Shown: positions 1 to 64,000 of the stretch, in pieces
Position numbering within the stretch: position 1 is the stretch's first letter
Layout: each line of letters opens with the position of its first letter
Assembly (NCBI RefSeq): GCF_006335015.1
Contig: NZ_VDGT01000010.1
Coordinates: 62,001 to 126,000, forward strand
Source: Streptomyces sedi
GTDB taxonomy: Bacteria; Actinomycetota; Actinomycetes; Streptomycetales; Streptomycetaceae
Length of the DNA: 64,000 bases
Reading direction: 5' to 3'
Notes under the pieces: model-generated
Seen by the model: the letters and a program-made list of their open reading frames with translations, nothing else
The model's database searches: none
What the model was told of the DNA's origin: nothing
Position numbers and translations under genes: made by a program

Positions 1-338
1 TCCTCCATCACGATGTCCCCCACGAACACCGCGCGCAGCGAGGTCAGCCGGTCCCGCGCCCCCGCGATCGCCGCCAGCACCCCCGTCGCGTAGTTCTCGT
101 AGGATTCGCCCCAGGAGCCGACCACCAGCGCCCGCACCCCGCTCGGGTCGACCGCGTCGAGGAAGCGGGCGAACATGTCCTCCCACGGCTCCTCCGGGTC
201 GTAGGCCCCGACGTCGATCCGCCAGGCGGCGGCGTCGGCCGCCGGCAGCGCTGACCGGTCCACCGGCCCACCCGAGAGCTTCGGAAACTCGCAGACCGGC
301 AACCCGTGGAACTCTTCCTGGTGTCCGTGAATGGTCAT
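1..338 (-). CDS. STM4015-like leucine-rich protein, partial (3' end missing)
   Basis: This reading frame opens at an ATG complementary to 336-338 and runs off the left edge after 112 codons, so the C-terminus is not visible. Its N-terminus (MTIHGHQEEFHGLPV) is clearly paralogous to the next gene (MAIYQHMEEFHGLSV). The two share the blocks LPAADA-AWR, FARFL-AVD-GVRAL and RDRL-LRAVFVGDIV in the same order. The family (STM4015 type) is known for leucine-rich-repeat-like C-terminal regions, but its biochemical role is not established. The two copies lie in tandem on the same strand, each with its own promoter-like element, which points to gene duplication rather than one operon. Confidence 0.85.
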   Translation of the reverse strand, partial: MTIHGHQEEFHGLPVCEFPKLSGGPVDRSALPAADAAAWRIDVGAYDPEEPWEDMFARFLDAVDPSGVRALVVGSWGESYENYATGVLAAIAGARDRLTSLRAVFVGDIVME

Positions 339-394
339 GCCGCGCCCGCTCCTCGTTGTTGTGTGGGCTCGCCCGGGTGCCGGGCGATACGCAT

Positions 395-417
395 GTTCTA
401 CCAAGCCCCGCTGACAA
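395..417 (-). promoter_or_regulatory. Damage-type promoter of the truncated STM4015 gene
   Basis: On the minus strand the sequence reads TTGTCAGCG, eight bases, then TAGAAC. This matches the mycobacterial and streptomycete LexA-independent DNA-damage promoter pattern (TTGTCRGTG-N8-TAnnnT) except at two positions. It lies about 57 bases upstream of the ATG at 338. The same layout occurs at three other genes in this window. Confidence 0.5.
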
Positions 418-428
418 TCCGACGCCGG

Positions 429-1424
429 CTACTCCCCCACCGCGACGAAACGCCAGTCGGCATAGCGCCGGGCGTCCCGCGCCTCCAGGTCGAGTGCGAC
501 TCCGGCCGGCTCCAACGCCTCCCGCAGCCGGGCGCGCATCTCCTCGCTCAGATAGTTGTGCGAAACGTCCAACCGCCGCAGATGCGTGAGCGGTTGGCCG
601 CTGAGCAGCGCGGAAGCCCCCTCGTCCGTCAACACCCCCATCGACAGGTCCAACACCTCCAGCCGCGCCACCACCGGAGCCGACGCCACGGCCGCGCAGA
701 CCTCGTCCTGGATCTCACTGTTGCGCAGCGCCAGATGCTTCAACGCCGGCAGCCGCTCACCCGACAGGATCGGCGCCAGATCCTCCATCGACGCGTCCCC
801 GCCGTAGTGCGGCGTCCCCAGCCACAGTTCGAGATGGGCCAACGCGGGGAAGTCACTCGCGGCCACACCCCGCACCGCCTCGGGCGGCATCCCGCCGGTC
901 TCGACGACCAGCTTCCGCAATCCGCCGTGCTCGACCGGCTCGAACCTCAGCTTCGAGCCGCCCCGCGCCCCCAGCTCCTCCAACGCGGGGAAGGCGACCA
1001 GCAGATCGCTCACCCGCCCCTGCTGGATCCAGGAGATCTCCGCCTCGTCCGCCACGATGTCCCCGACGAACACCGCGCGCAGCGCGACCAACCGGTCGCG
1101 CGCCTTGATGATCGCCGCCATCGGCTCACCCGCGTCGCTCTCGTAGAGGTCGCCCCACACGCCCACGAGCAACGCGCGCACGGCGCCCGCGTCCACCGCG
1201 CCCAGGAAACGGGCGAACTGCTTGGGCCACTCCTCCCACTCCGCCCACTCCTCGGGGTCGTCCGGCAGCCTCACCGACTCGCCGAAGGGGTCCACCCGGA
1301 GCCGCCACGCCACCGCGTCGGCCGCCGGCAGCGAGGCCGGGGCCATCGGTCCGCCGTTCAGAACATCCGGATAGTCGGATACCGACAGTCCGTGGAACTC
1401 TTCCATGTGCTGGTAGATGGCCAT
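429..1424 (-). CDS. STM4015-family leucine-rich protein
   Basis: This is a 331-aa protein with no signal peptide or membrane segment, so it is probably cytoplasmic. The N-terminal third matches the neighbouring partial paralogue. The C-terminal half contains leucine-rich-repeat-like stretches such as LKHLALRNSEIQDEV, LEVLDLSMGVLTDEG and LRRLDVSHNYLSEE at roughly 25-residue spacing (residues ~220-310). LRR surfaces usually bind proteins, but no partner is known. The ATG at 1424 is chosen over an upstream GTG because MAIYQHMEEFHG aligns with the paralogue's start. A putative promoter sits 60-82 bases upstream. Confidence 0.85.
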   Translation of the reverse strand: MAIYQHMEEFHGLSVSDYPDVLNGGPMAPASLPAADAVAWRLRVDPFGESVRLPDDPEEWAEWEEWPKQFARFLGAVDAGAVRALLVGVWGDLYESDAGEPMAAIIKARDRLVALRAVFVGDIVADEAEISWIQQGRVSDLLVAFPALEELGARGGSKLRFEPVEHGGLRKLVVETGGMPPEAVRGVAASDFPALAHLELWLGTPHYGGDASMEDLAPILSGERLPALKHLALRNSEIQDEVCAAVASAPVVARLEVLDLSMGVLTDEGASALLSGQPLTHLRRLDVSHNYLSEEMRARLREALEPAGVALDLEARDARRYADWRFVAVGE

Positions 1425-1483
1425 GTCGCGCGCCCTCGCCTCAGGTGTGGCCGCCCCCGCCCCGTGCGGGGACTGACAGGGGC

Positions 1484-1506
1484 GTTCTATCAACACCTAC
1501 TGACAG
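1484..1506 (-). promoter_or_regulatory. Damage-type promoter of the STM4015 gene
   Basis: The minus strand reads CTGTCAGTA, eight bases (GGTGTTGA), then TAGAAC. It has the spacing of the TTGTCRGTG-N8-TAnnnT element with three positions off consensus. It ends about 60 bases upstream of the ATG at 1424. It lies back to back with the plus-strand copy at 1548-1570. Confidence 0.45.
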
Positions 1507-1547
1507 TGAGGGAGTTCGCCCCGGACGGCGGCGGTGGGGCGGAGGCG

Positions 1548-1570
1548 TTGTCAGTGGCACCGCCTACTGT
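1548..1570 (+). promoter_or_regulatory. Damage-type promoter, perfect match
   Basis: The plus strand reads TTGTCAGTG, GCACCGCC, TACTGT, a full match to TTGTCRGTG-N8-TAnnnT. It ends 65 bases upstream of the ATG at 1635. In mycobacteria this element is used by PafBC-dependent, LexA-independent DNA-damage genes. Its use here is inferred from the motif only. Confidence 0.6.
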
Positions 1571-1634
1571 TCGTCACCAAGGTCATCGGGACGCCGGAGA
1601 GGCGGCCCGGACGGGGAACGGAAGAGGTGTGTCC

Positions 1635-1961
1635 ATGTATCGACAGGGAGACGTGCTGATCGTGCCGTTGGCCGAGGAGGCGGTGCCGGAGGCGGCACGC
1701 GAGGCGGAGTCGGAGGCGCGGGACGGGCGCGGGCGGCTGGTGCTCGCGCTCGGCGAGGCGACGGGCCACGCGCACGCGGTGGTGGGTCCCGGCAGGCTGA
1801 TACGGCAGGCGGAGCCGGCGCGGCCCGCGTGGTTGCACGTGCCGGAGGGCGCGCGCCTGGTGCACGAGGAGCACGACGCGATCTCGCTGCCGCGCGGCTG
1901 GTACAGCGTGGTGCGGCAGCGGGAGTACGCGCCGGGCGCGGTGCGGTTGGTCGCCGACTAG
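1635..1961 (+). CDS. Conserved hypothetical protein, 108 aa
   Basis: This is a small, probably cytoplasmic protein beginning MYRQGDVLIVPL. The ATG at 1635 follows the purine-rich stretch GGAAGAGG by about 6 bases. The middle is rich in Glu, Ala and Arg (residues ~16-35). The end contains the more structured stretches ATGHAHAVVGPG and PRGWYSVVRQREY. I do not recognise a catalytic motif. The pattern (short beta segments, conserved HAH and W-Y) suggests a small fold of unknown role. It lies 66 bases upstream of the DUF6745 gene on the same strand and probably shares its transcript, driven by the damage-type promoter at 1548-1570. Confidence 0.75.
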   Translation: MYRQGDVLIVPLAEEAVPEAAREAESEARDGRGRLVLALGEATGHAHAVVGPGRLIRQAEPARPAWLHVPEGARLVHEEHDAISLPRGWYSVVRQREYAPGAVRLVAD

Positions 1962-2027
1962 GGCCTGTCCGGCCAGCGGCCGGGGCGTTCGAGAAGCGTG
2001 TGTGAGACGAGACGACGGAGCGACGGG

Positions 2028-3038
2028 ATGAGCGAGCGGATGGACTGGCGGGCGGCGGCGTTGACCACGGGACCGAGCGAGCGGGAGGTGGCCGAGGAGG
2101 GGGTCCGGCTGGCCTACCGGCGGGCGGGGTTGGCGGAGCCGCAGTCGGTGGAGTGGGTGGCCTCCCCGCTGGCGGCGGCGCGGCTGCTCTCCTCGGCCGG
2201 GGGCGCGGAGCGTGGGCCGAGCGTGCGGAGCACGGTGCGCGACCAGCCGATCGCGGAGGAACGCGCGGCGGTGCACGCGGAGTTGGGTCCGCTCGGCTGG
2301 GGCGAGCGCTGGCGGGCCACGGGGGCGGAGTTGTGGACGCTGACGGCTCCGCTGGTGGAGCGGGTGCGGACCGCGGTGGTCTCGGAGTTGGCGCCCGCGC
2401 GGGAGGAGGAGCCGGCGCTGCGGGTGCTGATGCTGGATGCGGTGCTCGGCTCCCACGAGGCGCCGTGGCTGGCGGCGCTCCGGCCCGGCCGGGCCAGCGG
2501 GCTGGACGGCCTGGCGGCGGTCGCGGGCGCCGCCGGCTGGTGGTGGCCGTACGAGCGGCGGGTCGTGCTGAGCGAGCGGCCGACGGAGATACATCTCGAC
2601 GAGCTGGGGCGGCTGCATCGGATGGACGGGCCCGCGATGGTCTTCCCCGACGGGTTCGCGCTGCACGCCTTCCGGGGGATGCCGGTGCCGGCGGGCTTCC
2701 TCGAAGAGCTGGAGTCGCTGACGCCCCAGCGGATCACGGACGAGGAGAACGCGGAGCTGCGCCGCGTGATGTTCGAGCACTACGGCTACGACCGCTATCT
2801 GCGGGAGACCGGCGCCACGCCCGTCGACCGGGACGAGACGGGCGTGCTGTGGCGGATCGAGCAGTTGGACGACGAGAACATCGTGATCGTCGAGGTGGTC
2901 AACTCCACGCCCGAGCCGGACGGCACCCGTCGCACCTACTGGCTCCGGGTGCCGCCCAGGACCCGGACGGCGCGGGAGGCGGTGGCCTGGACGTTCGGGC
3001 TGGACGCGGAGAGCTATGCACCCTCTCGGCAGACCTGA
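2028..3038 (+). CDS. DUF6745-domain protein
   Basis: This is a 336-aa soluble protein. The C-terminal half has the features I associate with the actinobacterial DUF6745 family: RLHRMDGPAMVFPDGFALHAF (split here at about residues 200-220), an acidic ITDEENAELRRVMFEHYGYDRYL segment, and a final WLRVPP/AREAVAWTFGL block. No known catalytic residues can be named. An ATG at 2028 is preferred over an in-frame GTG at 1998 because the latter adds a Cys/Arg-rich extension unlike the family. It is co-oriented with the 108-aa gene and ends 40 bases from the convergent galactanase gene. Confidence 0.75.
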   Translation: MSERMDWRAAALTTGPSEREVAEEGVRLAYRRAGLAEPQSVEWVASPLAAARLLSSAGGAERGPSVRSTVRDQPIAEERAAVHAELGPLGWGERWRATGAELWTLTAPLVERVRTAVVSELAPAREEEPALRVLMLDAVLGSHEAPWLAALRPGRASGLDGLAAVAGAAGWWWPYERRVVLSERPTEIHLDELGRLHRMDGPAMVFPDGFALHAFRGMPVPAGFLEELESLTPQRITDEENAELRRVMFEHYGYDRYLRETGATPVDRDETGVLWRIEQLDDENIVIVEVVNSTPEPDGTRRTYWLRVPPRTRTAREAVAWTFGLDAESYAPSRQT

Positions 3039-3056
3039 GGCCGAGGCGCCGCCACC

Positions 3057-3075
3057 GCCCGGCGCGGCGCCGGGC
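3057..3075. terminator. Short GC hairpin between convergent genes
   Basis: The sequence GCCCGGCGC, one G, GCGCCGGGC forms a perfect 9-bp inverted repeat in the 40-base gap between the convergent DUF6745 and GH53 genes. The loop is too tight for all nine pairs to form. There is no T-run, as is common in Streptomyces. It may act as a bidirectional terminator. Confidence 0.4.
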
Positions 3076-3078
3076 CGG

Positions 3079-4194
3079 CTACCAGCCGGCGGCGGGGAGC
3101 ACGGTGCCGTCGTAGTCGAAGACGGCCTGGTTCTCCCAGGCGTTGCCGGAGGAGGGGTCGGCGGGGTCCCAGCCGTTGCCGGGCACCGCGGTCCAGGCGG
3201 GTTCCCAGTAGTAGACGCCGAGGCCCCGGCCGCCGGGGACGCCGGCGACCACGGAGGCGATGTCCCGGACCCAGCGCCGTTGGCCCTCGGGGGTGGCCGG
3301 GTAGCCGGAGACCAGCTGGGACTCCTCGCCGATGATGTCGGCGTGGCCGTCGTCGCTGCCGAGGGTGAACGGGTAGGCCGTCTCGACGACGACCACGTCC
3401 CGGTCGTAACGGGCCACCAGGTCACGCAGGTTGGCGTCCAGCTCCGGCAGCGTGCCGTGCCAGTAGCCGTAGAAGGAGAGCGCGATCACCTCGAACGGCA
3501 CCGCGCGGGCGGTGATGTGGTCGAACCACCAGCGGAAGAGCGCGTTGTCACCGCCCTCCGCGAGGTGCAGCGCCCTGCGGGTGCCCGGCGACGCCTCGGC
3601 CGCGGCCTCGGCGGCGACGGTGAGCAGCGACGCCAGCCGGTCGAAGTCGTCGGTGGAGCCGTCGGGCCAGAGCATTCCGGCGTTGATCTCGTTGCCGAGC
3701 TGGACCATGGCCGCCGGGGTGCCCTGGGCGACCAGCGCGCCCAGCACCTCGGAGGTGTGCGCGGCGACGGCCCGGTCGAGGCCGGCGGCGTCCAGACCTT
3801 CCCAGGCGGCTGGCTTGTGCTGCTGGCCCGGGTCGGCCCAGCTGTCGGAGTAGTGGAAGTCGACCAGCGTCTCCATCCCCAACGCCGATGCGCGCCGGGC
3901 GAGTTCGCAGATCCGGGCGGTGTCGTGGTAGCCGTCCGGAGAGTCGACCCAGACCTTGAGCCGGACCCGGTTGGCGCCGTTCTCGGCGAGGATGGTCAGC
4001 GCGTCGGCGGTGGAGCCGTCGGCGCGGCGGAAGACCGCGCCCAGGTCCTCCGCCTTGGGCAGCGAGGAGACGTCGATCCCTCGGATCGGTCCGTCGGCGG
4101 CGTGGGCCGGGCCGCCGGAGAGCAGCGGCCAGGCCATCGGCGCGGCCAGGGCGAGGCCCGCTCCGCGGAGCAGGGTTCTTCTGCTGGTGCTCAT
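3079..4194 (-). CDS. ganB: Secreted endo-beta-1,4-galactanase, GH53
   Basis: This 371-aa enzyme should hydrolyse beta-1,4-galactan side chains of pectin (type I arabinogalactan) outside the cell. It starts with a Tat-type signal (RRTLLRG at residues 5-11, hydrophobic core, likely cleavage after PAHA near residue 32). The GH53 barrel follows. The acid/base is probably E169 in QLGNEIN, and the nucleophile is probably E271 in VVETAYPF. The family signature VDFHYSDSWADPGQQ is at ~111-125. A GGGAG ribosome site precedes the ATG at 4194. It lies 117 bases downstream of the GH42 gene on the same strand, so the two are probably co-transcribed under the LacI operator at 6386. Arabinogalactan endo-galactanases are usually 340-400 aa, which fits. 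Confidence 0.92.
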   Translation of the reverse strand: MSTSRRTLLRGAGLALAAPMAWPLLSGGPAHAADGPIRGIDVSSLPKAEDLGAVFRRADGSTADALTILAENGANRVRLKVWVDSPDGYHDTARICELARRASALGMETLVDFHYSDSWADPGQQHKPAAWEGLDAAGLDRAVAAHTSEVLGALVAQGTPAAMVQLGNEINAGMLWPDGSTDDFDRLASLLTVAAEAAAEASPGTRRALHLAEGGDNALFRWWFDHITARAVPFEVIALSFYGYWHGTLPELDANLRDLVARYDRDVVVVETAYPFTLGSDDGHADIIGEESQLVSGYPATPEGQRRWVRDIASVVAGVPGGRGLGVYYWEPAWTAVPGNGWDPADPSSGNAWENQAVFDYDGTVLPAAGW

Positions 4195-4311
4195 GAGGAA
4201 CTCCCTCTGTCGGGCACGGCACGCGCGTCGTCGGGGTCGCGCGTGTGCGTGCTTTCGCGTCGTACCGGTCGTTCGGTCATCGCGGTCCAGCCCCGGCCCA
4301 CGCCGACGTGT

Positions 4312-6366
4312 TCAGCCGTCCAGGCGCACCACCCGCACCCCGCCGGCCGGGACGGTGAGCTTGCCGCTGATCCGCTCTCCGGTCAGCAGCTCCTCGCCGG
4401 AGTCCGCGCCGGAACGGGAGCCGGCGGCGCCGGACAGCGGCAGCGTCGCCTCCGCGTCGCGGTGGTTGATCGCGAACAGGTAGTCGCCGCGCTCGCCCCG
4501 CCGGCGCACCAGCTCCAGGTCGTGCGGCAGCTCGTCGCGCTCGGGCAGCCCGGCGTCGGCCGCGGCCCGCGCCAGCACGGCGTCGATGTCGGCGCGCCCG
4601 AGGCGCGCGGAGACATACCAGGCCGCGCCCTCACCCAGCGCGTGCCGGGTCACCGCGGCACCGCCGGCGGCCGGCCCGTCCGCGTACTCCCACACCGACT
4701 CGGCGCCCCGGAGCACCACGGTCTCCGCCCAGGTGTCGGCGGCGAGTTCGGGCCCGCCGCCGGGCGCGGTCAGCCGCACCTCGCGCCCGGCGTGCAGCGG
4801 CTGGAACTCCTCGACGGTCAGTCCCAGCACCTCGCGCAGCGCGCCCGGGTGCGGCCCGGGGTGCACGGCGTCGTGCGTGTCGACGATCCCGGAGAAGTAG
4901 GAGACCAGCAGCGTCCCGCCGCCCTCCACGTAGGCGCGCAGCCGCTCGCCGGTGCCCTCGGTCGCCAGGTAGAGCGCCGGGACCACGACCAGCGGGTAGC
5001 GGTCCAGCTCGTCGGCGTCCGGCGCCACGAAGTCGACGGTCAGATGCCGGTCGAACAGCACCGCGTAGTACGCCTCGGCGCGTTCCCGCGTGTCCAGCTC
5101 CTCGCTGGGCCGCCACTCCAGCTTCTGCGCCCACCAGGACTGCCAGTCCCAGACGACCGCCACGTCGGCGACCGTGCGGCTGTCCTTCAGCTCGGCGAGG
5201 CGGCCGATGTCGGCGCCGAGCTGGACGACCTCGCGCCAGACGCGGCTGTCCGTGCCGGCGTGCGGCAGCATCGCCGAGTGGTACTTCTCGGCGCCCGAGC
5301 GCGAGGCCCGCCACTGGAAGAACATGGCGCCCTCGGAGCCGCGCGCCACGTGCGCCAGGCTGTTGCGGGCCATCTCCCCCGGGCGCTTGGCGATGCCGCG
5401 CCGCTGCCAGTTGACGCCGCTCGTCGAGTGCTCCAGCAGCAGCCAGGGCCGGCCCTCGCCGACGGCGCGGCTGAGGTCGGCGGCCATGGAGAGGTTGATG
5501 TGGTTCCGGTCCTCCTCGGCGACCAGGTAGTGGTCGTTGGTGACCAGGTCCACCTCGCGGCCCCAGGCCCAGTAGTCGATCGTGTCGCACTGGGTCGGCG
5601 AGACCATGAAGTTGGTGGTCACCGGGACTCCGGGGGACAGCTGGTGGAGCAGGTCGCGCTCGTGCTGGAAGTTCGCCAGGGCGCTGTCGCTGGCGAAGCG
5701 CGCGAAGTCGAGGCGCTGCGCCGGGTTGGCCACGGTCGGGGTGAGCCGCGGCGGCTGGATCTCGTCCCACTCGCCGTAGATCTGGCCCCAGAACGCCGTG
5801 CCCCAGGCCGTGTTGACCGCGTCCAGGTCGCCGTACCTGTCGGCCAGCCAGCGCCTGAAGTGCGCGGCCGAGACGTCGCAGTAGCACTCCAGCACGGGCA
5901 CGCCGTACTCGTTGTGTACGTGCCACATGGCGAGCGCCGGGTGGTCGCCGTAGCGTTCGCCGAGCGCCGTGGTGACGCGGGTGATCGCCTCGCGGTAGGC
6001 GGGCGAGCTGTGGCAGATCGCGCCGCGCGAGCCGAAGGCCCAGCGGGTGCCGTCCCTGCTTACCGGCAGCGCCTCGGGGTGCTCGCGGTAGAACCAGGCG
6101 GGCGGCACGACCGTGGGCGTCGCCAGGTCGATCCTGATGCCGCCCTCGTCCAGCAGCGCGATCACCCGGTCCAGCCAGCCGAAGTCGAACTCGCCCCGGC
6201 GGGGCTCGATCCGGGCCCAGCTGAAGATGCCGAGGCTGACCAGGTTGACGCCGGCCTCCCGCATCAGCGCGACGTCCTCGCGCCACACCTCCTCCGGCCA
6301 CTGCTCCGGGTTGTAGTCGCCGCCGAAGGCGAGTCGGCCCAGCCCCCTGGGGGTGGCGTGCGGCAT
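4312..6366 (-). CDS. ganA: Cytoplasmic beta-galactosidase, GH42
   Basis: This 684-aa protein matches GH42 enzymes in length and order: an N-terminal TIM barrel (GGDYNPEQWP at 15-24), a Rossmann-like trimerisation domain and a small beta domain at the end. The acid/base is probably E153 in WHVHNEYG and the nucleophile E312 in LLLEHSTSG. No signal peptide is present, so it acts in the cytoplasm on imported galacto-oligosaccharides made by the GH53 enzyme. The ATG at 6366 is chosen because the family signature starts soon after it; the upstream in-frame codons overlap the operator region. It is divergent from the ABC transporter genes. Confidence 0.93.
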   Translation of the reverse strand: MPHATPRGLGRLAFGGDYNPEQWPEEVWREDVALMREAGVNLVSLGIFSWARIEPRRGEFDFGWLDRVIALLDEGGIRIDLATPTVVPPAWFYREHPEALPVSRDGTRWAFGSRGAICHSSPAYREAITRVTTALGERYGDHPALAMWHVHNEYGVPVLECYCDVSAAHFRRWLADRYGDLDAVNTAWGTAFWGQIYGEWDEIQPPRLTPTVANPAQRLDFARFASDSALANFQHERDLLHQLSPGVPVTTNFMVSPTQCDTIDYWAWGREVDLVTNDHYLVAEEDRNHINLSMAADLSRAVGEGRPWLLLEHSTSGVNWQRRGIAKRPGEMARNSLAHVARGSEGAMFFQWRASRSGAEKYHSAMLPHAGTDSRVWREVVQLGADIGRLAELKDSRTVADVAVVWDWQSWWAQKLEWRPSEELDTRERAEAYYAVLFDRHLTVDFVAPDADELDRYPLVVVPALYLATEGTGERLRAYVEGGGTLLVSYFSGIVDTHDAVHPGPHPGALREVLGLTVEEFQPLHAGREVRLTAPGGGPELAADTWAETVVLRGAESVWEYADGPAAGGAAVTRHALGEGAAWYVSARLGRADIDAVLARAAADAGLPERDELPHDLELVRRRGERGDYLFAINHRDAEATLPLSGAAGSRSGADSGEELLTGERISGKLTVPAGGVRVVRLDG

Positions 6367-6385
6367 GAGTACCTCTCCCGATCCA

Positions 6386-6399
6386 TGTGAACGTGCACA
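6386..6399 (-). promoter_or_regulatory. LacI-type operator upstream of the GH42/GH53 arm
   Basis: TGTGAACGTGCACA is the exact reverse complement of the site at 6472-6485, so one dimeric repressor could recognise both. It lies 20 bases upstream of the GH42 start. The central CG and the flanking TG/CA are typical of LacI-family sites. The likely binder is the LacI protein encoded at 9622. Confidence 0.7.
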
Positions 6400-6443
6400 G
6401 CCTGTCGCACTGCGCTTCTCCAAGAAACCTCAATCACTAACGG

Positions 6444-6485
6444 TTGACAAGAGCGTGAAACATTTCTTCACTGTGCACGTTCACA
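6444..6485 (+). promoter_or_regulatory. Promoter plus LacI operator for the galactan transporter operon
   Basis: A consensus -35 hexamer TTGACA (6444-6449) is followed 17 bases later by TTCACT (6467-6472), a reasonable -10. The operator TGTGCACGTTCACA (6472-6485) begins on the last base of that -10 and covers the expected start point. Bound repressor would block initiation. The start codon of the binding-protein gene is 34 bases further on. Confidence 0.65.
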
Positions 6486-6519
6486 GAATCAGCCACAGAG
6501 CCACAGTCCGGGAGGGCCC

Positions 6520-7800
6520 ATGCGCCACCGCGCGTTCGCCATCGGCGCCGCGACGCTGCTGGCGGTCACCACGCTCGGGGGCTGCGGCTCCTCGGACGAC
6601 GGGACCGTCCGCCTCACCTACTGGGCGTGGGCGCCCGGGATGGAGGAGGTCGTCGCGCTCTGGAACGAGGCCAACCCCGACATCCAGGTCACGGTCAAGA
6701 AGCAGGCCAGCGGCGACGAACTGGTCACCAAGACGGTGACCGCCGCCCAGGCCGGCACCGCGCCCGACCTGGTCCAGGCCGAGTACCAGGCGCTGCCGAC
6801 CCTCGCCAGCAACAACGTCACCGCCGACATCCGCGCGGAGGTCGCCGACGTCGAGGAACGTTTCACCCCCGCCGTCTGGCAGCAGGTCACCCTCGGCACC
6901 GACGCGGTCTACGCGCTGCCCCAGGACTCGGGGCCGCTGCTGTTCTTCTACCGGGCCGACCTGTTCGAGGAGTTCGGCCTGGACGTGCCGACGACCTGGG
7001 ACGAGTTCGCCGACACCGCGCGCGAGCTGAACGAGGTCGCGCCCGACCGCGACCTGACCACGTTCTCCGCCAACGACGCCGGCCTCTTCGCGGGCCTGGC
7101 GCAGCAGGCCGGCGCCCAGTGGTGGACCACGGAGACGGACCGCTGGCGGGTGGCGATCGACGACGAGGCGGGGCGGAGGGTGAGCGCCTTCTGGGAGGAG
7201 CTGGTGGCCGAGGAGCTGGTCGACAACCAGCCGATGTACACGCCCGCCTGGAACCAGGCGCTCAACGAGGGCCGGCAGATCGCCTGGATCGCCGGCGTCT
7301 GGGCGCCCGGCACGCTGGCCACCGCCGCCCCCGACACCGAGGGCCGCTGGGCGGCGGCGCCGCTGCCGCAGTGGGAGGCGGGCGAGAACGCGACCGGCAG
7401 CTGGGGCGGCTCCAGCACCGCCGTGACCACGGACACCGACCATCTGCCCGAGGCCGCCGAGTTCGCGACCTGGCTGAACACCGACCCCGAGGCGCTCACC
7501 GCGCTCGTCCAGCAGGGCGGCATCTACCCGGCGGCCACCGACGCCCGCACCGGAGGGGCGCTGGCGGAGCCGCCGCCGTTCTTCGCCAACCAGCCCGACT
7601 TCTACGAGACGGTCGCCGAGGTGGCCGAGGGCGCGGCGCCCGCCGCCTGGGGCCCCAACGTCACCGTCGCCTACAGCGCGTTCAACAACGCCTTCGGCTC
7701 GGCGGCCGGCCGCCGGGCCGGATTCGAGGAGGCCCTGGCCGTGATGCAGCGGACCACGTTCGACGACATGGACCGGCTCGGCTTCGAGGTGGTCCAGTGA
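6520..7800 (+). CDS. Sugar ABC transporter binding lipoprotein
   Basis: This 426-aa protein has a lipoprotein signal ending in LGGC, with Cys22 as the acylated residue. It should sit on the outer face of the membrane. The mature part has the family-1 solute-binding layout (VRLTYWAWAPG, PDIQVTVKKQ, GTAPDLVQAEYQ, then an LPQDSGPLLFFYRADLFEEFG hinge region around residues 130-150). From its position beside GH53 and GH42 genes the ligand is probably a galacto-oligosaccharide, as for GanS of Bacillus. It is the first gene of the operon and overlaps the permease gene by four bases (GTGA). Confidence 0.88.
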   Translation: MRHRAFAIGAATLLAVTTLGGCGSSDDGTVRLTYWAWAPGMEEVVALWNEANPDIQVTVKKQASGDELVTKTVTAAQAGTAPDLVQAEYQALPTLASNNVTADIRAEVADVEERFTPAVWQQVTLGTDAVYALPQDSGPLLFFYRADLFEEFGLDVPTTWDEFADTARELNEVAPDRDLTTFSANDAGLFAGLAQQAGAQWWTTETDRWRVAIDDEAGRRVSAFWEELVAEELVDNQPMYTPAWNQALNEGRQIAWIAGVWAPGTLATAAPDTEGRWAAAPLPQWEAGENATGSWGGSSTAVTTDTDHLPEAAEFATWLNTDPEALTALVQQGGIYPAATDARTGGALAEPPPFFANQPDFYETVAEVAEGAAPAAWGPNVTVAYSAFNNAFGSAAGRRAGFEEALAVMQRTTFDDMDRLGFEVVQ

Positions 7801-8735
7801 GCGCCCCCGACCGCCCCCGCCGCCGGCGCGGCGCCTCGGTCCGCTCGGCGCCCTACGGGTTCCTCGCGCCGACCGCCGTGCTCTTTCTGCTGTTCTTCGC
7901 GCTGCCGATCGGCTACGCGCTCTATCTCAGCGTGCGGAAGGTCCAGATCAAGGGCCTCGGCCTCGGCCCCGACGGCCGCGAGGAGGTGTGGGCCGGGCTG
8001 GCCAACTACCGCGGGGCGCTGACCGACTCGGAGCTGCTGGACGGCGCGCTGCGGGTGCTCGGCTACGGCGCGATCGTGGTGCCGGTGATGCTGGGCCTGG
8101 CGCTGTTCTTCGCGCTGCTGCTGGACGACGAGCAGGTGCGGGGGCGGCGGTTCGGCCGGTTGACGATCTTCCTGCCGTACGCCGTTCCCGGGGTGATCGC
8201 CGCGCTGCTGTGGGGCTTCCTGTATCTGCCGTCGGTCAGCCCCGTCACGGACGCGCTGGAGACGCTGGGGCTGCCGGCGCCGGACTTCCTGACGGGGCCG
8301 GCGCTCTACGGCTCGCTGGCGAACATCGCGATCTGGGGCGGCACCGGTTTCAACATGATCGTGATCTACACCGCGCTGCGCGCCCTCCCCGTGGAGGTGC
8401 GGGAGGCGGCGCGGCTGGACGGCTGCACGCCGTTGCAGACGGCGCTGCGGGTCAAGATCCCGATGGTGCTGCCCTCGCTGGTGCTCACCTTCTTCTTCTC
8501 GATCATCGCCACCCTCCAGGTCTTCAACGAGCCGACGACACTGCGGCCGTTGACCAACAACCTGTCCACGACGTGGTCCCCGCTGATGAAGGTCTACCAG
8601 GACGCGTTCACCGGCGGCGACATCCACTCGGCCGCCGCGACGGCCGTGGTGATCGCGCTGGTCACGCTCGTGCTGTCGTTCGGCTTCCTGCGGCTGGCCA
8701 CCGCCCGCACCCGCCGCGAGGAGAACGCCCGATGA
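7797..8735 (+). CDS. Sugar ABC permease, MalF type
   Basis: This 312-aa integral membrane protein has about six transmembrane segments, starting near PTAVLFLLFFALPIGYALYL (residues ~25-44). The cytoplasmic EAA loop appears as EAARLDGCTPLQTALRVKIP and docks the ATPase subunit. The GTG start overlaps the binding-protein stop (GTGA), so translation is coupled. By analogy to the gan locus of Bacillus it corresponds to GanP. No ATPase gene follows in the operon, which is normal for Streptomyces, where the shared ATPase MsiK serves many sugar importers. Confidence 0.88.
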   Translation: MSAPDRPRRRRGASVRSAPYGFLAPTAVLFLLFFALPIGYALYLSVRKVQIKGLGLGPDGREEVWAGLANYRGALTDSELLDGALRVLGYGAIVVPVMLGLALFFALLLDDEQVRGRRFGRLTIFLPYAVPGVIAALLWGFLYLPSVSPVTDALETLGLPAPDFLTGPALYGSLANIAIWGGTGFNMIVIYTALRALPVEVREAARLDGCTPLQTALRVKIPMVLPSLVLTFFFSIIATLQVFNEPTTLRPLTNNLSTTWSPLMKVYQDAFTGGDIHSAAATAVVIALVTLVLSFGFLRLATARTRREENAR

Positions 8736-9619
8736 GCGCCACGACGAGCGCAGCGCCCACCCCGCGCGCGACGAACGCCCCCGGCCGCCCGCGCCGTGTC
8801 GCGCTGCTGCCGACGGCCGCGCTCCTGCTGGGCGCGCTGTACTGCCTGCTGCCGGTGGCGTGGGTCGTGGTCGCGGCGACCAAGAGCGGCGACGAGCTGT
8901 TCTCCACGTTCACCTTCGCGCCCGGCGGCGGGCTGCTGGAGAACGTCTCCGACCTGCACGGCTACCGGGACGGGATCTACTGGAAGTGGATGGCCAACTC
9001 CGCGCTCTACGCGGGCGTCGGCGCGCTGCTGTCCTGCGCGGTCTCGGCGCTGGCCGGGTACGCGCTGGCGATCTACCGCTTCCCGGGTCGGGAGTCGGTC
9101 TTCAACGTGCTGCTGGCGGGCGTGCTGATGCCGCCGGTGATCCTGGCGGTGCCGCAGTATCTGCTGCTCGCGGAGGCCGATCTGACCGACAGTCGGCTGG
9201 CGGTGCTGCTGCCGGTGCTGCTCTCCCCGTACGGGATCTATCTGGCACGGATCTACGCGGCGGCCTCGGTGCCGGCCGACGTGGTGGAGGCGGCGCGGAT
9301 GGACGGTTCGGGCGAGTGGCGGATCTTCCGGTCGATCGCGGTGCCCATGATGCGGCCGGGGCTGGTCACGATCTTCCTCTTCCAGTTCGTGGCGATCTGG
9401 AACAACTTCCTGCTGCCGTACATCATGCTGAGCGACGACGAGAAGTTCCCGTTGACGCTGGGCCTGTTCACGCTGCTGAACCAGGGGTCGAACACCCCGG
9501 CCCTCTACACGCTGGTGATCACGGGCGCGCTGCTGGCGGTGCTGCCGCTGATCGCGCTGTTCCTGGTGATCCAGCGCTTCTGGAGTCTGGACCTGCTGTC
9601 GGGGGCCGTAAAGTCTTGA
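8732..9619 (+). CDS. Sugar ABC permease, MalG type
   Basis: This is a 295-aa inner-membrane protein with six predicted transmembrane segments. The EAA loop reads EAARMDGSGEWRIFRSIAVP. Its start overlaps the preceding permease stop (ATGA). The end FWSLDLLSGAVKS is typical of MalG-type subunits. With the MalF-type partner it should form the channel for galacto-oligosaccharide uptake. A consensus-like ribosome site (CGAGGAG) precedes the ATG within the upstream gene. Confidence 0.88.
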   Translation: MSATTSAAPTPRATNAPGRPRRVALLPTAALLLGALYCLLPVAWVVVAATKSGDELFSTFTFAPGGGLLENVSDLHGYRDGIYWKWMANSALYAGVGALLSCAVSALAGYALAIYRFPGRESVFNVLLAGVLMPPVILAVPQYLLLAEADLTDSRLAVLLPVLLSPYGIYLARIYAAASVPADVVEAARMDGSGEWRIFRSIAVPMMRPGLVTIFLFQFVAIWNNFLLPYIMLSDDEKFPLTLGLFTLLNQGSNTPALYTLVITGALLAVLPLIALFLVIQRFWSLDLLSGAVKS

Positions 9620-9621
9620 CC

Positions 9622-10647
9622 ATGAACAACCCGGCGCGGCGCCAGCGGCCCACGATCCACGACGTCGCCCGGGTGGCCGGCGTCTCGCGCGGCACGGTGT
9701 CGCGGGTGCTCAACGGCGGCCACCACGTCAGCCCGGCCGCCGCCGAGGCGGTCAACGCCGCGATCCGCAGGACGGGTTACGTGGTGAACCGGCACGCCCG
9801 TTCGCTGATCACGGGGCGTTCGGGGTCGGCGGCGTTCCTGCTGACCGAGCCGCAGGAGCGGTTCTTCGAGGACCCCAACTTCAACGTGCTGCTGCGGGGT
9901 TGCACCCAGGCGCTGGCCGCGCACGACATTCCGCTGCTGCTGATGATCGCGGGCTCGCGGGACGAGCAGCGGCGGATCGTCCGCTATGTCACGGCCGGGC
10001 ACGTCGACGGGGTGCTGCTGGTCTCCAGCCGCACCGGCGACCCGGTGGCCGCGCAGTTGGCGCGGGCCGGCACCCCGGTGGTGGCCTGCGGCAAGCCGAT
10101 GGATCCGCGCGCGGGCCGGCTGGCCCATGTCGCGGCCGACGACCGGGAGGGGGCGCGGGAGATGGTGCGCCATCTGCTGTCCGCCGGCCGGCGCCGGATC
10201 GCCACCATCGCCGGGCCGCAGGACACCCCGGGCGGCGTCGACCGGCTGGCCGGGTACCGGGAGGTGCTGGCGGAGGCCGGGCTGCCGTTCCAGGAGACTT
10301 TGGTGGAGACCGGCGACTACGGCAGGGCCGGCGGACGGGCCTGCGCCGAGCGGCTGTTGGCGCGCCACCCGGACGTGGACGCGCTCTTCGTCGCCTCGGA
10401 CCTGATGGCGCGCGGCGCGTTGGAGGCGCTGGGCGACGCGGGGCGTTCGGTGCCGGACGACGTGGCGGTCGGCGGCTTCGACGACTCGTCCGCCGCGCTG
10501 GCCTCGGCCCCCGCGCTGACCACGGTGCGCCAGCCGTGGGACCGCATCAGCCAGGAGATGGTGCGGGTGCTGCTGGACCGGATCGCGGGCGAGGACACCT
10601 CGGCGGTGATCCTGCCGACGGAGCTGGTGGTGCGGGAGACCGGCTGA
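9622..10647 (+). CDS. LacI-family repressor of the galactan locus
   Basis: This 341-aa protein has an N-terminal LacI helix-turn-helix (PTIHDVARVAGVSRGTVSRV, residues ~10-29) followed by the hinge and a periplasmic-binding-protein-like sugar domain ending near FDDSSAALASAPALTTVRQP. The ATG lies two bases after the permease stop, so it is the last gene of the transporter operon and would control its own level. The paired sites at 6386 and 6472 are the obvious operators. The inducer is probably galactose or a galacto-oligosaccharide released by GH53/GH42. Confidence 0.9.
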   Translation: MNNPARRQRPTIHDVARVAGVSRGTVSRVLNGGHHVSPAAAEAVNAAIRRTGYVVNRHARSLITGRSGSAAFLLTEPQERFFEDPNFNVLLRGCTQALAAHDIPLLLMIAGSRDEQRRIVRYVTAGHVDGVLLVSSRTGDPVAAQLARAGTPVVACGKPMDPRAGRLAHVAADDREGAREMVRHLLSAGRRRIATIAGPQDTPGGVDRLAGYREVLAEAGLPFQETLVETGDYGRAGGRACAERLLARHPDVDALFVASDLMARGALEALGDAGRSVPDDVAVGGFDDSSAALASAPALTTVRQPWDRISQEMVRVLLDRIAGEDTSAVILPTELVVRETG

Positions 10648-10871
10648 ACCGCGCCCGGTCGACGCCCGGCCCGGCCCGCGCGAGCGACGGGCCGTCGCCG
10701 TCCCGGGTGAGGTGCGCCCGGTGGTGAGGCGTCCCGGAGGCGTGCGTGCGCGAGGCGGCCGGAGGCCGTATGTGCCCGTCCGCGGCCGGGCTTTCGGCCG
10801 ACGGTCGCGAGCGTGCGTGCCGGGGCGGCGAGCGGAACGAGCGCCGCCTTCCGCGGCGTTAGGGTGCGGGG

Positions 10872-11381
10872 ATGCGCATCATCCTGGTGAGCGGCCCCTC
10901 GGGCGCGGGCAAGACGACCGTCGCCCGTCTGCTGGCCGAGAGCGGGCCCTCCCCCAGCGTGCATCTGCACACGGACGACTTCTACGCGGCGATCAGACAG
11001 GGCGCGTTGGTGCCGTATCTGCCGGAGGCGCACGAGCAGAACCGGACCGTCACGGGGGTGATTGCCCGGGCCGCCGCCGGTTACGCCGCGGGCGGGTACC
11101 ACACGGTGGTCGACGGGGTGGTCGGGCCGTGGCTGCTGGACGCCTACGAGGAGGAGGCGGGGGCCGCGGGCGTCGAGCTGGTCTACGTGGTGCTGCGGCC
11201 CGACCGGGAGACGGCGCTCGCCCGGGGAACGTCCCGCTCCGCGCATCCGCTCACCGACCGGGCGGTACTGGGCCGCGTCTACGACGGCTTCGCCGACCTC
11301 GGCCCATTCGAGGAGAACGTCCTGGACTCCACCGGCCTCACCCCCGAGGAGACGGCCGAGGCCGTGCTGGCACGCCGCTGA
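10872..11381 (+). CDS. P-loop kinase-like AAA protein
   Basis: This is a 169-aa single-domain nucleotide-binding protein. The Walker A motif is GPSGAGKTTVAR (residues ~8-19). THTDD-type acidic residues follow (LHTDDFYAAI), then a Walker-B-like VVDGVVGPWLL and an LRPDRETALARG region that resembles the LID arginines of small-molecule kinases. The shape fits the zeta-toxin / chloramphenicol-phosphotransferase / shikimate-kinase-like group, and the substrate is unknown. No antitoxin-like gene lies upstream. Its last 44 bases overlap the convergent NACHT gene. Confidence 0.8.
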   Translation: MRIILVSGPSGAGKTTVARLLAESGPSPSVHLHTDDFYAAIRQGALVPYLPEAHEQNRTVTGVIARAAAGYAAGGYHTVVDGVVGPWLLDAYEEEAGAAGVELVYVVLRPDRETALARGTSRSAHPLTDRAVLGRVYDGFADLGPFEENVLDSTGLTPEETAEAVLARR

Positions 11382-13722
11382 GGCGGTCGGGAGGACCGGT
11401 TCCCCGCGCGAGCCGGCGCTGGAGTTCGGCGTGGCGGAACTGGTAGGTGGCACCGCCCTGGCGCAGCACCCCTCGTCGATGGGCGTCCGCGAGGAAGGGC
11501 ATCAGCCGCCACGGCAGCCGCCGCCGCGCGGCCAGCCAGCACCGCGCGAGCGTGAATCTCCCGTACGTCGCCTGGAGGAACGCCCAGGCCAACCCGGTCG
11601 CCACCGCGTTGGCCACTCCGGTCTGAACGCCCTTCCACAGCCCGAGGTCCGCCCCGACGACGAAGACGGTGGCGGACCCGATGCCGATGCCGCCCGCCAT
11701 GGCGATCGTCCAGAACGTGACGCGATCCTGGCGCAGGACCGTCTGGGGGTCGGCGGCGACCGTCGCCTCGGCGGGCCGCGCTTCGAGGCCGGCTCCGAAG
11801 GAACCGGCGGCCGCGGCGACGAGTCCCGCCACCGCCCCGCTCAGCGGGTCCGACTGGAGCACCACCGCCAGGCCGATGGCCACCCCGGCCGCCAGACCGT
11901 TGACGATGCCGAGGGGGGACCAGCGAAGCCCCCTCGCCGGGACCGCCCGCGTGCCCAACGCGACGACGCACAGGGCGGCGAGGAAGAACCCGACGCTGTT
12001 GACCAGCGGAGCGGCCTTCCCCATGGCGGGCTCCCCCGCGAACGCGCCGACGATGGAGGCCGCGAACCCGCCGGCCAGACCGGCCCGGAAACCCCCCAGG
12101 AACCCGGGGATGAGGCCCAACGCCAGTCCGCTGACGAGGTATCCCGCCGGGCTGTCTATCCCCATCACGTGCCGCGCCCCCAGACCGACGAGGGCGCCGA
12201 GGAGGCTGCCGACCAGCCCGCCCCCGAGCCCGCGGTTGAAGGTGGCGGCGGGTGGGCTCCATCTCCGGGCGAGCATGGCCACGACGACTCCCACGACCAT
12301 GCCGAGTCCCAGCCAGGGGCCGAACGGCATCACCCACGCCGCCGGCACCGCGGCGAGCCCGACGACGACTCCCGCGAGGAGCCTGGGCGTCGCGCCCGCC
12401 AGCTCCCACCATCTGAGGTCCGTACTGCCCCGCTGGCGGCCCTCCAAGTCCGCGGCGAGGAACGCCAGGAAGTGGCTCGCCTGCCGCCTGTTCCATTCAC
12501 GGCGTGGCGTCGGGGCGGGGTGCCGCCCGTAGGATGCGGGCAGGAAGGCGTCCAGCAGGTGCGCCCGCATCGCCTCCGGTGTGGGGAATCGCGCGCTGTC
12601 CAGCAGTTCGACCGGGCCGTCAGCGGGGCCCGCTCCCTCCTCGGGCGGGGAGTTGTAGGCCGTGCGGGCAAGGGACGCCATCAGCGGGGTGGTCAGCAGC
12701 CTGGCCAGCGGGTGGCGTGCGCTCTCCCCCGACAACGCGGCGAAGACCTCCCGCCAGCGCGCCACCCCGGTCGGCCCGGCCGCCGAATCCCGCAGATAGG
12801 AGACGACGGTGTCCAGGTCGAGGGGCAGCAGTTCGATGCCGGCCGCGCCGGTCACCCGCACCTCGATTCCCTCGCCGGCCCGGACCGTCGTGAGGAACGG
12901 GTCGCTGCGCGAGGCCAGCACCAGCCCCAGGTCGGGATGCCCGCCCATCGTGTCGTTGATCCGGGCGATCGCCCGGCCGCGGACGTCGCCGGGGATCTCG
13001 TCCAGACCGTCCAGCACCAGCATGATCAGGCCGGCGTCCAACAGCTCCCGCCCCCGGGTGGCGCCCGTCCGCCCGCGTTCGCCCAACGCCGGGTAGTCGG
13101 TCCCCAACCGCTGTTCCAGCCACCCGTCCAGGTCCTCCGCGTCCGGGGCCCAGGACGCCAACGGCACCAGCAGGGGCACCGGGGCCCCTTGGTGGCGACG
13201 GGCCAGCAGGTCCAACACCAACCGGACCAGCAGGACGCTCTTGCCCGAGCCCGGTTCCCCCAGCACCACCAGACGACCGGTCGGCACCCTGGCCAGAACG
13301 TCCACCAACTCGCCGTCCGTGCCGGAGAGCGCCTGCGGCTCCGCTGCCCACGCGGAGGGGGACATCGCCGAGGCGCGGCCGACACCCGTCGTCGCCAGTC
13401 GGACGATGGAGGTCCACGGCTCCAGCAGCTCCGCCGACGCCGCCCGCCACCGGACGGGAAGGGGATACGGGTCGTTTAACCGCCTCAGCGCCACCTCCTT
13501 CTCCCACTGCCGCTTCACCGCGAACGCCAGGTCGTCGGCGGCCGCTGTCAGAATCCGGTCGTCGGCGGCCCGGGCCGAGGGCCGCTCGGTGCGGGGCTGT
13601 TGGTTGATGGTGATGTCGCCATGGAACTCCCGCCCCTGGAACACGTACTCGCCGGTCCCCGAGAAAGCGTTGTGGCTCTGGCCGGCTCCCGTGCCGTCCT
13701 CGCCGAGCGGATCTCTCACCAC
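11338..13722 (-). CDS. NACHT NTPase with C-terminal membrane domain
   Basis: This protein has about 794 aa from the GTG at 13722 (an upstream GTG at 13779 is also open). Near the N-terminus is a YVFQGREFHGDITINQ segment, a motif often found at the front of streptomycete NTPase and signalling proteins. The NACHT domain has Walker A GEPGSGKSVLL (~154-164) and Walker B LVLDGLDEI (~234-242). The C-terminal third (~450-740) is Gly/Ala/Val-rich with about eight membrane segments. It ends in a soluble tail (YQFRHAELQRRLA). Bacterial NACHT proteins are STAND NTPases, several of which act in antiphage defence; that role here is inference. A TTA leucine codon at 13477-13479 makes translation likely to depend on the bldA tRNA. 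Confidence 0.85.
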   Translation of the reverse strand: MVRDPLGEDGTGAGQSHNAFSGTGEYVFQGREFHGDITINQQPRTERPSARAADDRILTAAADDLAFAVKRQWEKEVALRRLNDPYPLPVRWRAASAELLEPWTSIVRLATTGVGRASAMSPSAWAAEPQALSGTDGELVDVLARVPTGRLVVLGEPGSGKSVLLVRLVLDLLARRHQGAPVPLLVPLASWAPDAEDLDGWLEQRLGTDYPALGERGRTGATRGRELLDAGLIMLVLDGLDEIPGDVRGRAIARINDTMGGHPDLGLVLASRSDPFLTTVRAGEGIEVRVTGAAGIELLPLDLDTVVSYLRDSAAGPTGVARWREVFAALSGESARHPLARLLTTPLMASLARTAYNSPPEEGAGPADGPVELLDSARFPTPEAMRAHLLDAFLPASYGRHPAPTPRREWNRRQASHFLAFLAADLEGRQRGSTDLRWWELAGATPRLLAGVVVGLAAVPAAWVMPFGPWLGLGMVVGVVVAMLARRWSPPAATFNRGLGGGLVGSLLGALVGLGARHVMGIDSPAGYLVSGLALGLIPGFLGGFRAGLAGGFAASIVGAFAGEPAMGKAAPLVNSVGFFLAALCVVALGTRAVPARGLRWSPLGIVNGLAAGVAIGLAVVLQSDPLSGAVAGLVAAAAGSFGAGLEARPAEATVAADPQTVLRQDRVTFWTIAMAGGIGIGSATVFVVGADLGLWKGVQTGVANAVATGLAWAFLQATYGRFTLARCWLAARRRLPWRLMPFLADAHRRGVLRQGGATYQFRHAELQRRLARGTGPPDRLSGVPARPRPSPRG

Positions 13723-13897
13723 GTGCCGTGCCCCCCGCCGTCCGGGTCGTACGTCAACAAGCCTCAAGATGGTGCGCACTCACAGCAGTCCCGCCGCCAC
13801 TCTACGGCCCCTCCCACGTTCGGCGATATAACGGTGTGCCCGCTGGTCAGCGTGGGGAGGTTCCGCGCGCGGTGGGGCGCCGCCGTAGTCTGCCGGC

Positions 13898-14944
13898 ATG
13901 GTTCCGATGATCCGCGCCGCCAGCCTGCGCGGCTTCGTGGCGCTGGTCGACGGGCTGGGCGGTGACGCGGAGGCGCTGCTCGCCCGGTTCGGGGTCGCGT
14001 CCTCGGCGCTGGAGTCGGACGAGGGGCTGATCCCGATCACCGCCAACGACCTGGTGCTGGACTCAGCCGCCGCCGAACTGGACTGCCCCGACCTGGGGCT
14101 GCGGCTGGCCGAGGCCCAGGATCTGAGCATCCTGGGGCCGTTGGCGGTGGCCATCGAGGCTTCGTCGACGGTCGCGGAGGCGCTGCGTCTCGCCTCGCGC
14201 TACATGTTCGTGCACAGCCCGGCGCTGAGCGTCGGAGTCGGGGCCGACCCGTACGGCAGCCCCGGGGTCGTGGCGCTGACCTACCGGAAGGACCCGCGCG
14301 AGTCGCCCTACTCGCCGCAGGCGACGGAGCTGGGACTCGGGCTCTTTCAACGGGTCGCGCTGGCGCTGGTCGGCACGCCGTCCGGGCTGCGCTCCGTCGA
14401 GATCCCGCACCAGCCGCTCTCCCCCGTCGAGCGCTACACCGCGTTCTTCGGCGTCGACGTGCGGTTCGGGCGCCCCGAGGGCGCGCTGCGCGTCGAACGG
14501 CGGGTGCTGGACGAACGGTTCGCGACCGCCGACGAGACGATCAGGGAGCTGGCCGCCGCCCATCTCGCCGACACCTACGCGGACCCGGGGCGCGCGGTGT
14601 CGACGCAGGTCAAGCGCGCGCTGGCCGGGACGCTCGGCACCGCGCCCCCGGCGCTGTCGGGCGTCGCGCGGCTGCTGGCCGTGCATCCGCGTACGTTGCA
14701 ACGGCGGCTCGCCGCCGAGGGGACGACGTTCGAAGCGGTGCTGGACGAGGCGCGGCGGGAGGCGGCGCACCGCTACATCACGACGACCGCACTCCCGTTG
14801 GGGCAGGTCGCCGCGCTGGTCGGCTTCAGTGAACAGTCCACGCTCAGCCACGCCGTGCACCGCTGGTACGGGACCAGCCCGCGCGCGCTGCGCCGGGCCC
14901 CCTTCGGCGACGGCGGGCCGGGGCGTTCCGGATTGTCGCGCTGA
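13898..14944 (+). CDS. AraC-family regulator with arabinose-binding-like N-domain
   Basis: This 348-aa protein has an N-terminal ~190-residue domain of the Arabinose_bd type (LLARFGVASSALESDEGLIP, LGLRLAEAQDLSILGPL). The AraC helix-turn-helix occupies the last ~90 residues (VARLLAVHPRTLQRRLAAEG, then VAALVGFSEQSTLSHAVHRW and GTSPRALRR). This group often senses hydrophobic or steroid-like ligands and activates neighbouring catabolic genes. It lies 65 bases upstream of the MBL-fold and SDR genes on the same strand, which are its likely targets. The start could also be the internal ATG four codons in. Confidence 0.88.
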   Translation: MVPMIRAASLRGFVALVDGLGGDAEALLARFGVASSALESDEGLIPITANDLVLDSAAAELDCPDLGLRLAEAQDLSILGPLAVAIEASSTVAEALRLASRYMFVHSPALSVGVGADPYGSPGVVALTYRKDPRESPYSPQATELGLGLFQRVALALVGTPSGLRSVEIPHQPLSPVERYTAFFGVDVRFGRPEGALRVERRVLDERFATADETIRELAAAHLADTYADPGRAVSTQVKRALAGTLGTAPPALSGVARLLAVHPRTLQRRLAAEGTTFEAVLDEARREAAHRYITTTALPLGQVAALVGFSEQSTLSHAVHRWYGTSPRALRRAPFGDGGPGRSGLSR

Positions 14945-15009
14945 GACAAGTCTCGCGCGGGCCGCGTCGGCACCCTGGGGGAAACCCGCCGACCCCGGAG
15001 GTGCGACTG

Positions 15010-16146
15010 ATGGTGGACCAGGCACAGCGAGGCGACCTGGGCCTCGCGGCGATCGGGGCACGTCCGATCCCCGAGTTCGACGGCGTGCACGAGGTGTGGC
15101 CGCGCGGCGAGCGGCTGGCCGCCGTGCGCAGGGCGGCGGCCGAGTACAAGGAGCGCTTCGCGGCCCAGGGCCAGGTCACGGCGGTGCGGTCGGTGGACAT
15201 CGCCGCCGCCCCCTACCCCGTCGACTACGCCTTCCACGGCGCGGTCTCGGTGCCGACGCTGCCGCTGATCTCCATGATCAACCGGATGCTCGTCGTCCAG
15301 TACGACGACTGGGACGGCACCCCGCGCACCCTGGTGTTCGAGCCGACGGTACCGGACGGCTCGGCGGAGGCGCCGTTCTACCGGAACCTGCGGAAGCTGA
15401 CCCGACGGGTGCCGGGCGGCCGACTGGCCGAGAAGACGGTCCTGAAGTACTACAACGAGCCGGGCGATGTCCTCGCCAAGGTCGGACTGACCGCCGACGA
15501 CATCGACTTCTGCACCTTCGACCACCTCCATGTGCAGGACCCGCGCATGATCCTCGGCTCCACCCAGGTCATCGAGGGCGAGGCGGCACCGCGCCGGCCG
15601 CTCTTCGGCGGGGCGCGGATGCTGGTGCACAGCCGCGAACTGGCGACCCTGCGGTCGCTGCACCCGATGCAGTGGGCCTGGTATGTCGAGGGCGGCCTGG
15701 GCGGGGTCGACCCGGAGAAGTTCGTCACGTTCGACGGCGACATCGAACTCGGCCCCGGCATCGCCCTGCTGTGGACGCCCGGGCACACGGACGGCAACCA
15801 CTCGCTGGTCGTCAACACACCGGACGGGGTGTGGGTCTCCTCGGAGAACGGCATCTCGCTCGACAACTGGCAGCCGGAGCTGTCGAGGATCCCGGGTGTG
15901 CGCAGGTACCACGAGAAGTTCGGCCGCGAGATCTGTCCGAACGCCAACACGCTGGAGGACTCGCTCGACCAGTACGACTCGATGGTCAAGGAGAAGACGC
16001 TGGCCGACCGCAGCAAACGGGACCCCCGTTGGCTGCAGATCCTGCCGTCGACCGAACTCGCCCCGTGGAAGCGCTTCTGGCCGGTGGTACCGACCTTCGC
16101 CCACGGCGGGATCGCGTACGGCGAGATCAGGGCGGCCCGGGGATGA
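15010..16146 (+). CDS. MBL-fold metallo-hydrolase, unusual metal motif
   Basis: This 378-aa protein has metallo-beta-lactamase-fold features. The ATG at 15010 is chosen because GGAGG lies 8 bases upstream. The usual THxHxDH metal site is replaced by FDHLHVQDP (about residue 175), in which the Asp is shifted one place and the last His is missing. A later PGHTDGNHSLVV block fits the second metal-site His. An N-terminal ~90-residue extension precedes the fold. The substrate is unknown. The stop overlaps the SDR gene (ATGA). The AraC regulator upstream suggests an inducible catabolic or detoxifying role. Confidence 0.75.
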   Translation: MVDQAQRGDLGLAAIGARPIPEFDGVHEVWPRGERLAAVRRAAAEYKERFAAQGQVTAVRSVDIAAAPYPVDYAFHGAVSVPTLPLISMINRMLVVQYDDWDGTPRTLVFEPTVPDGSAEAPFYRNLRKLTRRVPGGRLAEKTVLKYYNEPGDVLAKVGLTADDIDFCTFDHLHVQDPRMILGSTQVIEGEAAPRRPLFGGARMLVHSRELATLRSLHPMQWAWYVEGGLGGVDPEKFVTFDGDIELGPGIALLWTPGHTDGNHSLVVNTPDGVWVSSENGISLDNWQPELSRIPGVRRYHEKFGREICPNANTLEDSLDQYDSMVKEKTLADRSKRDPRWLQILPSTELAPWKRFWPVVPTFAHGGIAYGEIRAARG

Positions 16147-17000
16147 GGCGCCCGACCGGGCGTGCCGCTCGTGAACCCGGGGGCGCGGTCGTCACCGGCG
16201 CGGGCCGTGGGCTGGGGCGCCGGATCGCGGGGCTCCTCGTCGCGCGCGGCCACCGGGTGCTGCTCACCGACCGGGACGGGGACTCCGCGCGGGCGGCGGC
16301 CGAGGAGCTGGGCGGCGCGGCCACCGCGCTGGCCGTCGACGTGCGCGACCAGGGCCAGGTCGAGGCGGCCAGGGACGCGGCCCTGGACCTGGCCGGGCGC
16401 CTGGACGTCTGGGTGAACAACGCGGGCGTGCTGGTCACCGGCCCCGCCTGGGAGCAGGACGAGGCGACCCGCAGACTGATGATCGAGGTCAACGCTTGCG
16501 GCACCATCAACGGCACCGTCGCCGCCATCGACGCGATGCGCGGCAACGGCGGCGGCCACGTGGTCAACGTCGTCTCCCTCGCCGGGCTGACGGCCGTGGC
16601 GGGTGAGGCCGTCTACGCCGCCTCCAAACACGCGGCGCTCGGCTTCAGCCTCAGCACGATGGCCGACCTGAGGGTCGCCGGCGTGCGGGACATCCGGATC
16701 TCCTGTGTCTGCCCCGACGGCATCTGGACGCCGATGCTCCACGACAAGCTGCGCGACCCTCGCTCGGCGCTGTCCTTCTCCGGCCGGCTCCTCACGCCGG
16801 AGGAGGTGGCCGACGCCGTCCGCCGGGTGCTCGACCGGCCCCGACCGGTCACCTCGATCCCCCGCTGGCGCGGCGCCCTGTCGCGCCTCGCCGACGCGGC
16901 GCCGACAGCGGGGCTGGCGGCCATCCCGCTGATGGCAGCGCGGGGCCGCCGCGTCCAACGGAAGATCCTGGCCGGGGGCGGGCCGCGCGCCGGGAAGTGA
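16143..17000 (+). CDS. Short-chain dehydrogenase/reductase
   Basis: This is a 285-aa Rossmann oxidoreductase. The cofactor motif is VVTGAGRGLGRRIAG (residues ~16-30), with NNAG (VNNAGVLVTG) next, a catalytic Ser in VVSLAGLTAVAG and YAASKHAALG carrying the YxxxK pair. An Asp after beta-2 (LLTDRDG) favours NAD(H). It is translationally coupled to the MBL-fold gene. The substrate is probably a hydroxyl or keto compound handled with that enzyme, and both are probably under the AraC regulator. The C-terminal ~35 residues are basic (RGRRVQRKIL). Confidence 0.87.
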   Translation: MRRPTGRAAREPGGAVVTGAGRGLGRRIAGLLVARGHRVLLTDRDGDSARAAAEELGGAATALAVDVRDQGQVEAARDAALDLAGRLDVWVNNAGVLVTGPAWEQDEATRRLMIEVNACGTINGTVAAIDAMRGNGGGHVVNVVSLAGLTAVAGEAVYAASKHAALGFSLSTMADLRVAGVRDIRISCVCPDGIWTPMLHDKLRDPRSALSFSGRLLTPEEVADAVRRVLDRPRPVTSIPRWRGALSRLADAAPTAGLAAIPLMAARGRRVQRKILAGGGPRAGK

Positions 17001-17092
17001 GGCGAGAAGCGGGACGAGGAGCGAGGGGAGGAGTGGGGCGAGGGCCGTTCGGAGGCGCCACACCAGCGGTGCGAGGGCCCGGAGTGCCCGCC

Positions 17093-17980
17093 CTAGTGCG
17101 ACTGTCCCGTGACCCACACCCGACCGAAGTCCCTTGCCGCGAGGTCGCGTTCGGTGATGCCGAAGTAGAGCCGCCCCGCGTCGCCCCAGCTCCAGCCGAG
17201 CGCCTCGTCCGTGTCCAACTGCAACAGCAGCCGCCACTCCGGCGCCTCCAGGACCGGCCCCTGGAGGCCGAGGGGCCAGCCGCCGAGAAGATGGACCGGC
17301 GTGCCCTCCTGAAGGGGGTAGACGGACGGCATCAGCGGCGCGTCGATCGCCTCCCACTCCTCGTAGAGATCGGCTATGTGGCCCTCCGTGTCGTCGCCGA
17401 GCGCGAACTCCTCGACGCCGGTCCACGGCAGGGTGTACGTCCGGCGCACCGGCCGCTCCGGGTGCACGACCGCCCCCTCCGGGGGCGCCAACTCCCCCAC
17501 GTCGGCTCCGGCGTACAGCACGCGCCAGCCGCGCTCGGGCGCGGCGTCGAGCACCGGGTCGTCCGGGGTGGGGAAGGCGTGGTCGGCGGGATCGGCGACG
17601 GAGTCGTAGAAGAAGTTGAGCCAGCCGTCGTCGGGCAGCGCCTCGCGGCTGCCGACCTCCGCCAGCTCGGCGCAGTCGACGACGGCCAGCAGGTCGAGGG
17701 GTCGGCCTTCGGCCGACGGCCAGGGCGTGCCGGGCGCCAGCCTCGGCCCGCCTCCGAGGCGGGTGCCCCGCCATCGGGCGGGAGGCGAGGGCGCCTTCGA
17801 CGGCCGATGGGTCAGCAGCACCTCCGAGCGCACCAACCGCTGCGCGCGCTCGGGCCCCAGGCAGCGTTCTCCCAGGGCGGTCATGCGGTCCCGCGACTCC
17901 CGCCACTCGTCGTGGCCGAGCGGCGGATCGAAGACAGGGCCCGCGTCCGGGTCGGGGGCCACGGGTGGGGTCCTGCTCAT
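17093..17980 (-). CDS. DUF1963 (YwqG-like) protein
   Basis: This is a 295-aa soluble protein with family features of YwqG/DUF1963: GTRLGGGPRLAPGTPWP at ~71-87, LDLLAVVDCAELAE, GWLNFFYD, HLLGGWPLGLQGPV near 230 and LLLQLDTDE-LGWSWGDAGRLYFGI near the end. The family is widespread in bacteria and tentatively linked to protein storage or toxin-immunity settings, but its biochemistry is unknown. The ATG at 17980 follows AGGAGGAAGATCC. No clear operon partner is present. Confidence 0.85.
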   Translation of the reverse strand: MSRTPPVAPDPDAGPVFDPPLGHDEWRESRDRMTALGERCLGPERAQRLVRSEVLLTHRPSKAPSPPARWRGTRLGGGPRLAPGTPWPSAEGRPLDLLAVVDCAELAEVGSREALPDDGWLNFFYDSVADPADHAFPTPDDPVLDAAPERGWRVLYAGADVGELAPPEGAVVHPERPVRRTYTLPWTGVEEFALGDDTEGHIADLYEEWEAIDAPLMPSVYPLQEGTPVHLLGGWPLGLQGPVLEAPEWRLLLQLDTDEALGWSWGDAGRLYFGITERDLAARDFGRVWVTGQSH

Positions 17981-18046
17981 GGATCTTCCTCCTGAACGGG
18001 CGTGCGTGCGTGGTGGGATGAGGCGCCCGTGTCGACGGCGGGCGGG

Positions 18047-18454
18047 TCAGCGTGCGACGAGCGCCGCGCGAAGGGCGGCTATGTCCGCCAGCCACTCCTC
18101 GCCGTCCGACTCGTCCCACAACTCGCGCAGCTCGGAGTCCCCCGCCACCACCCGGTCCAGCGCCCGCACCGCCAACTCCCGCAGCCCCGTCAGATCCGGC
18201 AGCGGCTCCGACGGACGGTAGGGCCGCTCCTCCCCCGGCAGCGCGGTGGCCCCCGGCAGCTGCTCGACGATCAGCGCGGCGGCGGCGACGGCCTCGCACG
18301 CCTCGTGGGAGTCGAGGTACTCCCCGTTCTCCACCGTCGTGACCAGCGCCGCGCGTACCTTCCCCGCACGCGCGCCGGCCGGCGCGCGGTCCAACGCCAC
18401 GACGAAGTCGGCGGCCATGTCGTTGTCGAAAGGACCGACGTCCCAGGCTCCCAT
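18047..18454 (-). CDS. DUF4259 protein
   Basis: This is a 135-aa protein starting MGAWDVGPFDNDMAADF, the signature opening of DUF4259. The rest is mainly helical (VRAALVTTVENGEYLDSHEACEAVAAAALI; ELRELWDESDGEEWLADIAALR). Function is unknown. The ATG at 18454 is preferred over one 6 codons upstream because GGGAGGGG lies just before it and the family begins at MGAW. A damage-type promoter motif is 37-59 bases upstream, the same arrangement as at the STM4015 genes. Confidence 0.85.
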   Translation of the reverse strand: MGAWDVGPFDNDMAADFVVALDRAPAGARAGKVRAALVTTVENGEYLDSHEACEAVAAAALIVEQLPGATALPGEERPYRPSEPLPDLTGLRELAVRALDRVVAGDSELRELWDESDGEEWLADIAALRAALVAR

Positions 18455-18490
18455 CTCTGCCCCTCCCGGCATCCGAAGTCACTGCGACGC

Positions 18491-18513
18491 ATCCTGACAC
18501 CCGCCACTGACAA
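18491..18513 (-). promoter_or_regulatory. Damage-type promoter of the DUF4259 gene
   Basis: The minus strand reads TTGTCAGTG, GCGGGTGT, CAGGAT. The -35-like half is perfect and the -10-like half differs from TAnnnT only at its first base. A second TTGTCAGTG faces outward at 18535-18543 on the plus strand but has no matching -10, so together they form a 9-bp inverted repeat. Confidence 0.5.
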
Positions 18514-18717
18514 TCGCCGCGATGCGCGAGGGCGTTGTCAGTGCCCGAGTTGGACTCCTTCCTGGACGACCTGTTGTATCTCCTGCACGACGAGGAGGCG
18601 GCGGAGCTACGCCCGACCATCCGCTACGGCATCCCCGTCCGGGTCCCCCGACGCGCGGCACCCCGCCCGCGCGGGGAGAGTGGGCGCGCGGGCGGGGCGG
18701 TCTCGCGGGAACGCGGC

Positions 18718-19059
18718 TCAGGGCGTGGTGAGTTGCTCGGGCTCCCGCACGCGGGCGCGTTCACGCTCGCGCTGGCGTTCGGCACGCTCGGCGCGTTGCG
18801 CGCGCCGGGAGGGACGGGCCTCGGGGTCGGAGCACTCCAGGACGGCGATCAGCTTTTGGAGTGTGGTTCCCCGGGCGACGCCGAGGTCCACGATCGCCAT
18901 GTCGGGTGTCAGGTTGTCCAACACACGCGGGTCCAGGCCGACTTCCTGAACGCTGATGCCGTGCGGCCTGGCAGTCCTCTTCAACTCCGCCAGCAGACGC
19001 GCCGGATCGGTCACGTCGTAGCCCAGGTCCAGTTCGTCGTCATGCAGATAGATCAGCAA
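18718..19059 (-). CDS. Hypothetical protein, 113 aa, TTG start
   Basis: The likely start is TTG at 19059 because AAAGAGGAGG lies 7 bases upstream, one of the strongest ribosome sites in the window. The protein begins MLIYLHDDELDLGYDVTD, is compact for about 75 residues, and ends in a highly basic helical tail rich in Arg/Glu (RRAQRAERAERQRERERAR). I do not recognise the family. The strong ribosome site, good codon bias and divergent placement from the XRE regulator support a real gene. It could be linked to that regulator, since the inverted repeat at 19125-19152 lies between them. Confidence 0.6.
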   Translation of the reverse strand: MLIYLHDDELDLGYDVTDPARLLAELKRTARPHGISVQEVGLDPRVLDNLTPDMAIVDLGVARGTTLQKLIAVLECSDPEARPSRRAQRAERAERQRERERARVREPEQLTTP

Positions 19060-19124
19060 GGGTCCGCCTCCTCTTTGGGGTGCTTTCCGACAGAACACCA
19101 GACAGGAGCGGCCCCGTGGGCATA

Positions 19125-19152
19125 GGAAGGTGGCACTCTCATAGAACCTTCC
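19125..19152. promoter_or_regulatory. Inverted repeat upstream of the XRE regulator
   Basis: GGAAGGT and ACCTTCC are perfect 7-bp arms separated by 14 bases, ending 12 bases before the GTG at 19165. The site is well placed for autoregulation of the XRE gene or for control of the divergent 113-aa gene. No experimental basis is visible in the sequence. Confidence 0.4.
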
Positions 19153-19164
19153 GGCGGAGAAAGC

Positions 19165-20019
19165 GTGCCCAGACCAAAGAAGCGCAGGTCAAACGGCCCC
19201 GACAGTCAGCATGACGAACGCCCGATGAACGATCTCGAATACCTCGGCGGGGAACTCAAGGCAGCCCGCATCAAACGCAAGTTGACGCAGACCCGCTACA
19301 GCCAGGCCACGGGTTACTCTCAGAGCTATGTCTCCAAAGTCGAGTTGGGCGTCATCGTCCCCTCGGCCGACTACGCGCGGAAGTGCGACCTGGTCCTCGG
19401 TACGAACGGCCTCTTCGCGCGCCTGAGGGAGCGACTACTCGAACGCGGCCATCCCAGCTGGTTCGCGCCGTACGCGAAGATGGAGGCCGAAGCGGAGGAG
19501 ATCCTGATCTACCGGCTGTCCACGTTGCCGGGGTTGTTGCAGACTCCCGAGTACGCGCGAGCGCTGTTCCGGGCAGGTCATCCGCACAAGAGTGACGAGT
19601 GGATCGAACAGCGCGTCAAGAACCGGGTGGACAGAAGAGCCACGTTGGAGGAGAGCAACCCCGCACACCTGTGGGCCATCGTGCACGAGGGCGCTCTCCA
19701 TCCGGTCGTCGGTGATCGCGAAACCATGCGTGACCAACTGGAGTTCCTGGTCAGGGCGACGGAGATGCCCTCGGTGAAGCTTCAGGTGGTGCCCTTCTCG
19801 ATCGGCGCCCCTCCTGGTAACGATCCGTTCTCTCTGCTGGATCTGCCGACCGGACGCTCCGTGGTCTACACGGACACCGCGCTCGGCGGCCAAATGAGTG
19901 AGGACGAGGAACGTGTACAGTCCTGCCGCGGAATGTTCGACCTGCTGCGGGCGGAGGCCCTGAGTCCGAGAGAGTCGATCGGGCTCATCCGGAAAATCGC
20001 GAGGGAAACACATGGCTGA
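19165..20019 (+). CDS. XRE regulator with DUF5753 domain
   Basis: This 284-aa protein has an N-terminal helix-turn-helix (LKAARIKRKLTQTRYSQATG, then YVSKVELGVIVPS) and a DUF5753 domain over the last ~190 residues (LIYRLSTLPGLLQTPEYARA, VKNRVDRRATLEE, LQVVPFSIGA). This is the common streptomycete pair in which the XRE/DUF5753 protein precedes a DUF397 gene; some members are described as Scr1-type antitoxin-like. The GTG at 19165 follows CGGAGAAA; an internal ATG at 19225 is an alternative. It overlaps the DUF397 gene by 8 bases. Confidence 0.88.
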   Translation: MPRPKKRRSNGPDSQHDERPMNDLEYLGGELKAARIKRKLTQTRYSQATGYSQSYVSKVELGVIVPSADYARKCDLVLGTNGLFARLRERLLERGHPSWFAPYAKMEAEAEEILIYRLSTLPGLLQTPEYARALFRAGHPHKSDEWIEQRVKNRVDRRATLEESNPAHLWAIVHEGALHPVVGDRETMRDQLEFLVRATEMPSVKLQVVPFSIGAPPGNDPFSLLDLPTGRSVVYTDTALGGQMSEDEERVQSCRGMFDLLRAEALSPRESIGLIRKIARETHG

Positions 20020-20191
20020 CACCAGCTGGCGCAAGTCCAGCTACTCGAACAACCAGGGCGGGGAGTGCCTCGAAGTCCGGGACGACACCCCCGGCTTCAT
20101 CCCCGTCCGCGACAGCAAGGTGCAGGACGGCGACACCCTCACCATCGGTGCGGACGCCTGGACCTCCTTCCTGGAGCACCTCAAGCACTGA
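20012..20191 (+). CDS. DUF397 small protein
   Basis: This 59-aa protein shows the full DUF397 pattern: WRKSSYSNNQGGECLEV, then VPVRDSK-type (IPVRDSKVQDGDTLTIG) and a final AWTSFLEHLK. Partners of XRE/DUF5753 regulators are often of this type and may be toxin-like or signalling proteins that bind the regulator. It starts within the last codons of the XRE gene (8-base overlap), so translation is coupled. A strong hairpin follows within 16 bases of the stop. Confidence 0.88.
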   Translation: MADTSWRKSSYSNNQGGECLEVRDDTPGFIPVRDSKVQDGDTLTIGADAWTSFLEHLKH

Positions 20192-20206
20192 CCGCCCCAC
20201 GCGCCA

Positions 20207-20246
20207 CGAAGGGCCGTCGACTCCACCTGGAGTCGACGGCCCTTCG
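20207..20246 (+). terminator. Strong hairpin terminator after DUF397
   Basis: A perfect 18-bp stem (CGAAGGGCCGTCGACTCC pairing with its complement) encloses a 4-base ACCT loop. It begins 15 bases after the DUF397 stop. No U-run follows, as usual in Streptomyces. Confidence 0.85.
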
Positions 20247-20444
20247 CCTTGCACACAAGGGCAACTGCCGCCTCTCCCGCAATGGTTCCAGTTTGGCAAC
20301 GGAACGGTTACGATACGGTCGTTCACGACGCCGTTAACCGCTGGTCGTCCGGGTCGGGGGCGCCGATAACGCACGCTTCCTACCGTTCTCGTGGCTCACC
20401 GCGCCGATCGTGCCCGTCGTCGTCACTCCATGGGAGAGAAGCAC

Positions 20445-21674
20445 GTGTCTCAGGCCAGGTTGATCTTTGTCGCCGCTCTCGCCGCCGCGGGGCTGGCCGT
20501 GGCGGCGGCCCCGACCGCTCAGGCGGCGTCCGCGGCCCCGAACGCCACCCCCCGCACCACGCTGGAGCAGGAGACCACGGACGGGTTGGACGGCCCGCAC
20601 CCGCCGCGTTGGCCCGAGTACGTCAACGGCGGCGCCTGGCCCACGAGTCACGTGCAGGGCGTGGTCGTGGACGACGAGAACGGCTTCGTCTACTGGTCGT
20701 TCACCCAGATGCTCGTCAAGACGGACCTGGAGGGGAACGTCGTCGGCACGGTCGAGGGCATCACCGGCCACCTCGGCGACATCGACCTCAACCCGCGCGA
20801 CGGACGGGTCTACGGCTCCCTGGAGTACAAGGCCGAGGAGGCGTTCTACATCGCGATCGTGGACGTCTCCCGGGTGGACCGGGTCGGGATGGACGCCGAG
20901 ACCGACGGCGTGCTGACCACCGTGCACCTCGACGAGGTCGTCGAGGACTTCACCGCCGACATGAACGGCGACGGCGTCTTCGACGGGGACACCGGTGACA
21001 CCGAGGACCACCGCTACGGGTGCAGCGGGATCGACGGGGTGTCGTTCGGCCCGTCGTTCGGCGCCCGGCAGGACAGCCGGCAGAAGCTGATGGTGGCCTA
21101 CGGCGTGTACGCCAACACCGAGCGCACGGACAACGACCACCAGGTGGTCCTGGAGTACGACGTGCGGAACTGGGAGCGCTACGAGCGCCCGCTGTCCGAG
21201 GCCGAGCCGCACCGCAGCGGGCCTGGCCGGGTGGACGACAAGTTCTTCCTGTACACGGGGAACACGACGTACGGCGTGCAGAACCTGGAGTACGACCGGC
21301 ACACGGGGAACTGGATGCTGGCCGTCTACCCCGGCACCAAGGCCGAGTTCCCCAACTACTCGCTCTTCATGGTCGACGGCGGCGAGCGGCCGAGGCGCGG
21401 CGAGATCGTGGGACAGCCCGAGTACGAGCGCGGCCGGCTGCTGAGCCTGCTGCCCCAGGGGCAGCACGACGAGGCATCGGGCGTGTGGGGTTGGGACTTC
21501 GACGCCTCCTACGGCCTGGAGTCCCTGGGCGACGGCTACTACTACGGTGCCGAGGGCCGTTCGGTGCCGGGCGAGGACGGGTCGTTGCAGGAGGGCGAGG
21601 TGCACCTCTACCGCTGGACGGGCCAGCCGCCGGCGCCGTTCGAGCGGGTCGCGGAGACGGGCGGCGCGGTCTGA
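20445..21674 (+). CDS. Secreted protein of unknown function
   Basis: This 409-aa protein has a Sec-type signal peptide (ARLIFVAALAAAGLAVAAAP, likely cut after AQA near residue 26). A GTG at 20445 preceded by GGGAGAG is the probable start; an ATG at 20430 is also in frame. The mature part has repeated short beta-strand stretches with blade-like spacing (GVVVDDENGFVYWSF, GDIDLNPRDGRVYGSLE, NLEYDRHTGNWMLAVY), suggesting a beta-propeller. DMNGDGVFDGDTGD (about residues 170-183) fits an EF-hand-like calcium loop. I do not recognise the family and see no catalytic signature. It stands alone after a terminator. Confidence 0.75.
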   Translation: MSQARLIFVAALAAAGLAVAAAPTAQAASAAPNATPRTTLEQETTDGLDGPHPPRWPEYVNGGAWPTSHVQGVVVDDENGFVYWSFTQMLVKTDLEGNVVGTVEGITGHLGDIDLNPRDGRVYGSLEYKAEEAFYIAIVDVSRVDRVGMDAETDGVLTTVHLDEVVEDFTADMNGDGVFDGDTGDTEDHRYGCSGIDGVSFGPSFGARQDSRQKLMVAYGVYANTERTDNDHQVVLEYDVRNWERYERPLSEAEPHRSGPGRVDDKFFLYTGNTTYGVQNLEYDRHTGNWMLAVYPGTKAEFPNYSLFMVDGGERPRRGEIVGQPEYERGRLLSLLPQGQHDEASGVWGWDFDASYGLESLGDGYYYGAEGRSVPGEDGSLQEGEVHLYRWTGQPPAPFERVAETGGAV

Positions 21675-21699
21675 GCGCCGCCGACCCACTCGCCGGAGG

Positions 21700-22908
21700 C
21701 TAACGGAAGGACGGGACGGGGCGCGTCGGGTCCCCCAGCCAGGGGCGTTGCGTCCCGTCCGCCGTGACCGTCAACCCGAACGCGGCGAGCGGCGGCTCCC
21801 CCTGCTCCCGCCACCAGGCCAGCGCGCGCGTCACCTCGTCCCACAGCCGTCGCTCGCCCGACTGGTGAACGGTCGCGACGCCTGGCTCGGCGTCGTCGCG
21901 GTAGACGACCGAGGCCCAGGCGCGCGAGCCCTCGGTGCGGTCGAAGAACCAGACCGTCGAGTCGTGCGCGTGGGTGTTGAGCAGATGGGTGCACTCCGGC
22001 ATCAGCAGACCGAGGAGGAACGGCTTCTCCGCGTACGGCCGGCCGACGCCGAGGTCGCTGAGGGGGACGGTGGTGGTGGCCGTGTCGGCCTCGCCCGGGT
22101 AGTCACCCACATGATGGGCGAAGAGCTCCCAGTCGAGCCGCTGCGCGCGGAGCTTCATGAAGCCCGCTGTGCGCAGAAAGCTCCCGCTGGCGCTGCCGTC
22201 CTCCGCGACGGTCAGCCGCACCAGCGCGTCCTCGTGGCCGTAGTGGGTGCCCCAGGGAGCCAGGATCACCCCGCCGGGACGGGTCTGCCGCAGCCAGCGG
22301 GTGGGGAGTTGACGGACGCCGGCCGTGACGATCACCCGGTCGTAGGGCGCCCCGTCGGGCCAGCCGTCCCGGCCGTCGCGGCAGACCACCTCGGGGTGGA
22401 GGCCGGCGGCGCGCAGGTTCGCCCGGGCACGCGCGGCCACGGCCTCGTCCACCTCGACGGTGACCACGCGCTCGTCGCCGAGGCGGGCCGCGAGCAGACC
22501 CGCGTTCCACCCGGTGCCGGTGCCGATCTCCAGCACCCGCGCCCCGGGGAAGACGTCCAGGGCCGTCAACATCCGCGCGACCAGGGCGGGCATACTCGCC
22601 GAACTGGTCGAAGTGCGGCCCGGCTCCGGCCCGTCGTGCGCGCCGTCGTCCCACTGGGTGGTGACGGGGACGTCGGCGTAGGCGGCACGTTCCCAACCGT
22701 CGGGGTCCGTGCGCCGGTCCACGGGGTGGCTGGCGCCGGTGTCGTGCTCGAAGGGCCAGATCAACTCGGGCAGGAACGCGGCCCGGTCGACGGCGTCGAA
22801 GGCCGGCGCCCAGTCAGCGGCGAGAGCGCCGTACTCGCGCAGGGAACGCGTCAACTCCGCGCGGGCGTCGACGCGTTCCCCCGCGGCCTGGTCAGGCTCG
22901 GTCGTCAC
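21700..22908 (-). CDS. Protein-L-isoaspartate O-methyltransferase-like enzyme
   Basis: This 402-aa protein has a PCMT-type methyltransferase core: SMPALVARMLTALDVFPGA, the SAM motif VLEIGTGTGWNAGLLA, acidic VVTVEVDEAVAARA, and DRVIVTAGVRQLPTRWLRQ. Housekeeping PCMT enzymes are ~210 aa; here an extra ~190-residue C-terminal domain follows. The same extended layout is known among methyltransferases of RiPP clusters (graspetide, lanthipeptide and lasso types) that convert Asp to aspartimide or isoaspartate. The GTG start at 22908 overlaps the stop of a 43-codon gene (GTGA), so the two are coupled. A repair role for damaged proteins is the main alternative. Confidence 0.8.
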   Translation of the reverse strand: MTTEPDQAAGERVDARAELTRSLREYGALAADWAPAFDAVDRAAFLPELIWPFEHDTGASHPVDRRTDPDGWERAAYADVPVTTQWDDGAHDGPEPGRTSTSSASMPALVARMLTALDVFPGARVLEIGTGTGWNAGLLAARLGDERVVTVEVDEAVAARARANLRAAGLHPEVVCRDGRDGWPDGAPYDRVIVTAGVRQLPTRWLRQTRPGGVILAPWGTHYGHEDALVRLTVAEDGSASGSFLRTAGFMKLRAQRLDWELFAHHVGDYPGEADTATTTVPLSDLGVGRPYAEKPFLLGLLMPECTHLLNTHAHDSTVWFFDRTEGSRAWASVVYRDDAEPGVATVHQSGERRLWDEVTRALAWWREQGEPPLAAFGLTVTADGTQRPWLGDPTRPVPSFR

Positions 22909-23036
22909 TTGCGGTGATCTCCACTCCCGTCGGGAACGCTTCCGTCGGGCGGCGGCTCCTCCGGTACCCACGCCCGCCCCGGCAGCGAGTCGCCGGTCTC
23001 GTTCTCGTCGTCATCGGGCTTCTCGTGTTTCCCCAT
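22905..23036 (-). CDS. 43-aa acidic peptide, possible RiPP precursor
   Basis: This short frame starts at an ATG (23036) with GTGGAGG about 6 bases upstream and ends exactly at the methyltransferase start (GTGA overlap). The product begins MGKHEKPDDDENETGD and ends PPPDGSVPDGSGDHRK. It has no signal peptide. It contains two Asp-Gly steps and an Asp-rich front. Asp-Gly is the preferred site for aspartimide formation, and PCMT-like enzymes in RiPP pathways act on such sites. It could also be a small regulatory or accessory protein. No ATP-grasp, lanthionine or lasso gene is adjacent. Confidence 0.6.
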   Translation of the reverse strand: MGKHEKPDDDENETGDSLPGRAWVPEEPPPDGSVPDGSGDHRK

Positions 23037-23081
23037 GGTGCGCCTCCACGGTTCGAGCGGTCCCCCTTCGGGGCCTACGCC

Positions 23082-23096
23082 TTGACTTCGAGTCAA
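23082..23096. promoter_or_regulatory. Palindrome upstream of the peptide/methyltransferase genes
   Basis: TTGACT, TCG, AGTCAA forms a perfect 6-bp inverted repeat about 46 bases upstream of the 43-aa gene. A further half (GAGTCAA) recurs near 23150. It could be an operator or part of a promoter; nothing more can be said from sequence. Confidence 0.3.
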
Positions 23097-23279
23097 TCCT
23101 GCCAAGCCGAACGACGCCCATGCGCGTGTCTGCGAGCGTTCACCCCAACGAGTCAATCGCCGCGTGACCAGCACGGTTCCGGGACGCCCCGGGCAGCTCG
23201 CCGTTCGGCTCGCGGGTGTGTGCACCATGTCGGATCGGCGATCGTTCCGTCGGTTTCGTTTCCTGTTCGAAGGAGTGCC

Positions 23280-23777
23280 GTGTCAGACGTTTCCGTACGC
23301 CTCGCGACCGTTGACGATCGTCCCGTCGTCGAGCGGCTGTGGCTGATGTTCCAGCACGACATGTCGGAGTTCGGCGGTCGACTGCCGTTCCCCGACGGGT
23401 CGTTCCGGCGCGAGCGGCTGGAGGCGGCCTTCGCCGGGGCCGGTTGGGCGCCCTATCTGCTGACCAGCGGGGACAGCCCGGTGGGGTTCGCCCTTGTCCG
23501 TGGTCTCGACGGGCCGACGCGCGTGCTGAACAGCTTCTTCGTGGTGCGCGGGGCGCGCCGGGCGGGGGTCGGGGCGCGGGCGGTCGAGCAGGTCGTCGCG
23601 CGCCATCCGGGGCGGTGGGAGGTGGCGTTCCAGGACGCCAACGCGGGCGCGGTCCGCTTCTGGAGGCGCGTCGCCGAGGGGATCGCGGGCGGGGCGTGGA
23701 CCGAGGAGCGCCGGCCGGTGCCCGACCGGCCCGAGCTGCCGCCGGACGTGTGGATCTCGTTCTTTACCGGCCCATAA
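23280..23777 (+). CDS. GNAT-family acetyltransferase
   Basis: This 165-aa protein has the GNAT layout: SVRLATVDDRPVVERLW at the start, PVGFALVRGLDGPTRVLNSFFV (beta4), then RRAGVGARAVEQVVA, the acetyl-CoA-binding loop, and VAFQDANAGAVRFWRRV, a common GNAT signature. The GTG start follows AAGGAG. The acceptor molecule is unknown. It is divergent from the peptide/methyltransferase genes and has no clear operon. Confidence 0.88.
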   Translation: MSDVSVRLATVDDRPVVERLWLMFQHDMSEFGGRLPFPDGSFRRERLEAAFAGAGWAPYLLTSGDSPVGFALVRGLDGPTRVLNSFFVVRGARRAGVGARAVEQVVARHPGRWEVAFQDANAGAVRFWRRVAEGIAGGAWTEERRPVPDRPELPPDVWISFFTGP

Positions 23778-23856
23778 CACGTGCCCTCCTAGCTTGGGGT
23801 CTTGGAGAGAGGACCGCCGGAGCATCGGCGCGTGCGGGGAGGAGGGCTCGATGGTG

Positions 23857-24798
23857 TCACTTCGATTCCAGTCGTCCCAGCGGATGGGAGTCGCCGGCCA
23901 GAGCGGTGCGCGCGGTCTCCCAGTCGCTCTGGTCGATGCCGGTGACATGGCGCAGGTAGGCGAGGGTGACCTGTTGGACGAGCGAGACGCGGCCGGGGTG
24001 TTCGTCGGTGGTCTCCGCCGCCCCGTAGCCGGAGATGCCGCCGAGGAAGTGCTGACCGCCGTAGACCGTCAGCAGGCTTCTGTCGCCGGGGGCGAGGGTG
24101 TAGGGGTCGGTCGTCCAGGACGGGCCGCGGGTGGAGAGCGGGAGTTCGTCCGCGTCGCCGGCGACGACGAGTCCCGGCGCCGTGACGCGGGAGAAGTCCT
24201 GCTCGCGCAGCCAGGGGGCGTGGGCGAGGGCGAAGGGGGTGAGTCCGGCGCCGCCGCTGCCGGCCGTGGCCAGTTGGACGGTGGCCATGACCCGGGAGTC
24301 GGACAGGTCCTCGGCGACGCCGGTCGTCGGGTCGGTGACGCGCAGGCCGCCGAGGACGCCGGCGGTCTGGCCGCCGAAGGAGTGCCCGGCCGCGACGACC
24401 CGGCGGGGGTCCGTCCGGCCGGCCAGTCCGGGCACGGACGCCTCCAGGACGTCGAGTGCGTCGAGGAGTCGCCCGGTGTCCCGCACTCGATGGCGCCACA
24501 GCTGGGGTCTGCGGGGATCGTCGGCGGCCAGCTGGAAGCGGCTGGAGTCGAGATGAGTCGCCTGGATCACCACGAAGCCACCGGATACCCAGTGGTCGAC
24601 CAGCGGTGCGTAGCCGTCCAGGTGCGAGCCGAACCCGTGGGCGAAGAGCACGAACGGCAGCCGGGTGCCGGTGATCGGCGCGGAGGCGCGGACGTGCAGC
24701 TCCTCGCCGCGCCACGGCGCGGGCAGCACGACCGGGCTGACCGACACGATCGGGGTGGGCGCGGGACCGGTGAGACCGGTCGTTCGATGCGTGACCAT
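23857..24798 (-). CDS. Alpha/beta hydrolase (chlorophyllase/PAF-acetylhydrolase-like)
   Basis: This is a 313-aa cytoplasmic hydrolase. The oxyanion region is FVLFAHGFGSHLDGYAPL (~49-66), the nucleophile elbow GHSFGG (Ser about 144), and an Asp and a His follow at GDADELP and GGQHFLGG. This arrangement is typical of the chlorophyllase/PAF-acetylhydrolase-like esterases. It is divergent from a MerR regulator gene, with a 16-bp palindrome immediately upstream, so it is probably the MerR target. The native substrate is unknown; ester hydrolysis or detoxification is likely. Confidence 0.85.
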   Translation of the reverse strand: MVTHRTTGLTGPAPTPIVSVSPVVLPAPWRGEELHVRASAPITGTRLPFVLFAHGFGSHLDGYAPLVDHWVSGGFVVIQATHLDSSRFQLAADDPRRPQLWRHRVRDTGRLLDALDVLEASVPGLAGRTDPRRVVAAGHSFGGQTAGVLGGLRVTDPTTGVAEDLSDSRVMATVQLATAGSGGAGLTPFALAHAPWLREQDFSRVTAPGLVVAGDADELPLSTRGPSWTTDPYTLAPGDRSLLTVYGGQHFLGGISGYGAAETTDEHPGRVSLVQQVTLAYLRHVTGIDQSDWETARTALAGDSHPLGRLESK

Positions 24799-24814
24799 GC
24801 CGGTACGCTAAAAC

Positions 24815-24830
24815 CTGACGTTGACGTCAG
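24815..24830. promoter_or_regulatory. MerR-type operator
   Basis: CTGACGT, TG, ACGTCAG is a perfect 16-bp palindrome midway between the divergent hydrolase (start 24798) and merR (start 24869) genes. It lies 16 bases from the hydrolase start codon, so it overlaps the hydrolase promoter. MerR proteins bind such palindromes between -35 and -10. Confidence 0.65.
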
Positions 24831-24868
24831 AGGCAAGCCGCGGGACGGCTGCTCGTACGGGAGAAGAG

Positions 24869-25267
24869 ATGCGCGTCGGAGAGCTCGCCGCCAGGACAGG
24901 CGTCAGCGTCCGGGCCCTGCGCTACTACGAGGAGCAGCGCCTGCTCAGCGCCGAGCGCAGCCCCAGCGGTCAGCGCCGCTACGCGGAGGGCGCGGTCGAA
25001 CGGGTCCGGTTGATCCAGCAGTTGTACGCCGCCGGGCTGTCCAGCAGGACCATCGCCGAGTTGTTGCCGTGTGTCGTCGAGGGCCGCGCCACCCCGGAGC
25101 TGCTCAGGAGGCTGGTGGCGGAGCGGGACCAGGTCGAACGGCGCATCTCCGCGCTCGTGGAGGCCGGGAAGCGGCTCGACTCGGTCATCACCGCCGCCAC
25201 CGGCAACATGCGCACAGGCGTCCCCTGCTGGCAGGAGGACCCCGAGGCCCCGGACCGCCGCCCGTAG
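24869..25267 (+). CDS. MerR-family transcriptional regulator
   Basis: This 132-aa protein has the MerR winged helix (MRVGELAARTGVSVRALRYY, residues 1-20; SPSGQRRYAEGAVERV) and a dimerisation coiled coil (~75-110: LLRRLVAERDQVERRISALV). The C-terminal tail has a single Cys (VPCWQEDP), so metal sensing is not obvious; a small organic effector is more likely. The ATG at 24869 follows GGGAGAAG. Its likely operator is the palindrome at 24815-24830 and its likely target the divergent hydrolase. Confidence 0.9.
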   Translation: MRVGELAARTGVSVRALRYYEEQRLLSAERSPSGQRRYAEGAVERVRLIQQLYAAGLSSRTIAELLPCVVEGRATPELLRRLVAERDQVERRISALVEAGKRLDSVITAATGNMRTGVPCWQEDPEAPDRRP

Positions 25268-25311
25268 CGCCGGGGACGGCCGCGACCGCTCCGTCGACCA
25301 CCCCGCGCCGG

Positions 25312-25337
25312 CGCCGGGACCCCCCGAAGTCCCGGCG
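25312..25337 (+). terminator. Hairpin after merR
   Basis: CGCCGGGAC pairs perfectly with GTCCCGGCG around an 8-base loop, 45 bases after the MerR stop and 58 bases before the end of the convergent PhoX gene. Confidence 0.55.
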
Positions 25338-25394
25338 TCGGCACGAGCGATGACGCGAGCGATGACGCGAGCGTCGGCTCCGCGCGGTGCCGGG

Positions 25395-27353
25395 TCAGGC
25401 GCCGATCTTGCCGCCGTCGACGCGGGTGATGGCGACCGTGGCGGAGCGGGGGCGGCCGTTCGGGCGGAAGTCGGGCCAGTTGCTGACGGCCCTCGGGTCG
25501 TCGGCGGTGGCCTCGCCCCAGTGGTCGGTGGACTCCCCGGGGTGCTGGACGTTGACGAAGAGCGTCCGCTGGTCCGGGGTGGCGGTGGCGCCGGTGATCT
25601 CGCAGCCCCGGGGGCCGGTGAGGAAGCGCCGGATCTCGCCGGTCTCGGGGTCGGCGGCCAGCATCTGGTTGTTGCCGATGTTGTCGTACCCCTTCTCGGC
25701 GAGGTGCTGGGAGCCGTTGGAGACGTCGGTCTGGATCCACAGCCGGCCGTCGTCGTCGAACCAGACGCCGTCGGGCGAGCCGAAGATGTTGGTCTCGTCG
25801 AGCTCGACCCGCTCGTCGTAGGCGGGGTCGCCGGCGAGGACGAAGAGGTCCCACTCGAAGGTGGTCGACGTGTGGTCGCGGTGCTTCTCGGTCCAACGGA
25901 CGATGTGGCCGTAGGGGTTGGGCTTGCGCGGGTTGACCGCCGAGTCCCAGCCGCTGCCGTTGGTGAGGGTGCAGTAGACGTCGTTGTTGCGGGGGTTGAT
26001 GGTGATCCACTCGGGGCGGTCCATCTTGGTGGCGCCCACCGCGTCGGCCGCCTCGCGGGTGCGCAACAGCACGTCCGCCTGGTCGGCCCAGCCGTTGTCG
26101 CTGGTCAGCGCGCCTTCGCCGTGGGTCAGCGGCAGCCACTCGCCGCTGCCGTCGTCCTTGAAGCTGGCGACGTAGAGCGTGCCGTGGTCCAGCGGGCTGC
26201 GGCCCCTGGCGCGCTGCATCCGCCAGTTGCCCTTGCCGACGAACTTGTAGATGTAGTCGCCGTCCTGGTCGTCGCCGGTGTAGGCGACGACGCGGCCCCG
26301 GGACTCGGTGACCGTGCAGCCCTCGTGCTTGACGCGGCCGAGCGCGGTGCGCTTGACGGGCTTGGCGTCGGGGCGCTTGGGGTCGATCTCGACGATCCAG
26401 CCGAAGCGGTTGATCTCGTTCGGGTTGGCCGCCAGGTCGAAGCGGGAGTCGGCCAGGTGCCAGTCGAAGCCGCCGCCCTCGGCGGAGACCCCGTAACGTT
26501 CCTGCGTCGCGTCCGGCGCCCAGCTGGAGTCGGTGGTGCCGAAGTAGTTGTTCCAGTTCTCCTCGCAGGCGAGGTAGGTGCCCCAAGGGGTCACGCCGTG
26601 CGAGCAGTTGTTGAGGGTGCCGCGCGGGCTGCCGGCCGCGCGCAGCGCCGGGTGGTCGGCGCCGACGGGTCCGGAGAACGCGACGGGGGTGTCGCCGGTG
26701 ACGCGCCGGGCGTAGCGGGAGTCGACCCGCTCCCAGGAGCCGTCGCGGCGGCGCTCGATCTCGACCACGGAGACGCCGTGCGCGGCGAGCGCCTTGCGCA
26801 CCTTCTCCTCGGTCATGTCGGCGGCGCCATCGGGGAAGAGCAGCTCCTGGTCGATGTACTCGTGGTTGAGGACCAGCAGCCCCCGCTTGCTGCCCTCCCG
26901 GCCGTTGCCGAGGGGGAAGAAGTGCATCCCGTCGTGGTTCATGCCGACCTGCTCGGCCTGCTCGTCCGCGGTGTTGCCGCCGTCCTCGCGCCAGGCGGGC
27001 CCCTCGGGGCGGATCGGGGTCCCCCAGGGGATGAGGACCTGCGCCTCGTACCCCTCGGGAACGACGAACGCGTCGGCGTCCGAGGTGGGGACCGGCTCGA
27101 AGCCCAGCAGCCGACGGCCGTGGCCGGGGCGTCCGCCGCCCGGGTGCGCGCCGGCGGCGGCCGGGGTGGCCGCCGAGCCGCTGACCGCGCCCGGCCCCAC
27201 GAGGAACGCGGCTGCGGCGGCCGTGCCGCCCAACAGCGCGCCGCGCCGGGACATCCGGCCCTGGACAACCTCGCCGAAGGACGGGTTGTCGGAGCGGTTG
27301 GAACTGACGTCGTCCGGGTCCACCTGCGGAAACACCGGGTGCTGTGCTGACAT
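25395..27353 (-). CDS. phoX: PhoX-family alkaline phosphatase, Tat-exported
   Basis: This 652-aa secreted phosphatase has a Tat signal set back from the N-terminus (MSRRGALLGG at ~34-43, then an Ala-rich core and cleavage near residue 62). The PhoX family uses an Fe3+/Ca2+ active site. Visible family blocks include LLVLNHEYIDQELLF, NNCSHGVTPWGTYLACEENW (~250-269), FGWIVEIDPKRP, VKHEGCTV and NVQHPGE near the end. It should release phosphate from organic esters outside the cell. PHO-box-like TTCACC units lie upstream at 27431-27502, fitting phosphate control, though their spacing is not canonical. Confidence 0.92.
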   Translation of the reverse strand: MSAQHPVFPQVDPDDVSSNRSDNPSFGEVVQGRMSRRGALLGGTAAAAAFLVGPGAVSGSAATPAAAGAHPGGGRPGHGRRLLGFEPVPTSDADAFVVPEGYEAQVLIPWGTPIRPEGPAWREDGGNTADEQAEQVGMNHDGMHFFPLGNGREGSKRGLLVLNHEYIDQELLFPDGAADMTEEKVRKALAAHGVSVVEIERRRDGSWERVDSRYARRVTGDTPVAFSGPVGADHPALRAAGSPRGTLNNCSHGVTPWGTYLACEENWNNYFGTTDSSWAPDATQERYGVSAEGGGFDWHLADSRFDLAANPNEINRFGWIVEIDPKRPDAKPVKRTALGRVKHEGCTVTESRGRVVAYTGDDQDGDYIYKFVGKGNWRMQRARGRSPLDHGTLYVASFKDDGSGEWLPLTHGEGALTSDNGWADQADVLLRTREAADAVGATKMDRPEWITINPRNNDVYCTLTNGSGWDSAVNPRKPNPYGHIVRWTEKHRDHTSTTFEWDLFVLAGDPAYDERVELDETNIFGSPDGVWFDDDGRLWIQTDVSNGSQHLAEKGYDNIGNNQMLAADPETGEIRRFLTGPRGCEITGATATPDQRTLFVNVQHPGESTDHWGEATADDPRAVSNWPDFRPNGRPRSATVAITRVDGGKIGA

Positions 27354-27430
27354 CGCGAGTCCTCACGTGGCTGTTGTGGCGGAACTTTCGTGTTCGGTTC
27401 CGGTGAGGCTAGGAGTCAACAGTGGCGCAG

Positions 27431-27502
27431 AGTGACCGCCAAGGTGAACGCGCGACCACCTCCGCCTATACGGCTGATTCACCCTGACGGTTCACTCAAC
27501 CG
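27431..27502. promoter_or_regulatory. PHO-box-like repeats upstream of phoX
   Basis: The minus strand has GTTCACC (complement of 27443-27449) and GGTCACT (complement of 27431-27437). The plus strand has ATTCACC and GGTTCACT near 27477-27496. Streptomyces PHO boxes are direct GTTCACC-like repeats 11 bases apart; here the spacings are 12 and 13, so this is suggestive only. Confidence 0.35.
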
Positions 27503-27575
27503 TGGACACGGTGGCGGTCGCGCGTTCCCCTCTCGTGCGCGCGTGTCCGTTCTCGCCCGGCGCGCGGCGGGGTGT

Positions 27576-29108
27576 TCAGCCCTCGCGCACCTCGCGGGTT
27601 CCGTTCACGCGGCGGGGGACTCCCAGCGGGTTGTCGTCGCGCAGCTCGGCGGGGAGCAGCGCCTCGGGTGCGTTCTGGTAGCTGACCGGTCGCAGCCACC
27701 GCTCGATGGCGGTGGCCCCGACCGAGGTGGAGCCGGAGGTGGAGGCCGGGTAGGGGCCGCCGTGGTGCTGGGCCGGGGTGACCGCGACGCCGGTGGGCCA
27801 GCCGCCGACCAGCACCCTGCCGGCGAGCGGGGTCAGCTCGGCCAGCAGCCGCGCGCCCGTGCCGCTCTCCGTGTCGGCGGCGCCGAGGTGCACGGTGGCG
27901 GTGAGGTTGCCGGGGAACCTGCCGAGCAGCGCGGTCAGTTGGCCGGTGTCGGCGTAGCGGACGACGACCGTGAGCGGGCCGAAGCACTCCTCCAGCAGCA
28001 GGTCGTGGTCGCCCTCGGCCAGCAGCCGTCCGCCGTCCACGGTCAGGAAGCCGGCGGCGACCGTGCGGCCCTCGCCCTCGCCCGCGTCCACCGGGGCCTC
28101 GACGCCTTCGAGCCGCTTCCTGGCGTCCACGCCTGCCAGGAACGCGTCGCGCATCCGGCCGTCGAGCAGCACGCCGGGGGCGACGTCGGTCAACTTCTCA
28201 CCGAGAGTGGTCACCAACCGGTCGCCGGCCTCGCCCGCCGGGACCAGGACCAGTCCCGGCTTGGTGCAGAACTGGCCCACTCCCATCGTCATCGAGCCGG
28301 CGAGCCCGGCGCCGATCTCGTCGGCCCCCTCGGCCGCCGCGACCTCGGTGACGACCACCGGGTTGAGGCTGCCCAACTCGCCGTGGAACGGGATCGGCCG
28401 GGGCCGGGCCGCCGCCGCGTCGAAGAGCGCGCGCCCGCCGCGCACCGAGCCGGTGAAGCCGGCGGCGGCGACCAGCGGGTGCTTGACCAGCGCGACGCCG
28501 GCGTCGAAGCCGTGCACCACGGTGACGACGTCCTCCGGCAGCCCGACCTTCACCGCCGCCCGGCGCAGCGCGGCACCGGCCAGCTCGGAGGTGGCCGGGT
28601 GGTCCGGGTGCGCCTTGACCACAACGGGGCTGCCCGCGGCCAGGGCGCTGGCGGTGTCGCCACCGGGCACGGAGAAGGCCAACGGGAAGTTGGAGGCGGC
28701 GTAGACCGCGACCACCCCGAGCGGGATCTTGTAACGCCGCAGGTCGGGGCGCGGCGGGGTGAGCGAGGCGTCGGCGCGGTCGATGATCACGTCGAGGTAG
28801 CCGCCGTCCTCGATCTCGTCGGCGAACGCACGCAACTGGCCCGTGGTGCGGCCGAGTTCGCCGGTGAGTCGGGGCTCGCCGAGCGCGGTCTCGGCGTCGG
28901 CGGTCGCGATGAGTCGCTCGCCGTCGGCGGTCAACTCGTCGGCGGCCACGCGGAGCAACGCGATCCTGACCTCCCGGTCGGCGAGCGCGTCCCGCACCGC
29001 GTGGGCGGCCCGGACGGCCGCGTCCACCTCATCGGCGGTGGCCTCGACCGCCGCCTGCTCGCGCTGGTTCCCGGTTCGGGGGTCCACACTCCACACTGGT
29101 ACTGCCAC
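27576..29108 (-). CDS. Aldehyde dehydrogenase, 2-oxoglutarate-semialdehyde type
   Basis: This 510-aa NADP-type aldehyde dehydrogenase has catalytic Cys in MGVGQFCTKPG and Glu in FHGELGSLNP, plus the cofactor loop GFTGSVRGG. The length, the early segment AASNFPLAFSVPGGDTASAL and the late PYPASTSGSTSVG block match 2,5-dioxovalerate (alpha-ketoglutarate semialdehyde) dehydrogenases, the last step of oxidative pentose and uronate pathways. The GTG start at 29108 follows AGGAGG. It is divergent from the IclR gene, and the KDG dehydratase at 35130 makes its substrate. A second source may be the IlvD/DHDPS operon at 46-49 kb. Confidence 0.88.
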   Translation of the reverse strand: MAVPVWSVDPRTGNQREQAAVEATADEVDAAVRAAHAVRDALADREVRIALLRVAADELTADGERLIATADAETALGEPRLTGELGRTTGQLRAFADEIEDGGYLDVIIDRADASLTPPRPDLRRYKIPLGVVAVYAASNFPLAFSVPGGDTASALAAGSPVVVKAHPDHPATSELAGAALRRAAVKVGLPEDVVTVVHGFDAGVALVKHPLVAAAGFTGSVRGGRALFDAAAARPRPIPFHGELGSLNPVVVTEVAAAEGADEIGAGLAGSMTMGVGQFCTKPGLVLVPAGEAGDRLVTTLGEKLTDVAPGVLLDGRMRDAFLAGVDARKRLEGVEAPVDAGEGEGRTVAAGFLTVDGGRLLAEGDHDLLLEECFGPLTVVVRYADTGQLTALLGRFPGNLTATVHLGAADTESGTGARLLAELTPLAGRVLVGGWPTGVAVTPAQHHGGPYPASTSGSTSVGATAIERWLRPVSYQNAPEALLPAELRDDNPLGVPRRVNGTREVREG

Positions 29109-29165
29109 CGGAATCGATCCTCCTGAACGGTCTGCTCCCGGAGGGACGAGGTTCGCTATAGTACG

Positions 29166-29181
29166 GTTCGAGATTCTGAAC
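29166..29181. promoter_or_regulatory. Putative IclR operator
   Basis: GTTCGAGATTCTGAAC has inverted GTTC/GAAC ends and a near-palindromic centre. It sits between the divergent aldehyde dehydrogenase and IclR genes. A related site is at 36104-36122, with TTCTGAAC shared, near the KDG dehydratase and uronate dehydrogenase genes. Confidence 0.5.
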
Positions 29182-29245
29182 ATCGTCCCGATATGTGAAT
29201 TTCGGTTCGGACTCTATCGGGTGGGAAACAAGGGGGTCAAGGACG

Positions 29246-30016
29246 ATGCCAGCCGGTGAGATGGGTGGTTCCCAGGTCAAGTCGGCGGTCCGCACGGTGG
29301 AGCTTCTGGAGTTCTTCGCCGGCCGACCCGGAATGCACTCGCTCGCCGACGTGCAGTCGGCCGTCGGGTACCCCAAGTCCAGCCTCTACATGCTGCTGCG
29401 CACCCTGGTGGATCTGGGCTGGGTCGAGACCGACGCCACCGGCACCCGGTACGGCATCGGCGTCCGCGCCCTGCTGGTCGGCACCTCCTACATCGACGGC
29501 GACGAGGTGGTGGCCGCGGCGCGCCCGACGTTGGACCGGATCGCCGACGACACCGGCGAGACCATCCACCTCGCCCGGCTGGACGGCACCAACGTGGTCT
29601 ATCTCGCCACCCGCCAGTCCGAGCACTATCTGCGCCCGTTCACCCGCGTCGGCCGCCGACTGCCCGCGCACTCCACCTCGTTGGGCAAGGCACTGCTGGC
29701 GACCCACCCGGACGAGAAGGTGCGGGAGCTGCTGCCCGCGAAGCTGGAGGGGCTGACCGAGCACACCCTGACCGACCGCGAGGAGCTGATCGCGGAGCTG
29801 GCGGTGGTCAGGGAGCGCGGTTACGCGGTCGACCGCGAGGAGAACACGCTGGGCCTGCGCTGCTTCGGCATCGCCATCCCCTACCGGCAGCCGGCGCGGG
29901 ACGCGATCAGCTGCTCGGTGCCGGTGGCCCGACTGACCGAGGCACACGAGCAGTTGATCAGGGAGGCGCTCTTCGACGCGCGCGACCGGCTCAGCCTGGC
30001 GACGCGGCACCTGTGA
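29246..30016 (+). CDS. IclR-family regulator
   Basis: This 256-aa protein has an N-terminal winged helix (VKSAVRTVELLEFFAGRPGM, then DVQSAVGYPKSSLYMLLRTL) and the IclR effector domain (ETIHLARLDGTNVVYLATR, RLPAHSTSLGKALLATHPD, GLRCFGIAIPY). The ATG at 29246 follows AAGGACG. IclR proteins often control aromatic or sugar-acid catabolism. Its divergent partner is the 2-oxoglutarate semialdehyde dehydrogenase, and a related site precedes the uronate-pathway genes at 36 kb, so it is a strong candidate for the galacturonate/glucarate regulator. Confidence 0.9.
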   Translation: MPAGEMGGSQVKSAVRTVELLEFFAGRPGMHSLADVQSAVGYPKSSLYMLLRTLVDLGWVETDATGTRYGIGVRALLVGTSYIDGDEVVAAARPTLDRIADDTGETIHLARLDGTNVVYLATRQSEHYLRPFTRVGRRLPAHSTSLGKALLATHPDEKVRELLPAKLEGLTEHTLTDREELIAELAVVRERGYAVDREENTLGLRCFGIAIPYRQPARDAISCSVPVARLTEAHEQLIREALFDARDRLSLATRHL

Positions 30017-30037
30017 GCGCCCCGGCCCGGGGAGGGG

Positions 30038-30958
30038 TCAGGCCGCGCGCAGCCGCTCCCGGGCCCAGTCGGCGAACGAGGTGACCTCCAGGCCCAACTC
30101 CCTTGCGAAGGCCGGGCGCGCGGGCTGGCCGACCACGTTCAGCCACTCGTGGGAGGCGCCCATGTGGGGCATCCCGGCGGCGAACGCCTCCTCCTCCGTC
30201 ATGTCGGGCGCCGGCAGCTCCCGGCCGAGCGCCTCGGAGAGGACCGCGGCGATGGCCGTCATGGGCAGGTGGTCGCCCGCCAGTTCCAGCTCGACCTCGT
30301 GGAACCGTTCCGGCGCGGCGAACGCGGCGGCGGCGGCCCGGCCGATGTCGACGGTGGCGACCAGGGAGAGCCGGGTGTCGGGGTGGACGACGGAGACCAG
30401 TCCGCCCTCGACGCCGCGCGGGAAGAGAAAGGCCATGGAGGGAACGAAGTTCTCCATGAAGAAGCCCGGCTTGATCAGCGTCCAGCGGGCGAAACCGGCC
30501 TCCCGCACCCGGTCCTGGATCGCCGCCTTGGCCTCCAGCGTGGGCATCATCGCCGCCCAGCGACCCTCGGCCCAGCCGGGCGCCTCACGGTGCTGGCCGG
30601 CGCCGCTGACCGAGGTGTGCACGAACTGCCGCACGCCCGCGGCCCGCGCGGCCTCGACCAGGTTGACGCCCTGGGCGATCTCGGCGGCGTAGTCGAAGTC
30701 GCCGCCGAGTATCGGCGGCATCTGCACGGAGAAGACGGCGCCGGCGCCCTCGACCGCGGGCGCCAGCGAGGCGGGGTCGCCGAGGTCGCCGGTGACCAGC
30801 CGGGCGCCGAGCGCCTCGACCTCCCGGGCGCGCGCGGTGCCCGGGTCGCGGACCAGGGCGCGCACGGGGCGCCCGGCGGCGAGCAGCGCGCGGGCGGTCA
30901 CGCCGCCCTGCCTGCCGGTGGCGCCGGTGACCAGAACGGGTGCGGAGTCGGTGGACAT
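30038..30958 (-). CDS. NmrA-family NAD(P)-binding protein
   Basis: This 306-aa atypical short-chain-dehydrogenase-like protein has the motif VLVTGATGRQGGVTARALL (residues ~8-26) and no YxxxK catalytic pair in the usual place. That is typical of NmrA-like proteins, which sense NAD(P) redox state or act as quinone/azo-type reductases. GGAGGAA lies just before the ATG at 30958. It is divergent from a TetR gene with two palindromic sites between, so it is probably TetR-controlled. Confidence 0.87.
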   Translation of the reverse strand: MSTDSAPVLVTGATGRQGGVTARALLAAGRPVRALVRDPGTARAREVEALGARLVTGDLGDPASLAPAVEGAGAVFSVQMPPILGGDFDYAAEIAQGVNLVEAARAAGVRQFVHTSVSGAGQHREAPGWAEGRWAAMMPTLEAKAAIQDRVREAGFARWTLIKPGFFMENFVPSMAFLFPRGVEGGLVSVVHPDTRLSLVATVDIGRAAAAAFAAPERFHEVELELAGDHLPMTAIAAVLSEALGRELPAPDMTEEEAFAAGMPHMGASHEWLNVVGQPARPAFARELGLEVTSFADWARERLRAA

Positions 30959-30996
30959 GCGTTCCTCCGGGGGTGCGAGCGTGCCTGTGCGACACA

Positions 30997-31051
30997 AAAC
31001 GGCGGGGCCCGCCGTTTCATGGACGATACAATACGGCGGACCCCGCCACTT
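30997..31051. promoter_or_regulatory. Double TetR operator
   Basis: Site 1 (30997-31017) is a perfect palindrome: AAACGGCGGG, G, CCCGCCGTTT. Site 2 (about 31031-31051) is a degenerate copy (ATACGGCGGA...CCCGCCACTT). Centres are about 34 bases apart. The pair lies between the divergent NmrA and TetR genes and should regulate both. Confidence 0.7.
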
Positions 31052-31076
31052 CACGCAACCCCCGAGGTGAAGCCCC

Positions 31077-31652
31077 ATGTCGACGCCCGCCACCCAGCGA
31101 CGCGCGGACGCCCGCCGCAACCACGCGCGCATCCTCGCCGTGGCCGAGGCGGAGGTCGCCGAGCACGGCGCGGGCGCCTCGCTGGAGCAGATCGCCCGCG
31201 TGGCGGGCGTGGGCTCGGCGACCGTGCGCCGCCACTTCCCCACGCGGCGCGCGCTGTTGGAGTCGGTCGCGCGGGCGCGGATCGACGCCCTGTGCGCGCG
31301 GGCCGAGGAGCTGGAACGGGAGGAGGACGCGCGGGCGGCGCTGCTGGAGTGGCTGGGCGACGTGGTCGCCTACTGCGCCTCGGCCCGGGGGTTCGCCGCC
31401 GCGATCGCCGTCGACGGCGCCGAGCCCGAGTCGGTCTACGAGAACGCCTGCTCGGCGTCGTTGGAGCGGGCGGGCGCGCCGCTGCTGCGCCGCGCCGAGG
31501 CGGCCGGCGCGGTGGCCGGGAGCGTCACGATGACCGAACTGATCACGCTGATCGTCGGTATCGCGCTCGCCACCGAGCACCACGCGGCCCCCGAGTCCCA
31601 GGCGGAACGCCTCTTCCGGCTGGCGGTCGCGGGGCTGAGCCCGGCGGGGTGA
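31077..31652 (+). CDS. TetR-family regulator
   Basis: This 191-aa protein has the TetR helix-turn-helix (ARILAVAEAEVAEHGAGASL, then IARVAGVGSATVRRHFPTRR, residues ~17-60). The ligand domain (~90-185) is Ala-rich. It lies immediately downstream of the double palindrome at 30997-31051 and divergent from the NmrA-like gene. Repression of that gene and autoregulation are the simplest reading. Its ligand is unknown; a redox-active small molecule would fit. Confidence 0.9.
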   Translation: MSTPATQRRADARRNHARILAVAEAEVAEHGAGASLEQIARVAGVGSATVRRHFPTRRALLESVARARIDALCARAEELEREEDARAALLEWLGDVVAYCASARGFAAAIAVDGAEPESVYENACSASLERAGAPLLRRAEAAGAVAGSVTMTELITLIVGIALATEHHAAPESQAERLFRLAVAGLSPAG

Positions 31653-31667
31653 CCCCGCGGAAGGCGT

Positions 31668-32150
31668 TCAGTGGTGCCAGGGAAGGCGGGTCGGAACGGG
31701 GGGCCGGCGGCCGGCCAGCAGGTCGGTGAGCAGCGGGGACAGGCCGCGGGGGGTGAGCGGCTCGGCGGTGGTGGCGAGTTCGGCGGCCGGCCACCAGCGG
31801 TGCCGGGCGAGGGCCAGCTCCTCGTGCGGCTCCCGGTGCGCGGGGTCCACGGTGTGCGCGGTGACCCGGTGGAAGAAGAAGTGGTCCTCGAAGTAGCCGC
31901 TGCGCCACCCCAGGTCCGCGTGGCCGCCGGTCCAGGCGACCGAAGCGCCCAGCGCCTCGGGGGCCACGCGCAGCCCCGTCTCCTCCCACAGCTCCCGCGC
32001 CGCCGCCGCGGCCAGCGACTCCCGCCGCCGCACGCCGCCACCGGGCGTCATCCACACCGTGGGCGCGCCGTTCTCCCCCGGCAGCAGGAACAGCAACAGC
32101 CGTTCCCGCGCGTCGACCAGCAACACCCGAGCCGACCTGCGACCCCCCAC
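31668..32150 (-). CDS. Nudix hydrolase
   Basis: This 160-aa protein carries the Nudix box GGGVRRRESLAAAAARELWEET (split: GGGV at ~52, REL-EET at ~66-71), whose Glu residues bind Mg2+. It should cleave a nucleoside-diphosphate-linked substrate, but the specificity is unknown. The GTG at 32150 is chosen because GGGAGGGA lies just upstream. It ends 15 bases from the convergent TetR gene. Confidence 0.85.
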   Translation of the reverse strand: MGGRRSARVLLVDARERLLLFLLPGENGAPTVWMTPGGGVRRRESLAAAAARELWEETGLRVAPEALGASVAWTGGHADLGWRSGYFEDHFFFHRVTAHTVDPAHREPHEELALARHRWWPAAELATTAEPLTPRGLSPLLTDLLAGRRPPVPTRLPWHH

Positions 32151-32320
32151 GTTCCCTCCCGCGACCGCCGCTCTCCACGGCAGTATGGCGGACCGCACGG
32201 GCCGCCGTCGGGCGCTTCGCCACCGGGCACGGCGGCGTCGCCGGTCGCGGGAGGGGCGGGGCGGTGCACCCCGCACGGGGGCCCGGGCGAGGTGGCCGCC
32301 GTCGCCCACGAGTGCGGGGC

Positions 32321-33769
32321 TCAGTCGACGCCCAGTGCCTGGCGGACGGGGTCGATCGCGAAGTAGACGACGAAGAGCGCCGCCGTGACCCAGACCAGCC
32401 AGTTGACGTCGCGGACGCGGCCGGTGACGGCCTTCAGCACGACATAGGCGACGAAACCCGCGCCGATGCCGTTGGTGATGGAGAACGTGAACGGCATCAC
32501 GGCGATGGTGACGAACGCCGGGATGGCCAGCGTGTGGTCGGCCCAGTCGATCCTCGCGACCTGGGTCATCATCAGGAAGCCGACCGCGACCAGGGCCGGC
32601 GCGGCGGCCTGGGCGGGGACGACGGTCGCGAGCGGGGAGAGGAAGAGCGCGAGGCCGAAGAGCGCGCCGGTGACGACGTTGGCCAGCCCGGTGCGGGCGC
32701 CCTCGCCGACGCCGGCGGCGGACTCGACGTAGGAGGTGTTGGAGGAGGCGGATGCCGCGCCGCCCGCGGCGGCGGCGAGGCCGTCGACGAAGAGCAGCCG
32801 GCCCAGGCGCGGGACGCGCCCCTCGCTGTCCAGCAGGCCGGCCTCGCTGGTGACGCCGACCGCCGTGCCCATGGTGTCGAAGAAGTCGGTCAGAAAGAGC
32901 GTGAAGATGATCAGCACCACGGTGATGGCGCTGATCTCGGCGAACGCGCCGAAGAGGCTGAACTGGCCGACGAGTCCGAAGTCGGGCGCCGCCACGAGCC
33001 CGTCCGGCCAGACGGGAACGGTCAGCCCCCACGCCGCCTCGGGGATGTCGGCGACGGCGTTGACGATCATGGCGAAGACGGTCATCACGACGATGCTGAT
33101 GAGGATCGCGCCCTTGACCCGGCGGGCGAGCAGCGCGAGCGTCAGCAGCAGGCCGAGGCAGAAGACGAGGACCGGCCAGCCCGCGAGTTCACCGGTGGCG
33201 CCGAGGCTGAGCGGCGGGGAGCCCTCGTGCCCCATGGTGAAGCCGGCGTTGACGAAGCCGATCAGGGCGATGAAGAGGCCGATGCCCACGCCGATGGCCT
33301 GCTTGAGCGCCATGGGGATGGCGTTCATGACGGCCTCGCGGAAGCCGGTCATCGAGATCACGCAGAGCAGCAGGCCCTCCAGGACGACCAGTCCCATCGC
33401 GTCGGGCCAGGACATCCGGGGCGCGATCTGGAAGGCGACCATCGCGTTGATGCCGAGGCCGGCGGCGAGCGCCAGCGGGAGGTTGGCCGTGATCCCCATC
33501 AGGATGGTCATCACACCGGCGACCAGCGCCGTGACGGTGAGCACCTGGACGGGCGCGAGGGTGTCGCCGTGGACGTCCTGGGCGCCGCTCAGGATGAGCG
33601 GGTTGAGCACCAGGATGTAGGCCATGGTGAAGAAGGTCGCGACGCCGCCGCGCACCTCCCTGACCACGTTCGTGCCTCGGGCGCCGAGTTGGAAGAAACG
33701 CTCCAGCGGGGAGCTGGCGGCGGCGCCGCCCGGCGTGCTGTCGCCCTGGGTCGGCCGATTGACCGGCAT
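32321..33769 (-). CDS. NCS2-family purine permease
   Basis: This 482-aa membrane protein has 12 or more predicted segments. It matches the AzgA/PbuG guanine-hypoxanthine branch of NCS2: GTNVVREVRGGVATFFTMAY (~29-48), NPLILSGAQ, ALAAGLGINAMVAFQI (~107), LEGLLLCVISMTGFREAVMN, and SNTSYVESAAGVGEGARTGL (~360). It should import purine bases with protons. The ATG at 33769 follows the typical AGGATTCCACG spacing. It has no obvious operon partner. Confidence 0.9.
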   Translation of the reverse strand: MPVNRPTQGDSTPGGAAASSPLERFFQLGARGTNVVREVRGGVATFFTMAYILVLNPLILSGAQDVHGDTLAPVQVLTVTALVAGVMTILMGITANLPLALAAGLGINAMVAFQIAPRMSWPDAMGLVVLEGLLLCVISMTGFREAVMNAIPMALKQAIGVGIGLFIALIGFVNAGFTMGHEGSPPLSLGATGELAGWPVLVFCLGLLLTLALLARRVKGAILISIVVMTVFAMIVNAVADIPEAAWGLTVPVWPDGLVAAPDFGLVGQFSLFGAFAEISAITVVLIIFTLFLTDFFDTMGTAVGVTSEAGLLDSEGRVPRLGRLLFVDGLAAAAGGAASASSNTSYVESAAGVGEGARTGLANVVTGALFGLALFLSPLATVVPAQAAAPALVAVGFLMMTQVARIDWADHTLAIPAFVTIAVMPFTFSITNGIGAGFVAYVVLKAVTGRVRDVNWLVWVTAALFVVYFAIDPVRQALGVD

Positions 33770-33916
33770 CGTGGAATCCTTGACTGAGCGGGGTCGGGAA
33801 CTCGTGGATTCTCCCTGTTCGGCGAGGTGCGCGGGGTTCCCGGGGGTGACGAACGGCGGCAACGTTACGCGATCGCGTCCTCTGCCCGACCCCCGGACGA
33901 CGAAGCGCGCGGGGGC

Positions 33917-35128
33917 TCAGTCCAGGGCGTGCAGCGCCTCGGTGACCGCGCGCAGATCGGCGTCGTTGGCCAACCCCGCGTGGTAGAGCCGGAGTTCGGT
34001 GGCGCCCAGCGCGGCGGCGTGGGCGGCGTCGGCGGCGAGGGTGGCGGGCGAGCCGCCCATGCCTGCGACGACGGGCAGGTTGGCGGCGACGGTGCGGCCG
34101 ACGGCGGCCGGGCCCCGGAACGGGGTCAGCGCCGCCGTGCGCGCGGCCGGTCCCCCGGCGCAGGGCACCACCACGCCGTCGGCGTGGGCGAGGACGGCGG
34201 CCGGCTGGACGCCGACGTTGGCGCCGCAGCGGTGCGGCGCGGGGTCGGCGTGGAGCAGCACGCGGAAGTCGGGGCGGCCCGCCTCGGCGGCGCGGGCGCG
34301 CACGGCGGCGACGGTGGCGCGCTGGAACGCGTCGGCGACGCCGAACCGCCAGGCCGCCACGGCCTCGGCCAACTCCTCGCCGAGCGCGGCGACCACGCCG
34401 GCCCACTCCCCCGCCCGGTCCCCCGCGCCCGGCGCACTTGCCCCGGCCCACGCCGGCGCGAGCGCCGCGCGCACGGCGGCGCGCAGCCGCTCGGGGTCGG
34501 CGCCCGCGCCGGCGTAGCCGTCGGCGCAGAACGCGCAGAAGCAGAGCGACATCAGCAGGGCGCCGACGCCGCCGAGCGCGGCGCCGCCGATCTTGTCGTG
34601 GGCGTGCAGGTGGTCAAGGCCGTACCAGCCGCAGGACTCCAGCTCGACGCCGGCGGCGCCGGGGCGGACGGCGGCCTCGGCCGCCAGCGTCTCGGCGTAG
34701 GCGCGCACCTCGGGCCTGGCGACGCACGGCGCCCAGGGGTAGCGGTCGCCGAAGGCGTTGACGACGGTGCTCTCCGGATGGTCCTCGCCCAGCCGGGAGT
34801 TGTGGGCGAGGATCACCCACGAGTGGGTCTCGACGCCGGCGGCGGCCAGCGCCTCGGCGGCGAGGCCGTAGGGGTCGTCCTCGTCGAGCCAGCCCTGGCG
34901 GTACGGGCGCGGCGCGCGGCCGGCCCAGCGGGCCTCGTCGGGCGGGTAGTAGACGGCGGAGTGCCGGGCGGTGACCACCCGGTGTGCCGGGTGGCGCGGG
35001 GTGAGGGCGCGGGTGCTGTGGTAGGCGGAGGCGAGGGTGGCCTGGTGCACGCCGAGGGCGGCGATCCGTTCGGCGGCGGCGGGGTCGCCCACCACGTCCC
35101 AGGGATAGACGAAGGTCGAGGCGCGCAT
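33917..35128 (-). CDS. Unidentified 403-aa protein coupled to KDG dehydratase
   Basis: The start lies one base after the KDG dehydratase stop, so the two are surely co-transcribed and probably translationally coupled. I do not recognise the family. The order of motifs (GVHQATLASAYHSTR, ETHSWVILAHNSRLG, GAAGVELESCGWYGLDHLHA, LHADPAPHRCGANVGV and a late LPVVAGMGG) suggests an (alpha/beta)8 barrel resembling glycoside-hydrolase-like proteins. A Cys cluster LCFCAFCADGY (~197-207) is striking. There is no signal peptide. A role in uronate or sugar-acid catabolism is likely from context, possibly a missing dehydratase, lactonase or hydrolase step. Confidence 0.75.
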   Translation of the reverse strand: MRASTFVYPWDVVGDPAAAERIAALGVHQATLASAYHSTRALTPRHPAHRVVTARHSAVYYPPDEARWAGRAPRPYRQGWLDEDDPYGLAAEALAAAGVETHSWVILAHNSRLGEDHPESTVVNAFGDRYPWAPCVARPEVRAYAETLAAEAAVRPGAAGVELESCGWYGLDHLHAHDKIGGAALGGVGALLMSLCFCAFCADGYAGAGADPERLRAAVRAALAPAWAGASAPGAGDRAGEWAGVVAALGEELAEAVAAWRFGVADAFQRATVAAVRARAAEAGRPDFRVLLHADPAPHRCGANVGVQPAAVLAHADGVVVPCAGGPAARTAALTPFRGPAAVGRTVAANLPVVAGMGGSPATLAADAAHAAALGATELRLYHAGLANDADLRAVTEALHALD

Positions 35129-35129
35129 G

Positions 35130-36068
35130 TCAGCTCCGCACCAGCCCGAGGCCGGTGTCGATCAACGCGGCGAGCCGGTCGAGGTGTTCGGGCAGCGGCT
35201 CGCTGAGCGGCGCGCGCACCTCGCCGACGTCGAGGCCGCGCATCCGCACCCCCGCCTTGACCAGGGAGACCGCGTAGCCCCTGCCCTCGTTGCGCAGCTC
35301 GACCAGCGGGCGGTAGAAGCCGTCGAGGAGCCGGCGCAGCGTCTCCTCGGCCTCCGGGCCCTCCGTGTGGAGGGCGGAGTGGAAGGCGAGGGCCACCTCG
35401 GGGAGGAACGCGAAGACGGCCGAGGAGTAGAGGGTGACGCCCAGGCCGCGGTAGGCGAGGCCGGTCAGCTCGGCGGTCGGCAGGCCGTTGAAGTAGCGGA
35501 ACGGCTGGTCCGGGTGGGCGGTGCGCACGGCGGAGATGGTGCGCTGGAGGAGGTCGAGGTCGCCGAGGCCGTCCTTGAGGCCGACGACACCGGGGGTGGC
35601 GGCGAGGGCCGCGACGGTCTCGGGCGTCAGGACGACGTTGTCGCGCTGGTAGACGATGACGTCGAGCGAGGTGGCGGCGGCCAGCTCGGTGAAGTGCCGC
35701 AGCAGTCCGCGCTGGTCGGCGACGACCAGATAGGGCGGCATGGCCAACAGGCCGTCGGCGCCCGCGCGTTCGGCGCGGCGGGCGAACTCGCCGGCCAGCG
35801 CGGTGCCGTAGCCGGCGCCCGCCACCACGGGCACGGCGCCGGCGGCCTCCTCGACGGCGGCGGCGACACAGCGTTCGAACTCGTCGGGGGTGAGCGCGTG
35901 GAACTCGCCGGTGCCGCAGCAGGCGAAGACCGCGCCGGCGCCGGCGTCGATGCCGGCGCGCACATGGGCGCGGTAGGCGTCGAGGTGGAGCGAGCCGTCG
36001 GGACCATAGGCGGTCACCGGAAAGAACAGCAGGCCGTCCAGGCGTTCACCGAGTCTCGCGTCGGTCAT
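35130..36068 (-). CDS. kdgD: 5-dehydro-4-deoxyglucarate dehydratase
   Basis: This 312-aa DHDPS-superfamily enzyme should convert 5-dehydro-4-deoxyglucarate to 2-oxoglutarate semialdehyde, CO2 and water. The Schiff-base lysine is probably K165 (VVGLKDG) and the partner Tyr is Y140 (IVYQRDN). GLLFFPVTAYG at the start and CCGTGEFHALT (~50-60) are typical of this subgroup rather than of DapA. It is divergent from uronate dehydrogenase and followed by the 403-aa gene. Its product is the substrate of the aldehyde dehydrogenase at 27576. A putative IclR site lies 36 bases upstream. Confidence 0.9.
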   Translation of the reverse strand: MTDARLGERLDGLLFFPVTAYGPDGSLHLDAYRAHVRAGIDAGAGAVFACCGTGEFHALTPDEFERCVAAAVEEAAGAVPVVAGAGYGTALAGEFARRAERAGADGLLAMPPYLVVADQRGLLRHFTELAAATSLDVIVYQRDNVVLTPETVAALAATPGVVGLKDGLGDLDLLQRTISAVRTAHPDQPFRYFNGLPTAELTGLAYRGLGVTLYSSAVFAFLPEVALAFHSALHTEGPEAEETLRRLLDGFYRPLVELRNEGRGYAVSLVKAGVRMRGLDVGEVRAPLSEPLPEHLDRLAALIDTGLGLVRS

Positions 36069-36103
36069 TCTCTCTCCCCTGACCGTGCATGATGATGACC
36101 ATC

Positions 36104-36136
36104 GTCCATGTTTCTGAACAACCCACGCTAGTTCAG
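36104..36136. promoter_or_regulatory. Putative IclR operator between kdgD and udh
   Basis: GTCCATGTTTCTGAACAAC (36104-36122) shares TTCTGAAC and several flanking bases with the site at 29166-29181. CTGAAC (36114-36119) and GTTCAG (36131-36136) form perfect inverted 6-bp arms with an 11-base spacer. It is 36 bases upstream of kdgD and about 110 upstream of udh. Confidence 0.5.
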
Positions 36137-36249
36137 CGGCGTTTCCCCGGTCAACCCGCCGTTGACGACGTCCAGGTCAGCGCTTACCGTGACCCGGAAA
36201 CCCGCCTCGCGGCTCGCCCTTCTTCCGCCTCGCGACTCATGGAGCACCC

Positions 36250-37137
36250 ATGCCGGCAGATCAGCCCGCTGAACGGACACTGTCGGAGGAGAACGACGCC
36301 CGCCCGCTCGTCCTGCTCACCGGGGCGGCCGGCGGCGTCGGCACGCTGATGCGCGAGCTGCTGCCGGCGCACGGCTACCGGCTGCGCAACCTGGACATGC
36401 TGCCCGTCGACGGCGACCCGGACGCGGTCGTCGCCGACCTCGCCGACCGCGAGGCGCTGCGCGAAGCGGTGCGCGGCACGGACGCGATCCTCCATCTGGC
36501 CGGCATCTCGGTGGAGTCCACCTTCGAGAAGATCCTGCGCGCCAACATCGAGGGCACGTACCGCCTCTACGAGGCGGCCCGCGAGGAGGGCGTGCGGCGG
36601 ATCGTCTTCGCCTCCAGCAACCACGCCGTGGGCGCGACGGAGTGGCCCGCACCCGGTGAGCCCCCCATCCCGGTGGACGCCCCGCACCGGCCCGACACCT
36701 TCTACGGGCTCTCCAAGTGCTTCGGCGAGGACCTGGCCCAGCTGTACTGGGAGCTGCACGGGATCGAAACGGTCTCCATTCGGATCGGCTCCTGCTTCCC
36801 GAAGCCCACGTCCGTTCGGATGCTGTCGGTCTGGATGAGCCCGGCCGACGGCGCCCGGCTCTTCGACGCGGCACTCAGCGCGCCGAACGTCGGCCACACC
36901 GTGGTCCACGGCTCGTCGGCCAACACCAGGACGGTCTGGGACCTGACCTCGGCGCGAGCGCTGGGGTACGAGCCGCGGGACGACTCGGAGCCGTTCGCCG
37001 CGGAACTGATCGCTCAGCACGGGGAGTTGGACACGAGCCGGCCGGAGCAGGCCCGGCTCGGCGGCCACTTCATGACCGACCCACCGTTGTGGCGGGAGCC
37101 GCAGGCGACCACCCACGTAGCCGGTGCGACACCGTAG
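36250..37137 (+). CDS. udh: NAD-dependent uronate dehydrogenase
   Basis: This 295-aa extended SDR should oxidise D-galacturonate or D-glucuronate to the aldarolactone. The cofactor motif is LTGAAGGVGTLM (~23-34); the catalytic pair is Y152 and K156 in TFYGLSK. Segments RIVFASSNHAVG and SIRIGSCFPKPT (~175-186) are characteristic of Udh enzymes. GGAG precedes the ATG at 36250. It is divergent from kdgD, with an IclR-like site between. Galactarate/glucarate dehydratase, the step between Udh and KdgD, is not recognised in this window. Confidence 0.9.
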   Translation: MPADQPAERTLSEENDARPLVLLTGAAGGVGTLMRELLPAHGYRLRNLDMLPVDGDPDAVVADLADREALREAVRGTDAILHLAGISVESTFEKILRANIEGTYRLYEAAREEGVRRIVFASSNHAVGATEWPAPGEPPIPVDAPHRPDTFYGLSKCFGEDLAQLYWELHGIETVSIRIGSCFPKPTSVRMLSVWMSPADGARLFDAALSAPNVGHTVVHGSSANTRTVWDLTSARALGYEPRDDSEPFAAELIAQHGELDTSRPEQARLGGHFMTDPPLWREPQATTHVAGATP

Positions 37138-37500
37138 TCGACCGCGGCCCGCCACGGATGCACCGCGCAGTTCCCCGCGCCCCCAAACAGGCCGCCACCG
37201 GCCACAGGTGAACCCGCACCTGACCGACCACGCCCACCCACACCAGGGGCGCGGGGAACTGCGCGAGCAACCACACACCGGGCCGAAGACGACAACCCAC
37301 CCTGCCACGAAGCTCCGTAGTCGACTGCGGCCCGCCACGGATGCACCGCGCAGTTCCCCGCGCCCCTGACGGGGCCCCACCCCGTCGTCGAAGAAACCCG
37401 CACCCTACGGCGAACGCCCACCCACACCAGGGGCGCGGGGAACTGCGCGAGCAACCCACCACCAGGGCAAGGACGACAACCCGCCCCGACCGGCAAGGTC
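37116..37500. repeat. Tandem hairpin repeat, two units
   Basis: The 390-base gap between udh and the response-regulator gene holds no plausible gene. It has two units, each with GCGCAGTTCCCCGCGCCCC (37165-37183; 37348-37366) and its exact complement about 60-80 bases on (37246-37264; 37430-37448). Each unit is flanked by GTCGACYGCGGCCCGCCACG and by GCGCGAGCAACC. Each can fold into a large stem. Matching copies lie at 52.3 kb, and a deleted copy at 50.1 kb. Confidence 0.85.
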
Positions 37501-37528
37501 GGTGGTCGACCGCGGCAACCGCCGGAGG

Positions 37529-38179
37529 CTATTCGCTGAGGCCGGCGTCCCTGGCCAGCAGGGCCGCCTGGACCCGGTTCGTGACCTCCAGCGTGGTCAA
37601 CACCCGGCTGACGTGGGCCTTCACAGTGCTTTCGCGCATCCCGAGGCGGCCGGCGATGTCCGCGTTGGTCTCGCCCTGGCCGACCAGCGCCAGCACCTCC
37701 CGCTCCCGTGGCGTCAGCCGCTCGACGCGGGCGCGCGCCGCCGTCGCGCGGGGGCGGCCGGTGTGGTGGTAGCGGTCGATCAGCCGGCGGGCCGCCGTCG
37801 GGTGGAGCATCGCGGAGCCGGAGGCCACCAGGTGGACGGCGCGCTGGATCTCGGCCGGGTCGGTGTCCTTGAGCAGAAAACCGTCCGCGCCGGCGGCCAG
37901 CGCCCCGTAGACGTACTCGTCCAGGTCGAAGGTGGTCAACGTGATCACCCTCGGCGGGTGCGGCAGCGCGCGCAGCCGGCCGGTGGCCGTGATGCCGTCC
38001 ATGCGGGGCATCCGCACGTCGACCAGCGCCACGTCGATCCGGTGCGCGGTGGCCAACTCGACGGCGCGCAGCCCGTCCGCCGCCTGGGCGACCACCTCGA
38101 TGTCCTCGTCGGCGTCGAGCAGGTCGGCGAGTCCGAGGCGGACCAGGGCGTCGTCGTCGACGATCAGGACGCGGATCAT
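37529..38179 (-). CDS. NarL/LuxR-type response regulator
   Basis: This 216-aa two-domain regulator has a receiver domain with acidic DDD (8-10), phospho-acceptor D54 (ALVDVRMPRMDG) and K at FLLKD (~103). The LuxR helix-turn-helix is near 153-207 (LTPREREVLALVGQGETNAD, then STVKAHVSRVL). It is the partner of the histidine kinase whose stop overlaps its start (ATGA). Targets are unknown. The gene end lies 29 bases from the 37-kb repeat. Confidence 0.92.
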   Translation of the reverse strand: MIRVLIVDDDALVRLGLADLLDADEDIEVVAQAADGLRAVELATAHRIDVALVDVRMPRMDGITATGRLRALPHPPRVITLTTFDLDEYVYGALAAGADGFLLKDTDPAEIQRAVHLVASGSAMLHPTAARRLIDRYHHTGRPRATAARARVERLTPREREVLALVGQGETNADIAGRLGMRESTVKAHVSRVLTTLEVTNRVQAALLARDAGLSE

Positions 38180-39369
38180 GCGGAGGAGCCGTTCTCTTCG
38201 GGGCCCGGGACGGCGGGCTCGGAGTGGGTGGGGTGCGGAACGCGGGCCGCCAGCCGCCAGCCGCCGGTGTCGTCGGGCCCGGCCTCCAGTCCCCCGCCGA
38301 GGGCGGCGACCCGTTCGCGCAGGCCGACGAGGCCGAATCCGGAGGGCGCCGCCGTGGCCGGGGCGGCGCCGGGGCCGTTGGTGATCTCCACGACGGTGGC
38401 CGGCGGGCCGTGGTCGAGGCGCACCGCGACCGGCGCGTCGCCGGCGTGCTTGCGGGCGTTGGTCAGCCCCTCCTGGACCAGCCGGTAGACGGCCAGGCGG
38501 TGTGCGGCCGGTGCGCGTTCGGGCGTTCCCGCGACGTCGAGGGAGACGCGTTGCCCCGCCTCACCCGCCTGTTCGACGAGCTCCCGCACGTCGCGCAGCA
38601 CGGGCGCCGGCGCGGTCTCGGCGGTGGCGGCGCCCGGGTCGTGGAGCGCGCCGAGCACGTCGCGCAGGTCGGACAGCGCCTCGGTCGAGGTGGTGCGCAG
38701 CAGCCCGAGGCGTTCGACGACGGGTGCGGGCAGCGTCTCGGAGCGGGTGGCCAGCACCCCGGTGTGCAGGGCGATCAGGCTCAGCCTGTGGGCCAGCACG
38801 TCGTGCATCTCCCGCGCGATCCGGGAACGTTCGGCGGCCCTGGCGGTCTCCTCCCGCAACTCGCGTTCGATGCGCAGGTGTTCGACCTGGTCGTGGAGCG
38901 CGCGCACCAGCCGTCGCCGGTTGCCGAGCCACATGCCGGCGATGATGGCCAGCACCAGGAAGACGGGCGCGCCGTACTGCTGGGGCCGCCACAGGGAGAT
39001 CTCCTCCGGCGCCGCGAAGTTGGCGACCAGCACGGCGAGGGCGCAGCCCACGGCGATGGCGGTGCGGCGCCGCGTCGCCAGGTCCAGCAGCGCGACGAGC
39101 AGCAGCGGCAGCAGCGGCCAGCCGCCGAGCGCGACCGCGACGGTGGTCAGCGCCGGGGCGACCCACCAGGGGATGCCGCGCGCCAGCAGGACCAGGCCAC
39201 AGAGCAACGCGGCACCGGTGGCCGGCGTGACATAGCGGCCGGCGGACGCCACCCCCGCGTTCAGCACGGAGGTGCCGGCTACGAAGAGCACCACCCCGTA
39301 GCGCGCGTAGACGCCCCAGGCGGGGTTCTCTCTCCTGCTCACCGCACTCACCCGACCAACCCGACTCAC
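38176..39369 (-). CDS. Sensor histidine kinase, HisKA_3 type
   Basis: This is a 397-aa membrane sensor. The N-terminal ~150 residues hold about five membrane segments (YGVVLFVAGTSVLNAGV to LVLAIIAGMWLG) with no large extracellular domain, so it probably senses a membrane or intramembrane cue. The phospho-acceptor His is in IAREMHDVLAHRLSL, and the ATPase N-box is YRLVQEGLTNARKHAG followed by GFGLVGLRERVAALGG. The GTG at 39369 is the first sensible start after the divergent promoter. It is coupled to the response regulator. Confidence 0.9.
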   Translation of the reverse strand: MSRVGRVSAVSRRENPAWGVYARYGVVLFVAGTSVLNAGVASAGRYVTPATGAALLCGLVLLARGIPWWVAPALTTVAVALGGWPLLPLLLVALLDLATRRRTAIAVGCALAVLVANFAAPEEISLWRPQQYGAPVFLVLAIIAGMWLGNRRRLVRALHDQVEHLRIERELREETARAAERSRIAREMHDVLAHRLSLIALHTGVLATRSETLPAPVVERLGLLRTTSTEALSDLRDVLGALHDPGAATAETAPAPVLRDVRELVEQAGEAGQRVSLDVAGTPERAPAAHRLAVYRLVQEGLTNARKHAGDAPVAVRLDHGPPATVVEITNGPGAAPATAAPSGFGLVGLRERVAALGGGLEAGPDDTGGWRLAARVPHPTHSEPAVPGPEENGSSA

Positions 39370-39501
39370 GGGACGATCGTAGATCGGCCACGGGGGCGTC
39401 CGCCCTCGACCATCGGGGCGGGCCGGTACCGACTTTCGTCGGGGGTGGCCGTCGCGGAACGGCGGATTCCCCGGCGCGCGCCGCTTCCTACCGTCCTGAG
39501 C

Positions 39502-40254
39502 ATGGACGACGCACCCCTTTCCGATGCCCCGCACCTCCCTCAGTCCTCCGCCCGCCCGGCGGGCGCGCCGCGCCGCGAGCGCTCCGCCGGACGGTGGGCG
39601 TTTCTCGTCGAGGCGGCCCGCGACCTGCGCACCACGGGCGCCGTGGCACCCAGCGGTCGCGCGCTGGCCTCGGCGCTGACGCTGCCGGTGCGCGAGCGGC
39701 GGGGGCGGACGCTGAACGTGCTGGAGGTGGGGGCCGGCACCGGGGCTGTGACGCGGAGGCTGCTGCCGCTGCTGCCGTGCGGGAGCCGGCTGGACGTGGT
39801 GGAGGCCAACCCGCGCTTCGCGGACCGGCTGCACGGGTTGCCGCGCCCCGAGGGGCGTGACGTGCGGGTGCACATCGGGAGGGTGGAGGAACTGCTCGTC
39901 GACGTGCGGTACGACGTGATCGTCTCGGGGCTGCCGTTCGCCAACTTCCCCGCCGTGCAGGTCACCGCGATCATGGACCTCTATCTGCGGCTGCTGCGGC
40001 CGGGCGGGGCCCTGACCTACTTCGCCTACCGGGGCACCCGGCGGGCCCGCGCCCTGGTGGCCTCCCGCGTCGAGGCCGTCCGGCACCTGCGGGTGGAGGA
40101 GGAGCTGAGCACCTACCACGCGCGGTGCGCGGCGCGGTCCCGCACGGTCTGGGGCAACCTGCCGCCGGCCCGCGTCTGGCGGCTCACCGCGCCCGCGCCG
40201 GCGGAGCCGGCCGCCCGGGCGGCGGCTGTCAGCACCGCCCGAGCGCCCGGGTGA
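39502..40254 (+). CDS. SAM-dependent methyltransferase, phospholipid-N-methyltransferase-like
   Basis: This 250-aa protein has the early segment DLRTTGAVAPSGRALASAL, typical of PmtA-like phospholipid N-methyltransferases, then SAM motif I LNVLEVGAGTGAVTRRLL (~75-92), acidic LDVVEANPRF, and a motif-II-like VIVSGLPFANFP. It is probably membrane-associated; the substrate could be phosphatidylethanolamine or an rRNA-adenine-like target, but PmtA is favoured. It is divergent from the two-component genes, which may control it. Confidence 0.8.
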   Translation: MDDAPLSDAPHLPQSSARPAGAPRRERSAGRWAFLVEAARDLRTTGAVAPSGRALASALTLPVRERRGRTLNVLEVGAGTGAVTRRLLPLLPCGSRLDVVEANPRFADRLHGLPRPEGRDVRVHIGRVEELLVDVRYDVIVSGLPFANFPAVQVTAIMDLYLRLLRPGGALTYFAYRGTRRARALVASRVEAVRHLRVEEELSTYHARCAARSRTVWGNLPPARVWRLTAPAPAEPAARAAAVSTARAPG

Positions 40255-40263
40255 CCGGCCGGG

Positions 40264-41604
40264 TCAGAGCCGGCCGGCGCCGGCCCGGTCGTCGAGGAGG
40301 ACCGGCAGCTCCCGGGGGTCGTCGACCTCCGGGCGCAGCGTCGGCGTCCAACCGGCGTCGCCGCCCAGCGTGTTGTCCGGGTTGGCCGCGCGGAACGCGT
40401 CCAGCAGGTCGACGGGCTCGCCGTTGACCACGTTGCCGCCCTCGGTCAACGCGGTGTCCGCCGTCCACTGGTGGATGACCCGGTCGGGGGTGATCTCCTC
40501 GGGCAGGGTGAACGCGTTGTGCTCGGCGACCAGCGCGGACTCCTTGCCGATGCCCCAGCTGTAGCCGTAGCGGGCGCCGGCCTCCTGCCGGTAGTGGTTG
40601 TTGTAGGTGTCGACCTGGCCGAACCGGACGCGCGGCGCGCGCTCGTTCACGTTCTCGAACAGGTTGTGGTGCAGCGTGGTGCGCAGCTTCCCCGCGTCGT
40701 CGGCGTCGGCGGAGTCGCTGTTGCCGAGGAGGATCGTCTTGTCGTGGTCGGCGAAGACGTTCCAGCTGACGGTCACCAGGTCGGTGCCGCGCACGATGTC
40801 CAGCTGGCCGTCGTGCTGCTGGAAGAGCATCCCGAAGTACTCCGGCTGCTCGGCGTCCGGGCGGCGGCCGTCGGTGAACGTGTTGTGGTCGACCCAGACG
40901 TGGCGGGCGCCGTAGAGGACGACGGAGTCGTACTCCGAGTTCCAGTTCCCGGTGTCGCCGTCCGTCGGGTCCCACTGCGGGAAGCAGTCGAAGGTGTCCT
41001 CGAAGGTCAGGTCGCGGACGATCACGTTCTCCACGTCCCGCACGTCCAGCGTCGCGCCGAGCAGCGTGGCGTCCGCGCCGGCGCCCACGATCGTGGTGTG
41101 GGAGGGGACGGAGAGCACGACGCGTTCCTTCTGCGCCCGCGCCGAGGCGACGCGCGCGTCCTCCAACGGGCCGCTCGGCTCCTCGTCGCGGCCCCAGGTC
41201 CCGGGGTCGTAGGCCGTCAGATAGGCGTCCAGGGTGTAGCCGTCCCTGGCGTAGTCGGCGCAGTCCAGGGGGTTGCCGTCGTCGTCCACGTTGGCGTCGA
41301 TCGCGCCGGCGACCCGGATCACCCGCGGCTCGTCGCCGGGGGCGGCGAGCGCGGCGGCCAGTTCGGCGCGGTCGGTGACGGTGAAGACGCGGTCGTCGGC
41401 GGCGTCCGCGCCGCCGGTGACGCCGCCTTCGGCGGAGCCCCAGCCGTCGCCGTCGGGGAGGGTGGCGTCCTGCGGGCGGGGGCCGTGGCCCGCGGGGGTG
41501 GAGGCGGAGGCGGAGGGCAGGGTGGTCAGGGCCAGGGCGGCGCAGCCGGTGACGGCGAGCGCGGCGAGCGTCCGGGGCCTCGCGGCGGACATGACGTGGT
41601 GCAT
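40264..41604 (-). CDS. Secreted pectate lyase, PL1
   Basis: This 446-aa enzyme has a Sec signal (residues ~1-35: ALAVTGCAALALTTLPSASA). It carries the PL1 parallel beta-helix with the classical blocks ENVIVRDLTFEDTFDCFP, HVWVDHNTFTDG (vWiDH region, ~235-246), DLVTVSWNVFADHDKTILLG and the catalytic Arg in ERAPRVRFGQVDTYNN (~335-350). It cleaves polygalacturonate by Ca2+-dependent beta-elimination. Its products would supply galacturonate to the Udh-KdgD branch at 35-37 kb. The ATG at 41604 follows CGGAG. It stands alone after a terminator-like hairpin. Confidence 0.92.
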   Translation of the reverse strand: MHHVMSAARPRTLAALAVTGCAALALTTLPSASASTPAGHGPRPQDATLPDGDGWGSAEGGVTGGADAADDRVFTVTDRAELAAALAAPGDEPRVIRVAGAIDANVDDDGNPLDCADYARDGYTLDAYLTAYDPGTWGRDEEPSGPLEDARVASARAQKERVVLSVPSHTTIVGAGADATLLGATLDVRDVENVIVRDLTFEDTFDCFPQWDPTDGDTGNWNSEYDSVVLYGARHVWVDHNTFTDGRRPDAEQPEYFGMLFQQHDGQLDIVRGTDLVTVSWNVFADHDKTILLGNSDSADADDAGKLRTTLHHNLFENVNERAPRVRFGQVDTYNNHYRQEAGARYGYSWGIGKESALVAEHNAFTLPEEITPDRVIHQWTADTALTEGGNVVNGEPVDLLDAFRAANPDNTLGGDAGWTPTLRPEVDDPRELPVLLDDRAGAGRL

Positions 41605-41657
41605 GGCGACTCCGAAGGACGGTGCGGACAGGGCGGGTTGCGGGGTGGGACGAGGGC

Positions 41658-41687
41658 GCGGGGCCGGCCGGAGGGGGCCGGCCCCGC
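41658..41687 (-). terminator. Hairpin after the second ABC operon
   Basis: GCGGGGCCGGCC pairs perfectly with its complement around a 6-base loop, just past the binding-protein stop at 41694. It should end the operon before the pectate lyase gene. Confidence 0.7.
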
Positions 41688-41693
41688 GTCAGG

Positions 41694-43022
41694 TCAGCGC
41701 TGTTCGAGCCACTCGGCCTGGGCCTCGTTGAGCTGCTCGGCGAGGTCGTCGGCGAACTCCTGGGCGGTCATCTCGCCCAGGAGCAGCCGCTGGAAGTTGG
41801 GCTCGGTACCGGACTTGGTGATGTCGTTCCAGTCCGGCAGGTAGTAGGGCAGCTGCACGATGGTGGTGTTCTCGTCGTTCAGCGCCTCGACCGCGGCCCG
41901 CGTCGGGGGCGCCTCGGCGATCCACGGGTCGTCCAACACGGCGGTGTGGGACGGGATCTGGCCGGCGGACTCGTTCCACAGGCTGTTCATCTCGTGCTGG
42001 AGGGCGAACTCGATGAACGTCCAGGCGGCTTCCTTGTTGTCGCTGCCGCTGAAGAGGCCGAGGCCGTCGACCGGGTTGGAGACGAACGTGTGGTGGCCGT
42101 CCTCCCCGCTGGTCGGCATCGGCAGCCCGTCGACCCCGCCCTCGCCGAACGCGGTGGTGTGGTCGGTGTAGGAGCCGAGGTTGTGCTGGAGCATCCCGAC
42201 CGTGCCGCCGGTGAACGTGGCGACCATGTTGGTGAAGTCGCTGTTGAGGTCGGCCTCGGGGGTGACCTCGCCGTACAGCGCGGCGTAGTTCTCCAACGCC
42301 TCGACGTTGGCGGGGTCGTTGACCGTGGTCTCGTCGCCGTCCCAGAAGCTGTCGATGCCGGACTGCGCGTACATCATGTCCAGCGCCTGCGCGACCGAGC
42401 CCTCGCCGCCGCGCAGGGTGAAGCCGAAGGCGTTGTTGCCCCGGTCGGTCAGGGCCTCGGCGGCGGCGAAGAAGTTCTCCCAGGTGGTGGGCGGCTCCAG
42501 GCCGGACTCCTCGAAGAGGTCGGTGCGGTACCAGATCACGCCCTGGTTGGCGGAGGTCGGGACGGAGTACGCCTCCTCCCCGTCACCGACGGTGGAGCGC
42601 ACGCTCTCCATCATGTTGGGGATGATCTCGTCCTCCAGGCCGCTGGCCGCGAGCCGGTCGTCGACCGGGTCCAACGCGCCCTGGGCGACCAGGTTGGCCA
42701 GGTACGAGGTGGAGACGCCGCCGACGTCGGGCAGCCCGTCGGCGCCGCCCTGGATCGCGGCGTCGTACTTGGACTGGACGTCGGCGATCGGGACGCCCAC
42801 GTACTGCACCCGGATGTCCGGGTGCTCCTCGTGGAAGGCGTCGATGATCTCGTTCCACACGTCGGTGCGGGCGCCCCCGTTGTTGTCCCAGAACACGATC
42901 TCGCCGGTGCCGTCGCCCTCGGCGCCGGACGAGGTGCCGTCGTCCCCGCACGCGGTGACGGTCAGTGCCAGGACAAGGCCGGTGGCGGCGGCGATGGCGC
43001 CACGGGTCCGCTGTGCTCTCAT
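41694..43022 (-). CDS. Sugar ABC transporter binding lipoprotein
   Basis: This 442-aa protein has a lipoprotein signal ending VTAC (Cys ~25). It is a family-1 sugar-binding protein (EIVFWDNNGGARTDVWNEII, HPDIRVQYVGVPIADVQ, VPTSANQGVIWYRTDLFEES, and the WTFIEFALQHEMNSLWNESA region). The ligand is unknown; the operon's oxidoreductase and the nearby sugar-acid genes suggest an oligosaccharide or uronide. Unusually, it is the last gene of its operon. Its start overlaps the stop of a 61-codon frame (ATGA). Confidence 0.87.
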   Translation of the reverse strand: MRAQRTRGAIAAATGLVLALTVTACGDDGTSSGAEGDGTGEIVFWDNNGGARTDVWNEIIDAFHEEHPDIRVQYVGVPIADVQSKYDAAIQGGADGLPDVGGVSTSYLANLVAQGALDPVDDRLAASGLEDEIIPNMMESVRSTVGDGEEAYSVPTSANQGVIWYRTDLFEESGLEPPTTWENFFAAAEALTDRGNNAFGFTLRGGEGSVAQALDMMYAQSGIDSFWDGDETTVNDPANVEALENYAALYGEVTPEADLNSDFTNMVATFTGGTVGMLQHNLGSYTDHTTAFGEGGVDGLPMPTSGEDGHHTFVSNPVDGLGLFSGSDNKEAAWTFIEFALQHEMNSLWNESAGQIPSHTAVLDDPWIAEAPPTRAAVEALNDENTTIVQLPYYLPDWNDITKSGTEPNFQRLLLGEMTAQEFADDLAEQLNEAQAEWLEQR

Positions 43023-43204
43023 CGATGCTCCTTGGTCGGTACGGGTGTTGTGCGGTGCGCGAGCACGCGGAACGCGCGGAACTCCGCGTGCCCCGGCGGC
43101 TCCTGGGGCGTCGTCGGGATGTGCTCCCGGCCGGTGCCGGGCGCGGGCGCCGGAACGGTCACCGAACCGGTCGCCGGAACGGGGGAGGAGTGGCGCTCGT
43201 TCAC
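43019..43204 (-). CDS. Coupled 61-aa hypothetical protein
   Basis: This frame starts at GTG 43204, overlapping the oxidoreductase stop (GTGA), and ends at a TGA overlapping the binding-protein ATG (ATGA). It therefore fits exactly between two genes with 4-base overlaps on both sides. The product is Pro/Thr-rich, with no clear fold or motif (PVPATGSVTVPAPAPGTG). It may be a true small protein, a leader that couples translation, or the degraded tail of a once longer gene. Confidence 0.4.
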   Translation of the reverse strand: MNERHSSPVPATGSVTVPAPAPGTGREHIPTTPQEPPGHAEFRAFRVLAHRTTPVPTKEHR

Positions 43205-44355
43205 GAGTGACCTCCCGGGGCGACGGCCCAGGGCGCGCCCAGCTCCGAGTAGAGCGCCAGCCGCTCCGCGCCCTCGGCGGTCAGCCGGTCGATGCCCGGC
43301 AGCATCCGGCGCCGCCCCCGTTCGCCCCGCTCCGTCCGCCAGTGGGCGGGCGCCAACGGCAGCGGGTCGGGGGCGGTGCGGACGGCCTCGACCAGCCGCA
43401 TGAAGCCGCCGGTGCGCTCGGGCGGCACCAGCAGGTCGACGCCGTCCCGGAGATGGGCGACCAGGTTGGCCAGCAGGTCGGTGCGCGCGTGCTCGGTGGT
43501 CACCGGGTCGCGCCCCGGGCGCTCCAGCAGCACCCGGTCCTCCTTGTACCAGAAGGTGATCCGGCCGGACTCGCCGTGGACCACCACGTAGGGCTCGCCC
43601 GGGTGTTCGGCGCAGAGCGTGACGGCGATGACCAGCTCCACTCCCCCGGTGGTCCGCAGCCGGGCGCAGGAGGTGTCGTCGGCGTCGATGGCGTTGACCC
43701 GGTACAGCTCAAGGTCGATCGAGGCCAGGTCCTCGGCCCGGTCGGCACCCGCGATGCGCAGCGCGGTCGCCACCGCGTGCGCCAGCGGGTTGGTCAGCAC
43801 TCCGTCGACCACGTCCCTGCCGTCCAGCCGCCGCAGCCCGCCCCAGGGCGCGCGCCGCCAGTACGCCTCGTCGCGGACCCAGGCGCCGGCCGCGCCGATC
43901 CCGGTGACCGGGCCGATCGCGCCGTCGGCGACCAGCCGTCTGATGTGGTCGATGGCGCCCGAGCCGAGCGACTGGAAGCCGATCTGGCAGGCCACACCGG
44001 CCCGTCGCACCCCCTCGGTGAGCCGGTGGAAGGCGTCGAGCGACGGGGTGGGCGGCTTCTCCAGCAGCAGGTGGACGCCCCGGTCGGCCGCCGCGAGGCC
44101 GAGGCCGGCGTGGGTGTGGATCGGGGTGCAGACGATCGCGGCCTCGGCGCCGGTCCGCTCCAGCAGCGCGGGCAGGTCGTCGGACTGCGCGGGGCTGCCG
44201 AGCCCCACCAGCTCATCCTCGGCGAGCGGCGTCAGCTCGCAGACGCCGACCAGCCGGACCAGGCCGGCCGCCGACAGCCGGCGGAGGTTGGCCAGGTGCC
44301 AGTGGCCGTGGCCCCTGGCCCCGGCGAGCACCACGGGTACGGGCGTTTCCCTCAT
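43201..44355 (-). CDS. Gfo/Idh/MocA-family oxidoreductase
   Basis: This is a 384-aa Rossmann enzyme. The cofactor end is VPVVLAGARGHGHWHLANLR (~6-25), then AAIVCTPIHTHAGLGLAA, and the conserved EKP (LLLEKPPTPSL, ~108), where Lys is catalytic in this family. It probably oxidises or epimerises a sugar or sugar acid imported by the adjacent ABC transporter. It overlaps the permease stop (ATGA) and the 61-aa frame (GTGA). Confidence 0.88.
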   Translation of the reverse strand: MRETPVPVVLAGARGHGHWHLANLRRLSAAGLVRLVGVCELTPLAEDELVGLGSPAQSDDLPALLERTGAEAAIVCTPIHTHAGLGLAAADRGVHLLLEKPPTPSLDAFHRLTEGVRRAGVACQIGFQSLGSGAIDHIRRLVADGAIGPVTGIGAAGAWVRDEAYWRRAPWGGLRRLDGRDVVDGVLTNPLAHAVATALRIAGADRAEDLASIDLELYRVNAIDADDTSCARLRTTGGVELVIAVTLCAEHPGEPYVVVHGESGRITFWYKEDRVLLERPGRDPVTTEHARTDLLANLVAHLRDGVDLLVPPERTGGFMRLVEAVRTAPDPLPLAPAHWRTERGERGRRRMLPGIDRLTAEGAERLALYSELGAPWAVAPGGHS

Positions 44356-45245
44356 CCCTTGACCGCCCCCGCGCTGAAGCCGGTGATCAACCAGCGCTGG
44401 ATGAACGCGAAGACGATGACCACCGGCACCGCGGCCACCACGCCGCCCGCCGCCAGCGCCCCCAGGTCGACGCTGTCCGAGCCGAGCAGCGTGTTGAGGC
44501 CGACCGGGATCGTCTGCTTGTCCTGGGAGTTGAGGAACATCAGCGCGAACAGGAAGTGGTTCCAGCTGTGCACGAAGGCGAACGAGCCGACCGCCACCAG
44601 CCCCGGACGCAGCAGCGGCAGCACCACGGCGAGGAACGCGCGGAACCGGGAGCAGCCGTCGACCCACGCCTGTTCCTCCAGGCTGGGCGGCACGTTCCGG
44701 ATGAACCCGCTGATCAGGATCATCGACAGCGGCAGCTGGAAGACGGTCTCGGCGATGATGACGCTCCACAGCGAGTTCAGCAGCGTCAGCTCGCGGAAGA
44801 TCTCGAAGAGCGGCACCAGCATCAGCGCGCCGGGGATGAACTGCGAGCAGAGCAGCGCCAGCATGAACGGCATCCGCATCCGGAACTTGAACCTGGCCAG
44901 CGCGTACCCGCCGGAGAGCGCCACCAGCAGCGTCATCAGCATCGAGGCGATCCCCACGTACATGCTGTTGACGAAGTAGGTGTCGAAGCCGCGCTCGTTC
45001 CACACCTTGGCGAAGTGCTCGCCCGTGATCGGCCAGGGCACCAGCGAGTCGGAGCCGGGCTCGCGCAGCGCGAAGAGCAGCATCCAGTAGAACGGGACCA
45101 GCGTGAAGACCAGGTAGACGCCGAGCGGGAGGCAGATCTGCCAGCGCGGCGGCTCGTCGTGGGGACGGCGGCGTTTGCCCGAGCCGCCGGGCTCGGACGG
45201 CGGCGGGGTGACCACCGGCTGCGGCGTGGTGAGTGCGGCGGTCAC
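44352..45245 (-). CDS. Sugar ABC permease, MalG type
   Basis: This is a 297-aa inner-membrane protein with about six segments after a ~35-residue basic N-terminal extension. The EAA loop is EEQAWVDGCSRFRAFLAVVLP. The GTG start overlaps the MalF-type stop (GTGA). With that partner it forms the transport channel. No ATPase gene is in the operon; the shared MsiK ATPase is the likely motor. Confidence 0.88.
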   Translation of the reverse strand: MTAALTTPQPVVTPPPSEPGGSGKRRRPHDEPPRWQICLPLGVYLVFTLVPFYWMLLFALREPGSDSLVPWPITGEHFAKVWNERGFDTYFVNSMYVGIASMLMTLLVALSGGYALARFKFRMRMPFMLALLCSQFIPGALMLVPLFEIFRELTLLNSLWSVIIAETVFQLPLSMILISGFIRNVPPSLEEQAWVDGCSRFRAFLAVVLPLLRPGLVAVGSFAFVHSWNHFLFALMFLNSQDKQTIPVGLNTLLGSDSVDLGALAAGGVVAAVPVVIVFAFIQRWLITGFSAGAVKG

Positions 45246-46168
45246 TTGTCGTCGCCTCCGAACTTGCTCAGACGCAGATAGAGGATGGAACAGAAGAGGA
45301 GGATCACGAACGCCACCGTGGTCAGCGCCGCCGCGTAGCCGAACTCGTTGCCGTGGATGCCGGTCTGCGCCACGTACAGCGGCAGCGTGGTGGTCTGCCC
45401 GGCCGGTCCGCCGTTGGTCAGCGTGTAGAGCAGGTCGACGTTGTTGAACTCCCAGACCGCACGCAGCAGCGTGGAGAGCACGATGGCGTCGCGCAGGTGC
45501 GGCAGCGTGATGTGGAAGAACTGCCGGACCCTGCTGGCGCCGTCGACGGAGGCCGCCTCGTAGAGGTCCTTCGAGACGGACTGGAGGTCGGCGAGGATCA
45601 GGATGGCGAAGAACGGCACGCCGCGCCAGAGTTCGGCGATCACCGCCCCCCAGAAGACCGTTCCGGTGTCGGCGAGCACCGAGGTCCCGTACTCGCCGAT
45701 GCCGGCGTCCGCGAGATAGCGGCTCAGGCCCGTCGACGGGTTGTAGAGCAGGATCCAGATGGTGCTGGTCAGCACCCCGGAGACGGCCCACGGCGAGAAG
45801 ACCAGCGCGCGGGCCGCCGCCCTGCCGACGAAGGTCTGGTTGATGATCAGCGCCAGCGCCAGGCCGAAGACCAGCTGGAGCGAGACCTCGACGAAGACCC
45901 ATTTCGCGCTGAACGCCAGCGTCTCCCAGAAGAAGGGGTCGTCGGTGAGGATCTCCCGGAAGTTCTCCAGGCCGGCGAAACCGTTCCGCCAGGGCTTGGT
46001 GACGTTGTAGTCCTGAAGGCTGTAGTAGAGGACGCTGAACATGGGATACGCGATGAATCCCAGCATCAGCAGCCCGGCGGGCGCGAGCAGCACATAGGGC
46101 AGCGAACGTGGGGTACGTCCGCGGCGGCGGCGCCTCGGCCGGGTCCGTTCCGTCGCGGCTTCGGCCAT
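45242..46168 (-). CDS. Sugar ABC permease, MalF type
   Basis: This 308-aa permease begins MAEAATERTRPRRRRRGRTP and has about six membrane segments. The EAA loop is LYEAASVDGASRVRQFFHITLP. The ATG at 46168 has GGAGAA 7 bases upstream, better than an ATG at 46207. It is the first gene of the five-gene operon. Two LacI-type palindromes lie upstream. Confidence 0.87.
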   Translation of the reverse strand: MAEAATERTRPRRRRRGRTPRSLPYVLLAPAGLLMLGFIAYPMFSVLYYSLQDYNVTKPWRNGFAGLENFREILTDDPFFWETLAFSAKWVFVEVSLQLVFGLALALIINQTFVGRAAARALVFSPWAVSGVLTSTIWILLYNPSTGLSRYLADAGIGEYGTSVLADTGTVFWGAVIAELWRGVPFFAILILADLQSVSKDLYEAASVDGASRVRQFFHITLPHLRDAIVLSTLLRAVWEFNNVDLLYTLTNGGPAGQTTTLPLYVAQTGIHGNEFGYAAALTTVAFVILLFCSILYLRLSKFGGDDK

Positions 46169-46206
46169 GACCGCTTCTCCGTTCTCGACGGGCGGGCCGC
46201 GTCTCA

Positions 46207-46220
46207 TGGAAGCGCTCCCG
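46207..46220. promoter_or_regulatory. CebR-like LacI operator 1
   Basis: TGGAAGCGCTCCCG differs by two bases from the Streptomyces CebR-type palindrome TGGGAGCGCTCCCA. It lies 38 bases upstream of the MalF-type start. Confidence 0.55.
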
Positions 46221-46261
46221 CAAGTGGTACGAAGGATCCGCGGGCCCCGAAAGCGCCTGAA

Positions 46262-46275
46262 CTGGAGCGCTCCCA
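46262..46275. promoter_or_regulatory. CebR-like LacI operator 2
   Basis: CTGGAGCGCTCCCA (complement TGGGAGCGCTCCAG) matches the CebR-type palindrome at 12 of 14 positions. It is 55 bases from operator 1, so looping or cooperative binding by an unlinked LacI-family repressor is possible; none is encoded in this operon. Confidence 0.55.
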
Positions 46276-46362
46276 AAACGCGGCCCCGGAAGCTCCGGGA
46301 AACCTCGGACAGTTCTGGTGGGACCGGCGCCGACCCGCCCTTCGGGGGCGGCGCCGGTCGCC

Positions 46363-48201
46363 TCAGCCCGCGTGGGGCTCGGGGACCTCTCCCTCCCGGG
46401 AGAGGAAGGCGAAGTCGCAGCCGGTGTCGGCCTGGGTGATGTGCTCCTGGTAGAGCGCGCCGAACCCCCGGCCGTAACGGGGTTCCGGCGGCGTCCAGGC
46501 GGCGCGGCGGCGTTCCAGCTCCGCGTCGTCGACCTCAAGCCGCAGGGTGCGCGCGGCGACGTCGAGGGTGATCAGGTCGCCGTCGTGGACCAGCGCCAGC
46601 GGGCCTCCGACGTGCGACTCGGGCGCGATGTGCAGCACGCACGCGCCGTAACTGGTGCCGCTCATCCGGGCGTCGGAGAGCCGGAGCATGTCGGTGACGC
46701 CCTGCTTGAGCAGGTAGTCCGGGATCGGCAGCATCCCGTACTCGGGCATCCCGGGGCCGCCCAGCGGCCCGGCGCCCCGCAGCACCAGCACGCTGTCGGG
46801 GGTGATCTCCAGGGCCGGCTCGTTGATGGTGGCCTGCATGGTCTTGTAGTCGTCGAAGACCACGGCGGGCCCGGTGTGCTTGAGGAACCTCGGCTCGGCC
46901 GAGATGTGCTTGATCACCGCGCCGTCGGGCGCCAGGTTGCCGTGCAACACGGCCAACCCGCCCTGGTCGGCGAGGGGTTGGTCGGGAGTGCGGATCACCT
47001 CCGTGTCGTGGGTGGCGGCGCCGGCCAGCTGCTCGCGGAGCGTCGCGTGCCCGACGGTCGGCCGGTCCAGATGGAGGTGGTCCTCCCCCAGCCTGGCCAG
47101 CAGCGCGGGCAGCCCGCCGGCGTAGTAGAAGTCCTCCATCAGGAACCGGCCGCCCGGCCTGAGGTCGGCGAGCACCGGCACCTCGCGGGCGATCCGGTCG
47201 AAGTCGGCCAGCGAGAGCGGCACCCGGGAGCGGCCGGCCATGGCGACCAGATGGATCACCGCGTTGGTCGAGCCGCCGAGCGCCAACACCGTGGCCACCG
47301 CGTCCCGGTAGGCGTCCACGGTCAGGAAGCGCGACAACCTCTCGTCGTTCCAGACCAGTTCGACGATCCGCCGGCCGGCCGCCGCCGCCATCCTGCTGTG
47401 CGAGGAGTCCACCGCGGGGATCGCCGCCGCGCCCGGCATGGTCACGCCCAGCACCTCGGCGACCGAGGCCATGGTGGAGGCGGTGCCCATGGTCATGCAG
47501 GTGCCGGGGGAACGCGCCAGGCCCCCCTCCAGCTCGGCCAGCTCCGCGTCACCGATCCGGCCGGCCCGCCGCTCGTCCCAGTACTTCCACATGTCGGTGC
47601 CCGAGCCGAGCGTCTCGCCGCGCCAGTGGCCGCGCAGCATCGGCCCCGCCGGCACGAAGACCGTCGGCAGGTCGACGCTGGCCGCGCCCATCAGCAGCGC
47701 GGGCGTCGTCTTGTCGCAGCCGCCCAACAGCACGGCGCCGTCCACCGGGTAGGACCGCAGCAGCTCCTCGGTCTCCATCGACAGCAGGTTGCGGTAGAGC
47801 ATCGGGGTCGGCTTCTGGAACGTCTCGGAGAGCGTCGCGACCGGGAACTCCAACGGGAACCCGCCGGCCTGCCACACCCCCCGCTTGACCGCCTCGGCCC
47901 GTTCCCGCAGGTGCTGATGGCAGGGGTTGATGTCAGACCAGGTGTTGACGATCGCGATCACCGGCTTGCCGAGGTGCTCCTCGGGCAGATAGCCGAGCTG
48001 CCGGGTGCGCGCCCGGTGGCTGAACGACCGCAGCCCCTCGGTACCCCACCACTTGTGGCTGCGCAGCTCCTCGCTGGTCAACCGGCGCGGGCCGGACGCG
48101 GAGCGGGTGGCGGTGCGGTCGTCGGCGGGTGGTCCGGTGCGGTCATCGGAGTCCGGTCCGGTGCGGTCCTCGGAGCCGGGTCCGGTGCGGTCCTCGCTCA
48201 C
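46363..48201 (-). CDS. IlvD/Edd-family sugar-acid dehydratase
   Basis: This is a 612-aa Fe-S dehydratase. The first ~35 residues are a low-complexity 8-residue repeat (EDRTGPGS-type). The catalytic core starts near SHKWWGTEGLRSF. Fe-S ligand Cys are expected in WSDINPCHQHL, LLGGCDKTTPALLM and SPGTCMTMGTASTM. Length and the MLYRNLLSMETEELLR segment fit the L-arabinonate/D-xylonate/galactonate branch better than true IlvD. The product would be a 2-keto-3-deoxy sugar acid for the adjacent DHDPS-family enzyme. It is coupled to that gene (GTGA). Confidence 0.88.
   Translation of the reverse strand: MSEDRTGPGSEDRTGPDSDDRTGPPADDRTATRSASGPRRLTSEELRSHKWWGTEGLRSFSHRARTRQLGYLPEEHLGKPVIAIVNTWSDINPCHQHLRERAEAVKRGVWQAGGFPLEFPVATLSETFQKPTPMLYRNLLSMETEELLRSYPVDGAVLLGGCDKTTPALLMGAASVDLPTVFVPAGPMLRGHWRGETLGSGTDMWKYWDERRAGRIGDAELAELEGGLARSPGTCMTMGTASTMASVAEVLGVTMPGAAAIPAVDSSHSRMAAAAGRRIVELVWNDERLSRFLTVDAYRDAVATVLALGGSTNAVIHLVAMAGRSRVPLSLADFDRIAREVPVLADLRPGGRFLMEDFYYAGGLPALLARLGEDHLHLDRPTVGHATLREQLAGAATHDTEVIRTPDQPLADQGGLAVLHGNLAPDGAVIKHISAEPRFLKHTGPAVVFDDYKTMQATINEPALEITPDSVLVLRGAGPLGGPGMPEYGMLPIPDYLLKQGVTDMLRLSDARMSGTSYGACVLHIAPESHVGGPLALVHDGDLITLDVAARTLRLEVDDAELERRRAAWTPPEPRYGRGFGALYQEHITQADTGCDFAFLSREGEVPEPHAG
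48107..48201. repeat. 24-bp tandem repeat in the IlvD N-terminus
   Basis: GGTCCGGTGCGGTC recurs at 48131, 48155 and 48179, exactly 24 bases apart, with a degenerate fourth copy at 48107. Since 24 is divisible by three, copy-number changes keep the frame and give an 8-residue DRTGP-type repeat at the protein start. Confidence 0.85.
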
Positions 48202-49115
48202 GGCAGCTTCCACCCCTTCACCATCGTCGCGACGCGTTCCCGTTCCTCCGGCGGCAGCACCGTGCTGGGCGGACGCAGCTCGCGGCGGCAGAGGCCGAGG
48301 GCGGCCAGGGCCTCCTTGACCACGGTCACGTTGTTGGCCGACTGGTTGGCCGCGCGCAGCTCCTCGAACGGGCGGATCAGCTCCCACACCCGCATCGCCG
48401 CCGCGTGGTCGCCGGCGCGCAGCGCGTCGCGCAACGCCAGGGACACCTCGGGGGCGACGTTGACCAGCCCCGAGGTGAAGCCGGTGGCGCCGGAGACGAA
48501 GTAGCTCGGCGCCCACAACTCGGCGAGCCCCGCCACCCAGACGAAGCGGTCCAGCCCCGCGTCCCTGGCCACCGAGGCGAAGCGGACCACGTCGGGGACC
48601 GCGTACTTGACGCCGATCACGTTCGGGCAGGCGTCGCCGAGGCGGGCCAGCGAGGCGCCGTCGATCGCGGGGTTGCGCAGATAGGGCACCACGCCGATGT
48701 CGGGGACGGCCTCCGCGATGGCGCGGTGGTAGTCAACCCAGCCGTCCCGCGAGACATAGGGGTGCACCGGCTGGTGGACCATCACCATCCCGGCGCCCGC
48801 CGCCCGCGCCTCCAGCGCGGAGGCGACCGCCGTCGACAGGTCGAGGCCGACGCCGACCAGCACCTGCGCCTCCGCGCCCGCCGCCTCGACCTCGGCCAGC
48901 GTCCACTCCACCTCGGCGCGCCGCTCCTCGGGGCTGAGCGCGTAGAACTCGCTGGTGTTCCCGTTCGGGGTAAGCGCTTGCACGCCGGACGTCAGTAGGC
49001 GGCGCACGAGGGCGCGATAACGCTCCTGGTCGACCTGCCCACTCTCGGTGAACGGAGTGACCGGGATCGCGACCACATCCGCCAACGCCGCTCGCTGTCG
49101 CGCGAAGTCGGTCAT
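48198..49115 (-). CDS. DHDPS-family aldolase/dehydratase
   Basis: This is a 305-aa (beta/alpha)8 enzyme. The Schiff-base lysine is probably K170 (VIGVKYAV), with Y145 (VVPYLRN). It lacks the GTTGE motif of DapA; the equivalent is NGNTSEFYAL. With the adjacent IlvD-type dehydratase, a 2-keto-3-deoxy sugar-acid dehydratase (for example L-KDA to 2-oxoglutarate semialdehyde) or aldolase is likely. It overlaps both neighbours by four bases. Confidence 0.83.
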   Translation of the reverse strand: MTDFARQRAALADVVAIPVTPFTESGQVDQERYRALVRRLLTSGVQALTPNGNTSEFYALSPEERRAEVEWTLAEVEAAGAEAQVLVGVGLDLSTAVASALEARAAGAGMVMVHQPVHPYVSRDGWVDYHRAIAEAVPDIGVVPYLRNPAIDGASLARLGDACPNVIGVKYAVPDVVRFASVARDAGLDRFVWVAGLAELWAPSYFVSGATGFTSGLVNVAPEVSLALRDALRAGDHAAAMRVWELIRPFEELRAANQSANNVTVVKEALAALGLCRRELRPPSTVLPPEERERVATMVKGWKLP

Positions 49116-49834
49116 GCCGACACCTCCCTCTCGCCGGCGGCCCCGCCGGTCTCCTCGCCTGGCTCTTCCCCCTCGGGGAAGGCCCGCTCGACAAAGCCCC
49201 TGATGTGCCCCGCCAGCAACTCCCCCGCCCGCTCGGCCTCCCCGGCCTCGGCCGCCGCCAGGATCAGCCGGTGCTCCTCGGCCTCGCGCTCCCAGCTGGG
49301 CACGGTCTGCCAGACGAACGAGGACACCAGGGCCGCCTGGTCGCGCAGGTCGTCCAGCATCACCACCAGCAGCGGGTTGCCGCAGGGCAGGTACAGCGCC
49401 CGGTGGAAGTCCCGGTTGGCCAGGGAACGTTCGGCGCTGTCGGCCGCCGAGTCGGCGGCGGTCAGCGCGGTGTGCGCGGCGGCCAGCGCGGCGCCGTCCC
49501 GGACGGTGCGGCGCAGCGCCTCCGGCTCCAGCAGCAGCCGCACGTCGTAGATCGCGCGCGCCATGCCCGCGTCGACCGTGCGGACCGAGGCGCCCCGGTA
49601 CTCGCTCATCACCACGAGCCCGCGCCCGGCCAGCGTCTTCAGCGCCTCCCGCACCGGGGTCTTCGAGACCCCGAACCGCCCGGCCAGCTCCGTCTCCACC
49701 AGCGCGGTCCCCGGCGCGAGCCCGCCGGTGAGGATCGCGTGCGTGAGGTGTTCGAGGACGAACTGCGTCCGGGACGGTATGGGCACGGGGACGGCGCCGG
49801 CGCCGGCGCCGGCGCCGGACAGGGGTGCCTTCAT
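49112..49834 (-). CDS. GntR-family (FadR/FCD) regulator
   Basis: This 240-aa protein has a GntR winged helix (RTQFVLEHLTHAILTGGLAP, then ELAGRFGVSKTPVREALKTL, ~22-70) and an FCD all-helical ligand domain with the metal-binding His likely in RDFHRALY and LAGHIRGFVERA. It is first in a three-gene operon (gntR, DHDPS-family, ilvD-like), all overlapping by four bases, so it probably regulates it. A nested palindrome lies upstream. The ATG at 49834 is used since the longer frame is palindrome DNA. Confidence 0.88.
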   Translation of the reverse strand: MKAPLSGAGAGAGAVPVPIPSRTQFVLEHLTHAILTGGLAPGTALVETELAGRFGVSKTPVREALKTLAGRGLVVMSEYRGASVRTVDAGMARAIYDVRLLLEPEALRRTVRDGAALAAAHTALTAADSAADSAERSLANRDFHRALYLPCGNPLLVVMLDDLRDQAALVSSFVWQTVPSWEREAEEHRLILAAAEAGEAERAGELLAGHIRGFVERAFPEGEEPGEETGGAAGEREVSA

Positions 49835-49918
49835 GCGGGTGCTCTCATGCGTGGGGTGCCCTCGGTTCTCGGGTTCGCTGGTCAGGATCACGGTCGGGGT
49901 GATCGCGGGTCGCGTATC

Positions 49919-49952
49919 GCGTCTCGTATATGACATATGGCGTACGAGACGC
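49919..49952. promoter_or_regulatory. Nested palindromes, GntR operator region
   Basis: GCGTCTCGTA and TACGAGACGC are perfect 10-bp arms (49919-49928, 49943-49952). Inside lies ATATG, A, CATAT (49928-49938), an AT-rich perfect palindrome unusual for this genome. It is about 85 bases upstream of the gntR start. Confidence 0.6.
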
Positions 49953-50029
49953 GGTGGCGACGACGGTAGGACCCGGCGCGGGCCGCGTCAACGGTTCGGA
50001 CGAAAGCGGTTACTGTCCGGCGGGGACGG

Positions 50030-50125
50030 GTGGGGGTGTCGTCTGCGGCCCGGTGGTGGGTTGCTCGCGCGCGGAACCGCGCGGTGTATCCGTGGCGGGC
50101 CGCGGACGACTGCGGTGGTCAGCCA
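50030..50125 (-). repeat. Core-deleted copy of the hairpin repeat
   Basis: Read on the plus strand, CCGGTGGTGGGTTGCTCGCG matches the complement of the repeat's outer end, then joins directly to CGCGCGGTGTATCCGTGGCG and GGGCCGCGG, matching the other outer end. The central hairpin sequence (GCGCAGTTCCCCGCGCCCC and its mate) is missing. The 49.9-50.2 kb gap otherwise holds no gene I can support. Confidence 0.6.
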
Positions 50126-50271
50126 GCCGCCGAGGTCCTCGGCCTCGTCCGCGCCGGTCGCGCTCAGCAGCGGGCGCTTGCCCTCGTACGGGGGCGCGCG
50201 TGTGACAACGGGCGCCCCCGCGCGCTCAAGTCGCCCCGCGTTCCGTACTCACTCCGCCGGCGCGGAAGTGC

Positions 50272-50910
50272 TCACTCCGCCGGCGCGAAGAAGGCGGCCG
50301 TCTCGGCCGCGCACCGCCGGGCGCTCTCGTCCGAGGCGCCGGCGGCGGCGTGGGCGGCGCCCCAGCGGCGGCTGACCTCCAGGATGAAGCCGCGCCCCTC
50401 CGGCGTGGTGTGGAAGCGGTCGGGGTCGGGCATCGGGGCGCCGGTGAGATGGCGAGTCAGGCCGAAGAGCGCCAGGTCCCAGCCGACGCCGGTGGCGCCG
50501 GGTCCGTACTTCTCGAAGAACTCCGGATCGTCCACGGCCGCGTGCTCCAGGGTCAGCAGGGTGGCGCCGTGCTCCTCGGGCGACAGCCGCAGGGTCACCT
50601 CGGAGACGTCCCTCTCCGTGACGTTCTCGCCGTAGACCCAGGTCACCCGCAGCAGGGCGGGGCGCTGGCAGGCCAGGATCTCGCCACCGGCGTTCCCCTC
50701 CAGCTGGTAGGCGCCGCCCTCGCGCAGCTCGCCGGTGACCGGGACCATCCAGCGCGCCAGGCGCCCGGGGTCGGTACAGGCGTCCCAGACCTCCTCCGGG
50801 GTGGCGTCGTAGCGGCGGCTGAGCACCACCGTGCGGCCGGCGCCCGCGGGGATGTCGCGTCGGCCCAGCTCGCGGTGGACGGCGTTGATGTCGTCAATGA
50901 GGTCGGTCAT
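50272..50910 (-). CDS. SRPBCC / AHSA1-type protein
   Basis: This 212-aa protein is of the START/Bet v1-like AHSA1 type: VVLSRRYDATPEEVWDACTD, PGRLARWMVP, GGEILACQRPALLRVTWVYG and VTLRLSPEEHGATLLTLEH. Such proteins bind hydrophobic ligands. It is coupled to the ArsR gene upstream (17-base overlap), the usual ArsR-AHSA1 pair. The last codons (CTCACTCCGCCGGCGCG complement) are duplicated 23 bases downstream. Confidence 0.87.
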   Translation of the reverse strand: MTDLIDDINAVHRELGRRDIPAGAGRTVVLSRRYDATPEEVWDACTDPGRLARWMVPVTGELREGGAYQLEGNAGGEILACQRPALLRVTWVYGENVTERDVSEVTLRLSPEEHGATLLTLEHAAVDDPEFFEKYGPGATGVGWDLALFGLTRHLTGAPMPDPDRFHTTPEGRGFILEVSRRWGAAHAAAGASDESARRCAAETAAFFAPAE

Positions 50911-51247
50911 CGTCGGTCTTCCCTCTCGCTTCCCGCCTGCCTCGGGCCAACTCGGTGCCGAGCGCGTCGAGCCGCTGCTCCCAGAACCGGCCGAAGCGCT
51001 CCAGCCAGGCGTCGACCTCCCGAAACCGCTCGGGTGCGACCGCGTACAGCCTGCGGGCCCCCTCGGGGCGAACGGTGGCGAAGCCGGTCTCGCGCAGCAC
51101 ACGCAGGTGCTGGGAGACGGCGGGCTGGGAGATTCCGAACTCGGTCCTGACGCTCTCGGTCACGGCGCCGGCGGGGCGCTCGCCGTCGGCGAGCAGCTCC
51201 AGTATCCGGCGGCGCACCGGGTCACCCAGCACATCCAGTGCGTGCAT
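50894..51247 (-). CDS. ArsR-family regulator
   Basis: This 117-aa protein begins MHALDVLGDPVRRRILELLA and has the ArsR winged helix (FGISQPAVSQHLRVLRETGF). A GTG three codons earlier (51256) is an alternative start. There is no Cys cluster, so it is probably not a metal sensor. It overlaps the AHSA1-like gene. Palindromes just upstream fit autoregulation. Confidence 0.88.
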   Translation of the reverse strand: MHALDVLGDPVRRRILELLADGERPAGAVTESVRTEFGISQPAVSQHLRVLRETGFATVRPEGARRLYAVAPERFREVDAWLERFGRFWEQRLDALGTELARGRREARGKTDDDRPH

Positions 51248-51260
51248 GGCCGCCACCGTA

Positions 51261-51280
51261 ATAAGCGAGGCTTATATAAG
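51261..51280. promoter_or_regulatory. ArsR operator candidate
   Basis: ATAAGC, GAG, GCTTAT (51261-51275) is a perfect inverted repeat that overlaps CTTATATAAG (51271-51280), also a perfect palindrome. The site is 14 bases upstream of the ArsR ATG and AT-rich relative to its surroundings. TTAAGC recurs nearby. Confidence 0.6.
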
Positions 51281-51384
51281 CAAGAACTTAAGCGAGAGGT
51301 CGAACGGGCGCCCGCGAGCGGGCACGAGAAACGGGGTCGCCCCCGGACTTCGGGGGCGACCCCGCGGGCCACCGCGCACGGGCC

Positions 51385-51588
51385 TCAGGCGTCAACCGGA
51401 ACGGCGATCTCGCCACTCCGCTCGACCCGGGGAGACGACAGGACGACCGGCTCCACGACCGGCTCCACGACGGACGCCGGGACACCGACGACCGGCCTGG
51501 CGACACCGTGCCGGATGGCGTGGCCGGCGTGCACCCCCTCGGCGAAGGCCTTGAACGAGCTGGGCAGTTGCCATACGACGCGACGCAT
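51385..51588 (-). CDS. Small hypothetical protein, 67 aa
   Basis: This frame has an excellent ribosome site (GGAGGAGG, 6 bases upstream of the ATG at 51588) and lies divergent from a TetR gene. The product (MRRVVWQLPSSFKAFAEGVH...) is basic at the start and Pro/Val-rich at the end (VVGVPASVVEPVVEP). I do not recognise a family. The two palindromes between it and TetR suggest it is the TetR target. It might be a small membrane-active or regulatory peptide. Confidence 0.6.
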   Translation of the reverse strand: MRRVVWQLPSSFKAFAEGVHAGHAIRHGVARPVVGVPASVVEPVVEPVVLSSPRVERSGEIAVPVDA

Positions 51589-51600
51589 CGGAACCTCCTC

Positions 51601-51652
51601 CTATACTGATCTGTAAAGGTAACGACCAGAGTAGGTATACAGATCTGTATAC
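51601..51652. promoter_or_regulatory. TetR operator pair
   Basis: GTATACAGATCTGTATAC (51635-51652) is a perfect 18-bp palindrome. CTATACTGATCTGTAAAG (51601-51618) matches it at 14 of 18 positions. Both lie between the divergent 67-aa gene and TetR. Confidence 0.8.
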
Positions 51653-51670
51653 GCAAGGGGATTACACGCC

Positions 51671-52270
51671 ATGCCAACCGACTCGACCGAGATGGAAGCG
51701 GAAGAGCTCACGCCCGGCGCGCAGCGCATCCTGGAGGTCGCGTCCGAGCTCTTCTACCGGCGCGGAATCCACGCCGTCGGGGTGGACACCATCGCGGCCG
51801 AGTCGGGGGTCACCAAGCGCACGCTGTACAACCGTTTCGGCTCCAAGGACAACCTGCTGCGCATCTACCTGGAGACCAAGGACCGCCGATGGCGTGAACT
51901 CGTCGTCGACCGCCTCAGCAGCGAGAAGGGGGACCCGCGCGCGCGGGTGCTGGTGCCGTTCACGGTGCTTCCGGAGTGGTTGACCGAGTCGGACCGCGGA
52001 TGCAGCTTCGTGAACGCCTTCGCCGAACTGCCCGAGCGCGACCACCCGGGGAACCGGGTGATCAGGGCGGAGAAGGAGTGGCTGCGGCGCTTCTTCCACG
52101 ACCGGACCGTCGAGGCGGGCGCGGGGGAACGGGCGGCCTCGACGCTCGCGGTCCAGCTGCTGGCGCTCCACGAGGGCGCCATCGTCAGCAACGCGATCGC
52201 GGAGGTCCCCGGCACGGCGAGGGCCGTCACCGAGGCGGCGACGGCCCTGGTCGACGCGGCGCTGGCCTAG
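51671..52270 (+). CDS. TetR-family regulator
   Basis: This 199-aa protein has the TetR helix-turn-helix (QRILEVASELFYRRGIHAVG, then AAESGVTKRTLYNRFGSKDN, ~18-57). It has no linked enzyme; the divergent 67-aa gene and itself are the likely targets through the 18-bp palindrome 19 bases upstream. The ligand is unknown. Confidence 0.9.
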   Translation: MPTDSTEMEAEELTPGAQRILEVASELFYRRGIHAVGVDTIAAESGVTKRTLYNRFGSKDNLLRIYLETKDRRWRELVVDRLSSEKGDPRARVLVPFTVLPEWLTESDRGCSFVNAFAELPERDHPGNRVIRAEKEWLRRFFHDRTVEAGAGERAASTLAVQLLALHEGAIVSNAIAEVPGTARAVTEAATALVDAALA

Positions 52271-52296
52271 CCGGCCGGGCCACACCCGACAACCCA

Positions 52297-52650
52297 CCTG
52301 GCCGGTGCGGCACCGTGGTCGACCGCGGCCCGCCACACATGCACCGCGCAGTTCCCCGCGCCCCCCAAGCCGCCCACCGGCCGAGAAGGGGCGCGGGGAA
52401 CTGCGCGAGCAACCCACCACCGGGGCGCACCCGACAACCCGCCCCGACCGGCCAGGTCAGTGGTCGACCGCGGCCCGCCACGAATGCACCGCGCAGTTCC
52501 CCGCGCCCCTCACGGCCCGATGCCGCCGGCAAAGAAACCCGCACCTCACGGCGAACGCCAACCCCCACCAGGGGCGCGGGGAACTGCGCGAGCAACCCAC
52601 CACCGGGGCGCACCCGACAACCCACCCCGACCGGCCAGGTCAGTAGTCGA
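52297..52650. repeat. Tandem hairpin repeat, two units (second locus)
   Basis: This locus has two units of the same family as at 37.1 kb: GCGCAGTTCCCCGCGCCCC at 52346-52364 and 52491-52509, with complements at 52388-52406 and 52571-52589. The outer flank (GGTGCGGCACCGTGGTCGAC and CCCCGACCGGCCAGGTC) also matches the 37-kb locus. The ~390-base gap between TetR and the next gene holds only this repeat. Confidence 0.85.
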
Positions 52651-52658
52651 GCGCGACC

Positions 52659-54224
52659 TCAGACCGCCGCGCGGGAGCGCGCCTTGAAGGCCGCCTTGCG
52701 AGCCTGCTTGGCCAGCTGGCGGTCCGGGTGCATCCGGCCCACCGCCTCCAACACGTCGGCCGTGGCCGGGTGTTCGGTCCGCCAGGCGCGGTCGAGGAAG
52801 GCCGTGTTCTGGTCGACCAGGCCGGTCACCAGCTCCCGCAGCTCCGGCGCGCTCTCCTCTTCCTCGCTCTCCGTACCCAGCTGCGCCGCCAGCGTGTCGA
52901 TGGTCAGCCAGAAGACCATCTCCTCGGGCGGCGGCGGCACGTCCGCCGCGCTCCGTTCCACCAGCCAGACCCGCGCCAGACCGCCCAGCTGGGGGTCGTC
53001 CAGCACCTCGCGGAGCGCCGGCTCGGCCTCGGTGCCCAGCAGCGCGAGGGCCAGCTGGCAGCCGAGCCGGCGGGTCGGCCCCGCCGGGTCGTCGCCGCGC
53101 GCCGCGGTCAGCAACTCCCGCGCCGCGGGCGCCGGTTCACGCTCGGCGAGCCAACGCTGCGCCTCCTCCGTCGCGTCCGACGGCGCCCGCTCGGTCAGCG
53201 CGTCGAGGAGCGCCGACGCCGGCTCCCCGGCCAACTCGCCGACGAGCGGCGCCTCGATGCCGGCCTCCCGCATCCGGGAGCGCACCGCGTGGAAGCCGAG
53301 CGGGGTCAGCCGCACCTGTCCGTAGCGGGTGAGGTCGTCCAGGTCGGCGTCGCCGATGTCCTGAACGCCCTCGGGCGCGTCGTCGTCCTCGTCGTCGCGC
53401 AGCACCTCGTCGTCGATCGGCCGGTACAGCAGCAGGCCGGTGTCGGCCAGCACCCGGAACCACTGGTCGAGCCGGACCACCAGGGAGGAGACGTCCTCCA
53501 TGGTCTCGTCGGTCAACTCGTGGGTGTCGTCCGGCAGAAGCACGGAGGCGGCCAGCATCGGCAGCGGCAGCGGGGTCACGCCCTGGCCGTCCTCGTCGGT
53601 GACGCCCAGCAGGTAGAGGTGGCCCAGGACGCTGTCCAGCAGCCCGGTCTCGGCCTCCGCGTCCCAGTCCAGTGCGTCCAGGTCGATGGCGTCCGGGTCG
53701 AGTTGGCCGTCCTCGTCGAAGAGGCCGGCGAGGTCCTCGCCCAGCAGCTCCTCGAAGCTGGGGGTCGCCACGTCGGAGAGGACCACCTCAAGCCCGTCGG
53801 CCCAGACGCCGAGGATCTCCTCGGCGTCGCCGTCCGCGAGGTCGGCCAACTCCTTGTCGCGCGAGGCCAGGCCGACGGCGTGGTCCTCGCCGGCCCCCGC
53901 CTCGCGTTCGTCCTGGTCCCCGCCCTCGCCCGCCGTCTCGACGACGGTGACCAGGCCGCAGTCGACCGCGAAGTTCCACGCCTCGACGGTCACGGCCTCG
54001 CCCTCGGGGTCGTCGCCGAGCGCCAGCTCGTCGACGGCCGTGGCGAGCCGGGGTTCGAGCAACTCCCCGCCCGCGCCCACCGGCACGCCGTCCTCCGCCC
54101 AGGCGGCGAGCCGCAGCGCGCGGGAGAGCAGCGGGGCGGCGAGCGCCTGGCGGGCCAACTCGTCCACGGACGGCAGCCGTACGGGCGGCATCACGGGACG
54201 GTCGTCCTTCGGGTCGAGCGACAT
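52659..54224 (-). CDS. Acidic hypothetical protein, 521 aa
   Basis: This is a large soluble protein with no signal or membrane segment. It begins MSLDPKDDRPVMPPVRLPSV and is very acidic in the middle (DEDGQLDPDAIDLDALDW; RDDEDDDAPEG), ending in a basic tail (KQARKAAFKARSRAAV). The middle part looks helical with Leu-rich stretches. I recognise it only as a streptomycete conserved protein type, with no assigned function. GAGGAG precedes the ATG at 54224. Its 3' end meets the hairpin repeat. Confidence 0.7.
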   Translation of the reverse strand: MSLDPKDDRPVMPPVRLPSVDELARQALAAPLLSRALRLAAWAEDGVPVGAGGELLEPRLATAVDELALGDDPEGEAVTVEAWNFAVDCGLVTVVETAGEGGDQDEREAGAGEDHAVGLASRDKELADLADGDAEEILGVWADGLEVVLSDVATPSFEELLGEDLAGLFDEDGQLDPDAIDLDALDWDAEAETGLLDSVLGHLYLLGVTDEDGQGVTPLPLPMLAASVLLPDDTHELTDETMEDVSSLVVRLDQWFRVLADTGLLLYRPIDDEVLRDDEDDDAPEGVQDIGDADLDDLTRYGQVRLTPLGFHAVRSRMREAGIEAPLVGELAGEPASALLDALTERAPSDATEEAQRWLAEREPAPAARELLTAARGDDPAGPTRRLGCQLALALLGTEAEPALREVLDDPQLGGLARVWLVERSAADVPPPPEEMVFWLTIDTLAAQLGTESEEEESAPELRELVTGLVDQNTAFLDRAWRTEHPATADVLEAVGRMHPDRQLAKQARKAAFKARSRAAV

Positions 54225-54607
54225 GGGGTGAACTCCTCGGGCGGGTCGGCTTCCCGCAGGCGGTTGGTGCGGTCGGGCAGGGCCCAGCCTAGACGTGATC
54301 GGGCCCGGCCCGTGGCGCATCCGGCGGGTTCCGCTCCGCTTCATCTGAACGTCGCCCCCCGGAGGTCGCCGCTTCGCCCCGGCGGACGCGGGGAGACGCG
54401 CGCCCGCCGGGGGCGGTCGGGACGCGGCGTCGTCCCGACCACCCGCTGGTTAACAGTTGGTTGGCGCCAGGCAAGACCCCTGCCCCGCAAGGCGTTACCC
54501 GCGTAGCGTGACCCCGTTCCCGTACCCCGTTCCCGTTCCGTACCCCGTCGCCGTTTCCCGTCCCGTCGTTTCCCCCGGCCCGCAGCGCCCGCCCTGGAGA
54601 GTGTCAC
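54225..54607. other. 383-base intergenic region with CCCGT-rich tract
   Basis: This gap between the divergent acidic-protein gene and the nuclease gene has no supported small gene. The nuclease promoter should lie here. A repetitive stretch (54511-54577) is built mainly of CCCGT/TTCCCG units. Confidence 0.6.
54511..54577 (+). repeat. CCCGT-type low-complexity tract
   Basis: Units such as CCCCGTTCCCGTACCCCGTT recur with small changes for about 67 bases, ending 30 bases upstream of the nuclease start. Its pyrimidine-rich plus strand may affect DNA structure or the leader RNA. Confidence 0.6.
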
Positions 54608-56488
54608 GTGAACGCCCACCGCCCCGTCGACCGCACCCGTTCGTTCCGCCAACCGCCGCGCGGCTCGCTCGCCTTGGCCGCCGCCCTCGCGGGTGGGCTG
54701 TGTCTGCCGCTGGTGTGCTGGCCGGGTGCCGCCGCCGCCGAGCCGGGTGCGGTGCGGATCGCGCGGATCCAGGGCGACACCAGGATCTCGCCGCTGGTCG
54801 GCGAGCGGGTGACGGGGGTCACGGGTGTGGTGACCGGGGTGCGGGCGTTCGGCTCGCGCGGGTTCTGGGTCCAGGACCCGGTGGGCGACGGCGACCCGGC
54901 GACCAGCGAGGGGATCTTCGTCTACACCGGCGACGCGGTCCCCGAGGTGGCGGTCGGCGACGCGGTGGAGGTCGAGGGCACCGTCGAGGAGTACTACCCG
55001 GGTGGCGTCGACGGCGGGGGGCAGTCGCTCACCCAGCTGACCGACCCGGGCGTGACCGTCGTCTCCTCGGGCCATGAGCTGCCGGAGCCCGTGGAGTTGA
55101 CCGGTGACACGCTGCCCCGGCGGTACGCGCCGACCGGTGATCCGGAGAACGGCGGCAGCGTCGAGGGGCTGCCGCTGCGGGAGGACGAGTTCGCGCTCGA
55201 CCGCTATGAATCGCTTGAGGGCATGGTGGTGTCGGTCGCCGACGCGCCGGTGGTCGGCCCCAGCACCGAGTACGGCGAGCTGTGGGTGACGCTGCGCCCC
55301 GGGGAGAACCCCACGCCGCGCGGCGGGACCCGTTACTCCTCCTACGCGGCCCACAATCCGGGCCGGCTGAAGGTCGAGTCACTGATCCCTTTCGCTGAGC
55401 GCCCGTTTCCCGAGGCCAATGTGGGCGACCGGCTGACCGGCACCACCACCGGCCCGCTCGACTACGACTCGTTCGGCGGATACACGTTGGCGGCACGGGA
55501 GTTGGGCGAGGTCGCCGACGGTGGCCTCGCACGCGAGCGGACCAGGCCGCAGCGGCCCGGGGAGCTGGCCGTCGCCGCGTACAACGTCGAGAACCTGAAC
55601 CCGGAGGACCCGCCGGAGAAGTTCGAACGGCTCGCCGGGGCCGTGGTGGAGAACCTCGCCTCGCCCGACGTGCTGGCCGTCGAGGAGATCCAGGACGACA
55701 GCGGCCCGGCGGACGACGGAACGGTGACGGCCGGGGAGACGTTGCGGCTGTTCACCGAGGCCGTGGTCGCCGCCGGCGGCCCGCGCTACGAGTGGCGCGG
55801 GATCGACCCGGTGGACGGCGCGGACGGCGGGCAGCCGGGCGGCAACATCCGCAACGTGCTGCTCTTCAACCCCGAGCGGGTCTCGTTCGTCGACCGTCCC
55901 GGCGGGGACGCCGAGCGCGCGACCGAGGTGGTGGGGCGGCGCGGGGAGGCCACGCTGAGCCACTCCCCCGGCAGGGTCGCGCCGACGGACGAGGCGTGGA
56001 ACGACAGCCGCAAGCCGCTGGTCGGGGAGTTCCGCTTCCGGGGCCGGACGGTGCTGGTGGTGGCCAACCACTTCGCGTCCAAGGGCGGCGATCAGCCGAC
56101 GCACGGCCGTTTTCAGCCGCCGAACCGCAGTTCGGAGGAGCAGCGGCTGGCGCAGGCGCGCGCGGTGCGGGACTTCGTCCGGGAGACGCGCGAGGCCGAC
56201 GGGGTGCGCCGGCCGGCGAACGTGGTGGTGCTCGGCGACCTCAACGACTTCGAGTTCTCCGCGACGGCCGAGGCGCTGACCGGCGAGGGGCTGCTGGAGA
56301 ACGCGCTGGACTCGCTGCCGGCGCGGGAGCGCTACACCTATGTCTTCGACGGGCAGTCGCAGGTGCTGGACCAGACGCTGGTCTCCCCCGCGATCCGCCG
56401 CTACGAGCTGGATGTGGTGCACATCAACGCCGAGTTCGCCGACCAGGCCAGCGACCACGACCCGCAGGTGCTGCGTTTCCGTCCCTGA
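54608..56488 (+). CDS. ExeM/NucH-family extracellular endonuclease
   Basis: This 626-aa protein has a Sec-type signal (ALAAALAGGLCLPLVCWPGA), an OB-fold-like N-terminal half (RIARIQGDTRISPLVGERVT, then GFWVQDP) and an endonuclease/exonuclease/phosphatase domain: LAVAAYNVENLNP (~323-335), EEIQDDSG with catalytic Glu, NHFASKGG, VVVLGDLNDFE and final QASDHDPQVL. It should degrade extracellular DNA for nutrients, a step linked to phosphate supply. The start at 54608 follows a GGAGAGTGTC site. Confidence 0.9.
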   Translation: MNAHRPVDRTRSFRQPPRGSLALAAALAGGLCLPLVCWPGAAAAEPGAVRIARIQGDTRISPLVGERVTGVTGVVTGVRAFGSRGFWVQDPVGDGDPATSEGIFVYTGDAVPEVAVGDAVEVEGTVEEYYPGGVDGGGQSLTQLTDPGVTVVSSGHELPEPVELTGDTLPRRYAPTGDPENGGSVEGLPLREDEFALDRYESLEGMVVSVADAPVVGPSTEYGELWVTLRPGENPTPRGGTRYSSYAAHNPGRLKVESLIPFAERPFPEANVGDRLTGTTTGPLDYDSFGGYTLAARELGEVADGGLARERTRPQRPGELAVAAYNVENLNPEDPPEKFERLAGAVVENLASPDVLAVEEIQDDSGPADDGTVTAGETLRLFTEAVVAAGGPRYEWRGIDPVDGADGGQPGGNIRNVLLFNPERVSFVDRPGGDAERATEVVGRRGEATLSHSPGRVAPTDEAWNDSRKPLVGEFRFRGRTVLVVANHFASKGGDQPTHGRFQPPNRSSEEQRLAQARAVRDFVRETREADGVRRPANVVVLGDLNDFEFSATAEALTGEGLLENALDSLPARERYTYVFDGQSQVLDQTLVSPAIRRYELDVVHINAEFADQASDHDPQVLRFRP

Positions 56489-56601
56489 GCCCCCGCGGGG
56501 CGGCGGCGAACAGCGGGGACGCATGGTGAAGCGACGCTGAAGAGTGTCGCGCAGCGGTACGAAGTGGACCGGGGCGGCCCGGTGGGACCAGACTCTCGGT
56601 C

Positions 56602-57498
56602 ATGCGTCTGGGACCACTGGGCCGCTGTGCGGCCGCCATGATCACCCCGTTCACCGAGGACGGAGCGCTCGACCCGACGGGGGCCGAGAAGCTGGCCGCC
56701 CACCTGGTCCGCCGGGGCCGCTGCGACGCCCTGGTGGTCAACGGCACCACGGGCGAGTCGCCGACGACGAGCGACGCCGAGAAGGCGACGCTGGTGCGGG
56801 CCGTCGGGAACGCGGTCGGCGGCGAGGCCAGGGTGATCGCCGGCGTGGGGACGGCCGACACCCGGCACTCGGTCGAACTGGCACGTTCGGCCCAACAGGC
56901 GGGCGCCGACGGCCTGTTGGTGGTGACGCCCTACTACTCGCGGCCGACGAGCGAGGCCGTGGTCCGGCATCTGCTGACCGTCGCCGACGCCACCGAGCTG
57001 CCGGTGATGCTCTACGACATCCCGGCGCGGACCGGCGAGGGCACCGCGTTGACCCTGGACTCGCTGCGCCGGCTCGCCGAGCACCCGCGGATCGTGGCGG
57101 TCAAGGACTGCTCCTTCGACCTGCTGAAGGTCGGGCGCGCGCTGGCCGAGACGGACCTGGCCTACTACGCGGGCAGCGACGAACTCCATCTGCCGCTGCT
57201 GTCGCTCGGCGGCAGCGGCGTGGTCAGCACGGCGGCCAACGTCGTCGGCAGCCAGGTGCGCGCGGTGGTCGACGCGTTCGCCGCCGGCGAGACGGAGACC
57301 GCTGCCCGCCGGCACGGGGCGCTGCTGCCGCTGGTCGAGGCGCTGACCGGGCACGGGCCTGGCACGGTGGCGGTCAAGGCGCTGTTCCACGCGGCGGGGC
57401 TGCCCGGCGGCCCGGTCCGCCCACCGCTGCTGCCGGCGGACCCGGAACTCACCGCGCTCCTGGCGAGGACGCTCCGCGCGGCCGTCGCCGAGGGCTGA
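56602..57498 (+). CDS. dapA: 4-hydroxy-tetrahydrodipicolinate synthase
   Basis: This 298-aa DapA condenses pyruvate and aspartate semialdehyde for lysine and DAP synthesis. The signature NGTTGESPT (48-56), Y138 in LYDIPARTG and the Schiff-base K168 in IVAVKDCS are intact, unlike the two sugar-acid members of the superfamily in this window. A second DAP gene, dapD, lies 1.4 kb downstream in opposite orientation. It ends before a large palindromic terminator. Confidence 0.9.
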   Translation: MRLGPLGRCAAAMITPFTEDGALDPTGAEKLAAHLVRRGRCDALVVNGTTGESPTTSDAEKATLVRAVGNAVGGEARVIAGVGTADTRHSVELARSAQQAGADGLLVVTPYYSRPTSEAVVRHLLTVADATELPVMLYDIPARTGEGTALTLDSLRRLAEHPRIVAVKDCSFDLLKVGRALAETDLAYYAGSDELHLPLLSLGGSGVVSTAANVVGSQVRAVVDAFAAGETETAARRHGALLPLVEALTGHGPGTVAVKALFHAAGLPGGPVRPPLLPADPELTALLARTLRAAVAEG

Positions 57499-57511
57499 CC
57501 ACCCTGGGCGC

Positions 57512-57543
57512 GGTCGCCGTCCGCCGGCCGGCGGACGGCGACC
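57512..57543. terminator. Bidirectional terminator palindrome
   Basis: A perfect 32-base inverted repeat (GGTCGCCGTCCGCCGG and its complement) lies between the convergent dapA and MerR/clamp genes. Confidence 0.85.
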
Positions 57544-57585
57544 TCCCGGCCCACCGAAGTGAACGGTGGCCCGTTCCCCCGCCGG

Positions 57586-58809
57586 TCAGGCCACGTCGTC
57601 GAGGCGGACCGGCATCAGGAGCGACAGCCGGTCGGACGCGCCGCCACGGGGGCGGAGGGCGAGGGGGGCCGCCGGGCCGCCGATCTCGATCTCCGCGTGG
57701 GCGGCGCCCAGCGCCGCCAGCGCCTCGGTGAGGAACTCACGGTTGACGGCGACCCGTTGCCCCGCGCCCGCCGTCTCCGGGTACGGAGTGAGCCGCGCCG
57801 GCGAGGCGTCCGTGACGGTGAGCACGCTCACCTCGCACGCGCCGCCGTCCGGCGCGCTCCGCTCCTCGCGGACCGGCCCGGCCGCGACCTCGGCGCGCAG
57901 TGCCGCCGTGTCCACGGTGACGCGGCGGCCGGCCGGCAGGTCGACCAGCCGGCGGTAGTCCGGGTACTCGTGGTCGACCGTCGGGCCGGCGACCCGGCGT
58001 CCCCCCACCGCGAGCGCCGCCTCGCCGTCCCGCAGCGTCAACCTGGCGGGGGCCGCGTCCGTCAGCAGCGCCCGCATCGCGTCCACCACCGGCGCGGCGA
58101 CCAGGGCGCGCGCGCCGGCGCCGGGCTCGGACAGCGCGACCCCGGCGAGCGCCAGCCGGTAGCGGTCGGTGGCCACCAGCCGGAGCCGTTCGCCCGCGTC
58201 GTCGACGTCGAACAACACCCCGGCGAGCGAGGGGAGTTCGGGGTCGGCGCCGACGGCGAACCGGACCGCGTCGAGCGCGTCCGCGAGCTGGTCGCCGGGC
58301 AGGGTCAGTGTCGCCTCGTCTCGCCGCTCGTCCTTTCGCGGCTCGTCGTGCCGCCGGTCGTCGTGTCGCAGCTCGTCGTTCATGGCGTTCTCCCTCGGAC
58401 GGTCCTCGCGCCGGCCGGGTGGCCGGGCGCCGGTGCGCAGTCGGGAGAGTTCACGCCTGGCCTCGGCCACCCCGTGCTCCAGCCGCCGCACGTGCGCGGC
58501 CAGCAGCCGGGCCGGCAGCGTCGGGTCACCGCCGGCCCGGCCGGCCAGCGCCAGCCGGATGTCCGCCAACGGCATCCCGACCCGGCGCAGCGCGGCGACC
58601 AGCCGTGCCTCGCCGAGCTGCCCCGGGTCGTAACGCCGGTAACCGGTGCGCGGGTCGACGACGGCCGGCACCAGCACGCCCGCGCCGTCGTAGAACCGCA
58701 GCGCGCTCACCGGAAGCCCGCTGGCCCTGGCGAGTGCGCCGATGCCCAGCTCCCCGCCGTCCGCCTCGGACGGCCGGTGGTCAGGTCGTTCGCTCTCCAC
58801 GGCGTTCAC
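57586..58809 (-). CDS. MerR HTH fused to a DNA polymerase III beta-clamp-like domain
   Basis: This 407-aa protein joins two unrelated modules. Residues ~21-90 are a MerR helix-turn-helix (GIGALARASGLPVSALRFYD; DPRTGYRRYDPGQLGEARLV), followed by a coiled coil (~95-130) and a highly charged linker (~131-166, RHDDRRHDEPRKDERRDE). From ~167 on it resembles DnaN: LPSLAGVLFDV...LRLVATDRYRLALAG (domain 2-like), EYPDYRRLVD, and a final LSLLMPVRL (domain 3-like). Only about two of the three clamp domains fit. The clamp portion may bind DNA or ligand rather than act in replication. It lies between dapA and dapD, upstream of neither. Confidence 0.8.
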   Translation of the reverse strand: MNAVESERPDHRPSEADGGELGIGALARASGLPVSALRFYDGAGVLVPAVVDPRTGYRRYDPGQLGEARLVAALRRVGMPLADIRLALAGRAGGDPTLPARLLAAHVRRLEHGVAEARRELSRLRTGARPPGRREDRPRENAMNDELRHDDRRHDEPRKDERRDEATLTLPGDQLADALDAVRFAVGADPELPSLAGVLFDVDDAGERLRLVATDRYRLALAGVALSEPGAGARALVAAPVVDAMRALLTDAAPARLTLRDGEAALAVGGRRVAGPTVDHEYPDYRRLVDLPAGRRVTVDTAALRAEVAAGPVREERSAPDGGACEVSVLTVTDASPARLTPYPETAGAGQRVAVNREFLTEALAALGAAHAEIEIGGPAAPLALRPRGGASDRLSLLMPVRLDDVA

Positions 58810-58882
58810 CCTGGGGCCTGAAGTTGGTCGAGGGTCAAGCCGGGCGCCGGACCGCCGGCGGGCGCCGCCGCCCGCCCGCCCG

Positions 58883-59872
58883 TCAGTTGTGGGTGTGCAG
58901 CGCCGCGTTGAGCCCGCCCCAGCTGCCGCTGCGGGGCAGCGCCTGCACCGTGCCGGTGGTGGAGTGGCGCCGGTAGAGCAGGTTGTCGGCGCCGGACAGC
59001 TCCAGCGCCTTGGCCACCGTCCCGTCGGGCAGCGTGACCCGGGTGCCGGCGGTCAGGTAGAGGCCGGCCTCCACGACGCAGTCGTCGCCCAGCGAGATCC
59101 CCAGCCCGGACTGGGCGCCCAACAGGCAGCGCTTCCCGAGGGAGATGGTCTGCTTGCCGCCGCCCGACAGGGTGCCCATGATCGAGGCGCCGCCGCCGAC
59201 GTCGGAGCCGTCGCCGACCACGACGCCCGCGCTGATCCGGCCCTCGACCATGGAGGAGCCGAGGGTGCCGGCGTTGAAGTTGCAGAAGCCCTCGTGCATC
59301 ACGGTGGTGCCGGCGGCGAGGTGGGCGCCGAGGCGGACGCGGTCGGCGTCGCCGACGCGCACGCCGGAGGGCACGACGTAGTCGGTCATCCGGGGGAACT
59401 TGTCGACGCTGGTCACGGCGAACGTCTGCCCCGCCGCCCGCGCCGCCAGCTGGGCGCGGCCGACCTCGGCGGCCGGCACCGGGCCGATGGTGGTCCAGGC
59501 GACGTTGGCCAGCAGGGCGAAGATGCCCTCCAGGTTGAGCCCGTGCGGCCGGACGAGCCGGTGGCTGAGCAGGTGCAGCCTGAGGTAGACGTCGTGGGCG
59601 TCCAGCGGCTTGTCGTCGGTCGAGGCGATGACCGTGCGCACCGCGACCACCTCGACGCCCCGGCGCGGGTCGGGGCCCAGCGCGGCGGGGGCGTCGGGGC
59701 CGAGCAGTTCGGCGGCCCGCTCGGGGGTGAGGCGTTCGGTGCCGGCGGGGCCGGGCTCCTCGGTCAGCTCGGGGGTGGGGAACCAGGTGTCCAGCACGGT
59801 GCCGTCGGCTGCCAGGGTGGCGAGGCCGGCGGCGGCGGCACCGGTCACGGTGCGAGGGGTCTCGTCGGTCAT
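58883..59872 (-). CDS. dapD: Tetrahydrodipicolinate N-succinyltransferase
   Basis: This is a 329-aa left-handed beta-helix acyltransferase of the actinobacterial DapD type. Hexapeptide-repeat stretches run from about residue 170 to 290 ([40 protein letters not shown], and the [14 protein letters not shown] loop). It succinylates tetrahydrodipicolinate in lysine/DAP synthesis, using the product of dapA and dapB. The ATG at 59872 is 10 bases after the TetR stop. Confidence 0.92.
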
Positions 59873-59882
59873 GGCCCCGACG

Positions 59883-60455
59883 CTAGCCGGTGCCGGGCCG
59901 TGGTCGCGAACCCGCCTCGTGAAGGAGCCGCGCCAGCGCCTCCCTGGTCTCCTCGGGGCGGTGCGGACCGCCGGTGAGCAGCAGTTGGATCAGCAGCCCG
60001 TCGACCAGTCCGACGAACGCCCGCGCGCCGGCCTCGTCCCCGGTCAACGGCCGTGCGAGCCGCACCATCTCGTCCAGGCAGCGGGCGGCCAGCGGGCGCA
60101 GCGCGGGGCGTTCCAGGCCGGCGAAGTAGAGCCCGTAGAGCAGCTCGGCCGAGGCCCTGCGCGGCCCGGTCCAGTCGTCCAGCAGGCTCACCACACGGTC
60201 GGCGACCGAAGGTGCGGTCTCGGCGTCGGCGACCCACCGCGCGAACCACTCAAGCCAGTCCGCGTTGACCCGCTCCAGCGCGGCGAGCAACAGCGCCTCG
60301 CCGCCGTCGAAGTGGTAGGTGGTCGAGCCCAGCGGAACGTCGGCCTCGGCGGCCACCGCGCGGTGGGTCAGCCCCTTGATCCCGCGGCGCTCCAGCACCC
60401 GGACCGCGGCGGCCACGATCCGTTCGCGCCGTTCGGGGTCGTAGCGGCGGGGCAT
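59883..60455 (-). CDS. TetR-family regulator
   Basis: This 190-aa protein begins [20 protein letters not shown] and has the TetR helix-turn-helix ([24 protein letters not shown], split at ~25-48). The start overlaps the SMR transporter stop by one base (TGATG), so it is made from the same transcript. It probably represses that transporter operon through the direct repeats at 60784-60817. Confidence 0.9.
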
Positions 60456-60775
60456 CAGTGCGCGCCGCCGAGGTTGAGCACCACGACGCCGGCGATCACC
60501 AGCAGCACCCCGGCGATCTTGAGCGGGGTCGTCGACTCGCCGAGGAACGCCATCCCGATCACCGCGATCAACGCGGTGCCCGCGCCGGCCCAGATCGCGT
60601 AGGCGGTGCCGACGTCCAGGGTCTTCAACGCCTGAGCGAGCAGCGCGAACGCCAGCAGATAGCCGGCGATCGAGCCGACCGTGGGCCAGAGCCTGCTGTA
60701 GCCGTCGCTCTGCTTCATCAGGGTGGTCGCCGCGATCTCCAGCAGGATCGCCCCGGAAAGGGTCAGATAGGCCAT
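60455..60775 (-). CDS. SMR-family multidrug transporter
   Basis: This 106-aa protein has four membrane helices: MAYLTLSGAILLEIAATTLM (helix 1 with the essential Glu at position 13), then GYLLAFALLAQAL, AYAIWAGAGTALIAVIGM with the SMR signature W, and a final AGVLLVIAGVVVL. Such EmrE/QacE-type dimers export quaternary ammonium or guanidinium compounds with protons. It is first in an SMR-TetR operon. Confidence 0.92.
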   Translation of the reverse strand: MAYLTLSGAILLEIAATTLMKQSDGYSRLWPTVGSIAGYLLAFALLAQALKTLDVGTAYAIWAGAGTALIAVIGMAFLGESTTPLKIAGVLLVIAGVVVLNLGGAH

Positions 60776-60783
60776 GCGGACAA

Positions 60784-60817
60784 ACGTACACAACGCTGTG
60801 GACGCACGTACACAACG
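60784..60817. repeat. Direct repeats upstream of the SMR gene
   Basis: ACGTACACAACG occurs at 60784-60795 and 60806-60817, 22 bases apart (about two helical turns), 9-42 bases upstream of the SMR start. These are likely TetR sites. Confidence 0.6.
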
Positions 60818-60939
60818 TCGGTGCCGCCCTCCGGACGGGTGGACCGATCGGCCCGCTCGGGGAGCCGCGGGCGACACGGAGACCAGGGCGGCGAGGGTGA
60901 TCCGGAAAGCTTGTCGGACAAGCGAGAGGGAGCAACGAG

Positions 60940-61176
60940 ATGGCTCAGTGTGAGGTCTGCGGCAACGACTACCGCATGGCCTTCGAGGTGCGGGCCGCCG
61001 GCCGGGTCCATGTCTTCGACAGCCTGGAGTGCGCGGCCCAGCGGATGGCCCCGGTCTGCGAGAACTGCGAGTGCCGCATCCTCGGCCACGGCCTGGAGAC
61101 CGAGGACGGCCACTTCTACTGCTGCGCCCACTGCGCGCGCGTCCAGGGCCACGCCCAGCTGGTCGACCACGCCTGA
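60940..61176 (+). CDS. Cys-rich prokaryotic metallothionein-like protein
   Basis: This 78-aa protein has eleven Cys-type ligands arranged as CEVCGNDY at the start, LECAAQR, then CENCECRIL and FYCCAHCARVQGH. The His residues add possible ligands. The layout resembles bacterial metallothionein or a zinc-ribbon protein binding Zn2+ or other thiophilic metal. It is preceded by GGGAGCAACGAG and followed by a strong hairpin. No metal transporter lies nearby. Confidence 0.75.
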   Translation: MAQCEVCGNDYRMAFEVRAAGRVHVFDSLECAAQRMAPVCENCECRILGHGLETEDGHFYCCAHCARVQGHAQLVDHA

Positions 61177-61203
61177 AGCCCTCCGGCCCCGGCACCGCGC
61201 ACG

Positions 61204-61244
61204 CGCGAAAGCCCGCGCCCCGGCGGGGGGCGCGGGCTTTCGCG
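61204..61244. terminator. Terminator between the Cys-rich gene and sufT
   Basis: A perfect 18-bp stem (CGCGAAAGCCCGCGCCCC and its complement) with a 5-base loop lies between convergent genes. It probably stops both transcripts. Confidence 0.85.
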
Positions 61245-61268
61245 AGAACGCGCGGCGGGCGAACGCCC

Positions 61269-61604
61269 TCAGACGTTGAACCCCAGCGCGCGCAGCTGGT
61301 CGCGGCCGTCGTCGGTGATCTTGTCCGGGCCCCACGGCGGCATCCAGACCCAGTTGATCTTCAGCTCGTGCACCAGGCCCTCGGTCGCCGAACGCGCCTG
61401 GTCCTCGATGACGTCCGTCAGCGGGCAGGCCGCCGAGGTCAGCGTCATGTCGACGGTCGCCACGTTGCCCTCGTCGACGTGCACCCCGTAGATCAGGCCC
61501 AGATTGACCACGTCGATCCCCAGCTCGGGGTCGACGACGTCCATCATGGCCTCCCGGACCTCTTCCTCGCTCGCCGGGCTGGCGACGGTCTCGGTCTCGG
61601 TCAT
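61269..61604 (-). CDS. sufT: SufT-like (DUF59) Fe-S assembly factor
   Basis: This 111-aa MIP18/DUF59 protein has REAMMDVVDPELGIDVVNLG (split: DPELGIDVVNLG at ~25-36), VDMTLTSAACPL with the conserved Cys at ~60 and WVWMPPWGPDKIT. It assists maturation of Fe-S proteins. It is the last of the suf genes here and starts 31 bases after the sufU stop. Confidence 0.88.
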   Translation of the reverse strand: MTETETVASPASEEEVREAMMDVVDPELGIDVVNLGLIYGVHVDEGNVATVDMTLTSAACPLTDVIEDQARSATEGLVHELKINWVWMPPWGPDKITDDGRDQLRALGFNV

Positions 61605-61635
61605 GCGACAGCACCTCTCTCGTTCGCGTCACCTG

Positions 61636-62103
61636 TCACGACTGCTCACCCCGCACGGAGGACTCGCCCAGCGCCTGCGCCGTGGCGTCCTTCCAGGCCA
61701 TCCAGCTCAGCAGGGCGCACTTGACCCGCGCCGGGTACTTGGAGACGCCGGCGAACGCGACCGCGTCCTCCAGCAGCTCCTCCATCGCGTCGTCCGGCGT
61801 CAGCTGGCCGCGCGACTGCATCAGCTCCAGAAAGGACCCCTGGATCTCCAGGGCCTCGGGCAGCTCCCTGCCCACCAGCAGCTCGTTGAGCACCGAGGCG
61901 CTGGCCTGGCTGATCGAGCAGCCCTGCCCCTCGTAGGAGACGTCGGCGATCCGCTCGCCTTCGTACCTGACCCGCAGGGTGATCTCGTCCCCGCACGTCG
62001 GGTTGACGTGGTGGACCTCCGCGTCACCCTCGCGCAGGCCCTGCCCGTGCGGGTTCTTGTAGTGGTCCAGGATCACTTCCTGGTACATCGATTGCAGCTG
62101 CAC
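61636..62103 (-). CDS. sufU: SufU zinc-dependent sulfurtransferase
   Basis: This 155-aa SufU has the Zn ligand set C37/D39 (NPTCGDEITL), C62 (GQGCSIS) and C129 (RVKCALLSW). It accepts sulfur from SufS. The GTG at 62103 gives MQLQSMYQEVILDHYKNPHG, matching the family start. It lies 26 bases after the sufS stop. Confidence 0.92.
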   Translation of the reverse strand: MQLQSMYQEVILDHYKNPHGQGLREGDAEVHHVNPTCGDEITLRVRYEGERIADVSYEGQGCSISQASASVLNELLVGRELPEALEIQGSFLELMQSRGQLTPDDAMEELLEDAVAFAGVSKYPARVKCALLSWMAWKDATAQALGESSVRGEQS

Positions 62104-62129
62104 GTCCTCATACCGCTCTCATCGGGGGC

Positions 62130-63404
62130 TCATCCGAAGAAACCACGCACGTACTCCAGCCCGTCGACGAGGGCGTCCACCTCCGCCGGCGTGGAGTACA
62201 GGTAGAACGACGCCCGCGTGGTCGCCGGAATTCCGTACCGCAGACAGACCGGCCGCGCGCAGTGGTGCCCCACGCGCACCGCGATGCCCTGCTCGTCCAG
62301 CACCTGGCCCACGTCGTGCGGGTGTATGTCGCCCAGCGTGAACGAGATGGTCGCGCCGCGCTCCTCGGACGTGGTGGGCCCCACGATCCGCAGCCCCTCC
62401 ACGCCGGACAGCCGCTCCAACGCGTAACGGGTGATCGCCCGCTCGTGCGCCGCGATCCGCTCCATGCCGATGCCGGAGAGATAGTCCACGGCCGCCCCGA
62501 GACCGACCGCCTGCGCGATCGGCGGGGTGCCCGCCTCGAACTTGTGCGGCGCCGGCGCGTAGGTGGACGAGCTCATCGTCACGGTCTCGATCATCTCGCC
62601 GCCCCCGAGGAACGGCGGCAGGTCCTCCAGCAGCTCCTGGCGCCCCCAGAGCACGCCGATCCCGGTAGGACCGCACATCTTGTGCCCGGTGAAGACCACG
62701 AAGTCGGCCTGGAGCGACTGCACGTCCAGCGGCATGTGCGGCGCCGCCTGCGAGGCGTCGATCAGCACCAGCGCGCCGACCTCCTGCGCGCGGCGGACGA
62801 TCGCCTCGACCGGGTTGTGCGTGCCGAGCACGTTGGAGACCAGCACGAACGAGACCACCTTGGTGCGTTCGGTGATCACCTCGTCGATCCGGGAGAGGTC
62901 CAGCCGGCCGTCGTCGGTCAGCCCGAACCACTTCAGCTTCGCGCCGGTGCGCTGCGCCAGCAGCTGCCAGGGCACGATGTTGGAGTGGTGCTCCATCTCC
63001 GTGATGACGATCTCGGTGCCCGAGTCCACCCGGTAGGGCTCGTCCGCCAGGCCCAGCATGTTGGCCACCAGGTTCAGCGACTCCGAGGCGTTCTTCGTGA
63101 ACACCACCTCGTCCCTGCTCGGCGCGTTGACGAACGCCGCGACCTTGTCCCTGGCGCCCTCGTAGAGCGCGGTGGCCTCCTCGGCCAGCACGTGCACACC
63201 GCGGTGGACGTTGGAGTGGTGGCGCTCGTAGTACTCGGTGAGCGCGTCCAGGACCTGGCGGGGCTTGTGCGAGCTGGCCGCGTTGTCCAGGTAGACCAGC
63301 GGGCGGCCCTCGTGGACGGTGCGGTGCAGGATCGGGAAGTCCTTGCGGATGGCTTCGGTGTCCAGCAGGCCTTCCAGTCCGGCCACCGGGCGCCCCTCTG
63401 TCAT
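62130..63404 (-). CDS. sufS: SufS cysteine desulfurase
   Basis: This 424-aa PLP enzyme provides sulfur for Fe-S clusters. PLP lysine K242 (FTGHKMCGPTG) and catalytic C382 (GHHCARPVCL) are present, with YLDNAASSHKP at ~38-48. The start overlaps the sufC stop (ATGA). Confidence 0.93.
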   Translation of the reverse strand: MTEGRPVAGLEGLLDTEAIRKDFPILHRTVHEGRPLVYLDNAASSHKPRQVLDALTEYYERHHSNVHRGVHVLAEEATALYEGARDKVAAFVNAPSRDEVVFTKNASESLNLVANMLGLADEPYRVDSGTEIVITEMEHHSNIVPWQLLAQRTGAKLKWFGLTDDGRLDLSRIDEVITERTKVVSFVLVSNVLGTHNPVEAIVRRAQEVGALVLIDASQAAPHMPLDVQSLQADFVVFTGHKMCGPTGIGVLWGRQELLEDLPPFLGGGEMIETVTMSSSTYAPAPHKFEAGTPPIAQAVGLGAAVDYLSGIGMERIAAHERAITRYALERLSGVEGLRIVGPTTSEERGATISFTLGDIHPHDVGQVLDEQGIAVRVGHHCARPVCLRYGIPATTRASFYLYSTPAEVDALVDGLEYVRGFFG

Positions 63405-64000
63405 GAGGCAACCCCCTTGGTGTACTGCTCGTAGCCCTCGGCCTCCAGCTTGTCGGCCAGCTCGGCACCGCCGGACTCCACGATGCGACCGCCGGCGAAG
63501 ACGTGCACGTGGTCGGGCTTGATGTAGCGCAGGATGCGCGTGTAGTGCGTGATCAGCAGGGTGCCGACGTCGCCGCTCTCCCGGACGCGGTTGACGCCGG
63601 AGGAGACGATCCGCAGCGCGTCGATGTCCAGGCCGGAGTCGGTCTCGTCGAGGATGGCGACCTTCGGCCGCAGCAGCTCCAGCTGAAGGATCTCATGGCG
63701 CTTCTTCTCACCGCCGGAGAAGCCCTCGTTGACGTTGCGCTCGGCGAAGGCCGGGTCCATCTCCAGGCGCTCCATCGCCTCCTTGACCTCCTTGACCCAG
63801 GTGCGCAGGCGCGGGGCCTCGCCCCGGACCGCGGTGGCCGAGGTACGCAGGAAGTTGGAGACGGAGACGCCGGGAACCTCCACCGGGTACTGCATGGCGA
63901 GGAAGACACCGGCCCTGGCGCGCTCGTCGACGGACATCTCCAGGACGTCCTCGCCGTCGAGCGTCACCGTGCCGCCGGTGACGGTGTACTTGGGGTGTCC
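63401..64000 (-). CDS. sufC: SufC Fe-S assembly ATPase, partial (5' end missing)
   Basis: The last 199 residues of SufC are visible; the start lies beyond the right edge. The ABC signature GFSGGEKKRHEILQ and Walker B VAILDETDSGLDIDAL are intact, with the switch His in LLITHYTRIL. The visible sequence starts GHPKYTVTGGTVTLDG, just past the Walker A region. It is the ATPase of the SufBCD scaffold. Confidence 0.93.
   Translation of the reverse strand, partial: GHPKYTVTGGTVTLDGEDVLEMSVDERARAGVFLAMQYPVEVPGVSVSNFLRTSATAVRGEAPRLRTWVKEVKEAMERLEMDPAFAERNVNEGFSGGEKKRHEILQLELLRPKVAILDETDSGLDIDALRIVSSGVNRVRESGDVGTLLITHYTRILRYIKPDHVHVFAGGRIVESGGAELADKLEAEGYEQYTKGVAS

What the first reader, a model, noticed from the sequence alone, without database searches (positions are those of the whole stretch)
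21700..23036. Possible new RiPP system: Asp-Gly peptide coupled to a PCMT-like enzyme
A 43-codon gene overlaps (GTGA) an extended isoaspartyl-methyltransferase-like gene. The peptide's tail holds two Asp-Gly steps, the preferred aspartimide sites, and the enzyme has the extra C-terminal domain seen in RiPP-tailoring methyltransferases. No known RiPP core enzyme is next to it, so it would be a minimal or incomplete pathway. A clean operon with nothing else suggests the methylation itself may be the modification.
Basis: partly seen in the sequence, partly recalled or inferred. Interest (0 to 1): 0.72.

Follow-up and report, generated by a model that had tools for sequence, protein, structure and literature searches.

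The report
Imiditide (type I pamtide) peptide-enzyme pair
A small peptide gene sits directly before the gene of an enzyme that probably turns one of its aspartates into a reactive ring; the pair is real and conserved, but it belongs to a natural-product class described in 2023.

Summary
A 43-codon gene (22905-23036, minus) with a good ribosome-binding site overlaps by GTGA a 402-aa PCMT-type methyltransferase with an extra C-terminal domain (21700-22908, minus). The peptide is a real gene: a Gly/Pro/Asp-rich ORF lies at the start of 69 of 78 homologous methyltransferase genes found in 52 of 199 genomes of the genus (window included), and of 15 of 21 named loci; among close relatives its frame is under purifying selection. 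[quoted passage not shown] Of the two Asp-Gly steps only the first is conserved (Asp31, 37 of 38 subgroup rows; Asp36, 2 of 38), so Asp31 is the predicted site. XRE/DUF5753 regulator genes cluster at these methyltransferase loci: 31 of 61 loci against 0 of 20 control regions, plus the window's own XRE-DUF397 pair. I did not see this stated for pamtides in the two texts I could search; it is in print for the related graspetides. Verdict: new member of a known kind, low to moderate interest.

The parts
22905..23036 (-). Precursor peptide gene, 43 aa, MGKHEKPDDDENETGDSLPGRAWVPEEPPPDGSVPDGSGDHRK; predicted modified residue Asp31 (Asp31-Gly32)
   Evidence: Translation; similar peptides before homologous methyltransferases; Asp31 in 37 of 38 rows of its subgroup; pooled pN/pS 0.36 among relatives, window not included
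21700..22908 (-). PCMT-family methyltransferase (PAMT type), 402 aa, GTG start overlapping the peptide stop; SAM motif EIGTGTG, C-terminal domain about residues 260-402 with WXXXGXP motif (WREQGEP, residues 366-372)
   Evidence: PF01135 E 6.1e-31; TIGR04188 E 2.2e-92, 310.2 bits, under its cut-off of 380; model and 1DL5 match; motif
23037..23049 (-). Ribosome-binding site region of the peptide gene (GTGGAGGCGCACC before ATG)
   Evidence: Read from the sequence
19165..20019 (+). XRE/DUF5753 regulator near the pair; a frequent neighbour of this methyltransferase family, possible regulator (inferred)
   Evidence: PF19054 E 8e-54 with HTH_3; neighbour statistics
20012..20191 (+). DUF397 partner protein of the XRE/DUF5753 regulator, 59 aa, overlapping it
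   Evidence: PF04149 E 2.9e-19

Best explanation
This is an imiditide (type I pamtide) biosynthetic pair. The methyltransferase binds the linear precursor, probably through its C-terminal domain and the charged ends of the peptide, and methylates one Asp side chain, most likely Asp31. The ester is attacked by the backbone nitrogen of Gly32 to give an aspartimide, which can hydrolyse to isoAsp or Asp. Shown here: the gene pair, its conservation, the conserved Asp31-Gly32, the PAMT fold and motif. Inferred from the characterised relatives: the chemistry and the binding mode. Unknown: leader removal, export and biological role.
For: Pair with 4-nt overlap. A Gly/Pro/Asp-rich ORF at 69 of 78 genus and 15 of 21 named methyltransferase homologues (hits). 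Asp31 in 37 of 38 subgroup rows, followed by Gly in 35 of these 37. pN/pS 0.36 among relatives. 43 aa, Gly 14.0%, Pro 16.3%, Asp 16.3% against about 45 aa and 17.3, 16.8, 10.2% for type I precursors (PMC10787088). Acidic N-terminal part and basic HRK end, as described there. WXXXGXP present. Alignment to 1DL5, in PMC10787088 the only solved structure of the clade: Z 25.8, 308 residues, rmsd 6.1. The order of elements after residue 270 (strand, helix, four strands, helix) is the one given for the C-terminal domain, followed by two more strands. No TIGR04187 ATP-grasp in the genome, no ATP-grasp among 18 ORFs scanned between 14829 and 30016.
Against: No product was observed. The review calls imiditides strongly positively charged, but this peptide is net acidic (12 Asp+Glu, 5 Lys+Arg). 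Asp16 is almost as conserved as Asp31 (36 of 38), so the site is not proven. At 15 of 99 loci no candidate precursor reached my score. The best NCBIfam model is the graspetide methyltransferase TIGR04188, below cut-off. The window peptide against six relatives shows a weaker selection signal (pN 0.33-0.38, pS 0.54-0.79). I had no sequence of SpaA or NmaA to compare with.
Confidence: 0.88

Rival explanations
1. The enzyme modifies Asp16 or Asp36 (or more than one Asp) instead of Asp31.
For: Asp16 is Asp in 36 of 38 rows and followed by Gly in 22 of these; Asp36-Gly37 is an aspartimide-prone step present here.
Against: Asp36 is Asp in only 2 of 38 rows; Asp16 is followed by varied residues (G, K, S, E, T, N, H), Ser in the window, whereas Asp31 is followed by Gly in 35 of 37.
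Confidence: 0.18
2. The methyltransferase is an ordinary protein-repair PIMT of extended type and the small ORF is an unrelated or non-coding leader ORF.
For: PF01135 and PIMT models match; the T. maritima PIMT 1DL5 shares the C-terminal extension.
Against: The ORF is conserved as protein and tied to the enzyme over many species; several homologues occur in one genome.
Confidence: 0.05
3. A graspetide or other RiPP pathway in which the methyltransferase is a secondary enzyme and the primary enzyme lies elsewhere in the genome.
For: Best NCBIfam model is TIGR04188, the ATP-grasp system methyltransferase.
Against: Score under that model's cut-off; no TIGR04187 ATP-grasp match in the genome (other primary enzymes were not searched genome-wide); the precursor resembles the two-gene type I precursors.
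Confidence: 0.04

Closest known systems
Type I pamtides / imiditides (SpaA-SpaM of Streptomyces sparsogenes; NmaA-NmaM of Nonomuraea maritima)
   Same: Two genes; about 45-aa Gly/Pro/Asp-rich linear precursor with conserved Asp, acidic start and basic end; PCMT homologue with C-terminal domain and WXXXGXP
Graspimiditides (group 13 graspetides, TIGR04188 methyltransferase)
   Same: Best-matching methyltransferase model; XRE/DUF5753-DUF397 genes nearby
   Different: No ATP-grasp enzyme found here; methyltransferase below the model's cut-off
Cysimiditides / type II pamtides
   Same: Two-gene PAMT system
   Different: No CXXCXGXG zinc motif in the peptide
Thermotoga maritima PIMT (1DL5)
   Same: Catalytic fold plus C-terminal extension
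   Different: Solved as a PIMT; whether it has a precursor gene was not looked at; 23% identity over the structural alignment

Membership tests
Imiditide / type I pamtide | Two-gene cluster of short precursor and PAMT, no primary enzyme of another RiPP class beside it | tested here: met
   18 ORFs between 14829 and 30016 scanned with Pfam; TIGR04187 absent
Imiditide / type I pamtide | Precursor about 45 aa, rich in Gly, Pro, Asp, with conserved Asp near Pro/Gly | tested here: met
   43 aa, G 14.0 / P 16.3 / D 16.3%; Asp31 in PDG, 37 of 38 rows
Imiditide / type I pamtide | Acidic N-terminal and basic C-terminal conserved residues | tested here: met
   DDDENETGD start, HRK end; Lys43 is Lys in 25 of 38 rows, other rows end differently, e.g. 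PPKAV
Imiditide / type I pamtide | PCMT homologue with extra C-terminal domain | tested here: met
   Model pLDDT 94.8 with about 140 residues beyond the PIMT core, element order as published; 1DL5 aligned 15..392 with rmsd 6.1; the domain was not searched by itself
[quoted passage not shown]
   WREQGEP in the window; strict motif in 87 of 103 proteins, some of them partial
Imiditide / type I pamtide | Asp methyl ester, aspartimide or isoAsp on the precursor (+14 / -18 / 0 Da) | not testable with these tools
   Needs expression and mass spectrometry
Imiditide / type I pamtide | Strong positive charge of the precursor (named in the review's conclusion; a described tendency, not a class-defining trait in the texts seen) | tested here: not met
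   12 Asp+Glu against 5 Lys+Arg
Graspetide group 13 | Cognate ATP-grasp ligase | tested here: not met
   No TIGR04187 match in the whole genome
Graspetide group 13 | TIGR04188 methyltransferase above curated cut-off | tested here: not met
   310.2 bits against 380
Type II pamtide / cysimiditide | CXXCXGXG tetracysteine motif in the precursor | tested here: not met
   No cysteine in the peptide

The most novel reading that the evidence does not exclude
The modified peptide is not an antibiotic but an intracellular or exported signal tied to the XRE/DUF5753-DUF397 regulators that cluster at these loci: the reactive aspartimide peptide would be the ligand or target of a regulator family known to control antibiotic production and differentiation in Streptomyces.
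Probability: 0.1. Interest if true: 0.65.

Novelty: new member of a known kind. Interest (0 to 1): 0.24.

Why it matters
As a class this is known chemistry. The additions are a predicted modified residue for a large precursor subgroup, a second similar pair in the same genome, and a statistical link to XRE/DUF5753 regulators. The 2026 review names the link to biological function as the bigger open challenge (passage), and the regulator link gives a testable lead on it.

Tried and rejected
Rejected: a chance ORF; an unrelated ordinary PIMT; a graspetide; a type II pamtide (no Cys). Led nowhere or weak: the peptide matches no Pfam or NCBIfam model at E <= 1; a search with the peptide alone rang in 10 of 150 genus genomes, own included, best foreign E 9.1e-5, and some of these lie in long open frames; the promoter scan found none and one terminator-like site on the plus strand at 23232-23256, 0.4 expected; named and unnamed loci shared no listed stretch of 95% identity, so the unnamed genus could not be named this way. 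The 18 ORFs scanned around the pair include no recognised transporter, but several gave no family at all and may be wrong frames.

Dropped or not pursued: of the 57 named loci only L013-L033 were counted; L034-L037, partial matches, were looked at and showed no such peptide by eye; L038-L069 were not examined. Loci without a candidate by my score (L095, L102, L104, L109, L130, L132, L148, L149, L158; L014, L018, L022, L025, L026, L027) were not pursued; L014 has a plausible peptide that the score misses. Six proteins were left out of the tree (L001, L002, L005, L032, L033, L147). The 38 subgroup rows were picked by a pattern (PG, then W/Y/A, then D followed by G, S or T) that favours the Asp31 column; L024, the one row without Asp there, belongs to another precursor type. 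Identical loci (L094/L113) were counted separately (37 distinct of 38). In one search the rows 1DL5 and 1JG1 are tied (Z 25.8 and 25.3).

Full report
What is there. On the minus strand a 43-codon ORF (22905-23036) runs MGKHEKPDDDENETGDSLPGRAWVPEEPPPDGSVPDGSGDHRK. Its stop overlaps, as GTGA, the GTG start of a 402-aa protein (21700-22908). GGAGG ends 6 nt before the ATG. The larger protein is a PCMT methyltransferase (PF01135, E 6.1e-31). Its best NCBIfam model is TIGR04188, the ATP-grasp-system methyltransferase (E 2.2e-92), but with 310.2 bits it stays below the cut-off of 380. The peptide matches no family model.

The peptide is a real gene. With the methyltransferase as query I found 78 matches at E <= 1e-70 in 52 of 199 genomes of the genus, window included, and 57 loci in a named collection, of which I counted the first 21 listed (L013-L033). 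Around the start of each methyltransferase I took the ORF segment with the best Gly/Pro/Asp score. A score of 5 or more was found at 69 of 78 genus loci (the window scores exactly 5) and 15 of 21 named loci. In 20 control regions 34 of 4838 single ORF segments reach that score; since the best of a few segments was taken per locus, chance would give a few percent. The precursors fall into several families. The window's family reads about D-x-[LH]-P-G-x-P-W...P-D-G...P-x-G-x-G-x-H-R-K. Among 20 relatives in three groups the pooled pN/pS over 29 codons is 0.36. The window itself against six relatives has pN 0.33-0.38 and pS 0.54-0.79, a weaker contrast.

Which Asp. In an alignment of 38 rows (37 distinct) chosen by a pattern, Asp31 is Asp in 37 and followed by Gly in 35 of these. 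Asp16 is Asp in 36, with varied followers. The pattern contains an Asp before G, S or T, so the first figure is partly by construction; the contrast with Asp36 is not. Asp31-Gly32 is the predicted site; Asp16 stays possible.

The enzyme. An AlphaFold2 model from 42 aligned sequences has mean pLDDT 94.8. The best Foldseek match is T. maritima PIMT 1DL5 (E 5.7e-20). VIA-align gives 1DL5 Z 25.8 with 308 residues aligned between model residues 15 and 392, rmsd 6.1, tied in Z with shorter PIMTs, most of which align only up to about residue 258 with rmsd near 2 (one, 1VBF, to 342 with rmsd 5.4). The tool warns that the part after 258 is little tested. The element order there, strand-helix-four strands-helix plus two strands, fits the domain that PMC10787088 reports for RiPP-associated PIMT homologues (section read). 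The WXXXGXP motif named in PMC13001092 (passage) is present as WREQGEP; 87 of 103 proteins examined have the strict motif.

Comparison with what is known. PMC10787088 (abstract, introduction and sections 2.2, 2.3 and 2.5 read) describes 1539 PAMTs in two-gene clusters with 1183 putative precursors, named pamtides. Type I precursors have about 45 aa and are rich in Gly, Pro and Asp, with a conserved Asp near Pro or Gly; most have conserved acidic and basic ends. SpaM gave +14 and -18 Da species on SpaA. PMC13001092 (abstract, imiditide section and passages read) treats imiditides and type I pamtides as one class. The primary JACS 2023 paper is not held and is known to me only through the review. 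The class-defining sequence features that I could test are met, so I file the pair as a member; the chemistry on this peptide is inferred. One described trait does not fit: the peptide is net acidic, while the review speaks of strong positive charges.

A regulator link. Among ORFs of 90 codons or more, the only family besides the methyltransferase and ORFs overlapping it that was shared by more than five of 33 loci was an XRE/DUF5753 regulator (17 of 33, window included). With a profile made from these, it was found at 21 of 40 genus loci, 10 of 21 named loci and the window, and at 0 of 20 control regions about 200 kb from such a locus (Fisher P 1.1e-5 for 31 of 61 against 0 of 20). Of the 20 methyltransferase loci fetched after the link was noticed (L199-L218), 10 have it. 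At the density of the window's own genome (29 DUF5753 genes in 6.6 Mb by Pfam) 3.7 genes would be expected in the searched DNA; 32 were found by my profile. 24 of the 32 lie within 1.3 kb of the methyltransferase ORF, on either side and either strand. Caveats: loci are related, so these numbers overstate independence; the two counts use different models; and 5 of the 31 loci (L018, L027, L208, L215, L218, of which the last three are the places of L130, L104 and L148) have no precursor by my score, so the link is to the methyltransferase family rather than to proven pamtide pairs. The window has such a regulator 1.7 kb from the pair, with its DUF397 partner. The association is in print for group 13 graspetides (PMC13097080, passage) and for actinobacterial ATP-grasp loci (PMC8939145, passages). 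In the main texts of PMC10787088 and PMC13001092 the words XRE, DUF397, regulator and helix-turn-helix do not occur; figures and supplements were not seen and DUF5753 was not among the words. XRE-DUF397 pairs affect antibiotic production and differentiation in S. coelicolor (PMC10364602, abstract). That the regulator acts on, or through, the peptide is my inference only.

Own genome. A second precursor-methyltransferase pair of another precursor family lies at C17 (L004/L220...GDDGHQPGRPIPPPLPDEPDPP...). At C33 there are three PCMT homologues with a pentapeptide-repeat gene between two of them. No graspetide ATP-grasp (TIGR04187) was found.

Verdict. Added here are the predicted site and the regulator statistics.

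Noticed in passing
window 19165-20191 (+): XRE/DUF5753 regulator with overlapping DUF397 gene; this regulator family is enriched next to methyltransferases of this kind.
   Followed up: yes
L220 (own genome C17), stop at 7173, minus strand: Second precursor-methyltransferase pair of another type I-like precursor family in the same genome.
   Followed up: partly
L219 (own genome C33) 3892-8446, minus strand: Three PCMT homologues in a row with a pentapeptide-repeat protein between two of them, beside another XRE/DUF5753 gene; the methyltransferase nearest that gene appears split over two frames.
   Followed up: no
L022 (Actinomadura rubrisoli) 4702-5013: The ORF that overlaps the methyltransferase start looks to me like the end of an ATP-grasp enzyme, so this relative may be a graspetide locus (not tested).
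   Followed up: no
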